From positions 129,951-193,950 of the forward strand of contig JABSRZ010000007.1 in assembly GCA_013214705.1 (NCBI GenBank): a stretch of DNA of 64,000 nucleotides, read 5' to 3'. The translations under genes were made by a program, and so were the position numbers. The notes below the pieces were generated by a model. That model was given only the letters and a program-made list of their open reading frames with translations. It ran no database searches and had not been told where the DNA came from. Shown here piece by piece: positions 1 through 64,000 of the stretch. Each line of letters starts with the position of its first letter. The first letter of the stretch is position 1. This DNA is from Hyphomicrobiales bacterium. GTDB taxonomy: Bacteria > Pseudomonadota > Alphaproteobacteria > Rhizobiales > OSC116.

Positions 1-593
1 CCGCCTGTTTTGCCATTAATATGATTCCTGGCCCGAACATTATATTGTCCATTCGCAATGGCATTCAAACCGGCTATGTGAGCAGCATGGTTGGTGTTTT
101 TGGCCGGTTTACCGCATTTATATTTTATGCCATTCTGACGGTGGTGGGGCTTGGCATCATCATTGCCAACAGCCTTTGGGCGTTCACCGCGATTAAAATT
201 GTGGGCGCTATTTACCTGATTTACATAGGGGTTATGAGCATAAAAAATGGCATGAATTTAGGTGATTTTGAGCAAGATATTGGCACCCAACGCAGTTATT
301 ATGTTATTTTTAAAGAAGAAGCTTTAGTTGGCTTCACCAACCCTAAAATTGTGCTGATTTTCACCGCCTTACTGCCGCAATTCATTAGTTCCACGCAAGA
401 TTTTACGTCCCAGTTTTTTTGGCTAACCGCTATGTTCTGCGCGTTAGAGCTGGTTTCGACCTCAATATATGTCGGCGGGGTGTTATTATTTGCCGAAAAA
501 TTTAAATCCCACAAAGGCCAAACCATATTATCGCGGTTAATTGGCAGTTTTCTCATCGGGTTTGGTGTGTTAATGGCCGCCTCCAACAAATAA
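1..593 (+). CDS. LysE/RhtB-family amino acid exporter (5' end cut off)
   Basis: The reading frame is open from base 3, and the first visible ATG (base 21) lies inside the family's conserved N-terminal PGPN motif (PGPN follows M-I), so the true start is before the window. About 196 residues are visible against roughly 205 for the family, so only a short piece is missing. The protein is strongly hydrophobic with about five to six predicted membrane segments. Family members export amino acids or homoserine lactones across the inner membrane; the substrate cannot be inferred. An AEC transporter follows 17 bases downstream, so the two are probably co-transcribed. Confidence 0.85.
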   Translation, partial: ACFAINMIPGPNIILSIRNGIQTGYVSSMVGVFGRFTAFIFYAILTVVGLGIIIANSLWAFTAIKIVGAIYLIYIGVMSIKNGMNLGDFEQDIGTQRSYYVIFKEEALVGFTNPKIVLIFTALLPQFISSTQDFTSQFFWLTAMFCALELVSTSIYVGGVLLFAEKFKSHKGQTILSRLIGSFLIGFGVLMAASNK

Positions 594-610
594 TAAGAAG
601 ATATTTCCAT

Positions 611-1537
611 ATGCTCAACATTGTATATACATTAATGCCCATTTTCTTTTTGATAAGCCTGGGTTATTATTTCCATCGCCAACAAATGTTTGATGAAGGC
701 TTTTGGTCAGGCATTGAGCATTTATGTTATTATGTTTTGTTTCCCTCACTTATCATTCGTACTTTGGCTATTACCGACTTTAACCAGTTTCCGGCATTGG
801 ACATCGCTTTCACCATGGGTGCTGCGGTTACAACTATGATATTCATAGTCAGCTTGGGCTATTTTATTGCCAAACCAATGGGCATGTCTGGCTATTCATA
901 TTCGTCGATATTCCAAGGGTCAACAAGGTGGAATACTTTTGCAGTGGTGGCCATAATATATGGTTTTTACGGCGATGTGGGCGTGTCGATCGCCTCCATC
1001 GGCATTGCGGTAATGATACCGATATTAAACGTAGCCAATGTCACTGCACTGGCATTAATGGTTGGCAAAGAGCCACCATCTTTTGGCAAAGTTGCTATGA
1101 TGTTGGTCAAAAACCCGTTTATCATCGCTTGCTTTGTCGGCTTGCTACTGAATGCAATTGGCCTTGGCCTGTGGGAACCGCTGGCCAACACCATGAATTT
1201 ATTAGGTCGTTCGGCATTGGCTTTGTCCTTGCTCGCGGTGGGTGTCGGGGTTAACCTTTCTGGCATTAAAACCGCTGGTGTTGGCGTGTTTGTGGCGACA
1301 TTTTTAAAACTAGCGGTTATGCCATTGCTTATGTATTTTTACAGCTTGGTATTTAACGTCACCGGCGTGGCCTTTACAGTGGCTATGTTATGCAGTGCCG
1401 TTTCAACGGCGTCTGCTAGCTATATTTTATCCCGCAAAATGGGCGGCGATTCGACTTTAATGGCCAATATTATCACCGTTCAAACTCTGATATCTATCAT
1501 AACCATTCCGGCCATTCTGTTCTATTTCGGCGTATAA
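611..1537 (+). CDS. AEC-family (auxin efflux carrier-like) transporter
   Basis: A 308-residue polytopic inner-membrane protein with about ten hydrophobic segments in the two-bundle pattern of the AEC/MdcF family. The N-terminus ([20 protein letters not shown]) is typical of that family, as is the glycine-rich central stretch around [16 protein letters not shown]. Family members move small organic acids such as malonate or malate; the substrate here is unknown. It sits 17 bases after the LysE-type gene on the same strand. The ATG at 611 is preceded by a weak purine stretch (AAGAAG). Confidence 0.85.
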
Positions 1538-1599
1538 ATTGGAGCAAGAATGAATCTACACTTGTTCAAAACGCTAAAGCTGTTTATAGCTTAGTTTTA

Positions 1600-2571
1600 A
1601 TGAAAAATTTTGAAGACATGATGAATCCGCATTTTACCCAAAAGCATTTATTGGGTATTGAGGGGCTGAAAGAAGCCAACATCACCGCATTGCTAAATCT
1701 GGCTGAAGAGAAGATTGAGCAATCCCGCCAAGACATTAAAAAAACCGACAGCCTCAAAGGCCGCACTCTCATTAACCTGTTTTTCGAAAGCTCGACCCGG
1801 ACTCAAGCTTCGTTCGAACTTGCTGGCAAACGCTTGGGCGCAGATGTTATGAATATGGCGGTGGCGCATTCATCGGTTAAAAAAGGCGAAACCCTCATCG
1901 ATACAGCCGCGACCTTAAACGCCATGCGGCCAGATGTTTTGGTGATCAGGCATAGTGCCGCAGGCGCAGTTGAGCTGCTGGCTCAAAAGGTCAATTGCGC
2001 GGTTATCAATGCTGGCGATGGCCGGCACGAACACCCTACCCAAGCTTTGCTAGACGCCCTCACCATTAGGCGCAATAAAGGCCGGATAGCGCGGCTTACC
2101 GTGGCTATATGTGGTGATATTTTGCATAGCCGGGTGGCACGCTCAAACATTATATTGCTGAACATTATGGGCGCACGGGTGCGGTTAATTGCGCCACCGA
2201 CATTGTTACCGGCCGGCGCGGCCGAAATGGGCTGCGAAGTTTATCATGATATGAAACAAGGCCTCAAAGGCGTAGATATTGTGATGATGCTGCGGCTGCA
2301 AACAGAACGCATGCAAGGCGCGTTTATTCCCTCAACTCGCGAATATTACCATTTTTATGGCTTGGATGAAGAAAAACTAAATTACGCCAATGATGATGCC
2401 TTGGTTATGCATCCCGGGCCGATGAATAGAGGTGTCGAAATTGATAGCGTGGTGGCAGATAGCGCGCGTTCGTTAATTCGCGAACAGGTAGAAATGGGTG
2501 TGGCTGTGCGTATGGCGGTGCTCGAGGCCTTGTCAAACAACTGGTTGTCGTCGGCAAAGGAGGCAAAATAA
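1600..2571 (+). CDS. pyrB: Aspartate carbamoyltransferase catalytic subunit
   Basis: Catalyses carbamoyl phosphate + aspartate to carbamoyl aspartate, the committed step of pyrimidine synthesis, in the cytoplasm. The carbamoyl-phosphate motif S-S-T-R-T is at residues 64-68, HPTQ at 145-148 and HPGPMNRG at 271-278, all standard for the family. The length (323 aa) is normal for a catalytic chain. The start is not certain: in-frame ATGs at 1618 and 1621 would remove a poorly conserved leader, and none has a clear ribosome site. Its stop overlaps the start of the dihydroorotase-like gene by one base (TAATG), suggesting translational coupling and a complex of the two products. Confidence 0.96.
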
Positions 2572-3851
2572 TGGATATGCAAATTTATTATAATGCCCGG
2601 CTAATCGACCCGGTTAACCTGACCGACGAAATTGGCGGCTGTGTGGTGCAAGCCGGTAAAATTTTGGCAATCGGCAAACATATCGACGCAAATTATGCGA
2701 CGGATGGCATCAAAATTGATGTTGAAGGCCATATTTTGGCACCGGGTTTGGTCGACATGCGGGTATTTTTACAAGGTGTGGGCAACCAGACGCTTAAAAA
2801 TATTGGCAAAACGGCCGTGGCTGGCGGTGTCACCTCATTATTGTCGATGCCAAACTCAGACCCGGTCATCGAAGACATCGCGTTGGTGGAATATATTAAC
2901 GGCCGTTCAAAAGCCATATCAGGCATTAATTTACATGTTAGCGCGGCCATCACCAAAAAACTAGAAGGGCTTGAGTTGGCCGAAATCGGCCTGCTTAAAA
3001 AAGCCGGAGCCATCGCGTTTACAGATGGCCGAAAAGGCATACAAAACTCGCTACTATTCAGGCGCTTGCTCGATTATTCAACCTGCCATGATGCCCTCAT
3101 CATCCATGATGTCGAAGACCAATCATTGGCCGGCGATGGAGTGATGAATGAAGGCTTATTTGCCTCGCGCTTGGGGCTGCCTAGCAAGCCCAAAATTGCC
3201 GAAACCATTATGCTCGATCGCGATTTATCATTGGTGGCATTCACTGGCGCGCGCTATCATGTGGCGCAAATTTCTTGCGCCGAATCGGTAGCCTCAGTGC
3301 GCCGGGCTAAGAATGACCATGTAAAAATCACCGCTGGGGTGTCCATTAACAACCTGACGTTAAATGAGTTTGACATTGGCGAATACCGTTCATTTTTGCA
3401 TTTAGAGCCACCTTTGCGCAGCGAACAAGACCGTCTGGCGATGGTCGAAGGCATAAAAAATGGCGATATCGACGTGATTGTATCGTCTCACGACCCGCAA
3501 GATGCGGATGGCAAACGCCACCCGTTTGCCGACAGCGCAGTTGGCGCAGTGGGCCTTGAGACCACGCTTAGCGCAGCTTTAAGGCTATATCATAATGAAG
3601 AGATTAGCCTGCCCGCATTGTGGCGGGTGTTGAGCTATAACCCCGCCCAAATATTGGGGCTAGATGTTGGCTGCCTACACATTGGCAAGGCGGCAGATTT
3701 TATCATTGTTGACCCCAATTACAGTTGGAAAGTCGAGCGTTCGGCGCTTTTTTCTAAACATACAAATACACCATTTGAGAATCGGGTGTTACAGGGTAAA
3801 GTTCTGGCAACCTATGTCGATGGTCAACAAGTTTTTAAATTGGAGATGTAA
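2571..3851 (+). CDS. pyrC: Dihydroorotase-like protein, probably catalytically dead (PyrC'/PyrX type)
   Basis: A 426-residue amidohydrolase-fold protein of the dihydroorotase (multifunctional complex) family, starting after a perfect AGGAGG (2558-2563) seven bases upstream. The zinc-binding residues are missing. The HxH after PGLVD is R64-V-F66. The histidine in the usual YHxxHIS motif is Q233. The TDHAPH loop reads S-S-H-D-P-Q (305-310), losing the catalytic aspartate. In pseudomonads an inactive PyrC' holds the ATCase holoenzyme together, and the one-base overlap with pyrB fits that role here. Genome annotation usually calls this gene pyrC; if it is inactive, a true dihydroorotase must lie outside this window. 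Confidence 0.9.
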   Translation: MDMQIYYNARLIDPVNLTDEIGGCVVQAGKILAIGKHIDANYATDGIKIDVEGHILAPGLVDMRVFLQGVGNQTLKNIGKTAVAGGVTSLLSMPNSDPVIEDIALVEYINGRSKAISGINLHVSAAITKKLEGLELAEIGLLKKAGAIAFTDGRKGIQNSLLFRRLLDYSTCHDALIIHDVEDQSLAGDGVMNEGLFASRLGLPSKPKIAETIMLDRDLSLVAFTGARYHVAQISCAESVASVRRAKNDHVKITAGVSINNLTLNEFDIGEYRSFLHLEPPLRSEQDRLAMVEGIKNGDIDVIVSSHDPQDADGKRHPFADSAVGAVGLETTLSAALRLYHNEEISLPALWRVLSYNPAQILGLDVGCLHIGKAADFIIVDPNYSWKVERSALFSKHTNTPFENRVLQGKVLATYVDGQQVFKLEM

Positions 3852-3854
3852 ATT

Positions 3855-4481
3855 ATGCGTGAGTTTTTAATCGCTTATCATGGCTACGGCTTAGCATTTA
3901 TCATCGGTTATTTTTTGGGATCAATCCCATTTGGGCTGATTATTACCAAATTGGCTGGCCAAGGCGATGTGCGTGACATTGGCTCGGGCAGCATTGGCGC
4001 CACCAATGTATTGCGCACAGGCAGTAAAAAACTTGCCGCCGCCACGTTAATTGCCGATGTGGCAAAAGGCGCCATCGCGGTTTCAATTACTTTGTATTTT
4101 GCGGCCACAATGAATTTCGATATGTTTTATGTCTATTTAACCGCTTTTTTTGCCCTGACCGGACACATGTTCCCGGTTTGGTTAAAATTTAAAGGTGGCA
4201 AAGGCGTTGCCACATATATTGGCATCTTTTTGGTCGCCGCGCCTTGGGCGGTGTTGGTATTTGCCATCACTTGGTTATCAACCGCCTATCTCACTCGTTA
4301 TTCATCTCTGGCTGCGCTGCTCGCCTGTTCGGCAACCACAATTTATTTGTGGCTGGGTTTTACAAATGCCGATTGGGCGGTACCTGCGACCATTCTTACC
4401 GCCACGGTCATTTTAAAACATCACGAGAATATAAAACGCCTGCTAAACGGCGAGGAAAGCAAAATTGGAGATAAAAGCTAA
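3855..4481 (+). CDS. plsY: Acyl-phosphate:glycerol-3-phosphate acyltransferase PlsY
   Basis: Inner-membrane enzyme that transfers an acyl chain from acyl phosphate to glycerol 3-phosphate, the first step of phospholipid synthesis. The three family motifs are present: GSIPFG near residue 22, GSGSIGATNVLR near residue 47, and a GHMFPVWLKFKGGKGVAT stretch near residues 95-115. About five membrane segments and 208 residues match the family. It starts three bases after the pyrC-like stop and ends directly against the dprA start, so it belongs to one operon with them. Confidence 0.95.
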   Translation: MREFLIAYHGYGLAFIIGYFLGSIPFGLIITKLAGQGDVRDIGSGSIGATNVLRTGSKKLAAATLIADVAKGAIAVSITLYFAATMNFDMFYVYLTAFFALTGHMFPVWLKFKGGKGVATYIGIFLVAAPWAVLVFAITWLSTAYLTRYSSLAALLACSATTIYLWLGFTNADWAVPATILTATVILKHHENIKRLLNGEESKIGDKS

Positions 4482-5648
4482 ATGAATGAGGCTTTAAAAT
4501 TGGCACTTACAGACGAGCAGAAACTAGATTGGTTGCAGCTTATTCGTTCCCGTCAAATTGGCCCCAAAATATTTCATATGCTGATTAATAAATATGGCGG
4601 CGCGGCCAATGCCATTGCTGCTTTGCCAGAATTTATTGCCCAAACCAACAATAAAAAAATAAAATTGGCGGCGCGTGATTCTGTTTTACGAGAATGGGAT
4701 GCCCTGCATAAATTTGGCGCCACAATCATCGCTTTGGGCGAAGATAATTACCCAGAAACCTTAAAATTTTCTAACAACCCACCACCTCTGCTAACCGTGA
4801 GGGGCGATGTCTCACAATTGAAAAAACCAGCACTTAGCATTGTTGGCACACGCAATTGCTCGGCCTTGGGGCTAAAGTTAACCCATAAATTGGCTTCAGA
4901 TGTGGGCGCAGAAGGGTTTTGCATCGTCTCTGGTTTTGCCAAGGGAATAGATAGCAAAGCCCATATTGCGGCGTTAAAAACCGGCACGATAGCCTGTTTG
5001 GCTGGCGGCATTAATATCATCTACCCGCCCGAGAATGAAAACTTATACCAAGAGTTTTTAACCCATAAAGGCCTATTTGTTACCGAAATGCCGTTTAACC
5101 TAACCCCAAAAGCCGTGCATTTCCCACGCCGAAACCGCATTATAGCTGGCATTACACACGCCACATTGGTTATCGAGGCGGCGATAAAATCTGGTTCACT
5201 TATTACCGCGACCATGGCCGGCGAGTTAGGCCGAGATGTATTGGCTGTGCCCGGCAGCCCACTCGACCCACGGGCAGCAGGGCCAAATAGTTTAATTAAA
5301 GATGGCGCCATAATGGTGCGGCATAAAGATGATATTTTAGAAAAACTGGCTTTTTCCAAAATCCAACCACAAATAGCCGAAATTGAATCCACGCAGAATG
5401 ATTTATTCGATGCGCCAGTGCCGATTGATGAACCAACTAAAAGCATCATGAAACCTATTGCAGACTCCAAAAACCAGCAAACCGCCGAACAGGTGATTTT
5501 GCAATTACTCACCACTTCACCCATTGATCCAGATTATTTATTAAGAGAATCGAAATTAACGACAGAAAATTTTCACACTGCCATAATGATGCTGGAACTG
5601 GATGATAAAATTGAACAAATTTACGGACAAGGCATACAATTATCGTAG
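4482..5648 (+). CDS. dprA: DNA-processing protein DprA (Smf)
   Basis: Binds incoming single-stranded DNA and loads RecA during natural transformation; it is also kept in many bacteria not known to be competent. The Rossmann-like core shows SIVGTRNCSALG, SGFAKGIDSKAHIAAL, LAGGINIIYP, FPRRNRII and GSLITATMAGELGRDVLAVPG. A SAM-like helix-rich region precedes it and a C-terminal winged-helix segment (last about 60 residues) follows, as in alphaproteobacterial DprA. The ATG abuts the plsY stop codon with no spacer, which suggests re-initiation. The length of 388 aa is typical. Confidence 0.95.
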   Translation: MNEALKLALTDEQKLDWLQLIRSRQIGPKIFHMLINKYGGAANAIAALPEFIAQTNNKKIKLAARDSVLREWDALHKFGATIIALGEDNYPETLKFSNNPPPLLTVRGDVSQLKKPALSIVGTRNCSALGLKLTHKLASDVGAEGFCIVSGFAKGIDSKAHIAALKTGTIACLAGGINIIYPPENENLYQEFLTHKGLFVTEMPFNLTPKAVHFPRRNRIIAGITHATLVIEAAIKSGSLITATMAGELGRDVLAVPGSPLDPRAAGPNSLIKDGAIMVRHKDDILEKLAFSKIQPQIAEIESTQNDLFDAPVPIDEPTKSIMKPIADSKNQQTAEQVILQLLTTSPIDPDYLLRESKLTTENFHTAIMMLELDDKIEQIYGQGIQLS

Positions 5649-5697
5649 AATTTAGCGTGTTTAGGCGCAAAAAATAAATTAAATTATTAAAAGTTTT

Positions 5698-5726
5698 TTG
5701 ACAAATCTAGATTAGATGCGTATTAG
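5698..5726 (+). promoter_or_regulatory. Probable sigma-70 promoter of topA
   Basis: TTGACA at 5698-5703 and TATTAG at 5721-5726, separated by exactly 17 bases in an AT-rich gap. This places a start site near 5733 and a leader of about 40 bases before the topA ATG. It is the best promoter-like sequence in the 124-base gap between dprA and topA, so topA-rnr is probably transcribed from here rather than only from the pyrB operon. Confidence 0.65.
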
Positions 5727-5772
5727 CATAAAAATAATAGAGCCATATTAAAGCCAGTAGTCGGAACAAATT

Positions 5773-8424
5773 ATGAAGATAGTGATCGTAGAATCCCCAG
5801 CAAAAGCCAAAACCATCAACAAGTATTTGGGCTCTGACTATAAAGTATTTGCCTCTTACGGCCATGTGCGAGATCTGCCATCAAAAGACGGTTCGGTAGA
5901 TACTGAAAATGATTTTGAGATGAATTGGCTGGTCGACACCGACAGCAAAAAACGTTTGAACGAAATTGCCAAAGAGCTAAAAACCGCCGATAAACTCATT
6001 CTCGCGACCGACCCTGACCGCGAAGGTGAAGCCATTAGCTGGCATGTATTAGAAGTGCTTAACGCCAAACGCGGCCTGATGAAGGGCATCGAGGTCGAAC
6101 GTGTGGTATTTAACGCCATCACCAAAAAATCTATTTTAGAAGCCATGGATCAACCGCGCGAAATAGACATGCCATTGGTCGAAGCTTATTTGGCGCGCCG
6201 AGCGTTGGATTATTTGGTTGGTTTTTCACTGTCACCAATATTGTGGCGTAAATTACCGGGTTCACGTAGCGCCGGTCGAGTGCAATCTGTTTCATTGCGG
6301 CTAATTTGCGAACGCGAAGCCGAAATCGAAAAATTCATACGCGAAGAGTTTTGGACCATTGACGGCAAACAAAAATCTACCGATGGTATAACCTTCACCA
6401 CAAAATTATGGGCGATCGACAGCCAACGGTTAGAAAAATTCTCCATCACCAATGATGTCGATGCCAAAGCGATTGAAACCACGCTACATAATGGCGATTT
6501 AAAAGTTACAGATATTAAAAGCACGCCTGCCCGCCGCCGGCCATATGCGCCGTTTACCACCTCCACCATGCAACAAGAAGCTTCGTCTAAACTTGGGTTT
6601 GGCGCTGCCCGCACCATGCAAGTGGCACAACGCCTGTATGAAGGTGTCAATTTAAATGGCGAAACCACCGGCCTCATAACCTATATGCGTACCGACGGCG
6701 TCACCATGACCCAAGAAGCCATTGTAGAAGCCCGCCAAGTGGTTAAAAAAATGCTTGGTGATAAATATTTACCCGCCAAACAGCGGCATTATACCGCTAA
6801 AGCTAAAAACGCTCAAGAGGCGCATGAGGCCATCCGCCCGACTTCATTAGCCCGCCACCCAAATCAGGTGCGCAGCATATTAAATGACGAACAATTTAAA
6901 CTTTATAATTTGGTCTGGTGTCGCGCCTTAGGCTCGCAAATGGAAGACGCCCTATTTGAACGCACCGCGGTCACGCTAGAAACCACAGGCAATGACGGCA
7001 AGACTTATGAGTTTCGCGCCACTGGTTCAGTGATGATATTTGATGGCTTTCTCAACCTTTATCAATCTTCATTTGATGACAAATCACATGATGAAGATGC
7101 CAAACGTTTGCCCAAGCTGGCTGAAGGCGAAACCGTAAAAACCTTAGAGATTTTGCCAATACAACATTTTACTGAGCCACCGGCGCGTTTTTCAGAAGCC
7201 TCACTTATTCGCAGAATGGAAGAACTCGGCATTGGCCGCCCGTCTACCTACACATCGACCATGTCGACTTTGCGCGATAGAGATTATATCAGATTAGAGA
7301 AAAAACGCCTTTACCCCGAAGATAAAGGCCGACTTGTAACCGCATTTTTAGAAAATTTCTTCAGCAAATATGTGCAATATGATTTTACCGCCCATCTAGA
7401 ACAGGATTTAGATGAAATTTCGAATGGTAAAGCCGAATGGAAAGACGTATTGCGCGAATTTTGGACTCCATTTAACGAGTTGATTCAAGAAACCAAAGGC
7501 TTGAGAATCACCCAAGTGCTTGACGCACTTAATATTTCGCTAGGGCCGCTGGTATTTCCAGAACGTGAAGATGGCACTCACCCGCGCGCTTGCACAAAAT
7601 GTGATGATGGTCAGTTAAGCTTAAAAGTTGGCCGTTATGGCGCATTTATTGGCTGCTCTAACTATCCGGACTGCAACTTTACCCGCCAACTTGGCCAAGG
7701 TAATGAAGATGCTGCCGGTGACGAACCTAAAGTATTGGGCATAGACCCCGAAACAAAAATGGAAGTTTCATTGCGCAAAGGTCGGTTTGGTTTCTATGTG
7801 CAACTCGGCGAAGCGGTGGAAAAAGAAAAACCAAAACGCTCGACCATCCCTAAAGATGTTGACCCCTTTGCTTTAGATTTAGCTTTAGCCCTTGGCTTAT
7901 TACAATTGCCGCGCTCCATAGGCATGCATCCCGAAGATGGATTGGTGGTAAAAGCTGGGCTTGGCCGTTTTGGCCCGTATATTTTGCACAATAAAATTTT
8001 TGCCAGCTTAACACCAGGCGATGATGTGTTGAGCGTGGGTCTAAACCGTGCAGTCACACTGTTGGCCGAAAAACGCGCCAAACAACGGGCGCAATCTATC
8101 CCGATTAAGATTTTGGGCGAACACCCTAAATTGGGTGGCGAAGTTGGGCTATATAATGGCCGCTACGGACCTTATGTAAAGTTCGAAAAAACCAACGCCA
8201 CCATTGGCAAGGCCAACGACCCTGATTCGATAACCATGGAAATGGCAGTTGAACTGATTGCAGCCAAACAAGCCAAGGACGACAAGAAAAAACCCGGCAA
8301 AAAGAAGGCTGCACCCAAGAAAAAAGCTGCTGCTAAAAAAACCACCACCAAAAAGAAAGCCGCGCCTAAAAAGAAAAAAGCTGCAGCCAAAAAAACCACG
8401 GCTAAAAAGACTGCGGAAGCATGA
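5773..8424 (+). CDS. topA: DNA topoisomerase I (type IA)
   Basis: Relaxes negative supercoils by cutting one strand through a 5'-phosphotyrosine. The N-terminal Toprim domain begins MKIVIVESPAKAKTI and holds the DPDREGE acidic motif. The catalytic tyrosine is Y304 in LITYMRTDG. One four-cysteine zinc ribbon follows the core (CTKC...CSNYPDC, about residues 614-635), then further topoisomerase C-terminal repeats built around GRFGFY, GRFGPY and GRYGPY. The last about 45 residues are almost entirely Lys/Ala/Thr, a histone-H1-like DNA-binding tail common in alphaproteobacteria. The 883-residue length is normal. It overlaps rnr by four bases. Confidence 0.97.
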   Translation: MKIVIVESPAKAKTINKYLGSDYKVFASYGHVRDLPSKDGSVDTENDFEMNWLVDTDSKKRLNEIAKELKTADKLILATDPDREGEAISWHVLEVLNAKRGLMKGIEVERVVFNAITKKSILEAMDQPREIDMPLVEAYLARRALDYLVGFSLSPILWRKLPGSRSAGRVQSVSLRLICEREAEIEKFIREEFWTIDGKQKSTDGITFTTKLWAIDSQRLEKFSITNDVDAKAIETTLHNGDLKVTDIKSTPARRRPYAPFTTSTMQQEASSKLGFGAARTMQVAQRLYEGVNLNGETTGLITYMRTDGVTMTQEAIVEARQVVKKMLGDKYLPAKQRHYTAKAKNAQEAHEAIRPTSLARHPNQVRSILNDEQFKLYNLVWCRALGSQMEDALFERTAVTLETTGNDGKTYEFRATGSVMIFDGFLNLYQSSFDDKSHDEDAKRLPKLAEGETVKTLEILPIQHFTEPPARFSEASLIRRMEELGIGRPSTYTSTMSTLRDRDYIRLEKKRLYPEDKGRLVTAFLENFFSKYVQYDFTAHLEQDLDEISNGKAEWKDVLREFWTPFNELIQETKGLRITQVLDALNISLGPLVFPEREDGTHPRACTKCDDGQLSLKVGRYGAFIGCSNYPDCNFTRQLGQGNEDAAGDEPKVLGIDPETKMEVSLRKGRFGFYVQLGEAVEKEKPKRSTIPKDVDPFALDLALALGLLQLPRSIGMHPEDGLVVKAGLGRFGPYILHNKIFASLTPGDDVLSVGLNRAVTLLAEKRAKQRAQSIPIKILGEHPKLGGEVGLYNGRYGPYVKFEKTNATIGKANDPDSITMEMAVELIAAKQAKDDKKKPGKKKAAPKKKAAAKKTTTKKKAAPKKKKAAAKKTTAKKTAEA

Positions 8425-10781
8425 GCAAATCTTTTTTCCCTAGCAAAGCCGAAATTATAGACTATATCAATAGTGGCGTAGGACGCATTGGCAAGCGCGA
8501 TATTGCCAAGGCATTTGGCATAAAAGGCGATAACCGCACAAAATTAAAACATTTGTTGCGCGAATTAATCAATAGCGGCGATGTGGTGTATGAACACCGG
8601 GTTTTCCAAAATTCAAAAGGCTTGCCGCCAGTGATCACCTGCGCGATTGATGAGTTGACCGAAGACGGCGATTATACGTTAGCGCCACTCAGCAGCGAAG
8701 TGATAAATCGCAACAATTTGCGCATTATTTTGCCAAATAAAGAAGCCAAAAATCTGAAACCGGGCGATAAAGCCTTGGTGCGAGTGAAAAAAACTGGCGC
8801 CGAAAACGGCATCGAAATTTACACCGCCAAACTGATTAAAAAAATTGGGTCTAGCGCAAATGGCCAGGTTTTGGGCATTTTTTATATTGATGAAGATGCC
8901 GCACCGCACGAAAAACATATTAAATTAGGCTTCATAGAACCGGTAGATAAAAAGGACCATAATCAATATCGGGTTACTTCTATCGCCAGTGGGCTAGAAG
9001 TTGAAGATGGTGATCTGGTCAGTTTCGAGCTGCCAAAATCCCGGTCACGTTATAAAGGCGCGTCTATAACCCAACGGCACGGCTCACCAAAGGGCGAAAA
9101 AGCGTTGAGCTTAATCGCGCTACATGCCCATGAAATACCACATATATTTCCCGATGAAGTAATTGCCGAAGCTGAAGCTTGCCAAGATGTTGGCAACTCG
9201 GCCGTTGAGCGCAACAGGCGCGAAGATTTGACCGATTTGCCGTTTGTGACCATCGACCCGGCTGATGCAAAGGACCATGATGACGCGCTTTATGCCGAGC
9301 TGGATACCGCCAAAGACAACCCAAACGGCTATAAAATCTATGTCGCCATTGCCGATGTATCGACTTATATAAAACCTTTTTCGGCCATGGATAAAGAAGC
9401 GTTTAAACGTGGCAATAGTGTTTATTTTCCCGATCAAGTGGTGCCGATGCTGCCTGAACGAATTTCAAACAACCTATGTTCGTTGATCGAGAACCAAGTG
9501 CGGCCATCAATGGTTGCCATCATCCGGGTTAGCGCCAAAGGCAAACGATTGGGGCAAAAATTTGTGCGCGCGCTCATTCGTTCGCATGCCAAACTAAGCT
9601 ATCAGCAAGCCCAACAGGCGTTTGATGGCGACTTGGGCGAAGTAGACGCGGATATATATAATTACAGCCTAGCGCCGCTACTAAAGGCCTATAAATGCCT
9701 GTGTATTGCCAGAGACAACCGCCAACCTTTGGCACTAGATTTGCCTGAGCGCAAAATTATACTCGATGAAAATGGTTTGGTTAAAGATGTCATCATTCCA
9801 AAACGGCTCGAAGCTCATAAATTGGTCGAGGAATGCATGGTGTTGGCCAATGTTGCCGCAGCAGAAGTGTTAGAAAAACGCAAACAGCCGCTTATTTACC
9901 GCATTCATGAACAACCGAATTTAACCAAAGTCGAAGCGTTGAACGAATTTTTGCGGGATTTGAGCATCCAAATGACTCAAAAGGGCGAATTGGCGCCGCA
10001 TATGTTCAACAGTATATTGGCACATGCCAAAAATCATTCAAATTCTGAGATGATAAACATCAGTGTATTGCGGGCTCAAATGCAGGCGGTTTATAGTCCC
10101 AATAATGTTGGCCATTTTGGTTTGAACTTGCGTAAATATGCACATTTCACTTCGCCTATAAGGCGCTATGCCGACCTAATTGTACACCGCGCGCTGATTG
10201 CGGCTCTTGGTATCGGTGATGATGGCTTAACCGACACAGAAGTTGAGCGGCTAGATGACATTGCCGAACATATTTCGACCACCGAACGGCGGGCAATGAA
10301 AGCTGAGCGCGATACCAAAGATCGACTTATTGCCGAATTTTTGTCCGAAAAAATCGGCGCGACTTTTGCGGCGCGAATTTCTGGGGTTATACACGCCGGG
10401 TTGTTTTTAGAACTTTCGGAAACCGGTGCAGATGGTTTTGTGCCAAAATCTAGCTTACAAGGCTTATTTATTTTTGATGAAGCCAGCAAGACTTTGTTCG
10501 ACCGCAAGCACCGGAGCGGTTACCGTATGGGTGACAATGTAGAGGTCGAATTAAAAGAGGCCAATGCGTCCAATGGTTCATTGCTATTTAAAATGTTATC
10601 TCCATCGGCCAAAATTGCCAATCTGCCATCTGGAAATGGCGAACGGTCTGGGTATCGGCAGCGCAATGACAGCCGTAGCAAACCACCAAGGCGGTCAAAA
10701 CCCGGTGTTAACGAACCACGTCGCAAAAAGCCGAAGAAAACCACACCCAAACATAAAAGAAAACTGGCCACCAAAACATAA
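8421..10781 (+). CDS. rnr: Ribonuclease R
   Basis: A processive 3'-5' exoribonuclease of the RNB family that degrades structured RNA. The catalytic acidic cluster is D279, D285, D287 and D288 in the stretch TIDPADAKDHDDALY. A winged-helix and cold-shock-like region lies N-terminal to it, the RNB core occupies about residues 255-590, and an S1 domain lies at about 645-725. The C-terminal about 50 residues are rich in Arg, Lys, Pro and Ser, the usual basic tail that helps unwind RNA. The start overlaps the topA stop (ATGA), so the two are translationally coupled. Confidence 0.96.
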   Translation: MSKSFFPSKAEIIDYINSGVGRIGKRDIAKAFGIKGDNRTKLKHLLRELINSGDVVYEHRVFQNSKGLPPVITCAIDELTEDGDYTLAPLSSEVINRNNLRIILPNKEAKNLKPGDKALVRVKKTGAENGIEIYTAKLIKKIGSSANGQVLGIFYIDEDAAPHEKHIKLGFIEPVDKKDHNQYRVTSIASGLEVEDGDLVSFELPKSRSRYKGASITQRHGSPKGEKALSLIALHAHEIPHIFPDEVIAEAEACQDVGNSAVERNRREDLTDLPFVTIDPADAKDHDDALYAELDTAKDNPNGYKIYVAIADVSTYIKPFSAMDKEAFKRGNSVYFPDQVVPMLPERISNNLCSLIENQVRPSMVAIIRVSAKGKRLGQKFVRALIRSHAKLSYQQAQQAFDGDLGEVDADIYNYSLAPLLKAYKCLCIARDNRQPLALDLPERKIILDENGLVKDVIIPKRLEAHKLVEECMVLANVAAAEVLEKRKQPLIYRIHEQPNLTKVEALNEFLRDLSIQMTQKGELAPHMFNSILAHAKNHSNSEMINISVLRAQMQAVYSPNNVGHFGLNLRKYAHFTSPIRRYADLIVHRALIAALGIGDDGLTDTEVERLDDIAEHISTTERRAMKAERDTKDRLIAEFLSEKIGATFAARISGVIHAGLFLELSETGADGFVPKSSLQGLFIFDEASKTLFDRKHRSGYRMGDNVEVELKEANASNGSLLFKMLSPSAKIANLPSGNGERSGYRQRNDSRSKPPRRSKPGVNEPRRKKPKKTTPKHKRKLATKT

Positions 10782-10857
10782 CGGCGCGGCAATTTGTCCT
10801 ATATCAAATTTATATGACATAATGCTATAGGTTGTTTTTTAAAACTAGGTATTATGC

Positions 10858-11304
10858 ATGAGCCAAATAGACAATGAAAAAATCACCGCTGAGTCGTTGC
10901 AAGTTGCCAAAGAACGCAACGTTTGGCAGGCCATACGCAGGGGCTTAAGTTGCAAATGCCCGCGGTGTAACATCGGCAAAACTTATCGCAAATACCTTAA
11001 AGTCGCCGATGAATGCAACCATTGCGGCCAAGAATTTCATCACCACCGTGCAGATGATTTTCCACCGTATATCGTCATCACCATTGTCGGCCATATTGTG
11101 TTAAGCGCCGCAACCAGTTTGCAAATAATATATGGCCCACCAATGTGGGTGCATATGGCGCTGTGGCTGCCCTTGATACTCATATTGTCGCTGAGCATGC
11201 TGCCACCGGTTAAAGCGGCTTTAGTCGGCCTACAATGGGCGCATTATATGCATGGGTTTGATACCGATGATCATAGTCCAAAATGGGATGAGCCAAATCT
11301 TTAA
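10858..11304 (+). CDS. DUF983 family membrane protein
   Basis: A 148-residue protein with two Cys-x2-Cys pairs near the N-terminus (CKCPRC and CNHC, about residues 37-61) that look like a zinc ribbon, followed by HHHRADDFPPY and two membrane segments. This matches DUF983, which has no established function and in alphaproteobacteria sits between rnr and the NUDIX/rpmG genes, exactly as here. A weak promoter-like sequence (CATAAT near 10818) lies in the 76-base gap upstream. It is probably co-transcribed with the NUDIX gene 17 bases downstream. Confidence 0.85.
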   Translation: MSQIDNEKITAESLQVAKERNVWQAIRRGLSCKCPRCNIGKTYRKYLKVADECNHCGQEFHHHRADDFPPYIVITIVGHIVLSAATSLQIIYGPPMWVHMALWLPLILILSLSMLPPVKAALVGLQWAHYMHGFDTDDHSPKWDEPNL

Positions 11305-11321
11305 ACCTGAGTTGAGCAAGT

Positions 11322-12125
11322 ATGACCACACCAGACAACGAGTTAATTGACATTTTGGCACAAGAGGCCAAACAGCGGCATCAGCCAGCCAGCCGCAATC
11401 TCAAACAAAATGCGATCAATTTACGACCTAAAGATTCGTCGACATTGATAATTTTACGGCGCAATGGCCCAAAAACCGAAATGCTTATGGGCAAACGCCA
11501 TGCCAGCCACACTTTTATGCCCAACTTATATGTGTTCCCCGGTGGTGGGGTTGATATTGCCGATGGGCGGGTTATTTTGCCAAAAGGTGTTGATTCACAA
11601 ATTTCAAAAACCACCCAAAAACAACTATTAATTCAAATGAGAGGTCGTAAAACCGTTTCTAAAGCCCGCGCCCTCGTGTTGGCAGCCATTAGAGAAACTT
11701 TCGAAGAAACCGGCTATATTATCGGCTATCCTAATGGCCACATTCAAAAAACCAAATCTACGGCTTGGCAAAGCTTTTTTAACACCGGATACGCGCCCAC
11801 TTGCGCGCAGTGCAAATTTATTGGCCGTGCCATCACCCCGCCCTACCATGTAAGGCGATATGACACGCGGTTTTTTGCCCTGTGGGCAGATGAATTGCCA
11901 AATGGCTTGCAGCAGCACGGGTTAGGCAGCGACGAGCTGGAACAGCTTATTTGGCTGCCGATAGATGATTTTGGGTCTGTTGAACTCCCCTCAATTACCC
12001 AAGCGATGATTTTAGAACTGAAAAAGCAGATTAAAAATCAGGCTTTTATTGATGACGCACCCATTCCTTTCTATCATTTCAGGCACAATAAAATGCAACG
12101 CGAGGAAATACTTGTTCGCGACTAA
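11322..12125 (+). CDS. NUDIX hydrolase domain protein
   Basis: A 267-residue protein with a NUDIX fold. The catalytic box survives as A-I-R-E-T-F-E-E-T-G-Y at about residues 124-134, although the earlier glutamate of the full G-x5-E-x7-REUxEE signature appears to be arginine. FPGGGVDIADG precedes it. Related long NUDIX proteins hydrolyse CoA esters or nucleoside diphosphate derivatives; the substrate cannot be given. It lies in the conserved rnr-DUF983-NUDIX-rpmG order. Confidence 0.82.
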   Translation: MTTPDNELIDILAQEAKQRHQPASRNLKQNAINLRPKDSSTLIILRRNGPKTEMLMGKRHASHTFMPNLYVFPGGGVDIADGRVILPKGVDSQISKTTQKQLLIQMRGRKTVSKARALVLAAIRETFEETGYIIGYPNGHIQKTKSTAWQSFFNTGYAPTCAQCKFIGRAITPPYHVRRYDTRFFALWADELPNGLQQHGLGSDELEQLIWLPIDDFGSVELPSITQAMILELKKQIKNQAFIDDAPIPFYHFRHNKMQREEILVRD

Positions 12126-12155
12126 CAGTTTTGCCAAATAAACTAGATTGAAGGC

Positions 12156-12183
12156 TTGACTTTGGTAAAAATAAACGTAAATT
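12156..12183 (+). promoter_or_regulatory. Probable promoter of rpmG
   Basis: TTGACT at 12156-12161 and TAAATT at 12178-12183 with a 16-base spacer, in the 148-base gap between the NUDIX gene and rpmG. It would give a leader of about 85 bases. This is inferred only from the match to sigma-70 hexamers. Confidence 0.5.
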
Positions 12184-12273
12184 GCCCTCAATATTGTAAA
12201 TATTTGAAACCTATTGCCGATTTTTTGACTTCAGTAAGACAAAACGGTTTCAAACATTGGAAAAGAGAAAGCT

Positions 12274-12441
12274 ATGGCTAAACCTACAACGATTAAAATT
12301 AAACTACAAAGCACTGCAGATACTGGTTTCTTTTATGTGACCAAAAAAAATGCACGTACAATGACTGAAAAAATGGTCAAAAGAAAATATGACCCAGTGG
12401 TTCGTAAACATGTAGATTTTAAAGAAACTAAAATTAAGTAA
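12274..12441 (+). CDS. rpmG: 50S ribosomal protein L33
   Basis: A 55-residue basic protein starting [20 protein letters not shown] and ending FKETKIK. It is the L33 family of the large ribosomal subunit, contacting 23S rRNA near the E site. It has no four-cysteine zinc site, so it is the zinc-independent (C-minus) form. The purine stretch AAAAGAGAAAG lies just before the ATG. A strong intrinsic terminator follows 22 bases downstream, and its own promoter probably precedes it, as expected for a highly expressed ribosomal gene. Confidence 0.96.
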
Positions 12442-12463
12442 TTTTGGTTTGAACAGAATATTT

Positions 12464-12489
12464 AGGCGCTTTTCGGAGCGCCTTTTTTT
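12464..12489 (+). terminator. Intrinsic terminator after rpmG
   Basis: Perfect 7-bp stem AGGCGCT / AGCGCCT (12464-12470 and 12477-12483) with loop TTTCGG, running directly into seven T residues (12483-12489). Confidence 0.93.
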
Positions 12490-12594
12490 GTCAAATTTTG
12501 GCTAAATTAATTGTATAATTTGCCAAATGTACAATTTACATTGTGAATTAAGCAATTATGATGCGAATCAATTCATTGGATTTGGAAATTAGAC

Positions 12595-12708
12595 AAAAAA
12601 AGAGGTCGGTCAAGAATAATATCATCGAGGAGGCCACTCTAACTATTCATCGACCGACCGACCTACGAACCCAGGAGATGCGGCGGACCTGAGCAAACCG
12701 TAGGAATC
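12595..12708 (-). ncRNA. Putative structured small RNA with its own terminator (unnamed)
   Basis: This part of the 486-base gap between rpmG and the thioesterase gene carries two nested structures readable on the minus strand. The 5' hairpin pairs CCTACG with CGTAGG (12699-12704 with 12662-12667), with an inner CAGG/CCTG pairing. The 3' hairpin pairs AGGTCGGTC with GACCGACCT (12656-12664 with 12603-12611) across a 44-base loop and is followed by one C and then seven T (12601 down to 12595), as in an intrinsic terminator. The loop shows CCTCCTC, able to pair with ribosome binding sites, a feature of several rhizobial trans-acting sRNAs. No open reading frame covers it. I do not recognise the Rfam family. 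Confidence 0.6.
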
Positions 12709-12714
12709 TGTCTT

Positions 12715-12742
12715 AACATAGAAAATTGAAATAAGTTAACAA
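12715..12742 (-). promoter_or_regulatory. Probable promoter of the minus-strand small RNA
   Basis: On the minus strand TTGTTA (12742-12737) and TATGTT (12720-12715) are separated by 16 bases, giving a start near 12708, just before the first hairpin. A perfect palindrome ATGTGCACAT (12752-12761) lies ten bases upstream of the -35 box and could be a regulator site. A related ATGTGCATAT occurs at 12817-12826. Confidence 0.45.
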
Positions 12743-12827
12743 TTTCCTAACATGTGCACATATTTTGTATCAAATTGATTCATAATGCAACTCATTGATG
12801 CCCACATGGTTAATAAATGTGCATATG

Positions 12828-12873
12828 ATGCCTAAAAAAACACCACATTTAGTGGGTAAAGTGGTTTAGGCAT
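12828..12873 (-). terminator. Long stem-loop, probable terminator of the thioesterase gene
   Basis: ATGCCTAAA (12828-12836) pairs with TTTAGGCAT (12865-12873), and inside it CCAC pairs with GTGG. Read on the minus strand, an inner CCAC-TAAAT-GTGG hairpin is followed by TG and then seven T, as in an intrinsic terminator. It lies about 55 bases after the thioesterase stop codon. Confidence 0.55.
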
Positions 12874-12927
12874 ACTAGTTGCCCCCGAATCGAATAAAAT
12901 ACAACCTAATTTTTTAACCATCTTGGG

Positions 12928-13359
12928 CTAATTTTTGGGAATCGAATAGGTGACAGTGGCATGTGCCACCATTTCATCACCTATATTTTTGTCATTTACG
13001 CTATAAATCGCCACCTCGCCCATGGCCAGCGTTTTGCCGATTTTTAACACATTGGCTTTTGCCAGGATGGGCGCATTGGCCTTTGGTTTGCGCAAAAAAT
13101 TAATATTCAAATTGGTGGTAACAGTATGTAATTTAGGGCCGATTTCATTTAATATCGCGCAATACATGCTGACATCGGCTAAAGCCATCATGGTTGGGCC
13201 AGATATAGTACCGCCCGGGCGCAGATGGCTCTCATCCACAGCTAACAACATTTCGGCATAATGATTGCCCAATTTTACAATTTTGCCCATTATATCGCTT
13301 TGTGGAAAATGTTGATCTAGAAATATTTGCATGGTATTTAAGTTAAATTGACCCATCAT
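12928..13359 (-). CDS. PaaI-family hotdog thioesterase
   Basis: A 143-residue single-hotdog protein. The GGTISGPTMMALADVSMY stretch (about residues 48-65) is the conserved helix of the PaaI/4HBT family, with the catalytic-position aspartate in ADVSMY. Relatives hydrolyse acyl- or phenylacyl-CoA thioesters in the cytoplasm; the substrate here is unknown. It stands 41 bases before the MATE gene stop on the same strand, so it may be the last gene of that transcript. A stem-loop with a T-tract follows it. Confidence 0.85.
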   Translation of the reverse strand: MMGQFNLNTMQIFLDQHFPQSDIMGKIVKLGNHYAEMLLAVDESHLRPGGTISGPTMMALADVSMYCAILNEIGPKLHTVTTNLNINFLRKPKANAPILAKANVLKIGKTLAMGEVAIYSVNDKNIGDEMVAHATVTYSIPKN

Positions 13360-13400
13360 AAACCCTTTATACTATGTTGTTTTAATAACTAAATTTGCTA

Positions 13401-14783
13401 TTATTGTTGCAAGGATTTTAATAAACCCAACCGTTCACGCATTATGAATCTAGCGCCTAAAAATATGGCCGCTATGGTTAGCCCTGCGGCTAAACCTATC
13501 CAAATGCCGACGCCTCGCATTTCAAAAGTAAAGCCCAATAAATATGAGATGGGCAAGCCAAATACCCAATAGCCAATTATCGCGATGACCATGGGGGTTT
13601 TGGTGTCACTTAGGCCTCTTAAAGCCGAGGCCGTTACCACCTGCACACCATCAGATAATTGGAAAACCCCGGCAATGGCTAAATAGGAAATGGCGAAGGC
13701 GATGGAGCTGGTGTTGTTGATGTTATTCTCGGCCAAAAACAAATGAACAAATATTTCAGGGGCAAAAATAAATAATGAACAAGTCACACTCATTATCATT
13801 AGCGCAAGCAAAATAGACACCCAGCCGGCATATTTTACGCCCGCAAAATCTCCCGCACCATAGGCAAGCCCCACCCGCACAGTGGTTGCCATGCTCAAGC
13901 CATATGGTATCATAAAGGTAATAGAGGCTATTTGTAGCGCCACGGCGTGTGCCGCTGTCTCTTCTATCGACAGCATGCCAAAAAGAAATATCGCAGCGCT
14001 AAATAGCCCTACTTCGGCCATTATTGTCAACCCTATAGGCACGCCAACTCGTAATATCTCTTTGAATTTGGCCCAATCTGGCCGCCAGAACCGCACAAAA
14101 ATTTCATAATGTCGGTATTTTTTATTGGCCAAGATGTAAATAATCACCAACCCAGTGGTGATGAATTGCACACTAGCGGTCGCGATGCCTGCTCCTTCAA
14201 GTTCTAGGCGCGGCATGCCCCAATTGCCAAACATCAGCGCATAATTGCCAGCAAAATTTAAAAAGAAACCAAGCATGGTGATAAAAAGAATCACTTTGGT
14301 GTCATTATGGCCAGATAAAAACGACCTAAACGCAATCAAAACCAGCACCGGCAGCACCGACCAGCTTGCATAGTCTAAATAACCAGTTGATAATATAATA
14401 GATTTTTCACTTTGTCCCAAATAACCAAAGATATATTTGGATTGAAACAAGAATAGAATAATGATGACTGACAAGACCAAAGCCACCCATAGACCTTGGC
14501 GCAATGAGCGCCTAACCTCGGTTTCATTGCGCGCACCGATGGCTTGGGCTACTAACGGCGCAACTGCGCCAACCACGCCCATGCCAAACACGTTAAAGGT
14601 AAAATAATAGGATGTCGCGGTGGCGCCAGCAGCCAGAAATTCCGGCCCTAACCAACCCATCATCACAACATCGGTAGCACCAAGCGAAGTGTGCAATAAT
14701 TGGGTTAATACAATCGGCCAAGCTAATTTATAGGTGGCAGCTAATTCATTGAACCATATTTGTTTTGTTGCCTGAGCAAACAT
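13401..14783 (-). CDS. MATE-family multidrug exporter (NorM-like)
   Basis: About 460 residues with twelve predicted membrane segments in two repeats, typical of MATE antiporters that export cationic drugs using Na+ or H+. The core reads AWPIVLTQLLHTSLGATDVVMMGWLG near the N-terminus in two overlapping pieces, as in NorM. I place the start at the ATG at 14783 (MFAQATKQIWFNELA), where family similarity begins. An upstream in-frame ATG at 14864 would add 27 unrelated residues. It is divergent from the FAD oxidoreductase, with about 126 bases between the starts; TTGACA on the minus strand in that gap may belong to its promoter. Confidence 0.9.
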   Translation of the reverse strand: MFAQATKQIWFNELAATYKLAWPIVLTQLLHTSLGATDVVMMGWLGPEFLAAGATATSYYFTFNVFGMGVVGAVAPLVAQAIGARNETEVRRSLRQGLWVALVLSVIIILFLFQSKYIFGYLGQSEKSIILSTGYLDYASWSVLPVLVLIAFRSFLSGHNDTKVILFITMLGFFLNFAGNYALMFGNWGMPRLELEGAGIATASVQFITTGLVIIYILANKKYRHYEIFVRFWRPDWAKFKEILRVGVPIGLTIMAEVGLFSAAIFLFGMLSIEETAAHAVALQIASITFMIPYGLSMATTVRVGLAYGAGDFAGVKYAGWVSILLALMIMSVTCSLFIFAPEIFVHLFLAENNINNTSSIAFAISYLAIAGVFQLSDGVQVVTASALRGLSDTKTPMVIAIIGYWVFGLPISYLLGFTFEMRGVGIWIGLAAGLTIAAIFLGARFIMRERLGLLKSLQQ

Positions 14784-14909
14784 AATTGAACCATTGTCTT
14801 TGGAGGTCAGAACATCAAAACATAAGGAAAAGTTTATACTTGTCAAATCAATAAGATTAATCAATAGTCAGAAAAAGGCTCAATAAAATTCATGTAACAG
14901 ATTATAATT

Positions 14910-16217
14910 ATGACTATTTTACCCCAAAATGATACCGGATGCGGTTGGCTTAACCTTCTGAAAAAAAGAGATGTTTCGCCTTCACTTAAACAAAATATAA
15001 ATGCAAAATGGGTGGTCATTGGTGCAGGTTATACTGGCCTTTGTGCGGCGCTCAGTTTGGCCGAAATGTTGCCAAATGATGAAATAATTCTGTTGGATGC
15101 AGAGCATGCCGGCGAAGGCGCCAGCGCTCGTAACTCAGGCTATTTGGTTGATAGCACGTTAAATGACGGCCATTTGTCAGATACCGGATTGAGCCAATAT
15201 AAACAAAAATATGAATTGAACCTAGTGGCGGTTAATTTTGTTAAAAGTCTGATAAAAAAGCATAATATCGAATGCGATTGGAATGAATGCGGTAAATATT
15301 ATGCGTCTTCAACCTCAGACAATAAAGCAAAATTAGATAATTTTATGAAATTATTGGATGAATTGGGCTTGCAGAATGAATTTTTTGACCCTAAAAATCT
15401 GGCTCATCAATTGGGCACCGATTTCTATAAAATGGCAGTTAAAGTTTTTGGTGGGGCGATGCTACAACCGGCGGCGTTGGCAAGAGGGTTGATAAATGCC
15501 CTGCCCGCCAATGTCAGCCTGTATGAAAATACACCAGTGTTGAACATTAGCCACGACAAAAAACACCACATTAGCTGCCAGAATGCACAAATCAATACCG
15601 AAAATCTCATTATAGCGGTTAATGGTTTTATGCCCAATATTGGTGTAAAAGCGGACCGCGCGTTTCCCCTATTGCTTACGGCCAGCCTCACCCGCCGCTT
15701 GTCTGATGCTGAGCAGAAATCTATAAATAATGTTGGCGAGTGGGGAGTATTGTCGGCAAACCCTATGGGGGCCACCCTTCGATATACCGCCGACAACAGG
15801 CTGATGATTCGAAATACGGTCGAAGTTAGCAAATCGCTGGTTCTTAGTGAGGCTGATTTGCTAAACCGCAAAAGCCAGCATTTGAAAGGCCTCAAGATTA
15901 GATTTCCGTTTTTATCAGATGATGTTATTGACCATACTTGGTCTGGCATCACCTGTATCAGTGCAAATAACGCCAATATTTTTGAACAAATTAAACCTAA
16001 ATGCTGGGTGGTAGGCTGCTATAATGGCGGGGGCATTGGTCTTGCGGCCTTATTTGGCCACCAAGTGGCTCTGGCGGCAAATGATAAAACCAGCGACATT
16101 CAGCGGCTTATTGCGGCGCGTCCGCAGCCGAAATGGTTGCCGCCGCAGCCTTTTTTACGGTGGGGTGTGGGGGCAAAACTCGCCATTGATCGTAGAAAAG
16201 CTACCCAAGAAGTTTGA
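14910..16217 (+). CDS. FAD-dependent oxidoreductase, DAO family (PuuB-like)
   Basis: A 435-residue flavoenzyme. The dinucleotide-binding motif VVIGAGYTGLCAALSLAE lies at about residues 36-53, with LLDAEHAGEGASARNSGY following, the pattern of D-amino-acid oxidase-like enzymes of the gamma-glutamylputrescine oxidase group. A C-terminal GGGIGLA motif contacts FAD. These enzymes oxidise amines or amino acids, so use of polyamines or amino acids as nitrogen source is plausible, but the substrate is not shown. It is probably transcribed alone, with 120 bases before the next gene. Confidence 0.87.
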   Translation: MTILPQNDTGCGWLNLLKKRDVSPSLKQNINAKWVVIGAGYTGLCAALSLAEMLPNDEIILLDAEHAGEGASARNSGYLVDSTLNDGHLSDTGLSQYKQKYELNLVAVNFVKSLIKKHNIECDWNECGKYYASSTSDNKAKLDNFMKLLDELGLQNEFFDPKNLAHQLGTDFYKMAVKVFGGAMLQPAALARGLINALPANVSLYENTPVLNISHDKKHHISCQNAQINTENLIIAVNGFMPNIGVKADRAFPLLLTASLTRRLSDAEQKSINNVGEWGVLSANPMGATLRYTADNRLMIRNTVEVSKSLVLSEADLLNRKSQHLKGLKIRFPFLSDDVIDHTWSGITCISANNANIFEQIKPKCWVVGCYNGGGIGLAALFGHQVALAANDKTSDIQRLIAARPQPKWLPPQPFLRWGVGAKLAIDRRKATQEV

Positions 16218-16337
16218 TTTGAATAAATAAAGCTAAGCTTTCACCACAAACGCCTGTTTTAATTGAAAATAAACCTTTTTTTAAGGCTCTGTGGCATAAC
16301 ATGAATCAATTCGATATATACCCCCACTCGGCGATCC

Positions 16338-19208
16338 ATGATTAACAAAGCAACACAGATAAAATTTATACTTACCGCTGCTATGAGTGCTGTCATTGTG
16401 TTCGTGCATTTCTACGCCGACTTTAGTGGCAATACCCAAAACGCGATCATTCAAAACTTCAAACAAATGAACACCCCAGCTTCAAGTGAATTGGTGATAA
16501 TTGAGATTGATGATGCAAGTATAAGGCATTTTAGTGAATGGCCTTGGCCACGCAGCCGCTACACTGCATTGCTAGAAAAACTAGACCCAGTGAAGCCCAA
16601 AAAGGTGGCTTTTTATATCGATTTTAGTGCCAAAACCACGCAAATAGACGATTTCGAGTTTTCCCGCGCGCTAAAACGAGTCGATTTTCCTGTCATATTG
16701 TCCACACATTTACATTCTGCCTCTCATGCCAATATAACCCCTATCGCCCAAAATACCGCCACTTCAGGTTCTGACCATAATGACGAGGCAATGGGTATTG
16801 AAAGCCCAGATATAGCCACATTCGATGAACAAACGCCATTAACTGAATTTGCAAAATATGCTTTATTGGCAAATATGAATATAGACATCGATGAGTCTGG
16901 GTTGATATTTGAATATTTAACATTTGCCGACAATGGCCGGCCTTCTTTGGGTGCTTTGTTGGCCAACAAACCCAATACACCACCAGAATCCATTCAAATC
17001 GATTACTCGATCGACCCAAAGTCTATTCCGAGAATTTCGTTTAAAGATATTTTGTCCGGCAATTTCGAAGCCGCACAAATATCAAATAAAAATGTTTTAA
17101 TTGGCATAACAGCCCCAGAGTTGGCAGATATGTATGCATTGCCAAAACATGGCCGCGCGCCTGGCGTTTTGGTTCATGCCTTTGGGTTCGAAACGTTAGT
17201 GGCCGAAACAAATTTTGCGCCGATAGATGATGACCTAATTCTGCTATTTGCACTATTATTGTTTGTGGTTTTGACCTTGTTACAACGAGACAAAAACTTG
17301 GTTCTGCCGATAGCGGTCGCGAGTTTGGCGTTTGGCGCCATCCAAGGTTTATGTGTCTACGTCCACCATAATTTTCATTTAATCTTGCCAGTCACCTTGT
17401 TCAACATAGCTATAGCTGCCTTCATATTCGTTCAGGTTGTTCAGAATATTAATTATAGAAGCTTAAGTTTTTTTAAAGAATATAACCGCAATAATTATAA
17501 CCAAGCGCTGGTAAGTCAGGTGATTACCGAGAGTTTTGAAGGCATAATAATTACCGATGCCGATGGTCAGATATTGGTGGCCAACAATAAGGCTAGGCAA
17601 TTATTCTCGATTGATAAAATACCCAAAAGTATTTTTGATTATATTGTTGGCAGCGACGAATTATTCGATAAAATTAAAAAAGCAAATATAACGGATAATG
17701 CAAGTGTCGAAATTATTGAACGAGAAATAACTAACAAATATGCTCAAAAATATACCGTAGAAATTATCTTGAGAAAATCTGAAATTTTACAATATTCAGA
17801 CTCACGTCGGGCTAACAAATCACATGAAATTTTTAATTTCAACATCAGCGATGTGTCCGAAAAGAAAAACCTAATTGCGGCACAAAAACAATCCGAAGAA
17901 GCATTGGATACACTCAAAAATAGCGACGCGCTCAGCCACCTGCCAAACCGTAACAGTTTTAACCATCATCTAGACACGGTATATGCCCATCAATATAACA
18001 ACCAGTCTAGTTTGGTATTGCTAGTGAATCTGGATTCGCTTAAAGAGATAAACGAAGTTTTTGGGATTAATGTTGGCGATGAAATCATCTACCAAACTGG
18101 GCAAAATTTAAACAAGTTGGTCGGTGAATATGGTTTTGTTGCGCGTTTTTCAGACAAGGTGTTTGGCATAATATATAGGCACGAAAGTTTCGATTGCGAC
18201 CTCGTTTACAAAGACCTCATACACCATATCTACGCGCTATTTGACGCACCAGTAAAACTAAAACAACACGAGATAATGATGGACGTGTCGATCGGTGCGG
18301 TGCTAGCGCCGCATCATGGCAATACTACTGAGGCATTGCTGACCAACGCCACACTGGCGCTTGATTATGCAAAATTGCTAGATATGACGAAATGCTTTGT
18401 ATATGAAGAAGGCCTGACCCAGAAAATGCGCGCAAAGCGCAAGGTACGGTTGGACATTGTGCGCGGGCTAAAGAATGATGAATTTGTTTTATTCTATCAA
18501 CCACAATACGACATTATCGCGGGTAAATTAATCGGGTTTGAATCTTTAGTGCGTTGGCTCGACCCGGTAAAAGGTATGCGTTTCCCCGATGAATTTATAC
18601 CCGTTGCCGAAGAATTTGGCCTGATTGATGAATTAGGTGAATTGGTTCTAAATATCGGTTGTCGCGACGCAGCCGCTTGGCCAAGCCATTTAACCGTGGC
18701 GATCAATGTATCGGCTATGCAATTTAAAAATAGTGATATGACGGCTTTGTGTAGCAAATATCTATTGCAATATGACATGCCAGCTAACCGCTTAGAATTG
18801 GAAATTACCGAAAGTGCAATGGTGGATAATATGGCACATGTGGTGAAAACACTGGCCGCCATTCAAAAATTGGGCGTAAAAATAGCCATGGATGACTTTG
18901 GAACCGGATATTCGAGTTTGCAATATTTAACCGAATTGCCCATTGATAAAATTAAAATAGATAGAAGTTTTATCAAAAATATTGGGCAATCTAAACAATC
19001 AGACGCGCTTATTTCTACCATCATTGCCCTTGGCCATTCGCTAGACAAACAAGTGCTTGCAGAAGGCATAGAGACCGAAGACATGGCGCTATTGCTCAAA
19101 GCTGCGGGCTGTCATTTTGGCCAAGGTTATTATTATGGCCGGCCCATGCCGATAGAAAAAGTTAAAAATCATATAGCAGATATTGATAGCTTCCGTAAAA
19201 CTGGTTAG
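16338..19208 (+). CDS. CHASE2-PAS-GGDEF-EAL protein, probable c-di-GMP phosphodiesterase
   Basis: A 956-residue membrane signalling protein. One N-terminal membrane segment precedes an extracytoplasmic CHASE2 sensor domain (about residues 35-290), then come three closely spaced membrane segments (about 295-370), a PAS domain (about 390-500), a GGDEF domain (about 530-690) and an EAL domain (about 705-945). The cyclase signature is lost: after A602-R603 it reads F-S-D-K-V-F. The EAL side is intact: E735 (ESL), the DDFGTGYSSL motif from D852, KIDRSFI, LAEGIET and QGYYYGRPM. It should therefore degrade c-di-GMP, with the GGDEF part possibly a GTP sensor. Confidence 0.92.
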   Translation: MINKATQIKFILTAAMSAVIVFVHFYADFSGNTQNAIIQNFKQMNTPASSELVIIEIDDASIRHFSEWPWPRSRYTALLEKLDPVKPKKVAFYIDFSAKTTQIDDFEFSRALKRVDFPVILSTHLHSASHANITPIAQNTATSGSDHNDEAMGIESPDIATFDEQTPLTEFAKYALLANMNIDIDESGLIFEYLTFADNGRPSLGALLANKPNTPPESIQIDYSIDPKSIPRISFKDILSGNFEAAQISNKNVLIGITAPELADMYALPKHGRAPGVLVHAFGFETLVAETNFAPIDDDLILLFALLLFVVLTLLQRDKNLVLPIAVASLAFGAIQGLCVYVHHNFHLILPVTLFNIAIAAFIFVQVVQNINYRSLSFFKEYNRNNYNQALVSQVITESFEGIIITDADGQILVANNKARQLFSIDKIPKSIFDYIVGSDELFDKIKKANITDNASVEIIEREITNKYAQKYTVEIILRKSEILQYSDSRRANKSHEIFNFNISDVSEKKNLIAAQKQSEEALDTLKNSDALSHLPNRNSFNHHLDTVYAHQYNNQSSLVLLVNLDSLKEINEVFGINVGDEIIYQTGQNLNKLVGEYGFVARFSDKVFGIIYRHESFDCDLVYKDLIHHIYALFDAPVKLKQHEIMMDVSIGAVLAPHHGNTTEALLTNATLALDYAKLLDMTKCFVYEEGLTQKMRAKRKVRLDIVRGLKNDEFVLFYQPQYDIIAGKLIGFESLVRWLDPVKGMRFPDEFIPVAEEFGLIDELGELVLNIGCRDAAAWPSHLTVAINVSAMQFKNSDMTALCSKYLLQYDMPANRLELEITESAMVDNMAHVVKTLAAIQKLGVKIAMDDFGTGYSSLQYLTELPIDKIKIDRSFIKNIGQSKQSDALISTIIALGHSLDKQVLAEGIETEDMALLLKAAGCHFGQGYYYGRPMPIEKVKNHIADIDSFRKTG

Positions 19209-19239
19209 GTTGGGTTATAACACTTATTATTGAGCCATT

Positions 19240-20403
19240 ATGTTAAAACCATCCGAATTAGAAATGCTGAACCATTTTCGCCAAAATTTGCATCGCAAAC
19301 CAGAAATATCTGGACAAGAAATTAGCACTGCAAAATCTGTGTCAGAATTTATAGAGCAGTTTAAACCCGATGAGATATTTCCTAACCTCGCGGGCAACAG
19401 TTTTGCCATTGTGTATAATGGCCAGCATGAAGGCCCTACACTGCTGATAAGGTGCGAATTGGATGCGCTGCCCATTCAAGAAACTGGTACCGTCAAATAT
19501 CGCTCTCAATATGCAAAAGTCGCTCACGCCTGCGGGCATGATGGTCATATGGCAATTGTGGCATCAATGGCGTTAAAATTGCACCAACAAAGGCCACATA
19601 GTGGTCGGGTCATACTGGTATTTCAAGCGGCAGAAGAAACTGGCAAAGGTGCAAAACCCTTGGTCGAAGCGTTGAAGTTTAATAAGCTTGCGCCCAAATA
19701 TAGTTTTGCTTTACACAATATGCCAAAAATGAAAAAACACCGGATTGGAGTTAAAAATGGCTATTTTAACTGCGCATCTAAAGGCATGAAAATTGAGTTG
19801 ATTGGCAAAACATCTCACGCCTCTCACCCGGAAAATGGCATAAACCCCAGCGATGCTTTATGCGATATACTGCGTGAAGTGGCCGTTATAAATGCTGACT
19901 TCTCAGAATATGAAGAATTTACTCTGACCTCAATATCGCATGCCGCTTTGGGTGAGGAATCATTTGGCATTACCGCCGGTTATGCCAAAATTATGCTAAC
20001 TCTGCGCTCAGAAAGCGATGGGCTGCTAACTAAATTGACTCATCGCTTAGATGTATTTACCCAAAAAATCAGCCAAAAATATAATTTAGGCTATGACGTT
20101 AGTTATGATGAGATATTTGAGGCTTCTATAAATGATGAGATCGCCACCGACTTAATTCGCACCGCTTGTTTAGATGAGAATGCCGATATGATCGAACTAA
20201 GCCAATCGTGGCGCGCGTCTGAAGATTTTGGCCAGTTTGCCAGTGTAAGCCATTCGGCCATGTTTTTGCTCGGTTCTGGTGAAGATCAACCGCAATTGCA
20301 TAATTCGGATTTCAATTTCCCCGACGAGATTATAGCCACTGGCCACAATATATTTTCTCGGCTGATTAAGAATATTCTCGGCTATTCTTCAAATTCGGGA
20401 TGA
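19240..20403 (+). CDS. M20-family amidohydrolase (hippurate hydrolase/IAA-amino acid hydrolase type)
   Basis: A 387-residue zinc-dependent hydrolase. CGHDGHMA (about residue 97) provides the first metal ligands, FQAAEETGKGA holds the catalytic glutamates, and HASHPENG belongs to the lid domain. Relatives remove acyl groups from N-acyl amino acids. There is no signal peptide, so it is cytoplasmic. It starts 31 bases after the EAL gene and may be co-transcribed with it. Its 3' end overlaps the convergent HTH gene by 22 bases. Confidence 0.88.
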   Translation: MLKPSELEMLNHFRQNLHRKPEISGQEISTAKSVSEFIEQFKPDEIFPNLAGNSFAIVYNGQHEGPTLLIRCELDALPIQETGTVKYRSQYAKVAHACGHDGHMAIVASMALKLHQQRPHSGRVILVFQAAEETGKGAKPLVEALKFNKLAPKYSFALHNMPKMKKHRIGVKNGYFNCASKGMKIELIGKTSHASHPENGINPSDALCDILREVAVINADFSEYEEFTLTSISHAALGEESFGITAGYAKIMLTLRSESDGLLTKLTHRLDVFTQKISQKYNLGYDVSYDEIFEASINDEIATDLIRTACLDENADMIELSQSWRASEDFGQFASVSHSAMFLLGSGEDQPQLHNSDFNFPDEIIATGHNIFSRLIKNILGYSSNSG

Positions 20404-20711
20404 GGCAAAATTTCGTTATAAATACCTATTAAATCAACTTGTTCAATACCAGTTTCTTTTTCCAATTTACGCAAAAAGGAGATTCGGCGTATGTCGCGTT
20501 TTTGCACAGGTTGACCCAACACTTTGCCAATAATTTCAAGTTTGGGCAACGGCACAAACGCGCCACGCTCAAGTTGTAAATATTGTTTTTCGGTCATTTT
20601 GAGTTTTTTGCCAATATCTCTTGGCCCCAACTTTAAATGGTCGCGCCAACGCCATATATTTTTACCCAATACAATTTCATGTTCAAACGGGGTGCGTTTT
20701 TGTTTTTTCAT
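20382..20711 (-). CDS. Small helix-turn-helix (XRE-like) protein
   Basis: A 109-residue basic protein. Residues about 15-62 form an XRE-type helix-turn-helix (NIWRWRDHLKLGPRDIGKKL, then MTEKQYLQLERG), followed by a helical tail of unknown role. There is no recognised effector domain. It lies 18 bases downstream of slyX on the same strand, so the two are likely co-transcribed. The target is unknown. Confidence 0.7.
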   Translation of the reverse strand: MKKQKRTPFEHEIVLGKNIWRWRDHLKLGPRDIGKKLKMTEKQYLQLERGAFVPLPKLEIIGKVLGQPVQKRDIRRISFLRKLEKETGIEQVDLIGIYNEILPHPEFEE

Positions 20712-20729
20712 AACGTGCCTAAATCAAAT

Positions 20730-20939
20730 TCAATAATGCGGGGGTGGTGCGTCATCTTGTGGTTGGTTTATATTCGACTCAGTGTCCATCGCCGCCTGAA
20801 ATTTGGCTTCGACAATTTTGATATATTGTTTCAGCGCAGAAATTTCTTTATGTTGACTATACACTTCGTCACCCAATTCGGCAATTTCGATGCCCAGATG
20901 CGCTACAGTTTCTTGTAATTTTATGATTTCTTTTTCCAT
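20730..20939 (-). CDS. slyX: SlyX family protein
   Basis: A 69-residue, almost wholly alpha-helical coiled coil ending in the diagnostic proline-rich PPPHY. The pattern I-A-E-L-G-D-E-V with a Q-x-K-E-I-x-A-L-K stretch is that of SlyX. The family is widespread in proteobacteria and its function is not established. It shares a transcript direction with the HTH gene just downstream. Confidence 0.85.
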   Translation of the reverse strand: MEKEIIKLQETVAHLGIEIAELGDEVYSQHKEISALKQYIKIVEAKFQAAMDTESNINQPQDDAPPPHY

Positions 20940-20979
20940 AAGCTTGAATTACAGCAATTCCCATAGTTGCGCAAGCGGC

Positions 20980-21008
20980 AAAAAAAGCGCCTCATAAATG
21001 AAGCGCCT
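20980..21008 (-). terminator. Intrinsic terminator of the branched-chain ABC operon
   Basis: Read on the minus strand, an 8-bp stem with one G-U pair (21006-20999 with 20994-20987) and a four-base loop is followed by seven T (20986-20980). It lies about 33 bases after the livF-like stop codon. Confidence 0.85.
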
Positions 21009-21040
21009 TAAAGTCATAAAGTACATTAAAATTAAAATAT

Positions 21041-21763
21041 TTAGATAGCCAAATACTCTTCTCTCAACTCTTTATTATCGAGCACTTCTTTCGCGGTGCC
21101 CCTGAATGCCACTTCTCCAGTGTCCAATATAATGGCGCTATCGGCCAATTTAAGTGCAGCTACGGCATTTTGTTCAACAATAATGGTGGTGATGCCAATT
21201 TTTTTCACTTCTTGCAAAATAGATTCAATTTCATGAACAATGATAGGGGCTAAACCCTCATATGGTTCATCAAGTAGCAATAGTTTCACATCCCTCGCCA
21301 AGGCGCGCGCCACAGCTAGCATTTGTTGTTCACCGCCAGACATCGAAGTCGCGTCTTGTTTGCGACGTTCTGCCAACCGAGGGAAATGCTCATAAATGCG
21401 GTCAATTTCCCAACCTTTAGTGGGCGCAACTTGCGCGATGATGAGGTTTTCTTCAACCGTTAAGCCGGGTATAATGCGCCTGTCTTCAGGCACCAATTGC
21501 ACCCCAGCTTGCGCCGCTTCATGGGCTTTCAGCTCGTGTAATTTCACCCCGCCAAGGTAAATTTCACCCTGTTTAAGTTTAGGGTCAAGCGCCCGTGCCA
21601 AGGTTTTTAAAGTTGTGGTTTTGCCCGCACCGTTACGGCCAAGCAATGCCACAATTTCACCCTCAGCCACATCAAATGATATGCCCTGCACAATATAGCT
21701 TTCGCCATAATAAGAATGAATATTTTTAACCGAGAGAAAGCTCTTATTTTCTGACATGCTCAT
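21041..21763 (-). CDS. livF: Branched-chain amino acid-type ABC transporter ATPase, LivF-like
   Basis: A 240-residue ABC ATPase. The Walker A is GRNGAGKTT, the signature MSGGEQQMLAVARAL and the Walker B LLLLDEPYEGLAP, the last typical of LivF. It is the final gene of a five-gene HAAT operon (binding protein, two permeases, two ATPases). It begins with the ATGA overlap of the livG-like stop, behind GAGGAG. It hydrolyses ATP on the cytoplasmic face to drive uptake. The substrate is an amino acid or related amide; which one cannot be told. Confidence 0.9.
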   Translation of the reverse strand: MSMSENKSFLSVKNIHSYYGESYIVQGISFDVAEGEIVALLGRNGAGKTTTLKTLARALDPKLKQGEIYLGGVKLHELKAHEAAQAGVQLVPEDRRIIPGLTVEENLIIAQVAPTKGWEIDRIYEHFPRLAERRKQDATSMSGGEQQMLAVARALARDVKLLLLDEPYEGLAPIIVHEIESILQEVKKIGITTIIVEQNAVAALKLADSAIILDTGEVAFRGTAKEVLDNKELREEYLAI

Positions 21764-22536
21764 TCTTGCTCCTCACCTAAATAGGCTTCAATAACTTTAG
21801 GGTTACCCTTCACTTCGTCAGGTGTACCTTCGGCAATAACTGCTCCTTGTGCCAATACAGTGATTGTATCGGACAATGCAAACACGACATTCATGTCATG
21901 TTCGACAATCACTTTTGTCATACCACGCTTTGAAATTTCACGTAATAACTCAATGGTTTGTTCTGTTTCATGACGTGCCATGCCGGCAGTCGGTTCATCC
22001 AACAATAGTATTTTAGGCCGATGAGCCAAACAAATTGCAAGTTCTAAACGTCGCTTGTCGCCACGAGATAAAAAGCGAGCCTCCTTGTGCATTACACCTT
22101 GAAGCCCAACTTCAACCAAGGTTTCCTCGGCAAAACTTTCGATCTGGCCACCCTTGCTTAAAAGCTGAAACATATTTAGTTTAAAAGCGCCATCACGCGC
22201 GGCAAGAGCTGGAATACACACATTTTGCAGCAAAGTCATTTCTGGGAAAATGGCAGGTGTTTGAAACACTTTTGCCATGCCCAGTTGGTTGATTTCGTGC
22301 GGCGATATATTGCCCAATGGCTTGCCGTTGAATGAAACACTACCCTTTGTTGGGGTGATCATGCCGGTAATTACATTTAACAATGTTGTTTTACCAGCAC
22401 CATTTGGCCCAATTAAAGAATGAATTGTACCTTCTTTGACACGAAAACTCACATTATCCAGCGCCTGAAGGCCACCAAAATTTTTGGAAACTTGATAACA
22501 ATCAAGCATCACATCTGACATAGGCTCTTGAGACAT
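21760..22536 (-). CDS. livG: Branched-chain amino acid-type ABC transporter ATPase, LivG-like
   Basis: An ABC ATPase of about 258 residues with Walker A GPNGAGKTT, signature LSRGDKRRLELA and Walker B ILLLDEPTAGMAR, as in LivG. The signature has SRGDK instead of the usual SGGxQ, a known LivG/UrtD-group variant. I use the ATG at 22536 (MSQEPMSD), placed just after the livM stop and eight bases behind GGAGGG. An upstream in-frame ATG at 22554 would extend into livM. It pairs with the LivF-like ATPase as a heterodimer. Confidence 0.9.
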   Translation of the reverse strand: MSQEPMSDVMLDCYQVSKNFGGLQALDNVSFRVKEGTIHSLIGPNGAGKTTLLNVITGMITPTKGSVSFNGKPLGNISPHEINQLGMAKVFQTPAIFPEMTLLQNVCIPALAARDGAFKLNMFQLLSKGGQIESFAEETLVEVGLQGVMHKEARFLSRGDKRRLELAICLAHRPKILLLDEPTAGMARHETEQTIELLREISKRGMTKVIVEHDMNVVFALSDTITVLAQGAVIAEGTPDEVKGNPKVIEAYLGEEQE

Positions 22537-22537
22537 A

Positions 22538-23521
22538 TTATTTACCCTCCACATCAGCAGAATTTTTTGTCAACTTATTGTATAATTTCTTAACGCCGTC
22601 TACAAATCCACCCGGCAGGAAGATAACCACGGCCATAAAGATTAGGCCAAGTACCAACAACCATTCTTCGCCCAAAGGCACGGAAAGTACGTTTTCAAAA
22701 TAAAGCATAAACCATGCGCCAATTATTGGCCCAATAAGGGTGCCTAAACCGCCCATAACTGACATAATTACCAATTCACCCGATGTAGACCAATGAAGGT
22801 ATTCAGTGCCCACATAGGGTTCATATACCACCATAAGAGAACCCGCTACGGATGCATAAACTGCAGAAAGAACAAACGCACCTAACTTATATTTTTGCAC
22901 GTCAATGCCGGTATATTCTAGCCTCTGAGAATTGGATTTTATCGCCCGCAATATCAATCCAAACGGCGATTTGCTGATGCGCATGGCGATATAATAACCA
23001 ACGATTAAGAAAAATGCGGTCACGAAATACATGGTAAGACCGTCCATTCTAATGCCGAACAATACGGGGCGCAGATCTGGCAAAGTTAAACCGTTTTCAC
23101 CACCAGTGAACCAACCAAAGGTCGATAGCGCGGATGAATGTAACATTTCGCCAAAGGCTAAAGTCAAGATCGAGAAATAAATACCCGATCGCTTCATGGT
23201 CAGATACCCAACCGCCACCGATGCCAATGTACCTACAATGACTGCAATGATCATGGCCGGAATAATTTCAGCAGAGAAATGCTTAAACATTAAACCAGTT
23301 GTATAAGCCGACATACCAAAGAATATAGCGTGGCCAAATGACAAGTAGCCGGTGAAACCAAGCAATAAGTCAAAGCCCAGAGCAAACAATGCCCAAATGG
23401 TCATTTTGGTGGCGAGGCCAACATAGCCGCCAATATAAGGAAACCAGAACGGTAGGCTTAATACCACTAACGCAAATATGGTGAGTGGAAATCTTTTAAG
23501 AATCGAAACTAGACTAATCAT
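22538..23521 (-). CDS. livM: Branched-chain amino acid-type ABC permease, LivM-like
   Basis: A 327-residue inner-membrane permease with about nine to ten membrane segments. The LLLGFTGYLSFGHAIFFGMSAY stretch (in two overlapping halves) and SPFGLILRAIKSN, which contacts the ATPase, are LivM hallmarks. Its ATG overlaps the livH stop by one base (TAATG). It forms the translocation pore with the LivH-like protein. Confidence 0.92.
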   Translation of the reverse strand: MISLVSILKRFPLTIFALVVLSLPFWFPYIGGYVGLATKMTIWALFALGFDLLLGFTGYLSFGHAIFFGMSAYTTGLMFKHFSAEIIPAMIIAVIVGTLASVAVGYLTMKRSGIYFSILTLAFGEMLHSSALSTFGWFTGGENGLTLPDLRPVLFGIRMDGLTMYFVTAFFLIVGYYIAMRISKSPFGLILRAIKSNSQRLEYTGIDVQKYKLGAFVLSAVYASVAGSLMVVYEPYVGTEYLHWSTSGELVIMSVMGGLGTLIGPIIGAWFMLYFENVLSVPLGEEWLLVLGLIFMAVVIFLPGGFVDGVKKLYNKLTKNSADVEGK

Positions 23522-24408
23522 TATTCCATCAATCCTTTTTTACCCATTAAGCCACGTGGTCTGACCAGCAGAATCACTACAGCAATGAGATAAATTATTA
23601 TCTGTTGTATTGGCGCGTATTCAGCGGTGAAGCTAATCGCCATGCCAAAAATTAAGCTCGCCAGCACGGCGCCGGGCAATGAGCCCATACCACCAACAAC
23701 CACAACCAGAAATGACGGAATGAGCAATTTCATACCCAGTTCTGGCTCCACCTGAGTGATTGGCCCGCCAAAAATTCCGGCTATAGCGGCGATAATCGAG
23801 CCGATGCCAAACACAATGGTAAAGCGGCGGGTGATGTTGACACCTAAGAAAGCGATCATTTGGCTGTCACGCATACCAGCGCGAACGATAAGGCCAAATT
23901 TTGTAAATTGTAGTAAGATAAACAGAGCCGCGACAGTCGAAAAGCTCACAACCACAAGAATTAAACGCCATTTCGGGTAATAAACCGCCCCATCTAAGAA
24001 GGGTAGATATTCGTCCAGCCTCAAAATGCCTGTGCCCCAAGTTGGTTTTGCAAACGGTATGTTATTGGCACCGTAAATGGTTTTTAAAACTTCACCAATG
24101 ACAATGGCAAGGCCAAATGTTACCAAAATCTGATCGGTATGGGAGCGTTCGTAAAAATGCCTAATCAGGCCACGCTCTAATGCCACGCCGACTATAAATA
24201 ATAAAATGGGAACCGCTACTATTGCGACTTCGAAGCCAAATTGGCTCGCAATTTCAACCGCAAAATATGCACCCAACATGAAAAGCGCGCCATGGGCAAA
24301 ATTAACCACACCCAATGTGCCAAAAACAAGAGTCAGACCTAGCGCAATGAGCATATATAAGGCGCTAATCTGCAGTCCTGTTAATGTTTGTAAGAAAAAA
24401 TTATTCAC
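23521..24408 (-). CDS. livH: Branched-chain amino acid-type ABC permease, LivH-like
   Basis: About 295 residues with eight membrane segments; ALYMLIALGLTLVFGTLGVV near the N-terminus and GLIVRAGMRDSQMIAFLGV in the cytoplasmic loop are typical of LivH. I prefer the GTG at 24408 (MNNFFLQTLTG), six bases behind AGG, over the TTG at 24420 four codons upstream. A strong hairpin with T-tract lies between the binding-protein gene and this gene, so its expression is probably attenuated. Confidence 0.9.
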   Translation of the reverse strand: MNNFFLQTLTGLQISALYMLIALGLTLVFGTLGVVNFAHGALFMLGAYFAVEIASQFGFEVAIVAVPILLFIVGVALERGLIRHFYERSHTDQILVTFGLAIVIGEVLKTIYGANNIPFAKPTWGTGILRLDEYLPFLDGAVYYPKWRLILVVVSFSTVAALFILLQFTKFGLIVRAGMRDSQMIAFLGVNITRRFTIVFGIGSIIAAIAGIFGGPITQVEPELGMKLLIPSFLVVVVGGMGSLPGAVLASLIFGMAISFTAEYAPIQQIIIYLIAVVILLVRPRGLMGKKGLME

Positions 24409-24499
24409 TGTCCACCTCAATCATTAAACGAAAACCAGTTTACATTACTATAAATAGTTAAATTACGCGAATGCGCTTCGTTGCAATGAGAATATGTAA

Positions 24500-24541
24500 G
24501 AAAAAAGCGGCAACTAAACCTTTAACAGTGGAGTTGCCGCT
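24500..24541 (-). terminator. Terminator-like attenuator between binding-protein and permease genes
   Basis: A perfect 10-bp inverted repeat, AGCGGCAACT (24506-24515) and AGTTGCCGCT (24532-24541). On the minus strand it is followed by six T (24506-24501, the first of them part of the stem). It sits in the 147-base gap after the binding-protein stop and before livH. Partial read-through would give more binding protein than permease. Confidence 0.85.
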
Positions 24542-24555
24542 ACGTCTATTAAACC

Positions 24556-25917
24556 CTATACAGGTTCGTAAGGGCCAAGTTCGCCACCAAAGATGCTTGC
24601 ATCATAAGTAACAACATCGCGAGGTGTTGTGCCCACAATTTCAAGCAGGTCAAACTCACCTGTTTTGTCTGTAGGTGATTTACCTTTAACAACCAAAATG
24701 TCTTTAAAGCACTGATGATCTTCAGCACGGTAAAGAGTTGGGCCGTTACCCATGCCGTCAAATTCAAAGCCTTCAAGTGCTTTGATAACTTCAGGTGGGT
24801 AGAATGTACCCGCAACTTCACAAGCGTTAGCATATAGAAGAGTTTGGCAATAACATGTGTGAGCCGCCATTGAAGGAGGGAAGCCATATTCAGCTTGGAA
24901 CGCTTCAACAAAAGCTTTAGAACCAGCATCTTGCAATGTCCAGTTCCAGTTAGTTGTGCCCAGCACACCTTGAATGGCAGACGAACCAGCACCTTGCGCC
25001 ATCAGACGAGAGAATAACGGAACCACAACTTCCATGGTTTTGCCATTCTTTTGCAATTCGCGCATACCAAACTCAACAGCTTGAGTTAGTGAGTTGACCA
25101 TGTCTTTACCATAATGGTTAAGCACAAGTACGTCAGCGTCAGATGCCAAAACAGCGGTTAGATATTGGCTAAAGTCAGGGCCACCAACTGGTGTCATAAG
25201 GTTGTTTACAGTTGTCCAGCCTTGGGCTTCTGTGCCACGTTTCATAGCGTCATGTTGTGTATGACCCCAGCTATAATCAGCTGTTAGATGGAAAGCACGA
25301 CGGTCTTTGCCATATGTATCAGCCAAAATTGGTGAAAGCGCAATACCAGTCATTTCAGCATTAAAGAAATGGCGGAAACCATAACGGCGTTTGTCTTTAC
25401 CAGTTGTGTCATTACTATGCGTAAGACCAGCCATAAAGATAATGCCCATTTCTGAAGCCAGATATTGCTGAGCAATCGCGATGCCTGATGATGAACCACC
25501 AGTAAGCATGATAATTTTATCACGTTCAATCATCCGACGAGCAGATGTACGAGCGGCGTCAGCTTTGGTTTGGGTATCGCCCACAACAAAGTCAACTTTT
25601 TTGCCTAGAATGCCAGCACCAGTTAGTTTATTTGGTGTCATAGTCTCTAGCATGCCACCACCATTATTAAGATGTTGTACAGCTAATTTATAAGCACGTA
25701 ATTCGTCAGCACCCTCATCGGCATAAGCGCCGGTTTGTGGTACGTTAAAACCAAGCATTACGGTGTCGCCTTCAATTGGGTAGTTACCAATTTGAGACTC
25801 TGCCCATGCATTTTTTGCATAAAACATTGGTGCGCTCATTGCAGCTGTACCTAAGGCACCAGCTTTCAATATAGAACGACGAGATACAGTTTTTGAAATA
25901 TCAGACTTCTTTGTCAC
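24556..25917 (-). CDS. Periplasmic binding protein of the branched-chain amino acid-type ABC transporter
   Basis: A HAAT-family type I binding protein of about 453 residues. I place the start at the GTG at 25917, eight bases behind GGGAG. An ATG 17 codons upstream (25968) lacks a ribosome site. The N-terminus has a twin-arginine signal (SRRSILKAGALGTAAM, cleavage near AWA), so the protein is exported folded by Tat. Mature motifs such as GGSSSGIAIAQQYLASEMGI fit the LivK/UrtA/amide-binding group. The ligand (branched-chain amino acid, amide or similar) is not determinable. It is first in its operon. Confidence 0.9.
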   Translation of the reverse strand: MTKKSDISKTVSRRSILKAGALGTAAMSAPMFYAKNAWAESQIGNYPIEGDTVMLGFNVPQTGAYADEGADELRAYKLAVQHLNNGGGMLETMTPNKLTGAGILGKKVDFVVGDTQTKADAARTSARRMIERDKIIMLTGGSSSGIAIAQQYLASEMGIIFMAGLTHSNDTTGKDKRRYGFRHFFNAEMTGIALSPILADTYGKDRRAFHLTADYSWGHTQHDAMKRGTEAQGWTTVNNLMTPVGGPDFSQYLTAVLASDADVLVLNHYGKDMVNSLTQAVEFGMRELQKNGKTMEVVVPLFSRLMAQGAGSSAIQGVLGTTNWNWTLQDAGSKAFVEAFQAEYGFPPSMAAHTCYCQTLLYANACEVAGTFYPPEVIKALEGFEFDGMGNGPTLYRAEDHQCFKDILVVKGKSPTDKTGEFDLLEIVGTTPRDVVTYDASIFGGELGPYEPV

Positions 25918-26111
25918 GATAAATTCTCCCTCTTGTGATTTTTGATTATTGGCCAAAACGCGCACCAAATAACAATATCAAAAAAATCAAATTCTGTGTA
26001 TTGCTTTTATTTTTCAGAAATAATTTTTCTAACGGCCAAACTTTCGGGCTATTCTGAACAAAAAGTTATTGGACGTTGGTCTTATGTATTCTTATGAAAT
26101 CATCTAACTCA

Positions 26112-26125
26112 TTGATTTAAATCAA
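26112..26125. promoter_or_regulatory. FNR/FixK-type box between the divergent ABC operon and response regulator
   Basis: The 14-base palindrome TTGATTTAAATCAA matches the TTGAT-N4-ATCAA consensus exactly. It lies in the 341-base divergent region, 133 bases before the response regulator start and 194 bases from the binding-protein start. Other symmetry in the same gap is TCCTAAATTAGGA (26145-26157). I found no clear -35/-10 pair for either gene. Confidence 0.6.
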
Positions 26126-26258
26126 TTTTATAACAATTTCCTAGTCCTAAATTAGGAGATTGCGTAAGACCATGGTATGAGGTTACTTATTGGGTAAAAT
26201 ACCTTATCTCATATCCTAGGTTGTTTTATTACGTTGATTCAAATTGTAAAGAGGCCGC

Positions 26259-26909
26259 ATGGTTAAGAAAGTTGTCATTGTAGATGATCACCCTTTATTT
26301 AGGGCAGCGCTCAAACAAGCCATCCGCAAAATTTCTACAAATGCCAAAATTATGGAAGTTAGCTCACTTGCTGAGGCCTCTACCATCTTGGCTCAAGAAG
26401 ACCATGTGAACTTATTATTGCTCGACATTCATATGTCCGATAGCGATGGTTTTGCCGGTCTAATTATGTATAAACAGGCCTATCCACTTACGCCCATCGT
26501 CATAGTATCGGCCAGTGAAGAGCCAGACATGGTTAAGAATGCCATCGATTTTGGGGCTTCTGGTTTCATACCTAAATCAGCCGATTTATCAATTATACGT
26601 GAGGCAATAAATAATGTGTTTGAGGGGCAATCTTGGTGGCCAGATATAGACGCCAATGCCATTCGCAACTCCGACAGACCAACTAATTTTAATGAATTTT
26701 CGAAGCTGTTTTCAACCCTCACGCCGACACAATCCAAAGTGTTTATGGCGATAAGTGAAGGCCTGTTAAATAAACAAATTGCTTTTAAAATGGATATTTC
26801 CGAATCAACCATAAAAACTCATATTACCGCGATATTTAAAAAGCTGAACATTAGTTCACGGACTCAGGCGGTTATTTTTGCCCAAAATTTAGAAAAAAAT
26901 ACCAAATAG
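26259..26909 (+). CDS. LuxR/NarL-type response regulator (CrbR/ErdR-like)
   Basis: A 216-residue two-domain regulator. The receiver domain begins KKVVIVDDHPLF, with the phosphorylation site D56 in LLLLDIHMSD. The C-terminal LuxR helix-turn-helix (LTPTQSKVFMAISEGLLNKQ, then STIKTHITAIFKKL) binds DNA. It ends 44 bases from the convergent hybrid kinase, its likely partner. In vibrios and pseudomonads the CrbS/CrbR (MxtR/ErdR) pair controls acetate use through acs; that role here is inferred from architecture only. Confidence 0.88.
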   Translation: MVKKVVIVDDHPLFRAALKQAIRKISTNAKIMEVSSLAEASTILAQEDHVNLLLLDIHMSDSDGFAGLIMYKQAYPLTPIVIVSASEEPDMVKNAIDFGASGFIPKSADLSIIREAINNVFEGQSWWPDIDANAIRNSDRPTNFNEFSKLFSTLTPTQSKVFMAISEGLLNKQIAFKMDISESTIKTHITAIFKKLNISSRTQAVIFAQNLEKNTK

Positions 26910-26953
26910 CTCAGGCTTTGCGCCATTATTCTACGCTCATTAGGTTTTACGCA

Positions 26954-29900
26954 TTAAGCATTGCGCAATTGTTTTGCACTCAACAGCGCGGACCGTAAGA
27001 TGGCAGGGTCCACCGGTTTTTGAATAATTTTAAACCCAGCCTCCGAAATTTTGGCATGCACTTCTTTGGTTTTGTCAGCGGTCACTATATACCCGCTAAA
27101 ATCGATGCGGTATTCATCTCGCAAATGCAATAATAATTCTAGCCCGGTTTCGTCATTATCCAGTTGGTAATCGGCAAAAATGACATCTATTTTTTCTTTT
27201 TGATCTACCAATTCAATGGTTTGGTTAAAATTAGTAGCGGTGGAGATGTCACATTGCCAGCGGGTGAGAAGTTTTTTCATGCCGTCTAAAATTATCTGCT
27301 CATTGTCTACGGCTATGACGTTTATGCCTTTCAAAATTTCTTCTTGCCTCGGGGTCACAATATTTTCTTGATGTTTATAAGCAATGCCCGAAATGGGCAC
27401 AGCCACCCTAAATACCGAACCTTTACCAACAACCGAACTGACGCTAATTTTGCAATTTATTACACTTGCTATGCGTTCGGTAATGGCCAGACCCAAACCA
27501 AGACCTTTTTCTTGCCGGGTCGCCCAATTGTCTAGGCGTTTAAATTCTTGGAAAACTTCACTAATATTGTCGGCATCAATGCCGATGCCGGTGTCCCAAA
27601 CTTCAATTAAAATATGCTCGTTTTGCCGCCTACAGCCCAATAATATTTTGCCCGTTGCGGTATATCTAACGGCGTTGGATACAAAATTCTGCAATATCGA
27701 GTAAAGCAGGCCAATGTCGCAATGGATGGTTGCATTACTCTGTACGGTTCTAAGGGTGATGCCTTTTTGCGCCGCCACTACAGAAAATTCAACACTGAGT
27801 GAGTTTAGCAACTTACTGACCGGAAACACTGTATTGTCGGCTTCAACACCGCCACCATCTAATTTAGAAATATCCAGCAAAGCGTTTAACAACCGCTCAG
27901 ATGATTTTAGCGATTCAGATATATTTTTAATAATTTCCTTGGTTTCACTCTCGTCATCATTGGCAAAATCTTCTTCTAATACCGAGGTGAATAGGCGTGC
28001 GGCATTTAAGGGTTGCAACAAATCGTGGCTAGCAGCGGCTAAAAACCGGGTTTTACTTTTGGTAGCGGTTTCTGCCAGTTGTTTGGCATCACGTAATTGC
28101 TCTTCTATTTCTACCCGATGTTCTATTTCTTGCACTAGGTTGGCGTTCAATTCAGACAATTCTTCGGTTCGAACGGCCACCCGTCGCTCGAGGTTTTCAT
28201 GGCTGTCTTTTAATTCTAATTCGACTTTTCGCCGGTCAGTAATGTCTTGGTAAATGGCAAAAAAGCCGCCGACTTCGCCATTATCATCTATTTGAGGGGC
28301 GTAGGACACTTGGGTATAGCGGGTGCCAATTTTGGGCCTAAAAATCTCGACATCAAAAGTTTGTTTCCGGCCTTGCAATACTTTGGTTATATGTGGCTGT
28401 TGCACATGGTAACTGGCCGCCCCCAATACATCTTTAATATGTTGACCAATAATTTCTTCTTTTAAAAAATTCCAAGTGGCATGAAACGCTTTGTTGGCAA
28501 ATACGAGCTTTTCATTTTTATCTACAAACGAAATAATTTCCGGCACATTGTCGGTATAGAATTGAATATTCTCATCTTTTTCTTTTAGCGCATTTTCAAA
28601 ATCGACCAATTTGGTGATGTCGGTAAAACTCACCACCGTGCCGCCACCCGGCATCGGGTTGGATAGAATTTGCAATATTGTGCCATCAGGTCGGGTGCGG
28701 GTGACATTTCTGGGTATATTCTTTTTCCAGCTTTCTTTACGTTGGGTGACCACCGCTTCCACATCTATATCGCCATATTCGCCATTTTGGGCGTTAAATC
28801 GTATCAGGTCAGATGCCGGCCTGCCCACATACATATATTCTTCGGCATAACCCGCCATATCGACATATTTTTTGTTCCACGCAATGATATTTTGCGAGCT
28901 GTCCATCACATAAATTGCATGGCCAATATATTCCAATGTTGAGCGCAGAATTTCTCGGTTAAAGGCTATTTCCTTGCTGGTATCGCCCAATAAATGAATG
29001 ATGTCATCTATTTGCAACTTCGTGCCTTTAAGCGCACCCGCCATCACTTTATGGGCAGATGAAACGCCGATGGCCCGGGCGATCATTTCTTCGGTATACT
29101 GCACCACATCAAAATCTATTTTGTCATTCAGGTGGAATATTTTGTTATATTTTTTCTGTAGACCGATAATGTAATCTTGTTTTTGGTTAAAACCCAATAT
29201 TTTTGTGGCCAAATTTTTCAAATCCCACACCCGTAGCATCGTGTCTTGGTCGTCTATATGCGGGGTTAGAGACGGTGCATCGCGATTGTCGACAAAAGCC
29301 GCCGCCTGCATACTGTCCAACAGACTGGGCACTGATTTTATGGAAAAATAGACGTAACAGCCAATGTTGACGATGAGGCTCATCACCACGCCATGGGTTA
29401 ATGGGTCGCCAAAATCAAACCCAAATAGGGCATGCGGCTTAAACCAACCGCCGCCAAATAAGCCATTTTCGGCCACCACTTCATTGATAAATCCGATGTC
29501 TAAACTTGGCAGCAACAGAGTGTAAAACCAAGTTAAAAAGCCCAAGCTAAGGCCAATTTTTACGCCATTTCTATGCCCGCGCCGCCAGGTAATAGCGCCA
29601 ATAATCGCCGGCGCAAATTGGATGGCCGCCGCAAACGATATGAGGCCAATGCTGGCTAACATTTCGGTGCTAGAGGCGCGGTAATAAGCATAGGCCATCA
29701 GCATCATCACCACAATCGCGCCACGGCGGATGTTAATTAACCAGCGGCTGAAATCATTGTCATCCATATTTATGAATTTAAACCGCACAATGAGTGGCAT
29801 AATAATGTCATTGCTGACCATGGTGCTCAACGTAATAGACGCCACAATCACCATGCCCGTTGCCGCCGAAAAACCACCCAAAAATACCAAAATCGCCAAG

Positions 29901-30904
29901 GTGTTTTCATTGTTGAATAACGGAATGTTCAAAATAAACTGCTCAGGATTTTGCATATCGGCAGGCAGTGTATTGATGCCACCAACAATAATTGGCACCA
30001 GCACCAAACTCACCAAAAGTAAATATATAGGCAATATATAACGCGCATGTTTCACATCGCCAACATCGTTATTTTCCACCACTGCCACATGAAATTGGCG
30101 CGGTAAAAATATGATGGCCGACATGCTCAATACGACCATGGTCACAAACCTTGTGTCTATCTGATTGACAGAAAACAAGTCTTGTTTCAGGTTTAGCGCT
30201 TCGACCTGTAGCCATAAGTCGTCAAACCCGCTCATCACGTAGTAAATTATAAATAGCCCAACCGTTAAAAACGCCACCAATTTAATGATCGATTCAAACG
30301 CAACTGCGGTCATCAGACCACGGTGATGTTCGGTGGCATCTATATGGCGGGTGCCAAACATAATGGCAAAAAACGCCAACATAAGCGCGATGACAAGTTC
30401 ATTTGCCCATTCGGCCAAGTTAGGCCCGACGATAAAGGCTTCGCTGCCGCCAATAATCGGCGCTGATATAATTTGATAGCTGGTGTTAATGGATTTTAAC
30501 TGCAACGCAATATAAGGCAGGCTACCAATAACCGCAAAACAGGCAATCATCAGCGCTAAATTTTGGCTTTTGCCATAACGGGCGGCGATAAAATCGGCAA
30601 TAGAAGAGCTATGCTGTTTGGTGCCGACAAATACCAATTTTTGGATAAACCGACCACAGAATACAAAGGTTAAAACCGGCCCAAGATAAATAGCAAAATA
30701 ATGCCAACCAGACGATGTGGCGGTGGCGGCAGCGCCATAATATGTCCAAGATGAACAATATACTGCCAAGGAAATGCTATAAGTAACGGCGCGCACAAAC
30801 CCATGTTGAGGTTTGTCCCTATTTCTGTCGCCCCACCAGGCGACAAAAAACAGCGCCCCAATATAAGCCAAACTAATGGTGACAATGAGCCAGCCGTCTA
30901 ACAT
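26954..30904 (-). CDS. Transporter-fused hybrid histidine kinase (CrbS-like)
   Basis: A 1316-residue inner-membrane protein. The first about 560 residues form a Na+/solute symporter (SLC5/PutP-type) domain with about thirteen membrane segments. Two PAS domains follow (about 665-790 and 795-910), with a coiled coil, then the kinase core with phospho-acceptor H960 in AASHDLLQPL, N-box region FVSNAVRY and ATP-lid DTGIGI and GLGLGLAI. A C-terminal receiver domain carries D1245 in FADYQLD. It probably senses a small carboxylate through the symporter domain and signals to the convergent LuxR-type regulator. Confidence 0.92.
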   Translation of the reverse strand: MLDGWLIVTISLAYIGALFFVAWWGDRNRDKPQHGFVRAVTYSISLAVYCSSWTYYGAAATATSSGWHYFAIYLGPVLTFVFCGRFIQKLVFVGTKQHSSSIADFIAARYGKSQNLALMIACFAVIGSLPYIALQLKSINTSYQIISAPIIGGSEAFIVGPNLAEWANELVIALMLAFFAIMFGTRHIDATEHHRGLMTAVAFESIIKLVAFLTVGLFIIYYVMSGFDDLWLQVEALNLKQDLFSVNQIDTRFVTMVVLSMSAIIFLPRQFHVAVVENNDVGDVKHARYILPIYLLLVSLVLVPIIVGGINTLPADMQNPEQFILNIPLFNNENTLAILVFLGGFSAATGMVIVASITLSTMVSNDIIMPLIVRFKFINMDDNDFSRWLINIRRGAIVVMMLMAYAYYRASSTEMLASIGLISFAAAIQFAPAIIGAITWRRGHRNGVKIGLSLGFLTWFYTLLLPSLDIGFINEVVAENGLFGGGWFKPHALFGFDFGDPLTHGVVMSLIVNIGCYVYFSIKSVPSLLDSMQAAAFVDNRDAPSLTPHIDDQDTMLRVWDLKNLATKILGFNQKQDYIIGLQKKYNKIFHLNDKIDFDVVQYTEEMIARAIGVSSAHKVMAGALKGTKLQIDDIIHLLGDTSKEIAFNREILRSTLEYIGHAIYVMDSSQNIIAWNKKYVDMAGYAEEYMYVGRPASDLIRFNAQNGEYGDIDVEAVVTQRKESWKKNIPRNVTRTRPDGTILQILSNPMPGGGTVVSFTDITKLVDFENALKEKDENIQFYTDNVPEIISFVDKNEKLVFANKAFHATWNFLKEEIIGQHIKDVLGAASYHVQQPHITKVLQGRKQTFDVEIFRPKIGTRYTQVSYAPQIDDNGEVGGFFAIYQDITDRRKVELELKDSHENLERRVAVRTEELSELNANLVQEIEHRVEIEEQLRDAKQLAETATKSKTRFLAAASHDLLQPLNAARLFTSVLEEDFANDDESETKEIIKNISESLKSSERLLNALLDISKLDGGGVEADNTVFPVSKLLNSLSVEFSVVAAQKGITLRTVQSNATIHCDIGLLYSILQNFVSNAVRYTATGKILLGCRRQNEHILIEVWDTGIGIDADNISEVFQEFKRLDNWATRQEKGLGLGLAITERIASVINCKISVSSVVGKGSVFRVAVPISGIAYKHQENIVTPRQEEILKGINVIAVDNEQIILDGMKKLLTRWQCDISTATNFNQTIELVDQKEKIDVIFADYQLDNDETGLELLLHLRDEYRIDFSGYIVTADKTKEVHAKISEAGFKIIQKPVDPAILRSALLSAKQLRNA

Positions 30905-30965
30905 TTATAATTCCCTCTTTGAGGTTATTAAATAGGCTCAGCTCATCAGAATCAAGTTTTATCTA

Positions 30966-32423
30966 TCAATCCAGCGTATATGAAAGCCGAAACGCGCCCC
31001 AATGTTTGCCGTTCACATAGATAGGCGCAGACACATGTTTGAGGATGACGAATTTGCCGCCGCCCATATCACGGTTATAGGTTTGGAACAAAAACTCATT
31101 TGTATCTTGAGCGCTCGATAAGCCAACGGCATCGTTAAATATGCGTTTATTACGGCAATTGGCAGCGTTCCACAATGGGTCATTGGATAATGGTTTGGAA
31201 TATTGCTTATTGTGCATGGGTATATAGCCATTAATGTCAGTCGATATGGCCAATATATATTGGCTATCGGCGGCCAACACTTGTTCTTGCAAATCCACCA
31301 ATACACGCTCGGCAAAGCGGGTAAAACCGGTCTCATGTTGCAGTGGCTCAGATTGTTTGATTTCTGTATAGCTAAAATCGAACAAATCAGCCATAGAAAT
31401 ACTGGCTTTTGCCACTTCTTGTTCAAATAGCTGGCCCACTTTTTTGGCGCTATCAATGGTTAAATATATAGATTTTGAGTCAAATGTTTCTATGCCAGAC
31501 GTGGCCACTCGGCCAACCAAATTATCTGAAATCGTGGCAGTTTTTTGCATTTCTTGGGTGGCGTGCATCAGCTGCTTGCTGTTATCCTCAACATGTTCTT
31601 TAATGTCGATAATAACATTGGAGAAGTTTTTCATATCGGCATTATTGCTCTCTACATTTTTAGAAATGGTTTTAGAGCTGGCGTTAATTTCATCAAACGC
31701 ATCCCCTAAACCGGATATTTCATTTTTAAGCTCGCCTGTGCTCTGGTGCACATGGTCAATATGTTCCATAGCGCTGTCACTAAGCTCAATTAAAGTGACG
31801 GATTCATCACGCAAAGCATTCAACGTGCTGTCAATTTGGGCAGTGGCTGTGCTGGTTTGGTCTGCAAGGTTTTTCACTTCGGCTGCCACCACGGCAAATC
31901 CTTTGCCCGCTTCGCCGGCACGCGCAGCTTCAATCGTGGCATTTAACGCCAATAAATTGGTTTGTCTGGCAATGGTTTGAATGGCTTCAGCCACCGCGGT
32001 CACACTGCCTAAAGATTGCTGCAAACCGGTCAGATGTGTCGTGATGTTTTTCACAATGGTCACAAGCTCAGCAATTTCTGTCACAGACTCATCTAGTTTT
32101 TGGCCTGATTCGTTAACTTTAGAGCCTAAATTTTGGGTGGTTTGTTCGGCTATTTTAACCGCATCGGATATTTTTTGATTTGCAGACAAGGTTAAAGTCA
32201 CCGCCGTGGACAAATCATCGAATCGGTCTTCTAATACTAATTGTGATTGGTTGGTGGTCATAATTACTTGCGAAACCTCGGCAATATTCACGCCAACATA
32301 ATTTAATTCTTCAGAGATATCTTTTAATATCTCTTTACTATCAATGGTTTCCGGCTGTTCGATTTCATCTGATTCCGCTGTTTGAGAAACTGTCTTTTTG
32401 ATTTTTATTTTTAGTAATGACAT
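30966..32423 (-). CDS. Soluble methyl-accepting chemotaxis protein with C-terminal sensor region
   Basis: About 485 residues. I use the ATG at 32423 ([10 protein letters not shown]), ten bases behind GGGGAGG; an upstream in-frame ATG at 32450 overlaps that site. No membrane segment is evident. The signalling hairpin ([20 protein letters not shown] and [20 protein letters not shown], about residues 155-195) is the conserved CheA/CheW contact. After the coiled coil comes a C-terminal globular region of about 150 residues containing NKRIFND and [12 protein letters not shown] and ending WGAFRLSY, found in many alphaproteobacterial chemoreceptors. The ligand is unknown. Confidence 0.9.
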
Positions 32424-32495
32424 TGCTTCTAAACCTCCCCATGCCATCATCTATACTGAATATAATTAACAACATATTAACAGCCAACATCACCC

Positions 32496-32526
32496 TTGAC
32501 TTTCCAGTCGCTGGAATGTTTAGTGA
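32496..32526 (+). promoter_or_regulatory. CueR/HmrR-type operator-promoter of the copper ATPase gene
   Basis: TTGACT (32496-32501) and TAGTGA (32521-32526) are separated by 19 bases, the over-long spacer typical of MerR-controlled promoters. The spacer holds a dyad TTCCAG-TCG-CTGGAA (32502-32516), matching the known copper-regulator operator. The copA start codon follows 30 bases later behind AAGGAG. Confidence 0.82.
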
Positions 32527-32556
32527 AAGGCACATCATTTAATTAAGGAGTTTCAA

Positions 32557-34932
32557 ATGGCAAATTCAACTCAAGCATCAAATGCGGCCACCGAAAAGCC
32601 AACCGATAAAATATTCGCCATCGACCCGGTGTGCGGCATGAAAGTCGACACAGCCAACGAAACCAAAAAGCGCCATACTCACGATGGCGAGATATATTAT
32701 TTTTGCAACCCCAAATGCCACGATAAATTTGTGCCAAAACCCGAATATTATTTATCTGGTCAACATAAAATAGACGCGGCAAAAGCCAGTGAAAACGCGC
32801 CTAAAGGCACCCGCTACACCTGTTCCTGTCATCCAGAAATTATAGAATACGCACCGGGCATTTGCCCCATTTGCGGCATGGCATTAGAGGTTATGGATAT
32901 GCCTTCAGATCAAGTGAACCCAGAATTAATAAACTTTACCCGGCGCTTATGGGTGGCCGCGCCGTTGGCTTTCATATTATTAGTCATTGAAATGAGCGAC
33001 CATATCTTTGGTGTCAACCTAGTGCCAAGCCTCAGCGGGTTGGAACGTCAATGGCTTGGCTTGGCCATGGCCACACCAGTTATGTGGGCAGGTAAACCGT
33101 TTTTCGAGCGCGCCATTAATTCGTTCAAATCTATGAATTTAAATATGTTCACACTCATTGGTGTTGGTACATTTTCGGCCTATGCCTATTCGATCACGGC
33201 TACATTCCTGCCAGATATCTTCCCCGATTCGATGTTAAATGACATGCAAGTGATACCGGTTTATTTTGAGACCGCCGGGGTGATCATCGCCTTGGTGTTG
33301 CTCGGTCAAATTATGGAAATCAGATCAAAAGAAAAGACTGGCAACGCGATTAAACAATTAATGAACTTAACACCCGATTTTGCCCACGTGATCGCCAAAG
33401 ACGGTAAGGAGAGTGATGTGCCAGTGGCTCAAATTGTTAAAGGGGCTATATTAAGGGTGCGGGCGGGAGAAAAAATCCCGCTAGATGGTGTGATCACCAA
33501 TGGTAAAAGTTATGTCGATGAATCAATGGTCACCGGTGAGCCAACTCAGATCGCCAAACAAGTGGGCGATGCGGTTATTGGCGGCACTATAAATGGGTCT
33601 GGCGGGTTTGATTTAAAAACCACAAAATTAGGCAATGAAACCATTTTAGCTCAAATCATCAAAATGGTGGGTGAAGCCCAGCGGTCACGTGCGCCGATCC
33701 AATCTTTGGCCGATAAAGTGTCTAACTATTTTGTGCCCATCGTTTTTGCAGCGGCTGCCTTGGCGTTTTTAGCGTGGATGTATTTTGGCCCTGACCCAAA
33801 ATTAAGTTATGCCGTGGTCGCGGCAGTTAGTGTGCTTATCATCGCCTGCCCTTGTGCTTTGGGCTTGGCCACTCCGATGTCTATTATGGTGGCTATGGGC
33901 AAAGGCGCTAAGAACGGGGTGCTGATTAAAAATGCCGCACAGCTAGAAAAAATGGCCAAGGTGGACATTCTCATCGTCGATAAAACCGGTACAATAACCC
34001 ATGGCAAACCAGAAGTGATTGATATTTTCTGCATGCATGATGAATATTCTACGCAAGATATTATAAAATTTGTCAATTCCGCTGAACAATTTAGCGACCA
34101 TCCACTGGCCTTTGCAGTGCAAGATTATGCCAATCAATATAATATTGGGTTTGCCGAAACAGAGCAGTTCGAAACGGTGACCGGTCTGGGCATTAAGGCG
34201 CAAATTGATGGCAAAAATATACGGGTTGGTAATCTGAAGTTTATGCAAAATCTATCGGTAGATTTCAACGCCATATCCGGCGAGGCTCAAAACAAACTCG
34301 ACAGTGGCAATACGCCACTTTACTTGGCTATAGACGGTGCGGCAGTGGGCATAATATTTGTGGCAGATGCGGTCAAACCCGATAGCAAATTCGCCATCGA
34401 GAAATTACATAAATTAGGTGTAAAAGTCATTATGGCGACAGGCGACATCGCCCAAAGTGCCAATAACATTGCGGCAGCGGTTAACATTGATGAGGTCAAA
34501 TTCTCTATGCTACCTTCGGATAAAATTGCCTTGGTAAAACAATTGCAAGCCGATGGACATGTGGTGGCTATGGCTGGCGATGGCATTAATGATGCCCCGG
34601 CTCTGGCGCAAGCTAATGTCGGCATCGCCATGGGGACTGGCGCAGGCGTGGCCATAGAAAGTGCTGGCATTACTTTGGTGGGTGGCAATTTAATGGGCAT
34701 TGTTAAAGCTAAACATCTGTCCGATGCCACGATGAGCAATATCAAACAAAACTTGTTTTTCGCCTTTATATATAATGTTGCCGGTGTCCCAATTGCGGCA
34801 GGGATATTATTCCCATTTGTGGGCATATTATTGTCACCAATATTTGCCGCTGCGGCCATGAGCTTGTCATCTGTGTCAGTCATTTTCAACGCGCTTCGGC
34901 TCAGAAAAATAAATTTGGAGGGTAACAAATGA
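32557..34932 (+). CDS. copA: Copper-exporting P1B-type ATPase with YHS and HMBD domains
   Basis: A 791-residue P-type ATPase. The N-terminus carries a YHS metal-binding domain (DPVCGMKVD, about residues 25-68) and a second heavy-metal-binding domain (YTCSCHPEI...CPICGMALE, about 88-111) instead of the usual GMTCxxC repeats. The membrane ion site is C431-P432-C433, the phosphorylated aspartate D475 (DKTGT), and the hinge G674-D-G-I-N-D679. It pumps Cu(I) out of the cytoplasm. The start is set by AAGGAG six bases upstream. It overlaps the MerR gene by four bases (ATGA). Confidence 0.94.
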
Positions 34933-35321
34933 ACATTGGTAACGCAGCCAAAATAACCGGCCTAAATGCCAAAACCATCAGATATTATGAAGATATAGAT
35001 CTGATTCATCCCGACCGCAGACATAATGGCTATCGGGATTATAGTGATGGCCATGTAAACACTTTAAGTTTTTTAAAGATGGCGCGGGGTTTAAGCTTTT
35101 CGATAGAAGATTGCCGCGCATTGTTAGGCATGTATCAGAACGAAAAAAGAGCCAGTAAGGATGTGAAGGAGTTGGTGTCAAAACAAATCACCCAATTGGA
35201 TGAATTGATTGTAAATAGCCAAAAAATGAAAGCCACTTTGCAACATTTATCTGACAATTGCCATGGCGATAATAAGCCAGAATGTGCGATATTGGACGCT
35301 TTTTCGCATAAATACAGCTAA
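34929..35321 (+). CDS. cueR: MerR-family copper-responsive regulator (CueR/HmrR-like)
   Basis: A 130-residue MerR protein. The winged helix begins [20 protein letters not shown], followed by the dimerisation helix. Copper-type regulators bind Cu(I) with two cysteines spaced C-x7-C; here they are C111 and C119 ([10 protein letters not shown]). Its gene overlaps copA by four bases, so it is in the operon it controls, through the 19-base-spacer promoter upstream of copA. The symbol hmrR is used for rhizobial forms. Confidence 0.9.
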
Positions 35322-35524
35322 ATTGAGCCTAATATCCATTAATAAGTTGACATTAAAAACGAACAAGCTTATTGGACGGCTTATCACTTTGATCTGCGTC
35401 TTACTATCTTATAGATGTAGATAAAAGGATGCAGGAAATTCTACTCGATCAGATTCTCTTAAGTTTGGTTATATAGAGATGAATTTTTAGCACTCTATTA
35501 ACCTCTATAAGAGAGAGAAAATCG

Positions 35525-37303
35525 ATGTCAAACTATAGCGATCTGGATCTTCCAGAGGCGCTGCAACACACGCTTGCAGCCATGGAATTCACAAAAATGA
35601 CCCCCATTCAAGAAAGCGCCATACCGGTTGCACTTGAGGGCCAAGATATTTTGGGCAGTGCCCAAACAGGTACAGGTAAAACCGCCGCGTTTTTAGTGCC
35701 GCTGATTACCAACATATTATTAAACCCAAAGGCAACCGCCTTGGTTGTATTGCCAACCCGTGAGCTTGCAAAGCAAGTGTATGAAGTTGCCAATAAATTA
35801 CTGGGCCGTAAATCTAAAATCGGTAGCGTCTGCATTATTGGCGGCGAAAGCATGGATAAACAGCTTAAAACATTGCGCCAAAACCCGCGCATCATCATTG
35901 GCACACCTGGCCGTATTAACGACCATTTGAACCGTCGTACATTAAGCTTTTACCATTGTAACTTTGTGGTGTTGGACGAAACTGACCGTATGCTCGATAT
36001 GGGCTTCGGCATTCAGATCGATGAAATATTCGAACATATGAGCGCAGAACGCCAGGTGCTTATGTTCAGTGCGACAATCCCTAAAAATATTGTTAAACTT
36101 TCTAGAAAATATCTTACCGACCCGAAACGCATCGACATTGAAGCTTCGCCAGAACAAGCGTTAAAAATAGAACATACCGCTTTGCGTCTGACTGAAAAAG
36201 GCAAATTCGATGCCTTGGTAGAAGAAATTAATAACCGCGAAGGCACGATCATTATTTTCGGCAAAACCCGTATGATGACTCAAAAAGCTGCTGATAGGTT
36301 GCGCAAACTTGGCATTGATGCCGAAGCCATTCATGGCGATTTACGCCAACATAAGCGCGAGCGCATCATTCGTAACTTCCGTGCCAACAAATTCCGCATT
36401 CTAGTGGCAACAGATGTTGCCGCCCGTGGTTTGGACATTCCGCATATCGAACATGTTATCATTAACGATTTGCCACAAGTGCCTGAAGATTATATCCATC
36501 GGATTGGTCGTACTGGCCGTAATGGCAAATCAGGCAAAGCCATCGTGTTTTTAACACCGCGCGATAATAAACAATGGCGGCTTATTCAACGCATATTGCC
36601 TGAAGGGCTAGCGGCGAACGAAACTTATGGTAGCTATGAAGCCGAAATGGCTGCTGAAGCTGACAACAAACGTGGTTTCTCACAAGATAATGACCGTTCA
36701 CGCGGCAAACGCGGCGACAAAAAAGATAGCTTCCGTACCAATAAAAAACGCAAAGATAATAAGCGTAAAAAATTGTATGGCGAAGGTGGTGAAGGTTATG
36801 ATCCATCAAAAGAATCTGGTGCTGCTCGACGTATATCAGAACGCAGTGGTAGCGATGAAACCCGTTCATCACGCCCACCACGCCGTAGCCAAGATGGCGA
36901 ACGTAGTTATGGCCGCAAAGCCGAAGGCGACAGAAATGACCGCCCACGCCGCAGCCGCAATACAGAATATTCTGATCAACGCTCGTTCCAAGGTGATGAC
37001 CGCTCAAGCGCCCGCGCTGATAGCCACAAAACTGGTGGCCGCAAAAAACGTGGTGATACATGGTCAGATGCTGACAATAGCACTAACATAAGCCGCCGCG
37101 ATGCTCGCAGTTCTGGTGAACATAAACCAGATCATAAGCCAAGCAGCAAACGTTCTGAAGGTTGGGCAAAGGCTAAACCTAAAAACAAAGGCACTGGCGC
37201 TAGAAATGGTGGCGCAACCCGCACCGGCGAAGGCCATGCGTATAAGCCAAAAGCCAAAAAAGGCCCAAATAAACGCGCTATTAAACGCCAAATGGCTAGC
37301 TAA
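35525..37303 (+). CDS. DEAD-box RNA helicase, RhlE-like
   Basis: A 592-residue ATP-dependent RNA helicase. Core motifs are in order: a Q motif (MTPIQESAIP), AQTGTGKTAAF, PTRELAKQV, DETD in motif II, SATIPK, and HRIGRTGRNG. The last about 210 residues are a low-complexity tail rich in Arg, Gly, Ser, Asp and Lys, an RNA-binding extension. Relatives act in ribosome assembly and cold adaptation. The 203-base gap upstream contains TTGACA near 35347 and a purine-rich AGAGAGAG just before the ATG, so the mRNA may have a long leader. Confidence 0.93.
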   Translation: MSNYSDLDLPEALQHTLAAMEFTKMTPIQESAIPVALEGQDILGSAQTGTGKTAAFLVPLITNILLNPKATALVVLPTRELAKQVYEVANKLLGRKSKIGSVCIIGGESMDKQLKTLRQNPRIIIGTPGRINDHLNRRTLSFYHCNFVVLDETDRMLDMGFGIQIDEIFEHMSAERQVLMFSATIPKNIVKLSRKYLTDPKRIDIEASPEQALKIEHTALRLTEKGKFDALVEEINNREGTIIIFGKTRMMTQKAADRLRKLGIDAEAIHGDLRQHKRERIIRNFRANKFRILVATDVAARGLDIPHIEHVIINDLPQVPEDYIHRIGRTGRNGKSGKAIVFLTPRDNKQWRLIQRILPEGLAANETYGSYEAEMAAEADNKRGFSQDNDRSRGKRGDKKDSFRTNKKRKDNKRKKLYGEGGEGYDPSKESGAARRISERSGSDETRSSRPPRRSQDGERSYGRKAEGDRNDRPRRSRNTEYSDQRSFQGDDRSSARADSHKTGGRKKRGDTWSDADNSTNISRRDARSSGEHKPDHKPSSKRSEGWAKAKPKNKGTGARNGGATRTGEGHAYKPKAKKGPNKRAIKRQMAS

Positions 37304-37326
37304 TAAACATTAGCAACAAAGTTATA

Positions 37327-37359
37327 AGACTCACAAATTAATTTTTGTGGGTCTTTTTT
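37327..37359 (+). terminator. Intrinsic terminator after the DEAD-box helicase gene
   Basis: An 11-bp stem with one G-U pair, AGACTCACAAA (37327-37337) and TTTGTGGGTCT (37344-37354), leads directly into six T (37354-37359). Confidence 0.9.
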
Positions 37360-37419
37360 ATGGCAATAAGTGCCAATCCGCCTAACCCAAATGGATATGA
37401 AAATTATTTTTAAAATAAA

Positions 37420-37446
37420 TGTCGAAACTGGCTATTGCCAATCGTC
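37420..37446 (+). promoter_or_regulatory. Putative ECF42-dependent promoter of the YCII gene
   Basis: TGTCGA (37420-37425) and CGTC (37443-37446) are separated by 17 bases, upstream of the DGPF/YCII gene whose neighbour encodes an ECF42-type sigma factor. As I recall, ECF42 promoters carry TGTCGA at -35 and CGA/TC at -10. The match fits autoregulation of this operon. Confidence 0.6.
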
Positions 37447-37492
37447 TAGTATATGAGCCACAATGTTGTGGAGTTTTAAAAAGGAAATAATC

Positions 37493-37843
37493 ATGCAATA
37501 TATGCTTTTAATTTACGGTAGCGAATCCCTTGGCCCCACCCCTGGCAGTGATGCTTTCACTCAATATATTGCGGCTTACACTGCGTTTACCGCCGAAATA
37601 AAAGAGTCTGGCGCGATGATTGCTGGCGACGGCCTCCAAGGTGTTGCAACCGCCACAACCGTTAGCGTTCGCAATGGCAAAACCGAAATTGTAGATGGTC
37701 CTTTTGCCGAAACCAAAGAACAATTTGGCGGTTATTATCTTATCGAAGCTAAGGATCTGGATGAAGCCACTCTCATTGCTGCCAAAATACCAACGGCCAA
37801 GCACGGTCGCATCGAAATTCGCCCAGTGATGGTATTTAATTAA
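37493..37843 (+). CDS. YCII/DGPF-domain protein linked to an ECF42 sigma factor
   Basis: A 116-residue alpha/beta dimeric barrel protein starting MQYMLLIYGSE and carrying VDGPFAETKEQFGGYYLIEA, whose DGPF motif defines the group. I choose the ATG at 37493, behind AAGGAA, rather than an in-frame ATG ten codons earlier. The biochemical function of DGPF proteins is not established. They occur with ECF42 sigma factors across many phyla and are their typical regulated targets; here the sigma gene follows 64 bases later. Confidence 0.87.
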   Translation: MQYMLLIYGSESLGPTPGSDAFTQYIAAYTAFTAEIKESGAMIAGDGLQGVATATTVSVRNGKTEIVDGPFAETKEQFGGYYLIEAKDLDEATLIAAKIPTAKHGRIEIRPVMVFN

Positions 37844-37907
37844 GCTTAGATTTAGCATATGGCGGCATCCCCCCAATGCCGCCACCAAATTTCGCCACCT
37901 ATCAATT

Positions 37908-39221
37908 ATGCCAAATGTGAAACAAAAAATACACGATATTGCCAAATTAGATTCTGGTTATGTCATCGCATCACTCATGAGTAAGTTGCACGATTTGCAG
38001 TTGTGCGAAGATTGCTATCAAGATGCCATTTTAGCTGCCTTACAATATTGGCCTAAAAATGGCGTCCCAAGCCATACAAAAGCTTGGCTCATCACCACGG
38101 CACATCGCAAAGCGTTAGACATATTGCGCCGCGGGCAGAATTTTCGCAGCAAGCAAGATTTGATCATTTATGAAGCGCAACTCACCGCCGGTGAAAATAC
38201 GCTAAAATGGCAGGCGGATGAGATAACGCATCGGGGCAACGTGCCCAGCCCACATATTCCGGCAGCCAATATTATGGATGATGAACAATTAAAACTTATA
38301 TTCATGTGCTGCCACCCGGCGCTTAACCGTCAAGCGCAAATTGCTTTGTCGTTAAAAATCATCGGCGGCCTAACCACGCAAGAAATCGCCTCGGCCTTTT
38401 TAACCAGTGAAACCACGATGGCGCAGCGGTTGGTGCGGGCAAAACAAAAAATAAAAGCCGCCGGCATCAGTTTTAAACTGCCGCATTTAGACCAATTAGT
38501 CTCCCGGGTGGATGTAATATTATCGACCATTTATTTCATCTATAACGAAAGTTATGTGGCCACAAAAAGTGACGCACTCACCAATGTCAATTTGGCCAAT
38601 GAGGCCATGGCTTTGTGTCGAAATGTTTGCCATTTCATGCCAAATAATGCCGAGGCCAAAGGCCTGTTGGCGCTAATATTGCTGCAAATATCACGCATCG
38701 ATGCGCGGGTGAATGAAGCGGGCGAATTTGTGACATTAGCGCAGCAAGATCGTCGGCTTTGGCGTGTCGAACAGGTATCAGAAGGCAAAGCGTTGTTAAT
38801 AGCCGCCCTCACGCAGCAAAATATCGGCAAATACCAGCTTTTGGCCGCCATCAATTGCTGCCATGCCGATGCGAAACACTATAAAAATACCGATTGGCCA
38901 CAAATTAAACTGTTATATGAGCAGCTTTATAAACTCGAGCCGAGCCCGATTATTCTGATGAATGTCATCATTTCTGATGCGCAAACCAATTTAGCAGATA
39001 TGGATTTGCAGTATAAATTACTAGGGCAATTGGTTTTAATTGAACGCGAAAACGAATTGGCAAATTACCAGCCATTTTATGCCGTCAAAGCCGATTTTCA
39101 AATACGGTTAGCACAAATTTCAGCAGCAATAATTACGCTCGACAAAGCCATTCAACTCACGCAAAATACCATTGAAATCGCCTATTTAACCAAAAAACGA
39201 GATCAATTATGCCTGCATTAG
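37908..39221 (+). CDS. ECF42-type RNA polymerase sigma factor with long C-terminal extension
   Basis: A 437-residue protein, about twice the size of a normal ECF sigma factor. Residues about 1-190 hold the sigma-2 region (CYQDAILAALQYWP, then WLITTAHRKALDILR) and the sigma-4 helix-turn-helix (LTTQEIASAFLTSETTMAQR). The remaining about 240 residues are helical and TPR-like, with NEAMALCRNVCHFMPNNAEA and LLALILLQISRIDAR. ECF42 sigma factors have this extension, lack an anti-sigma factor and sit beside DGPF genes, as here. It overlaps the DJ-1 gene by 13 bases. Confidence 0.9.
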   Translation: MPNVKQKIHDIAKLDSGYVIASLMSKLHDLQLCEDCYQDAILAALQYWPKNGVPSHTKAWLITTAHRKALDILRRGQNFRSKQDLIIYEAQLTAGENTLKWQADEITHRGNVPSPHIPAANIMDDEQLKLIFMCCHPALNRQAQIALSLKIIGGLTTQEIASAFLTSETTMAQRLVRAKQKIKAAGISFKLPHLDQLVSRVDVILSTIYFIYNESYVATKSDALTNVNLANEAMALCRNVCHFMPNNAEAKGLLALILLQISRIDARVNEAGEFVTLAQQDRRLWRVEQVSEGKALLIAALTQQNIGKYQLLAAINCCHADAKHYKNTDWPQIKLLYEQLYKLEPSPIILMNVIISDAQTNLADMDLQYKLLGQLVLIERENELANYQPFYAVKADFQIRLAQISAAIITLDKAIQLTQNTIEIAYLTKKRDQLCLH

Positions 39222-39778
39222 CGATAATTTTGACACCCGAATATGCCGATTGGGAATTCGCACCGATTGCAGCTCTTGGCAAAGAGTTTTATGGTTATAA
39301 TATACAAATATCATCGCCAAATGCCGAGCCAGTGACCAGCATAGCTGGGTTAATTTCAACACCATTATACAAATTAGAAAATGTCAAAGCCGAGAATTTT
39401 GATGCATTGGTCATCATTGGTGGTAAAATTTGGGAGAGCGATAATTGCCCAGATATGACGCCGTTAATTTTGAGTTTTTTAAGTGCCAATAAAATTGTTG
39501 CTGGCATTTGTGGTGCCACCTTGGCACTCGCCCGCGCCGGCATATTAAATGAGCGTCAACATACCAGCAATAACGCCAACTTTATCGAAGATTATGTCAG
39601 CAAATATAGTGGCTCAAATTTATATATAGATACCGATAAAGCGGTCAATGACCATAATATCATAAGTGCTAGCGGGTTTTCGCCGCATCAATTTGCCGCG
39701 GAGATATTTAGAGCGACGGGCATGGTTGAAGCTGATGTGGTTGATTATTTGAGATCATTAAGTGCCGAATTCAAGTGA
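39209..39778 (+). CDS. DJ-1/PfpI family protein
   Basis: A 189-residue class I glutamine amidotransferase-like protein. The nucleophile-elbow cysteine lies in AGICGATLALARAG (about residue 98), and a FDALVIIGGKIWES loop precedes it. Members act as chaperones, deglycases or hydrolases. It overlaps the ECF42 gene by 13 bases, so it is translationally coupled to it and probably part of the same stress-related unit. Its 3' end overlaps the convergent acetyltransferase gene by eight bases. Confidence 0.85.
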   Translation: MPALAIILTPEYADWEFAPIAALGKEFYGYNIQISSPNAEPVTSIAGLISTPLYKLENVKAENFDALVIIGGKIWESDNCPDMTPLILSFLSANKIVAGICGATLALARAGILNERQHTSNNANFIEDYVSKYSGSNLYIDTDKAVNDHNIISASGFSPHQFAAEIFRATGMVEADVVDYLRSLSAEFK

Positions 39779-40193
39779 GCACAAACAGATGATAAGGGTC
39801 ATCTGAAAGGTCATTGTTATTTTCAACATTGGCTTGTTCAACCACCCAACCATTTGCGGTATAAAAACCACAGGCATTGGTATTTTTAACTGTGCATTTT
39901 AGCCGGGCAGGCTTTTTCAAGCCATGAGCAAAAGCATAATTTATCAGCGACTTACCAATATTTCCACCTTGTGAATTCGGCGCAACAAACAGGTTATGGA
40001 TAAAATTTTCAATCAGCCAAATAGAACAAAAACCGGCAATTTCACCATCTATTATGGCCACAAAAACCCACTCACCCTCAATCGATTTTTGCAAATCCTC
40101 AAGCTTAAACAGCTTTGGTGGCAGCCAATCAAAAGTCGCGATGCGCGCCGCCATATATAGCTGTTGCAGCGCGTCTACATCATCTGCCACCAT
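39771..40193 (-). CDS. GNAT-family N-acetyltransferase
   Basis: A 140-residue GNAT fold with the acetyl-CoA loop in VAPNSQGGNIGKSLINYA (about residues 92-109) and a C-terminal NACGFYTANGW motif. The substrate is unknown. The ATG at 40193 gives an N-terminus shorter than usual for GNATs. The frame stays open upstream and adds IAIRD, which looks like a natural first strand, but no ATG, GTG or TTG is available. A CTG at 40211 lies seven bases behind GGGAG and an ATT at 40208 ten bases behind, so a non-standard start is possible. Confidence 0.75.
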   Translation of the reverse strand: MVADDVDALQQLYMAARIATFDWLPPKLFKLEDLQKSIEGEWVFVAIIDGEIAGFCSIWLIENFIHNLFVAPNSQGGNIGKSLINYAFAHGLKKPARLKCTVKNTNACGFYTANGWVVEQANVENNNDLSDDPYHLFVLT

Positions 40194-40242
40194 GTCACGA
40201 ATTGCAATCAGAGCGAAACTCCCGGTAAAACCAAATCATGTT

Positions 40243-41247
40243 TTACATCCAATTTGGCACCGGCAGGCCTTTGCCGCGTAAAAATTCAGGATTAAATAAT
40301 TTGCTTTGGTAGCGGTTGCCATAATCGCCTAATACCGTCACAATTCTGTGCCCCGGGCCCATTTCCTTGGCAAGTTTAACCGCACCAGCCAAGTTTATGC
40401 CACTAGAGCCACCTAAAGTCAGGCCTTCTTCGACCACCAAATCAAATATAATGTCCAATGCCTCGCTATCGGGCACGCTATAAGAATGGTCTGGCGTAAA
40501 GCCTTCTAAATTGGCGGTAACCCGGCCTTGGCCAATGCCTTCGGTGATGGAATCTCCGCTCGAGGCTAATGTGCCGGTGGTATAAAATGAATGCAGCGCC
40601 GCGCCATGTGGGTCGGCTAAGGCTATTTGAATGTTTTTGTCATGCTCTTTGAGGCCGATGGAAACGCCCGCCAAAGTGCCACCAGTGCCAATTGCCGCCA
40701 CGAAACCATCAACTTTGCCATCTAAGTCGTTCCAAATTTCTTGGGCTGTGGTTTCAATATGCGCTTGGCGGTTGGCAACATTGTCAAATTGGTTGGCCCA
40801 TATGGCGCCATTAGGGTCTGTTGCAGCCAGTTCTTCGGCCAATCGGCCTGAATATCTAACATAATTGTCGGGGTTTTTGTAAGGCACTGCCGGCACTTCA
40901 ATTAGCTTTGCGCCGCCCAAACGCAAGGCATCCTTTTTTTCTTGGCTTTGGGTTTCGGGTATAACAATTACGGTGTTAAAGCCCATGGCCTTGGCCACCA
41001 TAGTGAGGCCAATGCCAGTATTGCCGGCAGTGCCTTCAACAATTGTGCCGCCTTTGCGCAGCTTGCCTGAGTTAATGGCATCTAATATTATATATAACGC
41101 AGCCCGGTCTTTAATCGATTGCCCGGGGTTTAAAAACTCAGCTTTACCCAGTATCTCACAACCAGTTTGCTCAGACAATTTGCCTAATTTAATAAGCGGT
41201 GTGTTACCGATAAGATCAATAACATTATTGCTAAAATGTACGGACAT
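40243..41247 (-). CDS. cysK: Cysteine synthase A (O-acetylserine sulfhydrylase)
   Basis: A 334-residue PLP enzyme that makes cysteine from O-acetylserine and sulfide. The PLP lysine is K46 in GQSIKDRAAL, the substrate loop is TAGNTGIG, and the phosphate-binding loop is GTGGTLAG. The C-terminus (YQSKLFNPEFL) is typical of the alphaproteobacterial form. A perfect 12-bp palindrome overlaps its likely -10 box, so it is probably repressed by a regulator that senses sulfur or redox state. It is a single gene, 50 bases upstream of the acetyltransferase. Confidence 0.92.
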   Translation of the reverse strand: MSVHFSNNVIDLIGNTPLIKLGKLSEQTGCEILGKAEFLNPGQSIKDRAALYIILDAINSGKLRKGGTIVEGTAGNTGIGLTMVAKAMGFNTVIVIPETQSQEKKDALRLGGAKLIEVPAVPYKNPDNYVRYSGRLAEELAATDPNGAIWANQFDNVANRQAHIETTAQEIWNDLDGKVDGFVAAIGTGGTLAGVSIGLKEHDKNIQIALADPHGAALHSFYTTGTLASSGDSITEGIGQGRVTANLEGFTPDHSYSVPDSEALDIIFDLVVEEGLTLGGSSGINLAGAVKLAKEMGPGHRIVTVLGDYGNRYQSKLFNPEFLRGKGLPVPNWM

Positions 41248-41293
41248 ATTTCACCTTATTTACATTGTAAAAATGTGTTTTAATTTAAATACC

Positions 41294-41324
41294 CACTATA
41301 TAGTGTAATTTATAATAATGACAA
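41294..41324 (-). promoter_or_regulatory. Putative cysK promoter with overlapping palindromic operator
   Basis: On the minus strand TTGTCA (41324-41319) and TATATA (41302-41297) are 16 bases apart. The -10 lies inside the perfect palindrome CACTATATAGTG (41294-41305). The wider ATACCCACTATATAGTG context resembles operators of Rrf2-family repressors such as IscR and CymR, which are known to control cysteine genes. The binding protein is not identified here. Confidence 0.5.
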
Positions 41325-41567
41325 GTGAATTCATCTATTATAACATATTAGCCAGCAATAGACCCACTCTTTATGGTCATTTTTTTGGCCGCATTGCCGG
41401 TCCTTCATTCACTTGTTAGCAAGCAATAATATTTGCTCGTTAAGTATGTTTTTAAGCCAAGCAGTAATTGGTAAATTTTTCAACACTTTATGGTTAACGC
41501 AAACTTAGTGTATTTTTTGCCAGATGGCAATTGGTTGCCAATGCTCTGGTCAAGAACCCAAAATTAT
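41325..41567. other. Gene-free gap between cysK and the PAS-LuxR gene
   Basis: This is the rest of the 320-base gap. No ORF with coding character is present. It holds a nested hairpin at 41520-41549 (CCAGA/TCTGG around TGGCAA/TTGCCA), 19 bases after the PAS-LuxR stop on the minus strand. There is no T-tract at its 3' side, so it may protect the transcript end rather than terminate. The rest is AT-rich and I see nothing else in it. Confidence 0.4.
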
Positions 41568-42113
41568 TTACAACTCAATTTTTTTACGCTCAAACCAAGC
41601 AATCATTTGGGCGGCATTGGCCACACCTATTTGCTGCATAATTTTGGCTCTGTGCATTTCTACGGTGCGAGGAGACCGGTTTATTTCTAGGGCAATTTCG
41701 CGGTTTTTTTTGCCTTGCGCCACTAAAGTTATTATTTGCAATTGCCGGTCAGTCAGTTGGTGATGTTTCGGTTCGACTATGCGGTTCATCGGTTCAAAAT
41801 TGTATAAGGCGGCGGCAAATGGGTCATCCGCATGGCTAGATTGCCCCCGAACCCTACACCAAAACTCGGTTTGGTTATAGTGGCGCATAATGCGTTCATC
41901 ATAATAGGTTTTATGGTGGCTCATATGGGTTTGCCACATTTCACCAGTGCGCAAAAAATCGGCAAATCTTGGATATAGCAGATGAAACCCACTGCCTAAC
42001 AATTCTTGGCGCTTATAACCAAATAGGCTGGCAAAACTTAAATTGCAATCCTCAATAACCCGATGTTTTGCATACACAAATGGCACAGGCAACTCTTCTA
42101 AAGTGAATTGCAT
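41568..42113 (-). CDS. PAS-LuxR transcriptional regulator
   Basis: A 181-residue protein with an N-terminal PAS domain (about residues 5-105, FASLFGYKRQELLG) and a C-terminal LuxR helix-turn-helix (LTDRQLQIITLVAQGKKNRE, then SPRTVEMHRAKIMQQIGV). It has no receiver domain, so it probably senses a ligand or redox state directly through PAS. It is divergent from the thiolase-CoA transferase operon, with a strong palindrome between the two genes, and is its probable regulator. Confidence 0.87.
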   Translation of the reverse strand: MQFTLEELPVPFVYAKHRVIEDCNLSFASLFGYKRQELLGSGFHLLYPRFADFLRTGEMWQTHMSHHKTYYDERIMRHYNQTEFWCRVRGQSSHADDPFAAALYNFEPMNRIVEPKHHQLTDRQLQIITLVAQGKKNREIALEINRSPRTVEMHRAKIMQQIGVANAAQMIAWFERKKIEL

Positions 42114-42143
42114 AGATTTACCTCAGTTAGATATTGTCAACCT

Positions 42144-42163
42144 AACTAGTATAAATACTAGTT
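42144..42163. promoter_or_regulatory. Palindromic operator between PAS-LuxR and thiolase genes
   Basis: A 20-base perfect inverted repeat, AACTAGTAT-AA-ATACTAGTT. It lies 10 bases upstream of the thiolase -35 box, as expected for an activator site, and 30 bases from the divergent regulator start, allowing autoregulation. Assignment to the PAS-LuxR protein is inferred from position. Confidence 0.65.
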
Positions 42164-42173
42164 TCACAATAAT

Positions 42174-42203
42174 TTGTCAAAGCTATACTGATGGCTATAT
42201 AAT
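42174..42203 (+). promoter_or_regulatory. Probable promoter of the thiolase-CoA transferase operon
   Basis: TTGTCA (42174-42179) and a perfect TATAAT (42198-42203) with an 18-base spacer. The start site would be near 42210, giving a very short leader that still contains GGAGG (42211-42215) before the ATG at 42219. Confidence 0.6.
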
Positions 42204-42218
42204 ATATTTGGAGGACAT

Positions 42219-43409
42219 ATGAGCCAGTTAAAACACGATCCAGTGGTTATTGTTAGTTACGCCCGCACAGCTTTAGGCGCTTTTCAGGGTGGCCTCTCAA
42301 GCCTTAGCGCCACCGAGCTTGGCAGCGCCGCCATCAAATCCGCGGTTGCAAATAGCGGCCTTAAAAATTCAGATATTGACGAAGTTTATATGGGCAATGT
42401 GCTGTCGGCCGGGCTAAAACAAGCCCCTGCCCGCCAAGCCACTTTGGGCGCTGGATTGCCGAAATCAGTGGTCGCCACAACGGTTAACAAGGTTTGTGGC
42501 TCTGGTCTTAAAACCGTTATGATGGCCTATGATGGCCTGCATGTGCGCCCCGAACAAATCATCATTGCCGGCGGTATGGAAAGCATGTCAAACGCGCCTT
42601 ATTTATTACCAACAGCCCGCAAGGGTATGCGTTTCGGCCATGGCCAAGTGCTCGATCATATGACTTATGACGGGTTAGAAAATGCCTATGATGGCCAATC
42701 GATGGGTATATTCGCCGAGGCGACTTGCGATAAATATGAATTCACCCGCGAAGCGCAGGATGCTTTTGCACTGCGGTCTTTATCACGCGCCAAAAACGCC
42801 ACAGAGAATGGCGACTTTAAAGGCGAAATTACGCCGGTAACCGTTTCCACCCGCAAGGGCGATGTGGTGATCGATAAGGACGAGGGGCCACTCAACGCCC
42901 GGCCAGATAAGATACCTTCGTTGCGGCCAGTTTTTAGAAAAGGCGGCACAGTAACTGCGGCCAATTCTAGCTCTATAAATGATGGCGCAGCCGCACTTGT
43001 GCTGATGCGCGCTTCAACCGCAGCAAAACATGGCCTTACGCCAATATGCGAAATATTGGCCACCCAAAGTTATGCGCACGAACCAGAATGGTTCACCACA
43101 GCGCCTGTATCTGCCATCCAACTTTTGTTGAAAACACTCAATTGGTCGGCGCAAGATGTTGATTTATTTGAAATCAACGAAGCCTTCGCGTCAGTGACCA
43201 TGGCGGCGATAGAAGATCTGGGTTTAGATGACGAAAAGGTCAATGTGAATGGCGGAGCTTGCGCCTTGGGTCACCCGATTGGGGCGTCAGGTGCACGCAT
43301 TTTAGTCACGCTTATTCATGCGCTTAAAGTGCGCAAAAAATTTACCGGCATTGCCTCATTATGTATAGGTGGCGGCGAAGCGGTCGCCCTCGCCGTCAGG
43401 ATGGTTTAA
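42219..43409 (+). CDS. atoB: Acetyl-CoA C-acetyltransferase (thiolase)
   Basis: A 396-residue thiolase that splits acetoacetyl-CoA into two acetyl-CoA, or condenses them. Catalytic residues are visible: C93 in NKVCGSGLK, the histidine in [12 protein letters not shown] and the C-terminal cysteine in [10 protein letters not shown]. The start is fixed by GGAGG four bases upstream. It leads an operon with the two CoA-transferase subunits, pointing to acetoacetate or short-chain fatty acid degradation rather than polyhydroxybutyrate synthesis. No phaB or phaC lies nearby. Confidence 0.93.
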
Positions 43410-43410
43410 T

Positions 43411-44103
43411 ATGAAAAAAATATATTCCAACGCCGATGACGCCTTGGCCGAAACACTGTTTGATGGCATGACCATCGCGGTCGGCGGTTTTGGCCTTTGT
43501 GGCATACCCGAAAATCTGATCACCGCCATTAGCCGTACCGGGGTTAAAAATCTTATTGTTGCCTCTAACAATGCGGGTGTCGATGATTTTGGCTTGGGTG
43601 AATTGCTGGCCACCAAACAAATAGCCAAAATGATATCATCCTATGTTGGTGAAAATGCGGAGTTTATGCGCCAATATTTATCTGGCGAATTGGAAATAGA
43701 ATTTAACCCGCAAGGCACATTGGCCGAGCGCATGCGTGCCGGTGGCGCCGGCATTGCTGGGTTTTACACCAAAACTGGGGTGGGCACTGTTATTGCCGAG
43801 GGCAAAGAACATAAAGATTTTAACGGTCAAACCCATATTTTAGAGACCGGGCTCGTGGCCGACCTAGCGCTGGTAAAAGCGTGGAAGGCAGATGGTTTTG
43901 GCAATTTAATTTATCGCAAAACCGCGCGTAATTTTAACCCACTTGTCGCCACCTGTGGCAAAATATGTATTGCCGAAGTCGAGGAGATTGTCGCTGATGG
44001 CGCTCTTATCCCTGATGCCATCCACACGCCTAGCATATATGTGCACCGGCTGATTAAAGGCAAGCACGAGAAACGCATCGAACAACGCACAGTTATAAAC
44101 TGA
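43411..44103 (+). CDS. scoA: 3-oxoacid CoA-transferase subunit A
   Basis: A 230-residue family I CoA-transferase alpha subunit beginning [20 protein letters not shown]; the glycine-rich [13 protein letters not shown] motif binds CoA. I choose the ATG at 43411, one base after the thiolase stop. An in-frame ATG 14 codons earlier lies inside the thiolase gene. With subunit B it transfers CoA from succinyl-CoA to acetoacetate (or another acid), and the thiolase then cleaves the product. Confidence 0.92.
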
Positions 44104-44135
44104 GCCACTTAAACCAACCACGCCAAAGGATTATT

Positions 44136-44762
44136 ATGACTTGGGACCGGAATCAAATGGCTGAACGAGCCGCAAAAGAGCTTAAAGATGGCATGTATGT
44201 GAATCTAGGCATTGGCATACCTACATTGGTTTCAAACTATATACCAGACGGTGTGGATGTCACTTTGCAATCAGAAAACGGTATGTTGGGCATGGGACCA
44301 TTCCCCACCGATGAAACCATAGATGCCGACCTAATTAATGCCGGCAAACAAACCATAACCGAACTTGACCGCACGGCCTATTTTGACAGTGCCGATAGTT
44401 TTGCCATGATACGCGGCGGAAAAATAAATATGGCCATTTTGGGCGCTATGGAAGTGAGCGAAACTGGCGATTTGGCCAATTGGATGATACCCAATAAATT
44501 GATAAAAGGCATGGGCGGCGCAATGGATTTGGTGGCCGGCGTGGGCCGCGTGGTGGTGATTATGGACCATGTCAATAAAAAAGGTGAAGCCAAATTGCTG
44601 AAGAGCTGCACCCTGCCCCTAACCGGTAAAAATGTGGTCGACCGCATTATAACCAATTATGGGGTGTTTGACGTCGTAAAAGATGGCTTGAAAGTTATAG
44701 AGCTAGCCGACAATGTGAGTCGCGACGACTTGGCCGCAATCACCCAAGCTAATTTGGTCTGA
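44136..44762 (+). CDS. scoB: 3-oxoacid CoA-transferase subunit B
   Basis: A 208-residue beta subunit carrying the catalytic glutamate E47 in LQSENGMLGMG, which forms the glutamyl-CoA intermediate. LNLGIGIPT-like LGIGIPTLVSNY precedes it and GGAMDLVAGVGRVVVIMDH follows. It starts 32 bases after scoA behind AGGA and is the last gene of the operon. No clear terminator is visible in the 90 bases that follow. Confidence 0.92.
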   Translation: MTWDRNQMAERAAKELKDGMYVNLGIGIPTLVSNYIPDGVDVTLQSENGMLGMGPFPTDETIDADLINAGKQTITELDRTAYFDSADSFAMIRGGKINMAILGAMEVSETGDLANWMIPNKLIKGMGGAMDLVAGVGRVVVIMDHVNKKGEAKLLKSCTLPLTGKNVVDRIITNYGVFDVVKDGLKVIELADNVSRDDLAAITQANLV

Positions 44763-44852
44763 AGGGGCGTTTAGGTTTGGTTAACGCTGATTCCGCATAT
44801 TTATAGATAATCAATCTGGGCATGGTAAAATCGGGTTAATTATGTAAATATT

Positions 44853-46007
44853 TTGATGCTGTCAATGCCGATTTATCTGAAATCTAAATTATTAAAAATG
44901 TTTTTATGCTCGACACTTTTGGTGGCGAGCGTTGTCACGCCGGCATTTGCCGATCTAGCAAAAGGCAAGAAGGCTTTGGAGTCAAACGATTACCCAACTG
45001 CCTATTTGGAATTTTTGGAATCTGCACGGCGCGGTGACCCAGAGGCGAGGCTGTATATTGCAGGGCTTTATTTCGAAGGCAAAGGCACAACGCGCAATTA
45101 TGTAAAATCTTCATATTGGTATGAGAAATTAGCCCGAGACAAAAACAGCGTTGCCTATTTACACCTTGGCATTATGGCAGAGGGTGGCTTAGGACGGAGA
45201 AGAAATTACCAAGATGCCATTCAATGGTATGAAAAAGCCGCCAACCTGGGCAATATGCAGGCCACCTTTAGCCTCGCTGAATTATTTCATTACGGCAAAG
45301 GTGTCGAGCAAGATTATGACAAAGCTGCCAAATGGTACACTAAGGCCGCAGAGAATGGCAATTTGGATGCCCAATTGGCCTTGGCTTCGCTAAATAAAAA
45401 CGGCACGGGCATCAATCAAGATTATCAAAAATCGGCAAAATGGTATGAACAAGCCGCAAAAACCGGCGATGTCAGCGCCCAATTTAATTTGGGTTTGTTA
45501 TACCGCCACGGCTTGGGCGTTGAGCAGAATTTCAAACTTAGCATCAAATGGTATAAACAAGCTGCCGAACAGGGCAATTCCGACGCACAAAATAATTTAG
45601 GCGCTATGTATGACCAAGGCCTAGGTGTGAAGCAAAGCTATAAAAATGCCATTGAATGGTATCAGAAAGCTGCCATTTTGGGCAATGCAAGCGCCCAAGC
45701 CAACTTGGCCAGTTTACGCCAACACGGTTTGGGGTTTAAACAAAATTATGAACAAGCCATAAAGCTGTATAAAATCGCCGCCAATAATGGCAATGCACCG
45801 GCGCAATTCGCTTTGGGCAAAATGTATAAACAAGGCCAAGGCGTCGCCATTAACATCGTATTGGCGCATATGTTTTTTAATCTGGCGGCGACAAAGGGTT
45901 ATTTGGATTCAAAAGCCCAACTAGATGAAGCCGAAATTTGGATGACCAGTTCACAAATCAACCAAGCCAAACAAATGGCCGAGAAATGGATCATTAAAGC
46001 TAAGTAA
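44853..46007 (+). CDS. Exported Sel1-like repeat protein
   Basis: A 384-residue protein with a signal peptide (MFLCSTLLVASVVTPAFA, cleavage near residue 33) and about eight Sel1 repeats of some 36 residues, each with the pattern A-x-x-W-Y-x-K-A-A-x-x-G-N-x-x-A-Q-x-x-L. Sel1 solenoids are protein-protein scaffolds, often in envelope or signalling complexes. It may start at an in-frame ATG nearer the signal core. It ends one base from the convergent His/Met-rich gene. Partners are unknown. Confidence 0.88.
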   Translation: MMLSMPIYLKSKLLKMFLCSTLLVASVVTPAFADLAKGKKALESNDYPTAYLEFLESARRGDPEARLYIAGLYFEGKGTTRNYVKSSYWYEKLARDKNSVAYLHLGIMAEGGLGRRRNYQDAIQWYEKAANLGNMQATFSLAELFHYGKGVEQDYDKAAKWYTKAAENGNLDAQLALASLNKNGTGINQDYQKSAKWYEQAAKTGDVSAQFNLGLLYRHGLGVEQNFKLSIKWYKQAAEQGNSDAQNNLGAMYDQGLGVKQSYKNAIEWYQKAAILGNASAQANLASLRQHGLGFKQNYEQAIKLYKIAANNGNAPAQFALGKMYKQGQGVAINIVLAHMFFNLAATKGYLDSKAQLDEAEIWMTSSQINQAKQMAEKWIIKAK

Positions 46008-46008
46008 C

Positions 46009-46662
46009 TTACTGATGAAGGTTGATATTACCTGTCGCCATGCCAAAATGATGCGGCTGATGGTGCGCGCCGGTTGCCATAAGGCCAAAGAAACCCAGTG
46101 CGTTTATTTTCACCAATTCAATTTCGTTGGTTGAGGTAATTTTTAATATTACGCCATCTTTAATTGTTTCAGTTGCCACTTCCCAATTCGGTATTTTATC
46201 CAATTCTAAAGCATGGCGCGGCACCATGGCTTGAATGGCACGCAACACTCCGCCCCTGCCCGTAACAATATAAATAGCCGTTACGCCTTCTATTTTTTGC
46301 TCTACTATTGCTCCCAAAGTTAAGTTGCTCATATCAACTAAATGTTCACGCAATGAGTTGATATTAACTTTAGACCAATCGGTATTTGGGTCATTTTGTA
46401 ACAACTCAACAATTTCGGATATAACCGCAAATGCATCTTGCCCTGCCTCCGTTGGCAATGCCAATGGCAATAGCAAAATAGTTGATGTTGATTGTGAAAT
46501 GCCCGTTGCCATCATTTTTTCATGGTCACCTGTCATCATTGTGACATGGTTCATTTCAGTAGTTACATTAGGCGTTATGGCGTTTGTTTCTGCATAAACG
46601 GGCATAATAGAAAGAGTTAGAAAGCTCGCGGTCAATAGATAATTTTTAAATAAATTTGTCAT
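46009..46662 (-). CDS. Exported His/Met-rich protein of unknown function
   Basis: About 217 residues; I do not recognise the family. I use the ATG at 46662 (MTNLFKNYLLTASFL), six bases behind AGGA. An ATG 20 codons upstream (46722) lacks a site and lies in the promoter region. A signal peptide ends near PVYA. The mature N-terminus has a Met/His cluster (MNHVTMMTGDHEKMMATG), and the C-terminus is histidine-rich (GAHHQPHHFGMATG). Between them is a predicted alpha/beta region. The clusters suggest metal binding, unproven. It is divergent from the Crp/Fnr gene. Confidence 0.65.
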   Translation of the reverse strand: MTNLFKNYLLTASFLTLSIMPVYAETNAITPNVTTEMNHVTMMTGDHEKMMATGISQSTSTILLLPLALPTEAGQDAFAVISEIVELLQNDPNTDWSKVNINSLREHLVDMSNLTLGAIVEQKIEGVTAIYIVTGRGGVLRAIQAMVPRHALELDKIPNWEVATETIKDGVILKITSTNEIELVKINALGFFGLMATGAHHQPHHFGMATGNINLHQ

Positions 46663-46702
46663 CTTAGGTCCTTTATTTTTGCTCATCATATAATCATATT
46701 TC

Positions 46703-46731
46703 TTGACCAAATATGATTTCAATCATATGTA
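46703..46731 (+). promoter_or_regulatory. Promoter with palindrome in front of the Crp/Fnr gene
   Basis: TTGACC (46703-46708) and TATGTA (46726-46731), 17 bases apart. The spacer and -10 are occupied by ATATGATT-TC-AATCATAT (46711-46728), a perfect 8-bp inverted repeat. A start about seven bases past the -10 would fall on the ATG at 46738 itself, implying a leaderless mRNA. A protein bound at the palindrome would block this promoter and could also act on the divergent gene. Confidence 0.55.
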
Positions 46732-46737
46732 TATTAT

Positions 46738-47307
46738 ATGTTACCAAAATTATTTCATGATCTTCCTGCCAACGCCCTCAAAAACATTAATTTCCAAAAA
46801 TCAGAAACTATATTCCGTCAATATGATGAAACTTGTGGATTATATTTTGTTATATCTGGCAAAGTGTCGCTAAAAAGGCATTCACCAAATGGCGATGAAA
46901 TTATCATTCACAACGCAGGTAAGAATGAAACTTTTGCAGAGGCAGCTTTGTTTTCAAAGGAATATCATTGCGACGCCACGGCCATAGAAACCACACAACT
47001 TGTCCTTATAAATAAGGCAGCGGTGCTAGCTCAAATGGCAAGCAACCCAATTTTTGCAATGAATCTATCTGCACAATTTGCGCGCCAAATACAAATATAT
47101 CGACGAAGGTTAGAGATTCAAGCCATACAAAGTGCAGATGAGCGCGTATATGCCGCTATTGGCGACGGCATGTTACAAGGAAATATTATTAAAGAATTAG
47201 CCGCACATATCGGCCTTAGCCACGAGGCCACCTATCGCTCGTTAGCGAATTTGGTAAAACGTAATAAGCTCACCAAATTCGCCCGAGGCAAATATATAAT
47301 TAAATAG
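46738..47307 (+). CDS. Crp/Fnr-family transcriptional regulator
   Basis: A 189-residue protein with an N-terminal cyclic-nucleotide-binding-like beta roll (about residues 15-110, CGLYFVISGKVSLKRHSPNG) and a C-terminal winged helix (IIKELAAHIGLSHEATYRSL). It lacks the N-terminal cysteine cluster of oxygen-sensing FNR, so it is not an iron-sulfur FNR. It is shorter than CRP (about 210 aa). No Shine-Dalgarno sequence precedes the ATG, an in-frame stop lies eight codons upstream, and the promoter seems to start at the ATG. It ends one base from the convergent oppC stop. Confidence 0.85.
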   Translation: MLPKLFHDLPANALKNINFQKSETIFRQYDETCGLYFVISGKVSLKRHSPNGDEIIIHNAGKNETFAEAALFSKEYHCDATAIETTQLVLINKAAVLAQMASNPIFAMNLSAQFARQIQIYRRRLEIQAIQSADERVYAAIGDGMLQGNIIKELAAHIGLSHEATYRSLANLVKRNKLTKFARGKYIIK

Positions 47308-47308
47308 A

Positions 47309-48235
47309 TTATTTAGGGTCTAGCGCGTCGCGCAAACCGTCGCCAATGAACAAGAAGCAATAAAGGCCAACCACAAAAAAGCCGATCGGGAAGCCGAGCT
47401 GCCACGGCGTGCCATATTGAATTTGGCCAGCACCTTCATTAATTAACGCGCCCCAAGAAGTTAGTGGTTCTTGAATGCCAAGTCCTAAAAATGAGATAAA
47501 GCTTTCGGTCAATATCAAACCCGGAATGAGCAATGAAGTGTAGATAACCACAATGCCCAGCAGGTTGGGTATGATGTGACGGGTGATGATGCGTATATTG
47601 CCCACACCTGCCGAACGCGCGGCTTCGACATATTCTTTATTCTTAATCGCCAAGGTTTGGCCACGTACAATACGCGCCATGTCCATCCAAGCAAATAAAC
47701 CGATTGCCAAAAATAGCAAAAATATCGAACGGCCAAACACCACCATCGCGATGATGATGATAAACATGGTCGGAATGGACATCAAAATGTCGACAAATCG
47801 CATCATCACATTGTCTAACCGGCCGCCAAAATAGCCCGCAATAGCGCCATAAAACAAGCCGATTACCACCGCCACTGCGGTGCCCAAAAGCCCAACCAAT
47901 AATGATATTTGTGTGCCTTGCAAGGTGCGGGCAAAAATATCGCGGCCCAAATTATCAGTGCCAAAATAATGGCCATTTTCTATATTCGGTTGGCCGGCGG
48001 CTCTGGCATCGCCAATTAGGTTCCAGTCAATGGTCTCATAATCCCATGGTGCAAAAAACGGGGCAATGAAAGATACCAACACCATAATTGTCAAAATTAC
48101 CACACTCGTGACCGCGGCTTTGTTTTTTCTAAACCGCACATAGGCGTCTTGCCACAATGAGCGGCCTTTGATGTTTTGCTGGTCGAGCAGCCTATCGGCC
48201 ACATCTGCCAATTTTTTTCTATTCATAAAAAACAT
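47309..48235 (-). CDS. oppC: Oligopeptide ABC transporter permease, OppC-like
   Basis: A 308-residue permease with six membrane segments and an extended N-terminus, as in OppC. The EAA loop (EAARSAGVGNIRIITRHIIPNL) contacts the ATPase. The periplasmic loop with GHYFGTDNLGRDIFARTLQG is diagnostic. The start is set by GGAGG five bases upstream. It is the last gene of the operon oppA-oppB-oppC on the minus strand. Confidence 0.92.
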   Translation of the reverse strand: MFFMNRKKLADVADRLLDQQNIKGRSLWQDAYVRFRKNKAAVTSVVILTIMVLVSFIAPFFAPWDYETIDWNLIGDARAAGQPNIENGHYFGTDNLGRDIFARTLQGTQISLLVGLLGTAVAVVIGLFYGAIAGYFGGRLDNVMMRFVDILMSIPTMFIIIIAMVVFGRSIFLLFLAIGLFAWMDMARIVRGQTLAIKNKEYVEAARSAGVGNIRIITRHIIPNLLGIVVIYTSLLIPGLILTESFISFLGLGIQEPLTSWGALINEGAGQIQYGTPWQLGFPIGFFVVGLYCFLFIGDGLRDALDPK

Positions 48236-48244
48236 ATCGGCCTC

Positions 48245-49168
48245 CTACAATTTAATCTTGGGGTCGAGCCAAGCGTATAAAATATCAACAACAGCGCTAA
48301 ATATAATGGTCAAAACGCCAAACAAAATGGTCACGCCCATCAGCAGAGAATAATCTCGGCTTAAAGCCGCTTCCACAAAAAACTGGCCCATACCACCAGT
48401 GCTGAAATATATATCAATAACCACTGAACCAGAAATCATACCCACAAATGCTGGGCCTAAATATGACATTATTGGCAATAATGCTGGTTTTATGGCATGC
48501 CTAAAAATAATGGTTCGGGCAGGTAAGCCTTTGGCTTTTGCCGTGCGGATGAAGTTAGAGTTTAAAACCTCGAGCATAGAGCCGCGGGTTAAACGGGCAA
48601 TCGATGCCATAAAGCTGGTTGATAAAGCGATAACCGGCAATATGATGTTTTGCCATGCGCCATTATTCCAACCACCACCGGGTAGCAAATCTAACCATAG
48701 GGTGAATATGATAATCAAAATAGGTGCCATGATAAAGTTAGGCAGCACTTGTGCTCCGATAGATACACCAACAGCAAAATAATCTATCCAGGTGTTGTGT
48801 TTTACAGCTGCAGTAATGCCCAGAGCAATGCCAACAGTTGTGGCAACAAAAAATGACCATAGGCCATATGTCATGGTTATAGGGAAGCCCTGCGCGATGA
48901 TGTCATTTACCGATATATCTTTATATTTAAATGAAGGACCAAAATCGAAATGGAATATAATGCTGGTTATATAATTCCATAATTGTTCTGGCCACGATTT
49001 GTCTAAGCCGTATTTGGCATTAATATTTGCCAAAACTTCGGGCGGTAATTCTTTTTCTGATGTGAAAGGGCCACCAGGAGCTAGATGCATGAGCACGAAA
49101 GATACAATGATCAGCAGGAGCAGCGTCGGTATCGATGACAAAAACCGCACTATAATAAATTTTAACAT
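48245..49168 (-). CDS. oppB: Oligopeptide ABC transporter permease, OppB-like
   Basis: A 307-residue permease with six membrane segments. LKFIIVRFLSSIPTLLLLIIV at the N-terminus (residues 2-22, shown here only as its family-typical pattern) and the ATPase-contact loop TAKAKGLPARTIIFRHAIKP identify OppB. It forms the pore with OppC for uptake of short peptides. A terminator-like hairpin separates it from oppA upstream, suggesting reduced read-through. Confidence 0.9.
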   Translation of the reverse strand: MLKFIIVRFLSSIPTLLLLIIVSFVLMHLAPGGPFTSEKELPPEVLANINAKYGLDKSWPEQLWNYITSIIFHFDFGPSFKYKDISVNDIIAQGFPITMTYGLWSFFVATTVGIALGITAAVKHNTWIDYFAVGVSIGAQVLPNFIMAPILIIIFTLWLDLLPGGGWNNGAWQNIILPVIALSTSFMASIARLTRGSMLEVLNSNFIRTAKAKGLPARTIIFRHAIKPALLPIMSYLGPAFVGMISGSVVIDIYFSTGGMGQFFVEAALSRDYSLLMGVTILFGVLTIIFSAVVDILYAWLDPKIKL

Positions 49169-49241
49169 TTTTAAATGCCTTTATCCGATATTTTGATGTT
49201 AGGTAAAATATCAAATGAACCAATGAGGATAAATATCCGTC

Positions 49242-49282
49242 AAAAAATAAAAGCACCGCGCCTTAATGAAAAGGTGCGATGC
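49242..49282 (-). terminator. Terminator-like attenuator between oppA and oppB
   Basis: A 12-position stem with one mismatch and one G-U pair, GCACCGCGCCTT (49253-49264) with AAGGTGCGATGC (49271-49282). On the minus strand it is followed by TTTTATTTTTT-rich sequence (49252-49242). It lies 15 bases after the oppA stop codon. Confidence 0.8.
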
Positions 49283-49297
49283 TCCCAATTTTTATGC

Positions 49298-50941
49298 TTA
49301 CTTCACTTCGATTTTATACATATCTTTTGAGTAAGTTTTCAACATTACATTCTCAATAGGATAACCTTTAAGAGAAGGTTTCAACATCACAACACCTGTA
49401 TAATGATATACCGGAATTAGAGGCATCTCATCAGCCAGAATTTGCTCAGCTGTTGTGTAATGCGCGTTGGCATTTGCACTAGATGATGCAGCACGAACTT
49501 CTTTGTCATATGCAGGGTTGCTGTATAGACCGTCGTTGTTACCATGCTTAGAATCAAACAGATCTAGGAATGTAGAGGCTTCGTTATAATCACCACACCA
49601 ACCACTACGGGCGATTGAGAATGATTGTGTGTTACGTGTTTCGAGGAATGTTTTCCATTCTTCGTTAGCCAATGTAGCTTCAACACCCAATTTTTGTTTC
49701 CACATAGCGGCAACAGCGATCGCAATTTTCTTGTGACCTTCTGAAGTGTTATATAGCAATTCAAATGTTAGTGGGTTGTCGCTGCCATAACCAGCTTCAG
49801 CTAGTAATTCTACAGCTTTGGCATCACGTTCAGCTTGTGACCATTCACCATATGGCACTGATGGCACTTTAAAGCCAGCAGTCGCGCCCGGTGTATATGT
49901 GTAAGCCGGAATTTGGCCACCTTTAGTCACTTTTTCAACAATCACGTCACGGTCCATAGCGTATGATAGCGCTTTACGTACACGAACATCTTTAAAGGCT
50001 TCTGGAGCGCTATCAGATACGTTAAATACATAATAATAAGTACACAGACGTGGGAATTTGAAAGTTTCATCAGGCATAGAAATGGCTAGATCAGGATATT
50101 GACCTGTAGGCACAGCAGTTCTGTCCATTTCACCAGCTTTATAACGCGTAAACGCAACGTTTTCATCGCTAATCACTAAAGTCACAACTTTGTCTAGAAT
50201 TGTGTTGGCGTCATCCCAATATAGTGGGTTACGTACACGAGTTGTTGTTTCTTTAAGCTTCCACTCGGTAAGTGTGTAAGCGCCGTTACCAACCATATTT
50301 TCAGGCTTAGTCCACTCAGAACCATGCTTTTCAATAGTCGCTTGATGAGTTGGGAATGTTGTGGCATGAGCCGTCATATCAGCAAAATATGGTAGAGCTT
50401 TAGTCAAAGTCACTTGAAGTGTGAAATCGTCAAGAGCTACAACACCAAGTTCAGATGGTTCTTTGTCGCCAGCAATAATATCAGCACCATTCACGATAGA
50501 CATAATGTCCATATACCATGAATATGGTGAACCAGTTGCAGGGTCAACAGCACGACGCCAAGCATAAACAAAGTCACCAGCAGTTACAGTTTCGCCGTTT
50601 GACCATTTAGAATCTTTACGCAGGTTAAATGTATAAACTGTGTTGCCTTCAGAAGCTTCCCAGCTCATCGCAACGCCGGGTATTAAGTTACCTTTAGCAT
50701 CTTGATTGGTTAGGCCTTCAAAAAGGTCACGGATAATTTCTGAACCCGTTACATCTTCTACTATTTGTGGGTCAAGTGATGGAATGCCATCAAGCATACG
50801 ATAAGTGTATGTTTGGTCAGCAGCCAAAGTTTCGCCAGCCATTGGTGTAGCCGCTTGTGCGCTAACCGATGAAAGCGCCGTAGCACCTGCAAGCAGCGCA
50901 ATTGTTGCACCCTTGGTAAATGTAGTTTTTAGTAATGTCAT
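49298..50941 (-). CDS. oppA: Periplasmic oligopeptide-binding protein, OppA-like
   Basis: A 547-residue family 5 extracellular solute-binding protein. A Sec signal peptide (ATIALLAGATALSSVSAQAA, cleavage near residue 31) is followed by the standard YRMLDGIPSLDPQ opening. WSNGETVTAGDFVYAWRRAV and ALSYAMDRDVIVEKV are class hallmarks. It binds peptides in the periplasm and delivers them to OppBC. GGGAGAG precedes the ATG. Its 341-base upstream gap contains a conspicuous leader hairpin. Confidence 0.93.
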   Translation of the reverse strand: MTLLKTTFTKGATIALLAGATALSSVSAQAATPMAGETLAADQTYTYRMLDGIPSLDPQIVEDVTGSEIIRDLFEGLTNQDAKGNLIPGVAMSWEASEGNTVYTFNLRKDSKWSNGETVTAGDFVYAWRRAVDPATGSPYSWYMDIMSIVNGADIIAGDKEPSELGVVALDDFTLQVTLTKALPYFADMTAHATTFPTHQATIEKHGSEWTKPENMVGNGAYTLTEWKLKETTTRVRNPLYWDDANTILDKVVTLVISDENVAFTRYKAGEMDRTAVPTGQYPDLAISMPDETFKFPRLCTYYYVFNVSDSAPEAFKDVRVRKALSYAMDRDVIVEKVTKGGQIPAYTYTPGATAGFKVPSVPYGEWSQAERDAKAVELLAEAGYGSDNPLTFELLYNTSEGHKKIAIAVAAMWKQKLGVEATLANEEWKTFLETRNTQSFSIARSGWCGDYNEASTFLDLFDSKHGNNDGLYSNPAYDKEVRAASSSANANAHYTTAEQILADEMPLIPVYHYTGVVMLKPSLKGYPIENVMLKTYSKDMYKIEVK

Positions 50942-51010
50942 ATTATTCTCTCCCTAGTTTTTACTAAATTGAACAGAAAATTGTCTATAAAAACAATTAA
51001 CTTCAATCCC

Positions 51011-51040
51011 AAAATGTAAGTTTTCTCCTCATTACATTTT
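51011..51040 (-). other. Hairpin in the probable oppA leader
   Basis: A perfect 9-bp inverted repeat, AAAATGTAA (51011-51019) and TTACATTTT (51032-51040), about 70-100 bases upstream of oppA. Its 12-base loop reads TGAGGAGAAAAC on the minus strand, exposing a GAGGAG Shine-Dalgarno-like sequence. The rest of the 341-base gap (50942-51282) is AT-rich and contains a short dyad GACG-CTAA-CGTC near 51121-51132. I see no gene in it. Confidence 0.4.
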
Positions 51041-51282
51041 AGTGATATCGAACGGTAACGGATTAATTAAGGTTGCACAATAAGTTTGAATGCATGAGCA
51101 ATGCTTAACAAGTGTTAATTGACGCTAACGTCACATTGCCTGAACCATCTAAGACACGGAAAAATTAGCGAAAATAGGTTTAAAACGGACTAATTTTAAT
51201 CACCTTACGAAGGGTAATATATGTATAATTTTTAACTGTGTACAACCTCAATATTAACCATGAGCTGGCAATTTCTTGCGTT

Positions 51283-52917
51283 TCAAGAGGCAATTTCTGT
51301 CAGTTCAAAAGCCGCATCAATTAAGGTCCGACAATACTCCGTTTGCGGATTTTCGAATATCTCGGTAGCTGTGCCCTGTTCTACAATCACGCCATCTTTC
51401 ATCACCAACACAAAATCTGACATGGCTTTAACCACGGCTAAATCGTGGCTGATGAACAGATATGAAATCGAATATTTTTTCTGAATTTTGCGCAATAGTT
51501 CAATCACCGTCACCTGAACAGACCTATCAAGGGCCGATGTGGGCTCGTCTAACAAAATAAACTTGGGTTCTAAAATAATAGCCCGGGCGATGGCGATTCT
51601 TTGGCGTTGGCCGCCCGAAAACTCATGCGGATAACGGTTAATTGCCAAATGCGGGTCTATTTCAACCTCACGCAGCACTTCTTCTACCCGCTTCAGGCGC
51701 TGCTTTTTGTTCATTTCTGGTCTGTGTACATAAAGTGATTCTGACACAATCTCACCGACGGTTAAGCGGGGTGACAAAGACCCATATGGGTCTTGAAACA
51801 CAATCTGCATGTCGGCGCGCAAGGGGCGCAAATTATCGACAGACATACCATTTATGTTGTTGCCATCAAACTCTATGGTTCCTTCTGCATCTATTAATTG
51901 CACCAATGCACGGCCTAAAGTCGATTTTCCAGAGCCAGACTCACCCACAATGCCAATGGTTTGCCCGGGTTTAATTTGAATTGAAACACCTTTAACCGCA
52001 TCAAATGTTTTGGTCACTCGGCCAAACATATTGGTTTTTATTGGGTACCTTACCCAAATATCTTCGCCCAACACCAAGTTATCGTCATTTGCAGAGCTTA
52101 AATCTGTCTTCATACCCCGGGGAATGCTGTCTAAAAGCTGTTTGGTATAAGCATGTTTTGGCGCGGTAAATACATCATCAATTTTGCCGCTTTCAACGAT
52201 TTCGCCTTCTTTCATCACGCATACATTGTCACAAAAATGCTTGGCAACCCCCAAATCATGGGTGATGAATAAAATCGACATATGCATTTTTTCTTGCAAC
52301 GATTTCAGCAAATCCAGCACTTCGGCTTGAATGGTCACATCCAAAGCGGTTGTTGGCTCGTCAGCAATCAGCAAATCTGGCTCATTCGCCAGCGCCATGG
52401 CTATCATTATACGTTGCAATTGCCCGCCCGAAAATTCATGCGGGTAGGTTTTAATGCGCTGGGCGGCGTCTTTAATGCCAACCAATTCTAACAATTCTAT
52501 GGTGCGTTTTTTGGCGTTAGATTTAGACATGTTCTTGTGCAATACGAGAACTTCTATAATTTGCAGGCCAATGGTTAAGTAGGGGTTTAACGAGGTCATC
52601 GGTTCTTGAAAAATCATCGCGACGCGGTTGCCACGTTGGGTGCTCAAAAAACTTTCTTTGGCATGCAGCATTTCTTGGCCTTCAAACAAAACCGAAGATT
52701 TTTCACCATAGACGGTAATTTTGTCGGGCAATAATTGCATAATCGCCATAGATGTAACTGACTTGCCAGAGCCAGATTCGCCGACAATAGCCAGAGTTTC
52801 ATTTCTTTTTATGTCAAATGATATATTTCTAACGGCCTTGATTTCGCCAGCTTCGGTGAAAAAACTAACCGATAGATTTTTCACTTCTAGAATTTTGTCG
52901 TTTTTGATATTGCTCAT
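51283..52917 (-). CDS. oppDF: Oligopeptide ABC transporter fused ATPase (OppD-OppF)
   Basis: A 544-residue tandem ATPase with both subunits in one chain. The first half (about 1-260) has Walker A GESGSGKS, signature [15 protein letters not shown] and Walker [14 protein letters not shown]. The second half (about 285-535) has [30 protein letters not shown] and [16 protein letters not shown]. It powers the OppABC transporter. It lies upstream of oppA on the same strand, unlike the common oppABCDF order, with 341 bases between, so the two parts may have separate promoters. Confidence 0.93.
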
Positions 52918-53268
52918 GTCCGGCCCTACTATACGTTTATTAAATCACAATTAATCGACTATAGGAGAAAAATGCAAATTGTAAAACCAAATCGAAAGTC
53001 AAAATCAAGTGCATCCAGCTTTTTCTCTTATCTGACTGATTCATGGGCATAAAAATCGGGTGATAACCCCTGGGCTAATTTGAAATTAAATTTTATTGGA
53101 CTGGTTCGAATTGACTAAGTTATGACTTTCATAGTTAACCTGATGACGGGTTTGGCGAGTGTTAAACTATCGATTTGCTAAACAGCGACCATCCTATGGT
53201 GTTTACTTGTATTAATTATTATGCAACTGTTAGTTTGTAATTAACTTTTGTATAGTTCAGTAAATATC
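52918..53268. other. 351-base intergenic region before the envelope operon
   Basis: An AT-rich divergent gap between oppDF (minus) and the OmpA-like gene (plus). Apart from a possible 26-codon ORF (52972-53052), I see no gene, tRNA or strong terminator. It should contain promoters for both flanking genes. A TTGACT-like element lies near 53111, without a convincing -10 partner. Confidence 0.5.
52972..53052 (+). CDS. Possible 26-residue small protein
   Basis: A short ORF (MQIVKPNRKSKSSASSFFSY and six more residues) with AGGAG four bases before its ATG, a better ribosome site than many genes nearby. It is basic in the first half and aromatic in the second. There is no family match I know of, and a chance ORF is quite possible. 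Confidence 0.25.
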   Translation: MQIVKPNRKSKSSASSFFSYLTDSWA

Positions 53269-54234
53269 ATGAAAAACCTACTTTATTTCGCACTTTTGAT
53301 ATGCATGGCTAGTGTTCAAACCGCTTTTGGGAACTCATCTCCCCCAAAAGAAATCATCTTGTTAGATTGGAAGCAGACTGTAGCTTTGGAGCACGAAGAT
53401 AGAAAAAATAGGATATTAGAAAATTTCAAGAAATACGTCATCGGGGAACCCAAATTTTATACTTATCTCATAAAAGCCGATGAAATGCCACAATATGATA
53501 TCGATATTCCTGTGTTGAGGATTGAACTGGTTGTCGATACTTTTTTTGATACAGATAAGGATATAGTCAAACCCTCGGCTTCCAGAGCGCTGGAGTTTCT
53601 GGCCAATAATTTCCGTGCAGATGTCCCCGATTTATCACTATTTATTACCGGACATGCTGATTCTCGCGGCAGCAACAAATATAATTTGGACCTCTCAAAT
53701 CGGCGAGCCAGAAATGTTGCAAAATATCTGCACGGTCTTGGGGTTGGTTTTGCAAATATTTGGAGCATCGGATTTGGCGAAATGGTTCCACTTGTGACCA
53801 ATAACAGCCAAATAAATATGGCGCGAAATAGAAGAGTCGAATTTATTATTGCCGCAAAACCCGAAGCCATCGCGGTGTTTTTGGCAAAACAGAATGATGC
53901 GATTTGTGATGTATTGAAACATTGCGACCAATATTTGAGCGTGAGCAACAGTTTTATCGCCATTCCCGTTCAACGATCGGCCGAGGAAATTAACCTGGCT
54001 AAACCCGAAGATACGGTGATTGTTAGCAAACCAAAAATGGACATTAAGATTGATAAAGAAATTCAAAATGTGAATTTCACGACAAATGAGAAAACCATCC
54101 AGCTGGATTCTAAAATTATGGAAATCGAAGTTGAGAGTAAACTGAAGCAAATAGACATCGGCAAAAAAAGCAAAATTATAGAAATAAAACCAAAAGATTT
54201 TATAGTTATTTACATCAAAAGCAGATCAAAATAG
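53269..54234 (+). CDS. OmpA-like peptidoglycan-binding protein (envelope operon gene 1)
   Basis: A 321-residue exported protein. I use the ATG at 53269 (MKNLLYFALLICMASVQTAF, a signal peptide), not the in-frame ATG seven codons earlier. An OmpA C-terminal-type domain (about residues 85-200) has FFDTDKDIV, ITGHADSRGSNKYN and LDLSNRRARNVAKYL, including the Asp and Arg that bind diaminopimelate in peptidoglycan. The last about 100 residues are a charged, Ile/Lys/Glu-rich repeat-like tail. There is no beta-barrel, so it is probably periplasmic and wall-bound. It leads a four-gene operon. Confidence 0.82.
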   Translation: MKNLLYFALLICMASVQTAFGNSSPPKEIILLDWKQTVALEHEDRKNRILENFKKYVIGEPKFYTYLIKADEMPQYDIDIPVLRIELVVDTFFDTDKDIVKPSASRALEFLANNFRADVPDLSLFITGHADSRGSNKYNLDLSNRRARNVAKYLHGLGVGFANIWSIGFGEMVPLVTNNSQINMARNRRVEFIIAAKPEAIAVFLAKQNDAICDVLKHCDQYLSVSNSFIAIPVQRSAEEINLAKPEDTVIVSKPKMDIKIDKEIQNVNFTTNEKTIQLDSKIMEIEVESKLKQIDIGKKSKIIEIKPKDFIVIYIKSRSK

Positions 54235-54243
54235 GGGTTAAAA

Positions 54244-55539
54244 ATGGACAATAAATCATTAGATGCATATCTTGATTTAGATATTTCGATAGATGGCAAG
54301 ATGGCAGAAAAACTATTTGTCTTAGTAGCTAATGATTTGAAAAGAGAAAAAATTTCAATCACTTCTTTGCAATATGATGATCTGGATACACCAGCAGGTT
54401 TCACACCTGCTATGATGGTTTGGTTTAAAGCAAATATTGCCTCTGCCAGAAGGAAGGCCATCTCTGAACTGACAAATAAATATGCCAAAATTAAAATAGG
54501 ATCATCTGAAAATGGTTTTATACCCGAGGCTAGACAGCAAAAAATAGAAAAAACAAAATACGACAGCATAAGAACAGATCGGGAACTATATTTCACTTTG
54601 GATGTTGTAAAGCGACAGATAGGAAAAGTAAACAAAGCTTTTGATGCATATCAAAAAAGAGAAAATGAAAATGGTGGCGAAGCCCCGAATGAGTGGCCAC
54701 GCTTGCCATATTTTTTGTTGTTAATGTCTATTGGCGTTGCGGAAGCTTTCTTAAATTACAGTGCGCTGTTAACACAATTTAAAACCATTCCTTTGGTGGC
54801 AATTGGCCTAACATTGTTGGTTGCCTTCGCAATTGCTTGGGGTGGGCATCAAATCGGCACCACCATTAAACAATGGAATCTACGCCTTGGCAAATCTGTA
54901 AAACCGGCAGATCGAACGACAAACAAGAGATGGTTCTCATTGGCTAATGTGCTGATTGTTCTGGCTTTGGTCGTGGTCGCTTGGTCTCGGGGTTCGCTAT
55001 TGTTGACTTTAAATTCTGAGAAAATATTATTCGGCGAACAGCTTGCCGTTTTAGACTATGTATCTGCTTCTTTTTCAGTTGTAGGCAACCTAATTGTTCT
55101 TTCTTTGGGCGTGTTATTTGCTATGAGCGCGCATTGTAAAGTTCCCGGTTTGGCCATGGCAGAAAGTGTCTTAAAAACTGAAGAAGCCAAAATGAGCAAA
55201 ATATATAAGAGAGAACTTGAGGATAAAAAAGGTGAACATATTGAGAAAGCCAAATTGGCTCATGAAAATTTGAATAACCTTGTGAAACTAAAAATGGATA
55301 ATATATTTGAATTTGACTCATTGAATTCTGAACTGCATGACCTAAAAGCTCAAGACAACGCAGTCATCGCGGTTCTTACCGATTATAAATCAAAATTATT
55401 GACTGATTGTGATGTAAAAACAACAAAAGATATATTTTATACCAACAATATTGAATTATATGACAATAATTCCGTAGAAAAATTAAGCAACATTGCATTC
55501 GATACACAACACATTCAACTAATGTTACTATTGGAGTGA
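54244..55539 (+). CDS. Four-TM protein with cytoplasmic coiled coil (envelope operon gene 2)
   Basis: A 431-residue protein of no family I recognise. The first about 150 residues are hydrophilic and helical. Membrane segments lie at about 155-175, 182-203, 231-250 and 272-296. A strongly charged coiled coil follows (about 305-350), then a mixed tail to the end. The layout of membrane pairs with a long cytoplasmic coil loosely resembles MotA/ExbB/ZorA-type proteins, and the upstream OmpA-domain gene invites the comparison, but I see no MotA signature. It starts nine bases after gene 1 and overlaps gene 3 if that uses its GTG. Confidence 0.72.
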   Translation: MDNKSLDAYLDLDISIDGKMAEKLFVLVANDLKREKISITSLQYDDLDTPAGFTPAMMVWFKANIASARRKAISELTNKYAKIKIGSSENGFIPEARQQKIEKTKYDSIRTDRELYFTLDVVKRQIGKVNKAFDAYQKRENENGGEAPNEWPRLPYFLLLMSIGVAEAFLNYSALLTQFKTIPLVAIGLTLLVAFAIAWGGHQIGTTIKQWNLRLGKSVKPADRTTNKRWFSLANVLIVLALVVVAWSRGSLLLTLNSEKILFGEQLAVLDYVSASFSVVGNLIVLSLGVLFAMSAHCKVPGLAMAESVLKTEEAKMSKIYKRELEDKKGEHIEKAKLAHENLNNLVKLKMDNIFEFDSLNSELHDLKAQDNAVIAVLTDYKSKLLTDCDVKTTKDIFYTNNIELYDNNSVEKLSNIAFDTQHIQLMLLLE

Positions 55540-55541
55540 GC

Positions 55542-56774
55542 ATGAAATATTATCCCGCCATATTAGGCTTTTTATATAGCCTCACATTTTTCTATTCTGC
55601 CCACGCTGCTGTTAGTATTAGCCAAAATTGTGGCAAACCGGCCCCTATCCGTCAAACAATCATTTTGTTAGATTCGGCTGTTGCGACGGCTGAAAATAAA
55701 AAACAATGGCTAAATACAATTCTCGACATAGCCGATGCGCTCAAAAAGCCATCGACAAGTTTACTGCCCTATGAACGGCTCAACTTATTTGTATTAGATC
55801 GACAAAGCGAGGATATTGCCTCATATTTCACCGGTTGTTCTGCAAATATCTCAGATGAATCTTTGTCTGAATTAAAACAACAAGATAGCTTTATAGACAC
55901 ATTATTGGGCACGGATAGCCAATCCATTGTCGATGGCTATAAAGAAAAATTTTATAAAGGCATGGTGCTGGCACTGGGGCAAGTTAACCAGCAGATCAAA
56001 ACATTTGATCATAATGAAGGTAGCTTTGAAAACTCGTTGCTGAGATTAAGAAATTCGGTAAAATTATCGGATGGCATCCCACGGGTGTTCTTAATCACCG
56101 ATCTTAACAAAATCACCAACAAAAAATTCAATAACAAAGAAGATGCGGGCAGAGCCGGCATTGAATTGGGCAAAACCGTTGGTATCGATTTTTCCAGAGC
56201 TGAGATGTATGTCATTAACCTCGGCCAACCAAACCCAATATTACAGACCTATTTAGATGGTTTTTTGCTGGCTTCTAAAGCCTATACACATGGCGCACGC
56301 AACAATGGCATTCCAAAGGTTGACGATGCCCCCGTTCAAAAAATAATTCTAAGTGGTCGGGTACAGTATGGAGATAAAACATTGTGGCCGGTGCAAATTC
56401 GCGTCGCAATCGATTCGGGCGGTAATTTGGTGAATAGTTGGATCTCGATAGCTATTCATAAATCCGAAGACAGTCCATTTCGGGGGAAATATTTGTGTAA
56501 TAAGCTAAAAACTGAATGCACAATCGAAGGGGACGGCACTCTATTGGGTCAAGCTTGGAATCCCAGCACCAACAAAGAAATGTTTTCCGATGAGTTCCCG
56601 TGGGCGGGTTTTAGATATATCCAAATCGGCATTAAAAATGACACCGGTAATGTTAAAATTTTTCAACCGGGTTTGTTCACCGTTAATTCTAACGAAAAAA
56701 ATAATGGTGATGGAAAAAAGACCACTTTCAATTGGGATTTTGAGGTGAATATTTTGGAAAATACTGACTTTTAA
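55542..56774 (+). CDS. Exported VWA-like protein (envelope operon gene 3)
   Basis: About 410 residues with a signal peptide (PAILGFLYSLTFFYSAHA). I use the ATG at 55542, five bases behind GGAG; a GTG at 55536 overlaps the gene 2 stop and is an alternative. After the signal come hydrophobic strands TIILLDSAV and RVFLITDLNKI, in the order and spacing of a von Willebrand A domain, but the DxSxS metal site is degenerate. The C-terminal about 150 residues look beta-rich and hold cysteines (YLCNKLKTEC). The function is unknown; probably periplasmic. Confidence 0.7.
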   Translation: MKYYPAILGFLYSLTFFYSAHAAVSISQNCGKPAPIRQTIILLDSAVATAENKKQWLNTILDIADALKKPSTSLLPYERLNLFVLDRQSEDIASYFTGCSANISDESLSELKQQDSFIDTLLGTDSQSIVDGYKEKFYKGMVLALGQVNQQIKTFDHNEGSFENSLLRLRNSVKLSDGIPRVFLITDLNKITNKKFNNKEDAGRAGIELGKTVGIDFSRAEMYVINLGQPNPILQTYLDGFLLASKAYTHGARNNGIPKVDDAPVQKIILSGRVQYGDKTLWPVQIRVAIDSGGNLVNSWISIAIHKSEDSPFRGKYLCNKLKTECTIEGDGTLLGQAWNPSTNKEMFSDEFPWAGFRYIQIGIKNDTGNVKIFQPGLFTVNSNEKNNGDGKKTTFNWDFEVNILENTDF

Positions 56775-56795
56775 CGCACATAAATGAGGAAACTT

Positions 56796-57410
56796 ATGCA
56801 AATATTTAGAACAAAACTAATAATCCCCCTATTGCTTACCGCTTCTCTTGCGGCTTGTACAACAACTGGCATCAGTACGAATTACGCAAGTTCTGGGTTG
56901 AAACCTGCTGGTTGGCAAGTAGATTCTGTGGTTGCAAAATGCGTGGCTAGTGTAATTGGTGGTACCATTTTGGGTGGTATTTTGGGGGCAATTACTGGCC
57001 GAGGCAACCAAGCAGCTATTGCGAAAGGTGCTGTTGTCGGTCTCGCTATTGGTGGCTCAGCCTGCGCAATTATGACTTTGCTTGATGCACAAGATAAAGC
57101 CCAAATTAAAAATGCGCAAATTCTAGCTGCCAAATCAGGCAAAACAAAAGTCATCGGCTATATCGGCAAAAACGGAATAAAAAGAAAAATCACCGTAAAA
57201 TCAACGCCATATACCGTAAAGCAAATAAACAAATTAGAGAATTCAAATTTAAAAGCCAATGCTGACAGAATTCTCAAATCGGCTGGGGGCAAATTAATCT
57301 GTAGGAAGATGACGACAAATATTAGCTATGAAGGAAAAGGCACCACTAAAGTTACTGAAACTATGTGCCGCACTCCATTCGGAGGCTGGGTGCCTTATAA
57401 AGCCAACTAA
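56796..57410 (+). CDS. Glycine-zipper lipoprotein (envelope operon gene 4)
   Basis: About 204 residues. I use the ATG at 56796 (MQIFRTKLII), closely behind AGGA; the ATG at 56784 is an alternative. A lipobox LAAC follows a hydrophobic signal, so the protein should be lipid-anchored. A glycine-zipper stretch (VIGGTILGGILGAITG and VVGLAIGGSA, about residues 55-90) could insert in or span a membrane. The C-terminal part has two cysteines and no known domain. It ends the operon; the convergent alcohol dehydrogenase lies 30 bases away. Confidence 0.75.
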   Translation: MQIFRTKLIIPLLLTASLAACTTTGISTNYASSGLKPAGWQVDSVVAKCVASVIGGTILGGILGAITGRGNQAAIAKGAVVGLAIGGSACAIMTLLDAQDKAQIKNAQILAAKSGKTKVIGYIGKNGIKRKITVKSTPYTVKQINKLENSNLKANADRILKSAGGKLICRKMTTNISYEGKGTTKVTETMCRTPFGGWVPYKAN

Positions 57411-57440
57411 CCAACAGCCAAACAAAGCTGTTTAGTTCAT

Positions 57441-58598
57441 TCACCAGGCTTGCTGATATATTGCTAGCGCATCCGCTTGGCTTACAGGCCGGGGGTTATT
57501 GACCAATAAACGCGACTGGTTCATGGCGTCACTTGCCAGTTTTGGCAAAATTTCTTGGGGTATATCCAGCTCACGTAATGTTTGCTGCAAACCACATTTT
57601 TCCGATAAGTTTTCCATTGAATCGCAAAAGGCTTCGGCACGCTCAATTTCGGGTATATCTGCAAGCTCCGAAAACGCATAAACTGCCATTTGCGCATAAG
57701 CCTGTGGCGCCACCGCGACATTAAACCTCAATACATGAGGTAAAACCAGTGCATTAGATAGGCCATGCGGAATGTGAAAATGCCCACCCAATGGGTAAGC
57801 CAGTGCATGCACCGCCGCCACGGGCGAATTGGCAAATGCTTGCCCCGCCAATAGAGACCCTAGCAACATATTTGAGCGAGCTTTAATGTCATCCCCTTGG
57901 TGAACCGCAATTTGCAGCGAACTGCCTATTAATCGCAAGGCTTCTAGCGCCATATTACGCGACAAGGGGTTATTATTGGGGCTAGCAGAAGCGTATGATT
58001 CTATAGCATGAACCATAGCGTCGATGCCAGTTGCCGCAGTGATATGAGCTGGCAACCCCAAGGTTAATTCTGGGTCAAGCAAAGCTATGTCTGGCAATAA
58101 AATAGGCGACACAACCGCCATTTTTTCGTGGCTGCCGGTAGTGATGATAGATATTGGCGTCACTTCTGAACCTGTGCCAGCCGTCGTAGGCACTAAAATT
58201 AACGGCAGGCGCGGGCCTTTTACATTACCCACACCGTAAATATCAGCTAGTTTTTCCTTACCAACGCCTAGCAAAGCCACCAATTTAGCAACATCCAAGG
58301 ATGAGCCACCGCCTAGGCCGATTACGGCTTTTGCTCCACATTTCACCAGCGTTTTTAGGGCTGATTGTATCACCGCCTCAGGCGGGTCCGCGCGGACATC
58401 GGCAAACAAGCTGACTTGTACTCCAGCGGCACGTAACACATTAATGGCTCTGTCAACAATACCCGTATCCATCAAACCATGGTCGGTGATTAAAAGCACA
58501 TTTGCGCCTATTTGCTGTTTAACAATATCTCCCAAGCTAGATAGAATGCCTACACCAAATTGAACACTCGCTGATGTATTGAATATAAATGGATTCAT
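57441..58598 (-). CDS. Iron-containing alcohol dehydrogenase
   Basis: A 385-residue group III (Fe-ADH) enzyme. The NAD(P) motif GLGGGSSLDVAKL and PTTAGTGSEVTP are present. Metal ligands are expected in GIDAMVHAIESYAS and in the histidines of HALAYPLGGHFHIPHG. It oxidises alcohols or reduces aldehydes; sugar-derived aldehydes are plausible given its neighbours. It is the third gene after the ROK regulator and PIG-L deacetylase on the minus strand, 87 bases after the latter. That gap holds a TATAAA on the minus strand and AACCGGTT, so a separate promoter is possible. GAGGG precedes the ATG. Confidence 0.9.
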   Translation of the reverse strand: MNPFIFNTSASVQFGVGILSSLGDIVKQQIGANVLLITDHGLMDTGIVDRAINVLRAAGVQVSLFADVRADPPEAVIQSALKTLVKCGAKAVIGLGGGSSLDVAKLVALLGVGKEKLADIYGVGNVKGPRLPLILVPTTAGTGSEVTPISIITTGSHEKMAVVSPILLPDIALLDPELTLGLPAHITAATGIDAMVHAIESYASASPNNNPLSRNMALEALRLIGSSLQIAVHQGDDIKARSNMLLGSLLAGQAFANSPVAAVHALAYPLGGHFHIPHGLSNALVLPHVLRFNVAVAPQAYAQMAVYAFSELADIPEIERAEAFCDSMENLSEKCGLQQTLRELDIPQEILPKLASDAMNQSRLLVNNPRPVSQADALAIYQQAW

Positions 58599-58685
58599 TC
58601 TACCCTCGTTGGTTGTTCAAACAGTAACCGGTTTTATATGACCATTTGCACCCTATCACAGCTCCATAATCAACAGTGGCTAATC

Positions 58686-61082
58686 TCATTCAGAATGCAG
58701 CAGGTTAGCCAACAAACGAAACGCCCCGGGCACCAAATATTCAACCTGATGATGCAATATAAGGCTGGTATGGGTGTGTCTGCCCTTGCCAATATTGGCG
58801 CTTAACAAAATACCTTGATGTGGCTCTTCACCGGGGTCGGCCATTTGTAGCAACGGGGTATATTTAGCATCCCATTTAGAGGCAAAATATAAGCCGCGTT
58901 CTTTATTCCAGTCTTGCCAATCCGCAGCTCCTATCTTATTCGGCACGTTCAACAATTTATGGGCGGGCTGCAAATGTGTCACCACCGCATTTTGGTCAGT
59001 CACCCGCCATCGTAGCGACGGCTTGCCAATTTGCAAAAATGCCGGCGCGGTATGGTCAACGTCCCAATTGTCCCACGGTCTATGGTAAAGCGTTACCAAA
59101 TTGCCGCCAGTTTCAACCCATTGATGTAGCTCATCAAGTCGTGCCTCCAAAGCGGCACAAGTGCGAAACGCAAATATGCCGATAAGGATGGAATCATATA
59201 GGCTAAAATCAACTTTGCTGACATCGGCCGATGTAAGGCTATCTACCTCAACCCCCATTTTCCTGAGCCAAAAATCCGTCCGGTCGCTGCCGCCACCAAT
59301 ATAAGCAATGCGGCCTTTGGGTAATTCAACGCTCATCACCCGCACTTTTATCTGAGCCGGAATGCACCGATTGGTCGGGCCGGTATGGGCATAATGGGTA
59401 TGTTTGATAATTTGCGCAGCCTCTCCATCTAACAAAAGAGGCAATTCATACAGGCCTTCAGGCAAATCTTTTTTCGCATTTATCGTCATCTGTCCGTCTT
59501 GTTGGGCGACATCCCATCCCTCGCCAACAACGAATGCAGCTTTGGCATTGCTTGGGTAAATATCACTGGTTTTTACACTAATTTCGGTAGGGTTGGCCAA
59601 ATTCACAATCGCTTCTGTTTGGCTTAAACTTGCCGAATGTGTTGGCAATATCAACAGCCTCTCTTCAGGTTCAATATTCTTAGATAGCGTTTGTTCGCCC
59701 TCTTTCCACGTCAAAACCACTTGCAACGGCTCATTGGCACGGTCAGGATAATATGTATCCGGATAAGGGTCACTTGGGGCAGCGTCATGAGCCACTCTAA
59801 TTTCGCAAGATCCGTCATCCCAAGCGCTAGCTGCCCACCCATCTGGTAATTTCATATCTAGGTTTAAGGCCAAATCAGGCGTGGTATTATGAACTGTCAG
59901 CCTAAATTTATCGCCTGCATTCACTTGGTTTTCAGACAATGAAACCCGCACTTGTATTTGATGCGCCAATGCCAAAACATTGGTGAGTTGCAAGGTTTTG
60001 ACTTCCAATCTATGCATAATTTCACCCATCGCATTGGCTGGGCACTGAGCTTTGGCTTGGTTAATCTCAACCAATGCGATGGCGGCATATCTGCCTATTT
60101 CAGCATAATTTGGCCATGCATCAATTGCATTGTCAATGGCCGCTTGCGCGTCTTTTAACGCTGCGCTTATGTTGGTGGCATCGGCAAATTCGCCAAGCTC
60201 AGCAAGTGTGCGGGGCAAATTATCAAATATAGACATCTCGTCAGCATTCTTACCATCTGCCGACCATGCCAAATTTAGCGGCCAGACATTCTCCTGCCCG
60301 GCCTCAACCCAACGTCCCATGCCTTGGGTGGCATGGAAATGGCGCGAATATTGGGCAATTTGCGTATAATCAAAACCTGTGACAGGATCTGCGCCGGTGG
60401 CGTTAATTTCAACCGTTTTAGGTGGTGGTGGTACATCATCATCATAGGCATCGCCCGCCCCCGACCATGCGGGTAGGTATAACTTTTTCACTTGCCACGG
60501 TTGCAAGTCTACGCCCAAATGTTGGCTGTGGTAGGCGTTAGGGTCAGCCGCCAAAATCACAGCTTTAAATGCCGCGCGGGTCATGGCCTGATGATGGCCA
60601 TGTTGGCCAGAAATATCTAAAAAAGTGGGGCAAACAATGTCAGGCCGTTCTCGGCGGATGATATGCACAAACCGCTCTAATGTCCTCTCTTCGCCCCAAA
60701 TGTCGAGCGTTTCTTTGCCTGATTTCGAGAAACCAAAGTCAAATATCGAATCATCTGGCGACTCTGATAACCAATAATGCGTCATATTAATTTCTTTGGC
60801 ACTGCGCTCCATTTCGCGGGTTCGCACCACACCCAAATCTTTGGTAATTTCACTGCCAATGTTATTCTGCCCGCCCTCACCGCGGGTTGAGCAAGCTTGC
60901 GATAATTTAACGCCGTCACGCAAGCCAATGGCCGCTAACATGCTGGTGGTTTCATCATCTGGGTGGGCGCCGGTATTCATAAAGGAGACCACCGACCGCA
61001 AGGGCTGCAGCGCTTTCCACATTTCGACCGCGCGCGGAATTTTTTGTTGGTTAAGTAGACGATCAATATCAGATAAAGTCAT
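58686..61082 (-). CDS. Large PIG-L-family deacetylase with C-terminal ThuA-like domain
   Basis: A 798-residue protein. Residues about 30-260 are a PIG-L (LmbE) zinc deacetylase with H40-P-D-D-E44 and the second metal site GQHGHHQA. The middle (about 370-590) looks like beta-sandwich domains, and the C-terminus (about 600-795, GRIAYIGGGSDR, then WVETGGNLVTLYHRPWDNW) resembles a ThuA/glutamine-amidotransferase-like domain. There is no signal peptide. PIG-L enzymes de-N-acetylate amino sugars, so it probably acts on a sugar brought in by the divergent ABC transporter. It starts 18 bases after the ROK gene. Confidence 0.87.
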   Translation of the reverse strand: MTLSDIDRLLNQQKIPRAVEMWKALQPLRSVVSFMNTGAHPDDETTSMLAAIGLRDGVKLSQACSTRGEGGQNNIGSEITKDLGVVRTREMERSAKEINMTHYWLSESPDDSIFDFGFSKSGKETLDIWGEERTLERFVHIIRRERPDIVCPTFLDISGQHGHHQAMTRAAFKAVILAADPNAYHSQHLGVDLQPWQVKKLYLPAWSGAGDAYDDDVPPPPKTVEINATGADPVTGFDYTQIAQYSRHFHATQGMGRWVEAGQENVWPLNLAWSADGKNADEMSIFDNLPRTLAELGEFADATNISAALKDAQAAIDNAIDAWPNYAEIGRYAAIALVEINQAKAQCPANAMGEIMHRLEVKTLQLTNVLALAHQIQVRVSLSENQVNAGDKFRLTVHNTTPDLALNLDMKLPDGWAASAWDDGSCEIRVAHDAAPSDPYPDTYYPDRANEPLQVVLTWKEGEQTLSKNIEPEERLLILPTHSASLSQTEAIVNLANPTEISVKTSDIYPSNAKAAFVVGEGWDVAQQDGQMTINAKKDLPEGLYELPLLLDGEAAQIIKHTHYAHTGPTNRCIPAQIKVRVMSVELPKGRIAYIGGGSDRTDFWLRKMGVEVDSLTSADVSKVDFSLYDSILIGIFAFRTCAALEARLDELHQWVETGGNLVTLYHRPWDNWDVDHTAPAFLQIGKPSLRWRVTDQNAVVTHLQPAHKLLNVPNKIGAADWQDWNKERGLYFASKWDAKYTPLLQMADPGEEPHQGILLSANIGKGRHTHTSLILHHQVEYLVPGAFRLLANLLHSE

Positions 61083-61100
61083 ATTTTCACTCGGTTTTGT

Positions 61101-62297
61101 TTAAGAATATACGGCGATGGAAGGCGTTGTGGTTTGGTGGATAATCAGCGATGCGCCGCCAATAGCCGCCGTAAAATGCCCTGATGAACCGCGCAATACG
61201 CGCTTTATTGTCCGGTGTTTGCGGTTGGCAACAGAGCCTTGCGGCAGCTCCAATCGCTCAATGAGGGCATCAATCACCGCGTCAGGCATCGCCCCGCCAA
61301 ATACAATGGTTTCGGGGTCAAATATATTTTCTAATATGCCAATGGCTTGGCTTAAATGTTTAGCAGCGATGTCAATCCATTCGATAAAATCTGGGTTGTT
61401 TTGTTCTAACAAAGTGGCCATTTCTGCGCCGCTGCTTACATCGATACCACGCACAGCCAAAAATTTACGCGCCGATATGCGGCTGGCATAGGTTTCTAAA
61501 CATCCATAATTGCCGCAGCTACATTCATTGCCACCCACTTGGGTGATGACATGGCCAATTTCACCAAAATTACCAAATGCACCACGCTGTGCATGGCCAT
61601 TTGTCATCACACCTAGGCCAAGCCCGGCGCCAAAATATACAAAGCAATAAGTATCAATCGCCGATGCCACCCCTGCCACACGTTCCGAAATGGCGGCAGC
61701 TGTGGCATCATTCTCGGCAATCACCGGGCATTTTAGAGCCTCCTCAAATACCTTTTGAACGTCAACATCATCCCAATCAGGTACAATGGCTGCCTCCAAA
61801 TCACTCATTTCAGACGCACCAAACGGCCCCGGCATCACCACACCAACGCCTAACAATTGTTCGCGGCTACGTTTTATCTTAACTATTGCGCGGTCGACCA
61901 TATCACATATTTCCGGTATAGCTTTGGCAGGTGAAGTGTCCGAAATGGCTAGTCTTTCGCGGTAAATGCAATCACCTTTTAGGTTTAAGGTGGCGCAAAT
62001 CAAAGCGTCTGGTCGCAATTCTATGCCCACAGAAAATGCGCTTTCGGGGTTGAATTTATACTGGGCTGCAGGTTGGCCACGCTCACCAGTTTTATGCCCC
62101 ACCGCCACCAATAAGCCCTCATTTTGCAGAGCCTCAATAATGTTAGACACCGCCTGAAAGCTCAAGCCACAGCTTTTGGATATCTCGGCTCTGCCCGTGG
62201 GTTCGTTAGCCCGCACATAGTCTAACACCACACGCCTGTTGTGGGTGCGGTTGCGCCCTGCATTGCCGCCAATGGAGTGAGTTTTTATATCTTTCAC
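61101..62297 (-). CDS. ROK-family transcriptional regulator
   Basis: A 398-residue repressor of the NagC/XylR type. An N-terminal winged helix (NEPTGRAEISKSCGLSFQAV region) precedes a ROK sugar-kinase-like domain with the zinc motif CSCGNYGCLE. It likely senses a sugar or amino sugar. The start is a GTG at 62297; the ATG two bases upstream is out of frame and hits a stop at once. Directly repeated ATTGTTTGCC elements lie just before the start. It is divergent from the sugar ABC operon and upstream of the PIG-L and ADH genes. Confidence 0.9.
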   Translation of the reverse strand: MKDIKTHSIGGNAGRNRTHNRRVVLDYVRANEPTGRAEISKSCGLSFQAVSNIIEALQNEGLLVAVGHKTGERGQPAAQYKFNPESAFSVGIELRPDALICATLNLKGDCIYRERLAISDTSPAKAIPEICDMVDRAIVKIKRSREQLLGVGVVMPGPFGASEMSDLEAAIVPDWDDVDVQKVFEEALKCPVIAENDATAAAISERVAGVASAIDTYCFVYFGAGLGLGVMTNGHAQRGAFGNFGEIGHVITQVGGNECSCGNYGCLETYASRISARKFLAVRGIDVSSGAEMATLLEQNNPDFIEWIDIAAKHLSQAIGILENIFDPETIVFGGAMPDAVIDALIERLELPQGSVANRKHRTIKRVLRGSSGHFTAAIGGASLIIHQTTTPSIAVYS

Positions 62298-62322
62298 ATT
62301 GTTTGCCTACATATTGTTTGCC
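62298..62322. repeat. Direct repeat ATTGTTTGCC at the ROK gene start
   Basis: Two exact 10-base copies (62298-62307 and 62313-62322), 15 bases apart start to start, overlap the ribosome-binding region of the ROK gene on the minus strand. They could be operator half-sites on one DNA face or a duplicated leader. Function is unproven. Confidence 0.45.
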
Positions 62323-62343
62323 AAAATCGGCACGAAAATATTT

Positions 62344-62360
62344 ATTCAAGTTATTTGAAT
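62344..62360. promoter_or_regulatory. Inverted repeat in the ROK/sugar ABC divergent promoter region
   Basis: ATTCAA-GTTAT-TTGAAT, 6-bp arms around five bases, in the 199-base gap between divergent genes. It is AT-rich like known NagC-type sites and is a candidate ROK operator. No good -35/-10 pair was found for the binding-protein gene. Confidence 0.4.
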
Positions 62361-62496
62361 TAAGTATTGATTAATTTGTGCGTTTGGTCAACACTATGTT
62401 TTGCAGACCCTAAAAATATTCAGCAAATGAAACCAACGGGGTCTAATGAATTTGTAAAAAAACCAAGTTAAACAAATACATAGTGGAGGATATAAA

Positions 62497-63750
62497 ATGA
62501 AATCATGGAAAAAATCAATCATGGGTGCAACCGCAGGGGCTGTTTTGGCTCTCAGCGCTGGCGTCGCTCAAGCTGTCGAAATTGAATATTGGCAGTATTT
62601 TTACGACGCACGGGTAAAAGCTATCGATATTTTGATCGAAAAATTCGAAGCTGCCAACCCCGACATTACCGTAAAACACACCAACTTTCCTTATGCTGAC
62701 TATCGCACAAAAGTAGCCGCATCTATTCCTGCCGGCCAAGGCCCAGATGTTGTGCAATTATTCTATGGTTGGTTAAACGACTATGTGGATGCTAAACTTA
62801 TCACGCCGCTACCGACCGATATGTTCCCACCAGCGATGATAGAAAAAGAATTCTTCCCGATGGTGCAAGCCATGAAAAAAGACGGCGCTTATATGGCATT
62901 GCCAACCGCTGTGCGTTCTTTGGCGCTATTTTACAATACAGATCTATTTGCAGAAGCGGGCATTGAAAACCCACCAACCAACTTAGACGAACTTATTGAA
63001 ATCGCTAAAAAACTAACCAAAAGAGACGCCGCTGGTAACATTACGCAAGTGGGCATCACCACAGGTATGACCGCACAGGATCATCATTGGTGGCGTGAAG
63101 TGTTGACTCGTCAATTTGGCGGCGACCCGTATAAAGATGGTTATCAAACCGTCAATTATAACGATGATGCTGGCGCAGCTGCGCTAAAATGGTATTCAGA
63201 ACTTGAAACATTGCACGGTGTAACACTTGCTGGCTTTATGGATCAAGGCCAAGCTGCCTTTAAAGCTGGTCGTGCTGGTATGCATATTGATGGTTCGTTC
63301 CGCATTGGTTCACTCAAAAGCACACGTGGCTTAAAATGGGCGGTTGCAGAACTACCTGCTGGTCCAACTGGTTTGAAATCTAACTATTCTAGTTATTGGG
63401 TTAACGGCATCACATCTAAAGCCACTGGCGAAAAACGTGAAGCTGCGCTTAAATTCTTGGAATTTGTCACATCAGATGAAGCGATGCAAATCTGGTTGGA
63501 TACTGTTGGCGAATTACCAGCCAAACCATCTGCTGGTTTAACTGATGCTAACAAATCTGATCCGGTATTTGGGCCATTTATTAACGGTCTTGGTTATGCA
63601 AAAACAACTATATTTGCAAACGAGTCTGGCCAACGTCAAGTTATTGTCGATGCTATGCAGCGCATATTGCTTGAAGGTCAATCACCTGCCGATGCAATTG
63701 CAGTGGCAGCTGAAGCCGAACAAAAAATCCTAAATAAATATTACAAATAG
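62497..63750 (+). CDS. Periplasmic sugar-binding protein of an ABC transporter (family 1)
   Basis: A 417-residue extracellular solute-binding protein of the maltose/glycerol-phosphate-binding type. The signal peptide is AGAVLALSAGVAQAVE. The mature start IEYWQYFYDARVKAIDILIE, the GPDVVQLFYGW stretch and AVRSLALFYNTDLF are typical. The start is set by GGAGGA seven bases upstream. The ligand is probably a carbohydrate, and the neighbouring PIG-L and ROK genes suggest an amino sugar or N-acylated glycoside. A strong hairpin terminator separates it from the permease gene. Confidence 0.9.
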   Translation: MKSWKKSIMGATAGAVLALSAGVAQAVEIEYWQYFYDARVKAIDILIEKFEAANPDITVKHTNFPYADYRTKVAASIPAGQGPDVVQLFYGWLNDYVDAKLITPLPTDMFPPAMIEKEFFPMVQAMKKDGAYMALPTAVRSLALFYNTDLFAEAGIENPPTNLDELIEIAKKLTKRDAAGNITQVGITTGMTAQDHHWWREVLTRQFGGDPYKDGYQTVNYNDDAGAAALKWYSELETLHGVTLAGFMDQGQAAFKAGRAGMHIDGSFRIGSLKSTRGLKWAVAELPAGPTGLKSNYSSYWVNGITSKATGEKREAALKFLEFVTSDEAMQIWLDTVGELPAKPSAGLTDANKSDPVFGPFINGLGYAKTTIFANESGQRQVIVDAMQRILLEGQSPADAIAVAAEAEQKILNKYYK

Positions 63751-63762
63751 GAAATAACCCCC

Positions 63763-63797
63763 AAAGGCGATACTCTTAACCCAGTATCGCCTTTTTT
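63763..63797 (+). terminator. Terminator-like attenuator after the sugar-binding protein gene
   Basis: A perfect 12-bp stem, AAAGGCGATACT (63763-63774) with AGTATCGCCTTT (63783-63794), eight-base loop, running into T residues through 63797. It lies 12 bases after the stop codon and 17 bases before the permease ATG. Confidence 0.9.
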
Positions 63798-63813
63798 ATT
63801 GTGGAATATCGTT

Positions 63814-64000
63814 ATGAATTTGTATCGCAGGCTTTCGATTAAGCAAAAGCAAGTTGTCTGGGCATGGGCATTTCTTGCACTCCCGGTTTTATTTTACGTA
63901 GTGATACGTTTTTACCCCACTTTTGGCTCGGTGCTGTTATCGTTTCAGGAATGGAATTTGTTGGGCAGCCGAACATGGATTGGGCTGGACAATTATACCC
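63814..64000 (+). CDS. Sugar ABC transporter permease (3' end cut off by the window)
   Basis: The first 62 codons of a MalF-type (binding-protein-dependent, family 1) inner-membrane permease, starting MNLYRRLSIKQKQVVWAWAF. One hydrophobic segment (WAWAFLALPVLFYVVIRFYP) is followed by SFQEWNLLG and WIGLDNY, the usual first periplasmic loop. The ATG at 63814 is the first in frame. It should form the pore with a second permease encoded beyond the window. Confidence 0.85.
   Translation, partial: MNLYRRLSIKQKQVVWAWAFLALPVLFYVVIRFYPTFGSVLLSFQEWNLLGSRTWIGLDNYT

What the first reader, a model, noticed from the sequence alone, without database searches (positions are those of the whole stretch)
12595..12742. 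Unnamed structured small RNA downstream of rpmG on the minus strand
Seen: two hairpins with long perfect arms, a terminal hairpin followed by seven T, a promoter-like pair 16 bases apart at the right distance, and a 44-base loop displaying CCTCCTC. A threefold GACC repeat (12652-12663) allows two pairing registers. Established: trans-acting rhizobial sRNAs often expose anti-Shine-Dalgarno C/U-rich loops. Inference: a Hfq-type regulator of translation of about 114 nt.
Basis: partly seen in the sequence, partly recalled or inferred. Interest (0 to 1): 0.62.

Follow-up and report, generated by a model that had tools for sequence, protein, structure and literature searches.

The report
EcpR1 cell-cycle small RNA, known family
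The stretch encodes a marine relative of EcpR1, an already described bacterial small RNA that damps cell-cycle genes under stress in root-nodule bacteria; the RNA itself is ordinary, but a repeated DNA motif in front of its gene hints at how it may be switched on.

Summary
In detail: a structured RNA gene lies on the minus strand at 12599-12707. It is not unnamed: it matches Rfam RF02500 (Atu_C6/EcpR1) over the full model, 84.1 bits against a cut-off of 60. Covariation is strong, rpmG is convergent downstream in 75 of 86 loci, and 104 of 199 genomes of the order pass the cut-off. Genus-mates include an 'OCS116 cluster' marine bacterium. EcpR1 of Sinorhizobium meliloti (PMC4414408) is stress/ppGpp-induced, Hfq-independent, and represses gcrA and dnaA through loop 1 (UCCGCCGCAUCU). 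Extras: (1) the gcrA site occurs in 9 of 27 genomes tested but in none of 4 from this genus, although loop 1 is unchanged; (2) loop 2 (CCUCCUC) is also nearly invariant, and I found no tested role; (3) TTAACC[A/T]T lies upstream of ecpR1 in 42 of 81 loci against 9 of 187 control intergenic regions. It resembles a CtrA half-site, but CtrA-specific spacing is not enriched.

The parts
12599..12707 (-). EcpR1 small RNA gene (Rfam RF02500, Atu_C6), full model 1-113
   Evidence: cmscan 84.1 bits, gathering 60, E 2.5e-10 over the window; single copy in the genome
12662..12704 (-). SL1 hairpin
   Evidence: fold; covariation in helices 1 and 2
12676..12687 (-). loop 1 UCCGCCGCAUCU, the mRNA-pairing loop shown in S. 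meliloti
   Evidence: near-invariant in 51 aligned relatives; unpaired probability 0.99 for its core here; function from PMC4414408
12604..12659 (-). SL2 hairpin, also the terminator stem
   Evidence: fold; helix 3: 8 of 10 pairs with two-sided compensatory change
12627..12639 (-). loop 2 GAGUGGCCUCCUC, near-invariant, role untested
   Evidence: CCUCC kept in 56 of 59 covariance-model-selected relatives
12595..12601 (-). seven-U tail of the intrinsic terminator
   Evidence: sequence
12715..12742 (-). weak promoter-like pair TTGTTA-N16-TATGTT
   Evidence: sequence; not listed by the scan; not kept in the genus by eye
12806..12813 (-). TTAACCAT element upstream of ecpR1 (CtrA-like half-site; binding untested)
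   Evidence: present in all 5 genus regions aligned; enrichment of TTAACC[A/T]T in relatives 42 of 81 vs 9 of 187
12274..12441 (+). rpmG (ribosomal protein L33), convergent conserved neighbour
   Evidence: ORF; opposite strand, downstream of ecpR1 in 75 of 86 loci, 63 of them within 600 nt
12464..12483 (+). intrinsic terminator of rpmG
   Evidence: terminator scan
12928..13359 (-). upstream neighbour, probable hotdog thioesterase (named by eye), where most relatives have pleD
   Evidence: ORF; neighbour comparison

Best explanation
This is the EcpR1 small RNA of a marine bacterium of the OCS116 kind (Hyphomicrobiales). SHOWN here: family membership, structure, single copy, synteny with rpmG. 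INFERRED from S. meliloti: it is made from its own promoter between the upstream gene and rpmG under starvation or stress, ends at the SL2/U7 terminator, and represses mRNAs by pairing its exposed GC-rich loop 1 with them, lowering translation or causing RNase E decay, without Hfq; the result is slower cell-cycle progression. Which mRNAs it hits in this genus is NOT shown: the classical gcrA 5'-UTR site was not found here and dnaA has no convincing site.
For: Rfam RF02500 at 84.1 bits, full length. One copy in the genome; 0 of 14 control genomes match. Order: 134 of 199 genomes with a match at E <= 0.001, 104 over the cut-off; 5 of the 6 genus genomes listed. Covariation: 96.7% of cells paired, 14 of 24 pairs with two-sided change, 0 of 500 shuffles as high on each of five measures, slid controls 32-55% paired. 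rpmG convergent downstream in 75 of 86 loci, as described next to rpmG in S. meliloti and Methylosinus sporium (PMC12403871, passages). Loop-1 core unpaired in 59 of 59 relatives over the cut-off (mean probability 0.98). The gcrA leader of 9 of 27 relatives carries GCGGCGG, 8 of them at -107 to -134, close to the S. meliloti site at -109 to -95.
Against: No transcript data for this organism. In the window's genome the best loop-1 duplex with gcrA is no better than chance (33 of 100 shuffles as good) and with dnaA worse (89 of 100). Loop-1 complements are not clearly enriched: 25 sites (the gene itself included) vs 18 reversed-pattern sites, 148 vs 121 for the 9-mer. On the upstream side the pleD neighbour usual in relatives is replaced by a thioesterase and a MATE gene.
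Confidence: 0.88

Rival explanations
1. One reading: an Hfq-dependent regulator whose CCTCCTC loop masks Shine-Dalgarno sequences of many mRNAs.
For: CCUCC is kept in 56 of 59 covariance-model-selected relatives while the SL2 stem changes freely with compensation, so loop 2 is probably under selection.
Against: In S. meliloti EcpR1 was not among the RNAs co-immunoprecipitated with Hfq, and its overproduction still elongates cells of an hfq mutant; a 2-nt change in loop 1 abolishes repression and the phenotype. CCUCCUC is only partly exposed: unpaired probability over 0.5 in 44 of 59, against 59 of 59 for loop 1.
Confidence: 0.12
2. Loop 2 binds a protein or a second set of mRNAs, giving a two-headed small RNA, as suggested by the DsrA comparison of 2011.
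For: Near-invariant 13-nt GAGUGGCCUCCUC on a freely covarying stem; Reinkensmeier et al. drew the DsrA comparison (PMC3927594, passages).
Against: No tested role in the passages and sections I read; both confirmed targets use loop 1.
Confidence: 0.4
3. A 3'-UTR fragment of the upstream gene or a cis-antisense RNA of rpmG rather than an independent gene.
For: The upstream gene is on the same strand; rpmG is convergent.
Against: 218-nt gap to the upstream gene; the upstream gene differs between genera while the RNA stays; rpmG has its own terminator before the RNA (12464-12483); independent transcription shown in S. meliloti.
Confidence: 0.05

Closest known systems
EcpR1 / SmelC291 / SmrC10 / Sra33 of Sinorhizobium meliloti (Rfam RF02500 Atu_C6)
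   Same: Full-length match to the family model, two stem-loops, loop 1 UCCGCCGCAUCU, loop 2 with UCCUCG, next to rpmG
   Different: pleD upstream replaced by thioesterase + MATE; gcrA leader site not found in this genus; AT-rich host; expression and targets untested
Putative EcpR1 of Methylosinus sporium 5 (PMC12403871, passages)
   Same: Same family, adjacent to rpmG, two stem-loops
   Different: That one is seen in transcriptome data; targets unresolved there too
CcnA of Caulobacter crescentus (PMC8959179, passages)
   Same: Noncoding RNA acting on cell-cycle regulators (ctrA, gcrA) in Alphaproteobacteria
   Different: Transcribed from the replication origin region; acts on ribosome-binding sites with a CCCC loop; homology to EcpR1 was not tested here

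Membership tests
EcpR1 (RF02500) | Score over the curated covariance-model cut-off | tested here: met
   84.1 bits vs 60, model 1-113
EcpR1 (RF02500) | Two stem-loops supported by compensatory change | tested here: met
   14 of 24 pairs, 0 of 500 shuffles as high
EcpR1 (RF02500) | Conserved loop-1 motif UCCGCCGCAUCU | tested here: met
   Present exactly
EcpR1 (RF02500) | Location beside rpmG | tested here: met
   Convergent with rpmG
EcpR1 (RF02500) | Location downstream of divK-pleD (S. meliloti and most relatives; not part of the Rfam definition) | tested here: not met
   Upstream neighbours are a thioesterase and a MATE gene; a PleD-like end is upstream in 64 of 79 loci, none of them of this genus. 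Microsynteny only, so it does not exclude membership
EcpR1 (RF02500) | Represses gcrA and dnaA through loop 1 | tested here: inconclusive
   No gcrA or dnaA site better than chance in this genome; needs experiment
EcpR1 (RF02500) | ppGpp- and stress-induced | not testable with these tools
   No expression data
Hfq-dependent anti-Shine-Dalgarno sRNA | Hfq dependence | not testable with these tools
   S. meliloti homologue is Hfq-independent
CtrA-regulated gene | TTAACCAT or TTAA-N7-TTAA upstream, bound by CtrA | tested here: inconclusive
   TTAACCAT present and kept in the genus; N7 spacing not preferred over N9/N10 across relatives; no binding data

The most novel reading that the evidence does not exclude
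ecpR1 is itself under direct control of a cell-cycle transcription factor, most likely CtrA, through a conserved TTAACC[A/T]T element. EcpR1 would then be an RNA arm by which CtrA restrains dnaA and gcrA in species where CtrA does not bind the origin. In addition, its target set has been rewired in lineages such as OCS116 that keep loop 1 but lack the gcrA site.
Probability: 0.25. Interest if true: 0.62.

Novelty: new member of a known kind. Interest (0 to 1): 0.27.

Why it matters
The RNA is a known regulator found in one more lineage, so the finding itself is modest. Two side results are testable and would matter to people working on alphaproteobacterial cell cycles. The near-invariant loop 1 outlives its best-known target site (gcrA), so another conserved target or partner probably holds it. 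A conserved TTAACC[A/T]T element upstream of ecpR1 suggests transcriptional cell-cycle control. In S. meliloti CtrA does not bind the origin and any control of replication start is called 'indirect, unknown' (PMC4433202, passage); a CtrA-EcpR1-dnaA route is a concrete candidate.

Tried and rejected
Rejected: two pairing registers; anti-Shine-Dalgarno loop as the main seed (S. meliloti mutants); other Rfam families (the other six hits up to E 1 are on the opposite strand and far below their cut-offs). The 44-aa ORF overlapping the RNA on the plus strand (12558-12692) was not pursued.

Led nowhere: searching for new loop-1 targets. The 25 near-complement sites in the window's genome (context, where the ORF context is printed for all 25 but the script located the site itself in only part of them) and 48 of the 49 exact RTGCGGCGG sites of one relative, G051 (the other is its ecpR1 gene), gave, by eye, no convincing site at a gene start; orthologues were not followed. 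Over five genus genomes the 9-mer counts exceed the reversed-pattern controls only slightly (148/121, 49/41, 121/110, 166/140, 109/98). dnaA: 30 genomes, start codons chosen mechanically; 2 of 30 (G006, G029) had a duplex that at most 1 of 100 shuffles reached, at -221 and -213, and no common position was seen. Duplex energies used the 14-nt loop alone and ignored target structure. A reading of the upstream element as a full CtrA dyad was not supported: at least 7 of 8 matches in 39 of 81 loci at spacing 7, but 53 at spacing 9 and 43 at spacing 10.

Rows and biases: 60 covariance-model hits were fetched, all over the cut-off; the 30 genomes with weaker matches were not, so the loop conservation figures hold for members over the cut-off. 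Identical EcpR1 sequences were counted once (86 distinct, 59 of them from the model searches). The structure alignment used 51 of those 59. Loci L146-L185 were chosen by an exact sequence pattern; they are left out of '56 of 59' but are in the 86 synteny loci and the 81 upstream regions. With the model-selected set alone, TTAACC occurs in 36 of 58, TTAACC[A/T]T in 24 of 58, and TTAACC in at least one member of 17 of 25 families. The 187 control intergenic regions come from the fetched loci, many of them of this genus, and are not matched by taxon. gcrA: 29 of 30 genomes had the gene (G088 did not), start located in 27 (one of them with 132 nt of leader).

Full report
WHAT IS THERE. The minus strand at 12599-12707 carries a complete match to Rfam RF02500 (Atu_C6, described as EcpR1): 84.1 bits, cut-off 60, E 2.5e-10, the only family over its cut-off in the 64 kb window (alignment). 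The RNA folds into SL1 (loop UCCGCCGCAUCU, 12687-12676) and SL2, followed by seven U. MFE is -42.2 kcal/mol against -31.3, sd 3.0, for shuffles; z -3.64. The genome has one copy and 0 of 14 control genomes match.

Hairpins, U tail, CCTCCTC, the GACC repeat and the 16-nt-spaced promoter-like pair are at the stated places. The '44-base loop' is 21 nt in the predicted fold, because the stem goes on beyond the G+C-rich arms. The second pairing register costs 9 kcal/mol (-33.2 vs -42.2) and has probability 0.0 in the ensemble. The promoter-like pair is not listed by the scan, and by eye its hexamers are not kept in the four other genus regions aligned.

WHOSE GENOME. Contigs of four genus-mates carrying EcpR1 have the same lengths as contigs of the MAGs NORP94, NORP194, NORP83 and BB6. 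One of the four, NORP83, is titled 'OCS116 cluster bacterium'; the others are titled Hyphomicrobiales or Alphaproteobacteria. I therefore read the genus as OCS116-like marine Hyphomicrobiales; the window's own record is not named. Of the 6 genomes listed for the genus, 5 have the RNA; the sixth is 75% complete.

RANGE. In the order sample 134 of 199 genomes match at E <= 0.001 and 104 pass the cut-off. In the class sample 10 of 385 match, 8 of them outside the order, all 8 in two families, f61 and f142. The pattern scan, designed to fit this genus, f142 and one f61 sequence, returned 40 records. Twenty of them are titled Parvibaculum, Parvibaculaceae or Rhodobiaceae; others include Labrenzia, Roseibium and Kaistia. 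The link from f61/f142 to the Parvibaculum names is my inference. The 2011 survey named five Rhizobiales families (PMC3927594, passages).

STRUCTURE IS SELECTED. On 51 relatives 96.7% of cells pair; 14 of 24 pairs have two-sided compensatory changes (93 cells), with 0 of 500 shuffles as high on each of five measures and slid controls at 32-55% paired. Loop 1 is near-invariant and its core is unpaired in 59 of 59 (mean 0.98). Loop 2 GAGUGGCCUCCUC is nearly as conserved (CCUCC in 56 of 59), but is exposed with probability over 0.5 in only 44 of 59. All these relatives score over the family cut-off.

NEIGHBOURS. rpmG lies downstream on the opposite strand in 75 of 86 loci, within 600 nt in 63 and further away in 12. 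It was not found in 11, of which 10 had at least 800 nt of sequence on that side. Upstream, a PleD-like C-terminus is found in 64 of 79 loci with enough sequence and a DivK-like one in 7 (identity by short motif and by eye). That is the S. meliloti arrangement divK-pleD-ecpR1-rpmG. In the five loci of the window's genus with upstream sequence a thioesterase and a MATE gene stand there instead.

HOW IT WORKS. From S. meliloti (PMC4414408; abstract, sections 6, 7, 11, 12, 13 and part 1 of section 15 read, other passages seen): transcription from a sigma-70 promoter stimulated by ppGpp; repression of gcrA (site -109 to -95) and dnaA (around the ribosome-binding site and start) by loop 1; RNase E-dependent decay of dnaA; no need of Hfq; overproduction gives long cells. 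Transfer of this mechanism to the window is inference.

TARGET CHECK. Of 27 gcrA leaders with a located start, 9 have GCGGCGG within 200 nt upstream: 8 at -107 to -134 and 1 at -48. Their duplexes with loop 1 reach -18.1 to -24.5 kcal/mol, with 0 to 22 of 100 shuffles as good. None of the 4 genomes of the window's genus with a gcrA hit has that word. Their best duplexes are reached by 33 (window's genome), 78, 7 and 51 of 100 shuffles; the 7 is a different, G-rich stretch at -50 in one genome. For dnaA the window's genome gives 89 of 100. So loop 1 stays unchanged where the gcrA site is missing, and another target or partner probably holds it; my search for one failed.

UPSTREAM ELEMENT. An unbiased word count on one locus per family (25 families) ranked AACCTTA and AGGTTAA first among 7-mers (9 families each vs 0.8-0.9 expected). 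TTAACC occurs upstream of ecpR1 in 56 of 81 loci vs 29 of 187 control intergenic regions of similar G+C (0.47 vs 0.48), and TTAACC[A/T]T in 42 of 81 vs 9 of 187. The element keeps its distance to the RNA (sd 36) better than to the pleD stop (sd 212) in the 46 loci measured; without two outliers the values are 30 and 84 in 44 loci. In the window's genus TTAACCAT is kept in all 5 regions aligned; TTAA-N7-TTAA lies near the promoter in 4 of them, but not in the window. TTAACCAT and TTAA-N7-TTAA are CtrA motifs (PMC11527210, passage; TAA-N7-TTAAC in PMC3616915, passages, whose motif scan covered protein-coding genes only). Against CtrA: spacing 7 is not preferred over 9 or 10; the leading words spell TTAACCTTA rather than TTAACCAT; related genomes share ancestry and many loci are Parvibaculum relatives; the controls are not matched by taxon; and the three S. 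meliloti promoter constructs 5'1, 5'2 and 5'1-204 had similar stationary-phase activity (text; I did not see the figure). Searches for a printed link between CtrA and the ecpR1 promoter found none in the listings and passages seen; the library lacks most subscription papers, supplements were not read, and of the 23 papers only some were opened. The M. sporium authors mention CtrA motifs in that genome in general.

VERDICT.

Noticed in passing
window 12806-12813 (-); 81 upstream regions of relatives: TTAACC[A/T]T element upstream of ecpR1, about tenfold more frequent per kb than in control intergenic regions (2.96 vs 0.27); CtrA-like but unproven.
   Followed up: partly
gcrA leaders, L052-L080: The loop-1 complementary word GCGGCGG, mostly at about -110 of gcrA, is present in 9 of 27 genomes and in none of 4 of the window's genus.
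   Followed up: partly
L034 and L035 (G122 contigs C95 and C39): One genus-mate MAG carries two EcpR1 copies; the upstream region of the second is nearly that of G176 (L036), so a strain mixture is likely (contamination given as 5%).
   Followed up: no
L037, L038, L039: In the 1.3-1.4 Mb AT-rich family f4, loop 2 is closed by a small extra stem (GG...CC type) that leaves CCUCCU in a loop of 8 nt in the predicted fold (sequences, loop size).
   Followed up: no
window 12830-12871: Inverted repeat GCCTAAA...TTTAGGC between the thioesterase gene and ecpR1, with a T run on the minus strand: perhaps the terminator of the thioesterase gene (by eye; the scan does not list it).
   Followed up: no
L116, L117: Two members of f61 have an altered SL1 inner arm (CCUGGGUCCGCC instead of CUCAGGUCCGCC) with loop 1 unchanged.
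   Followed up: no
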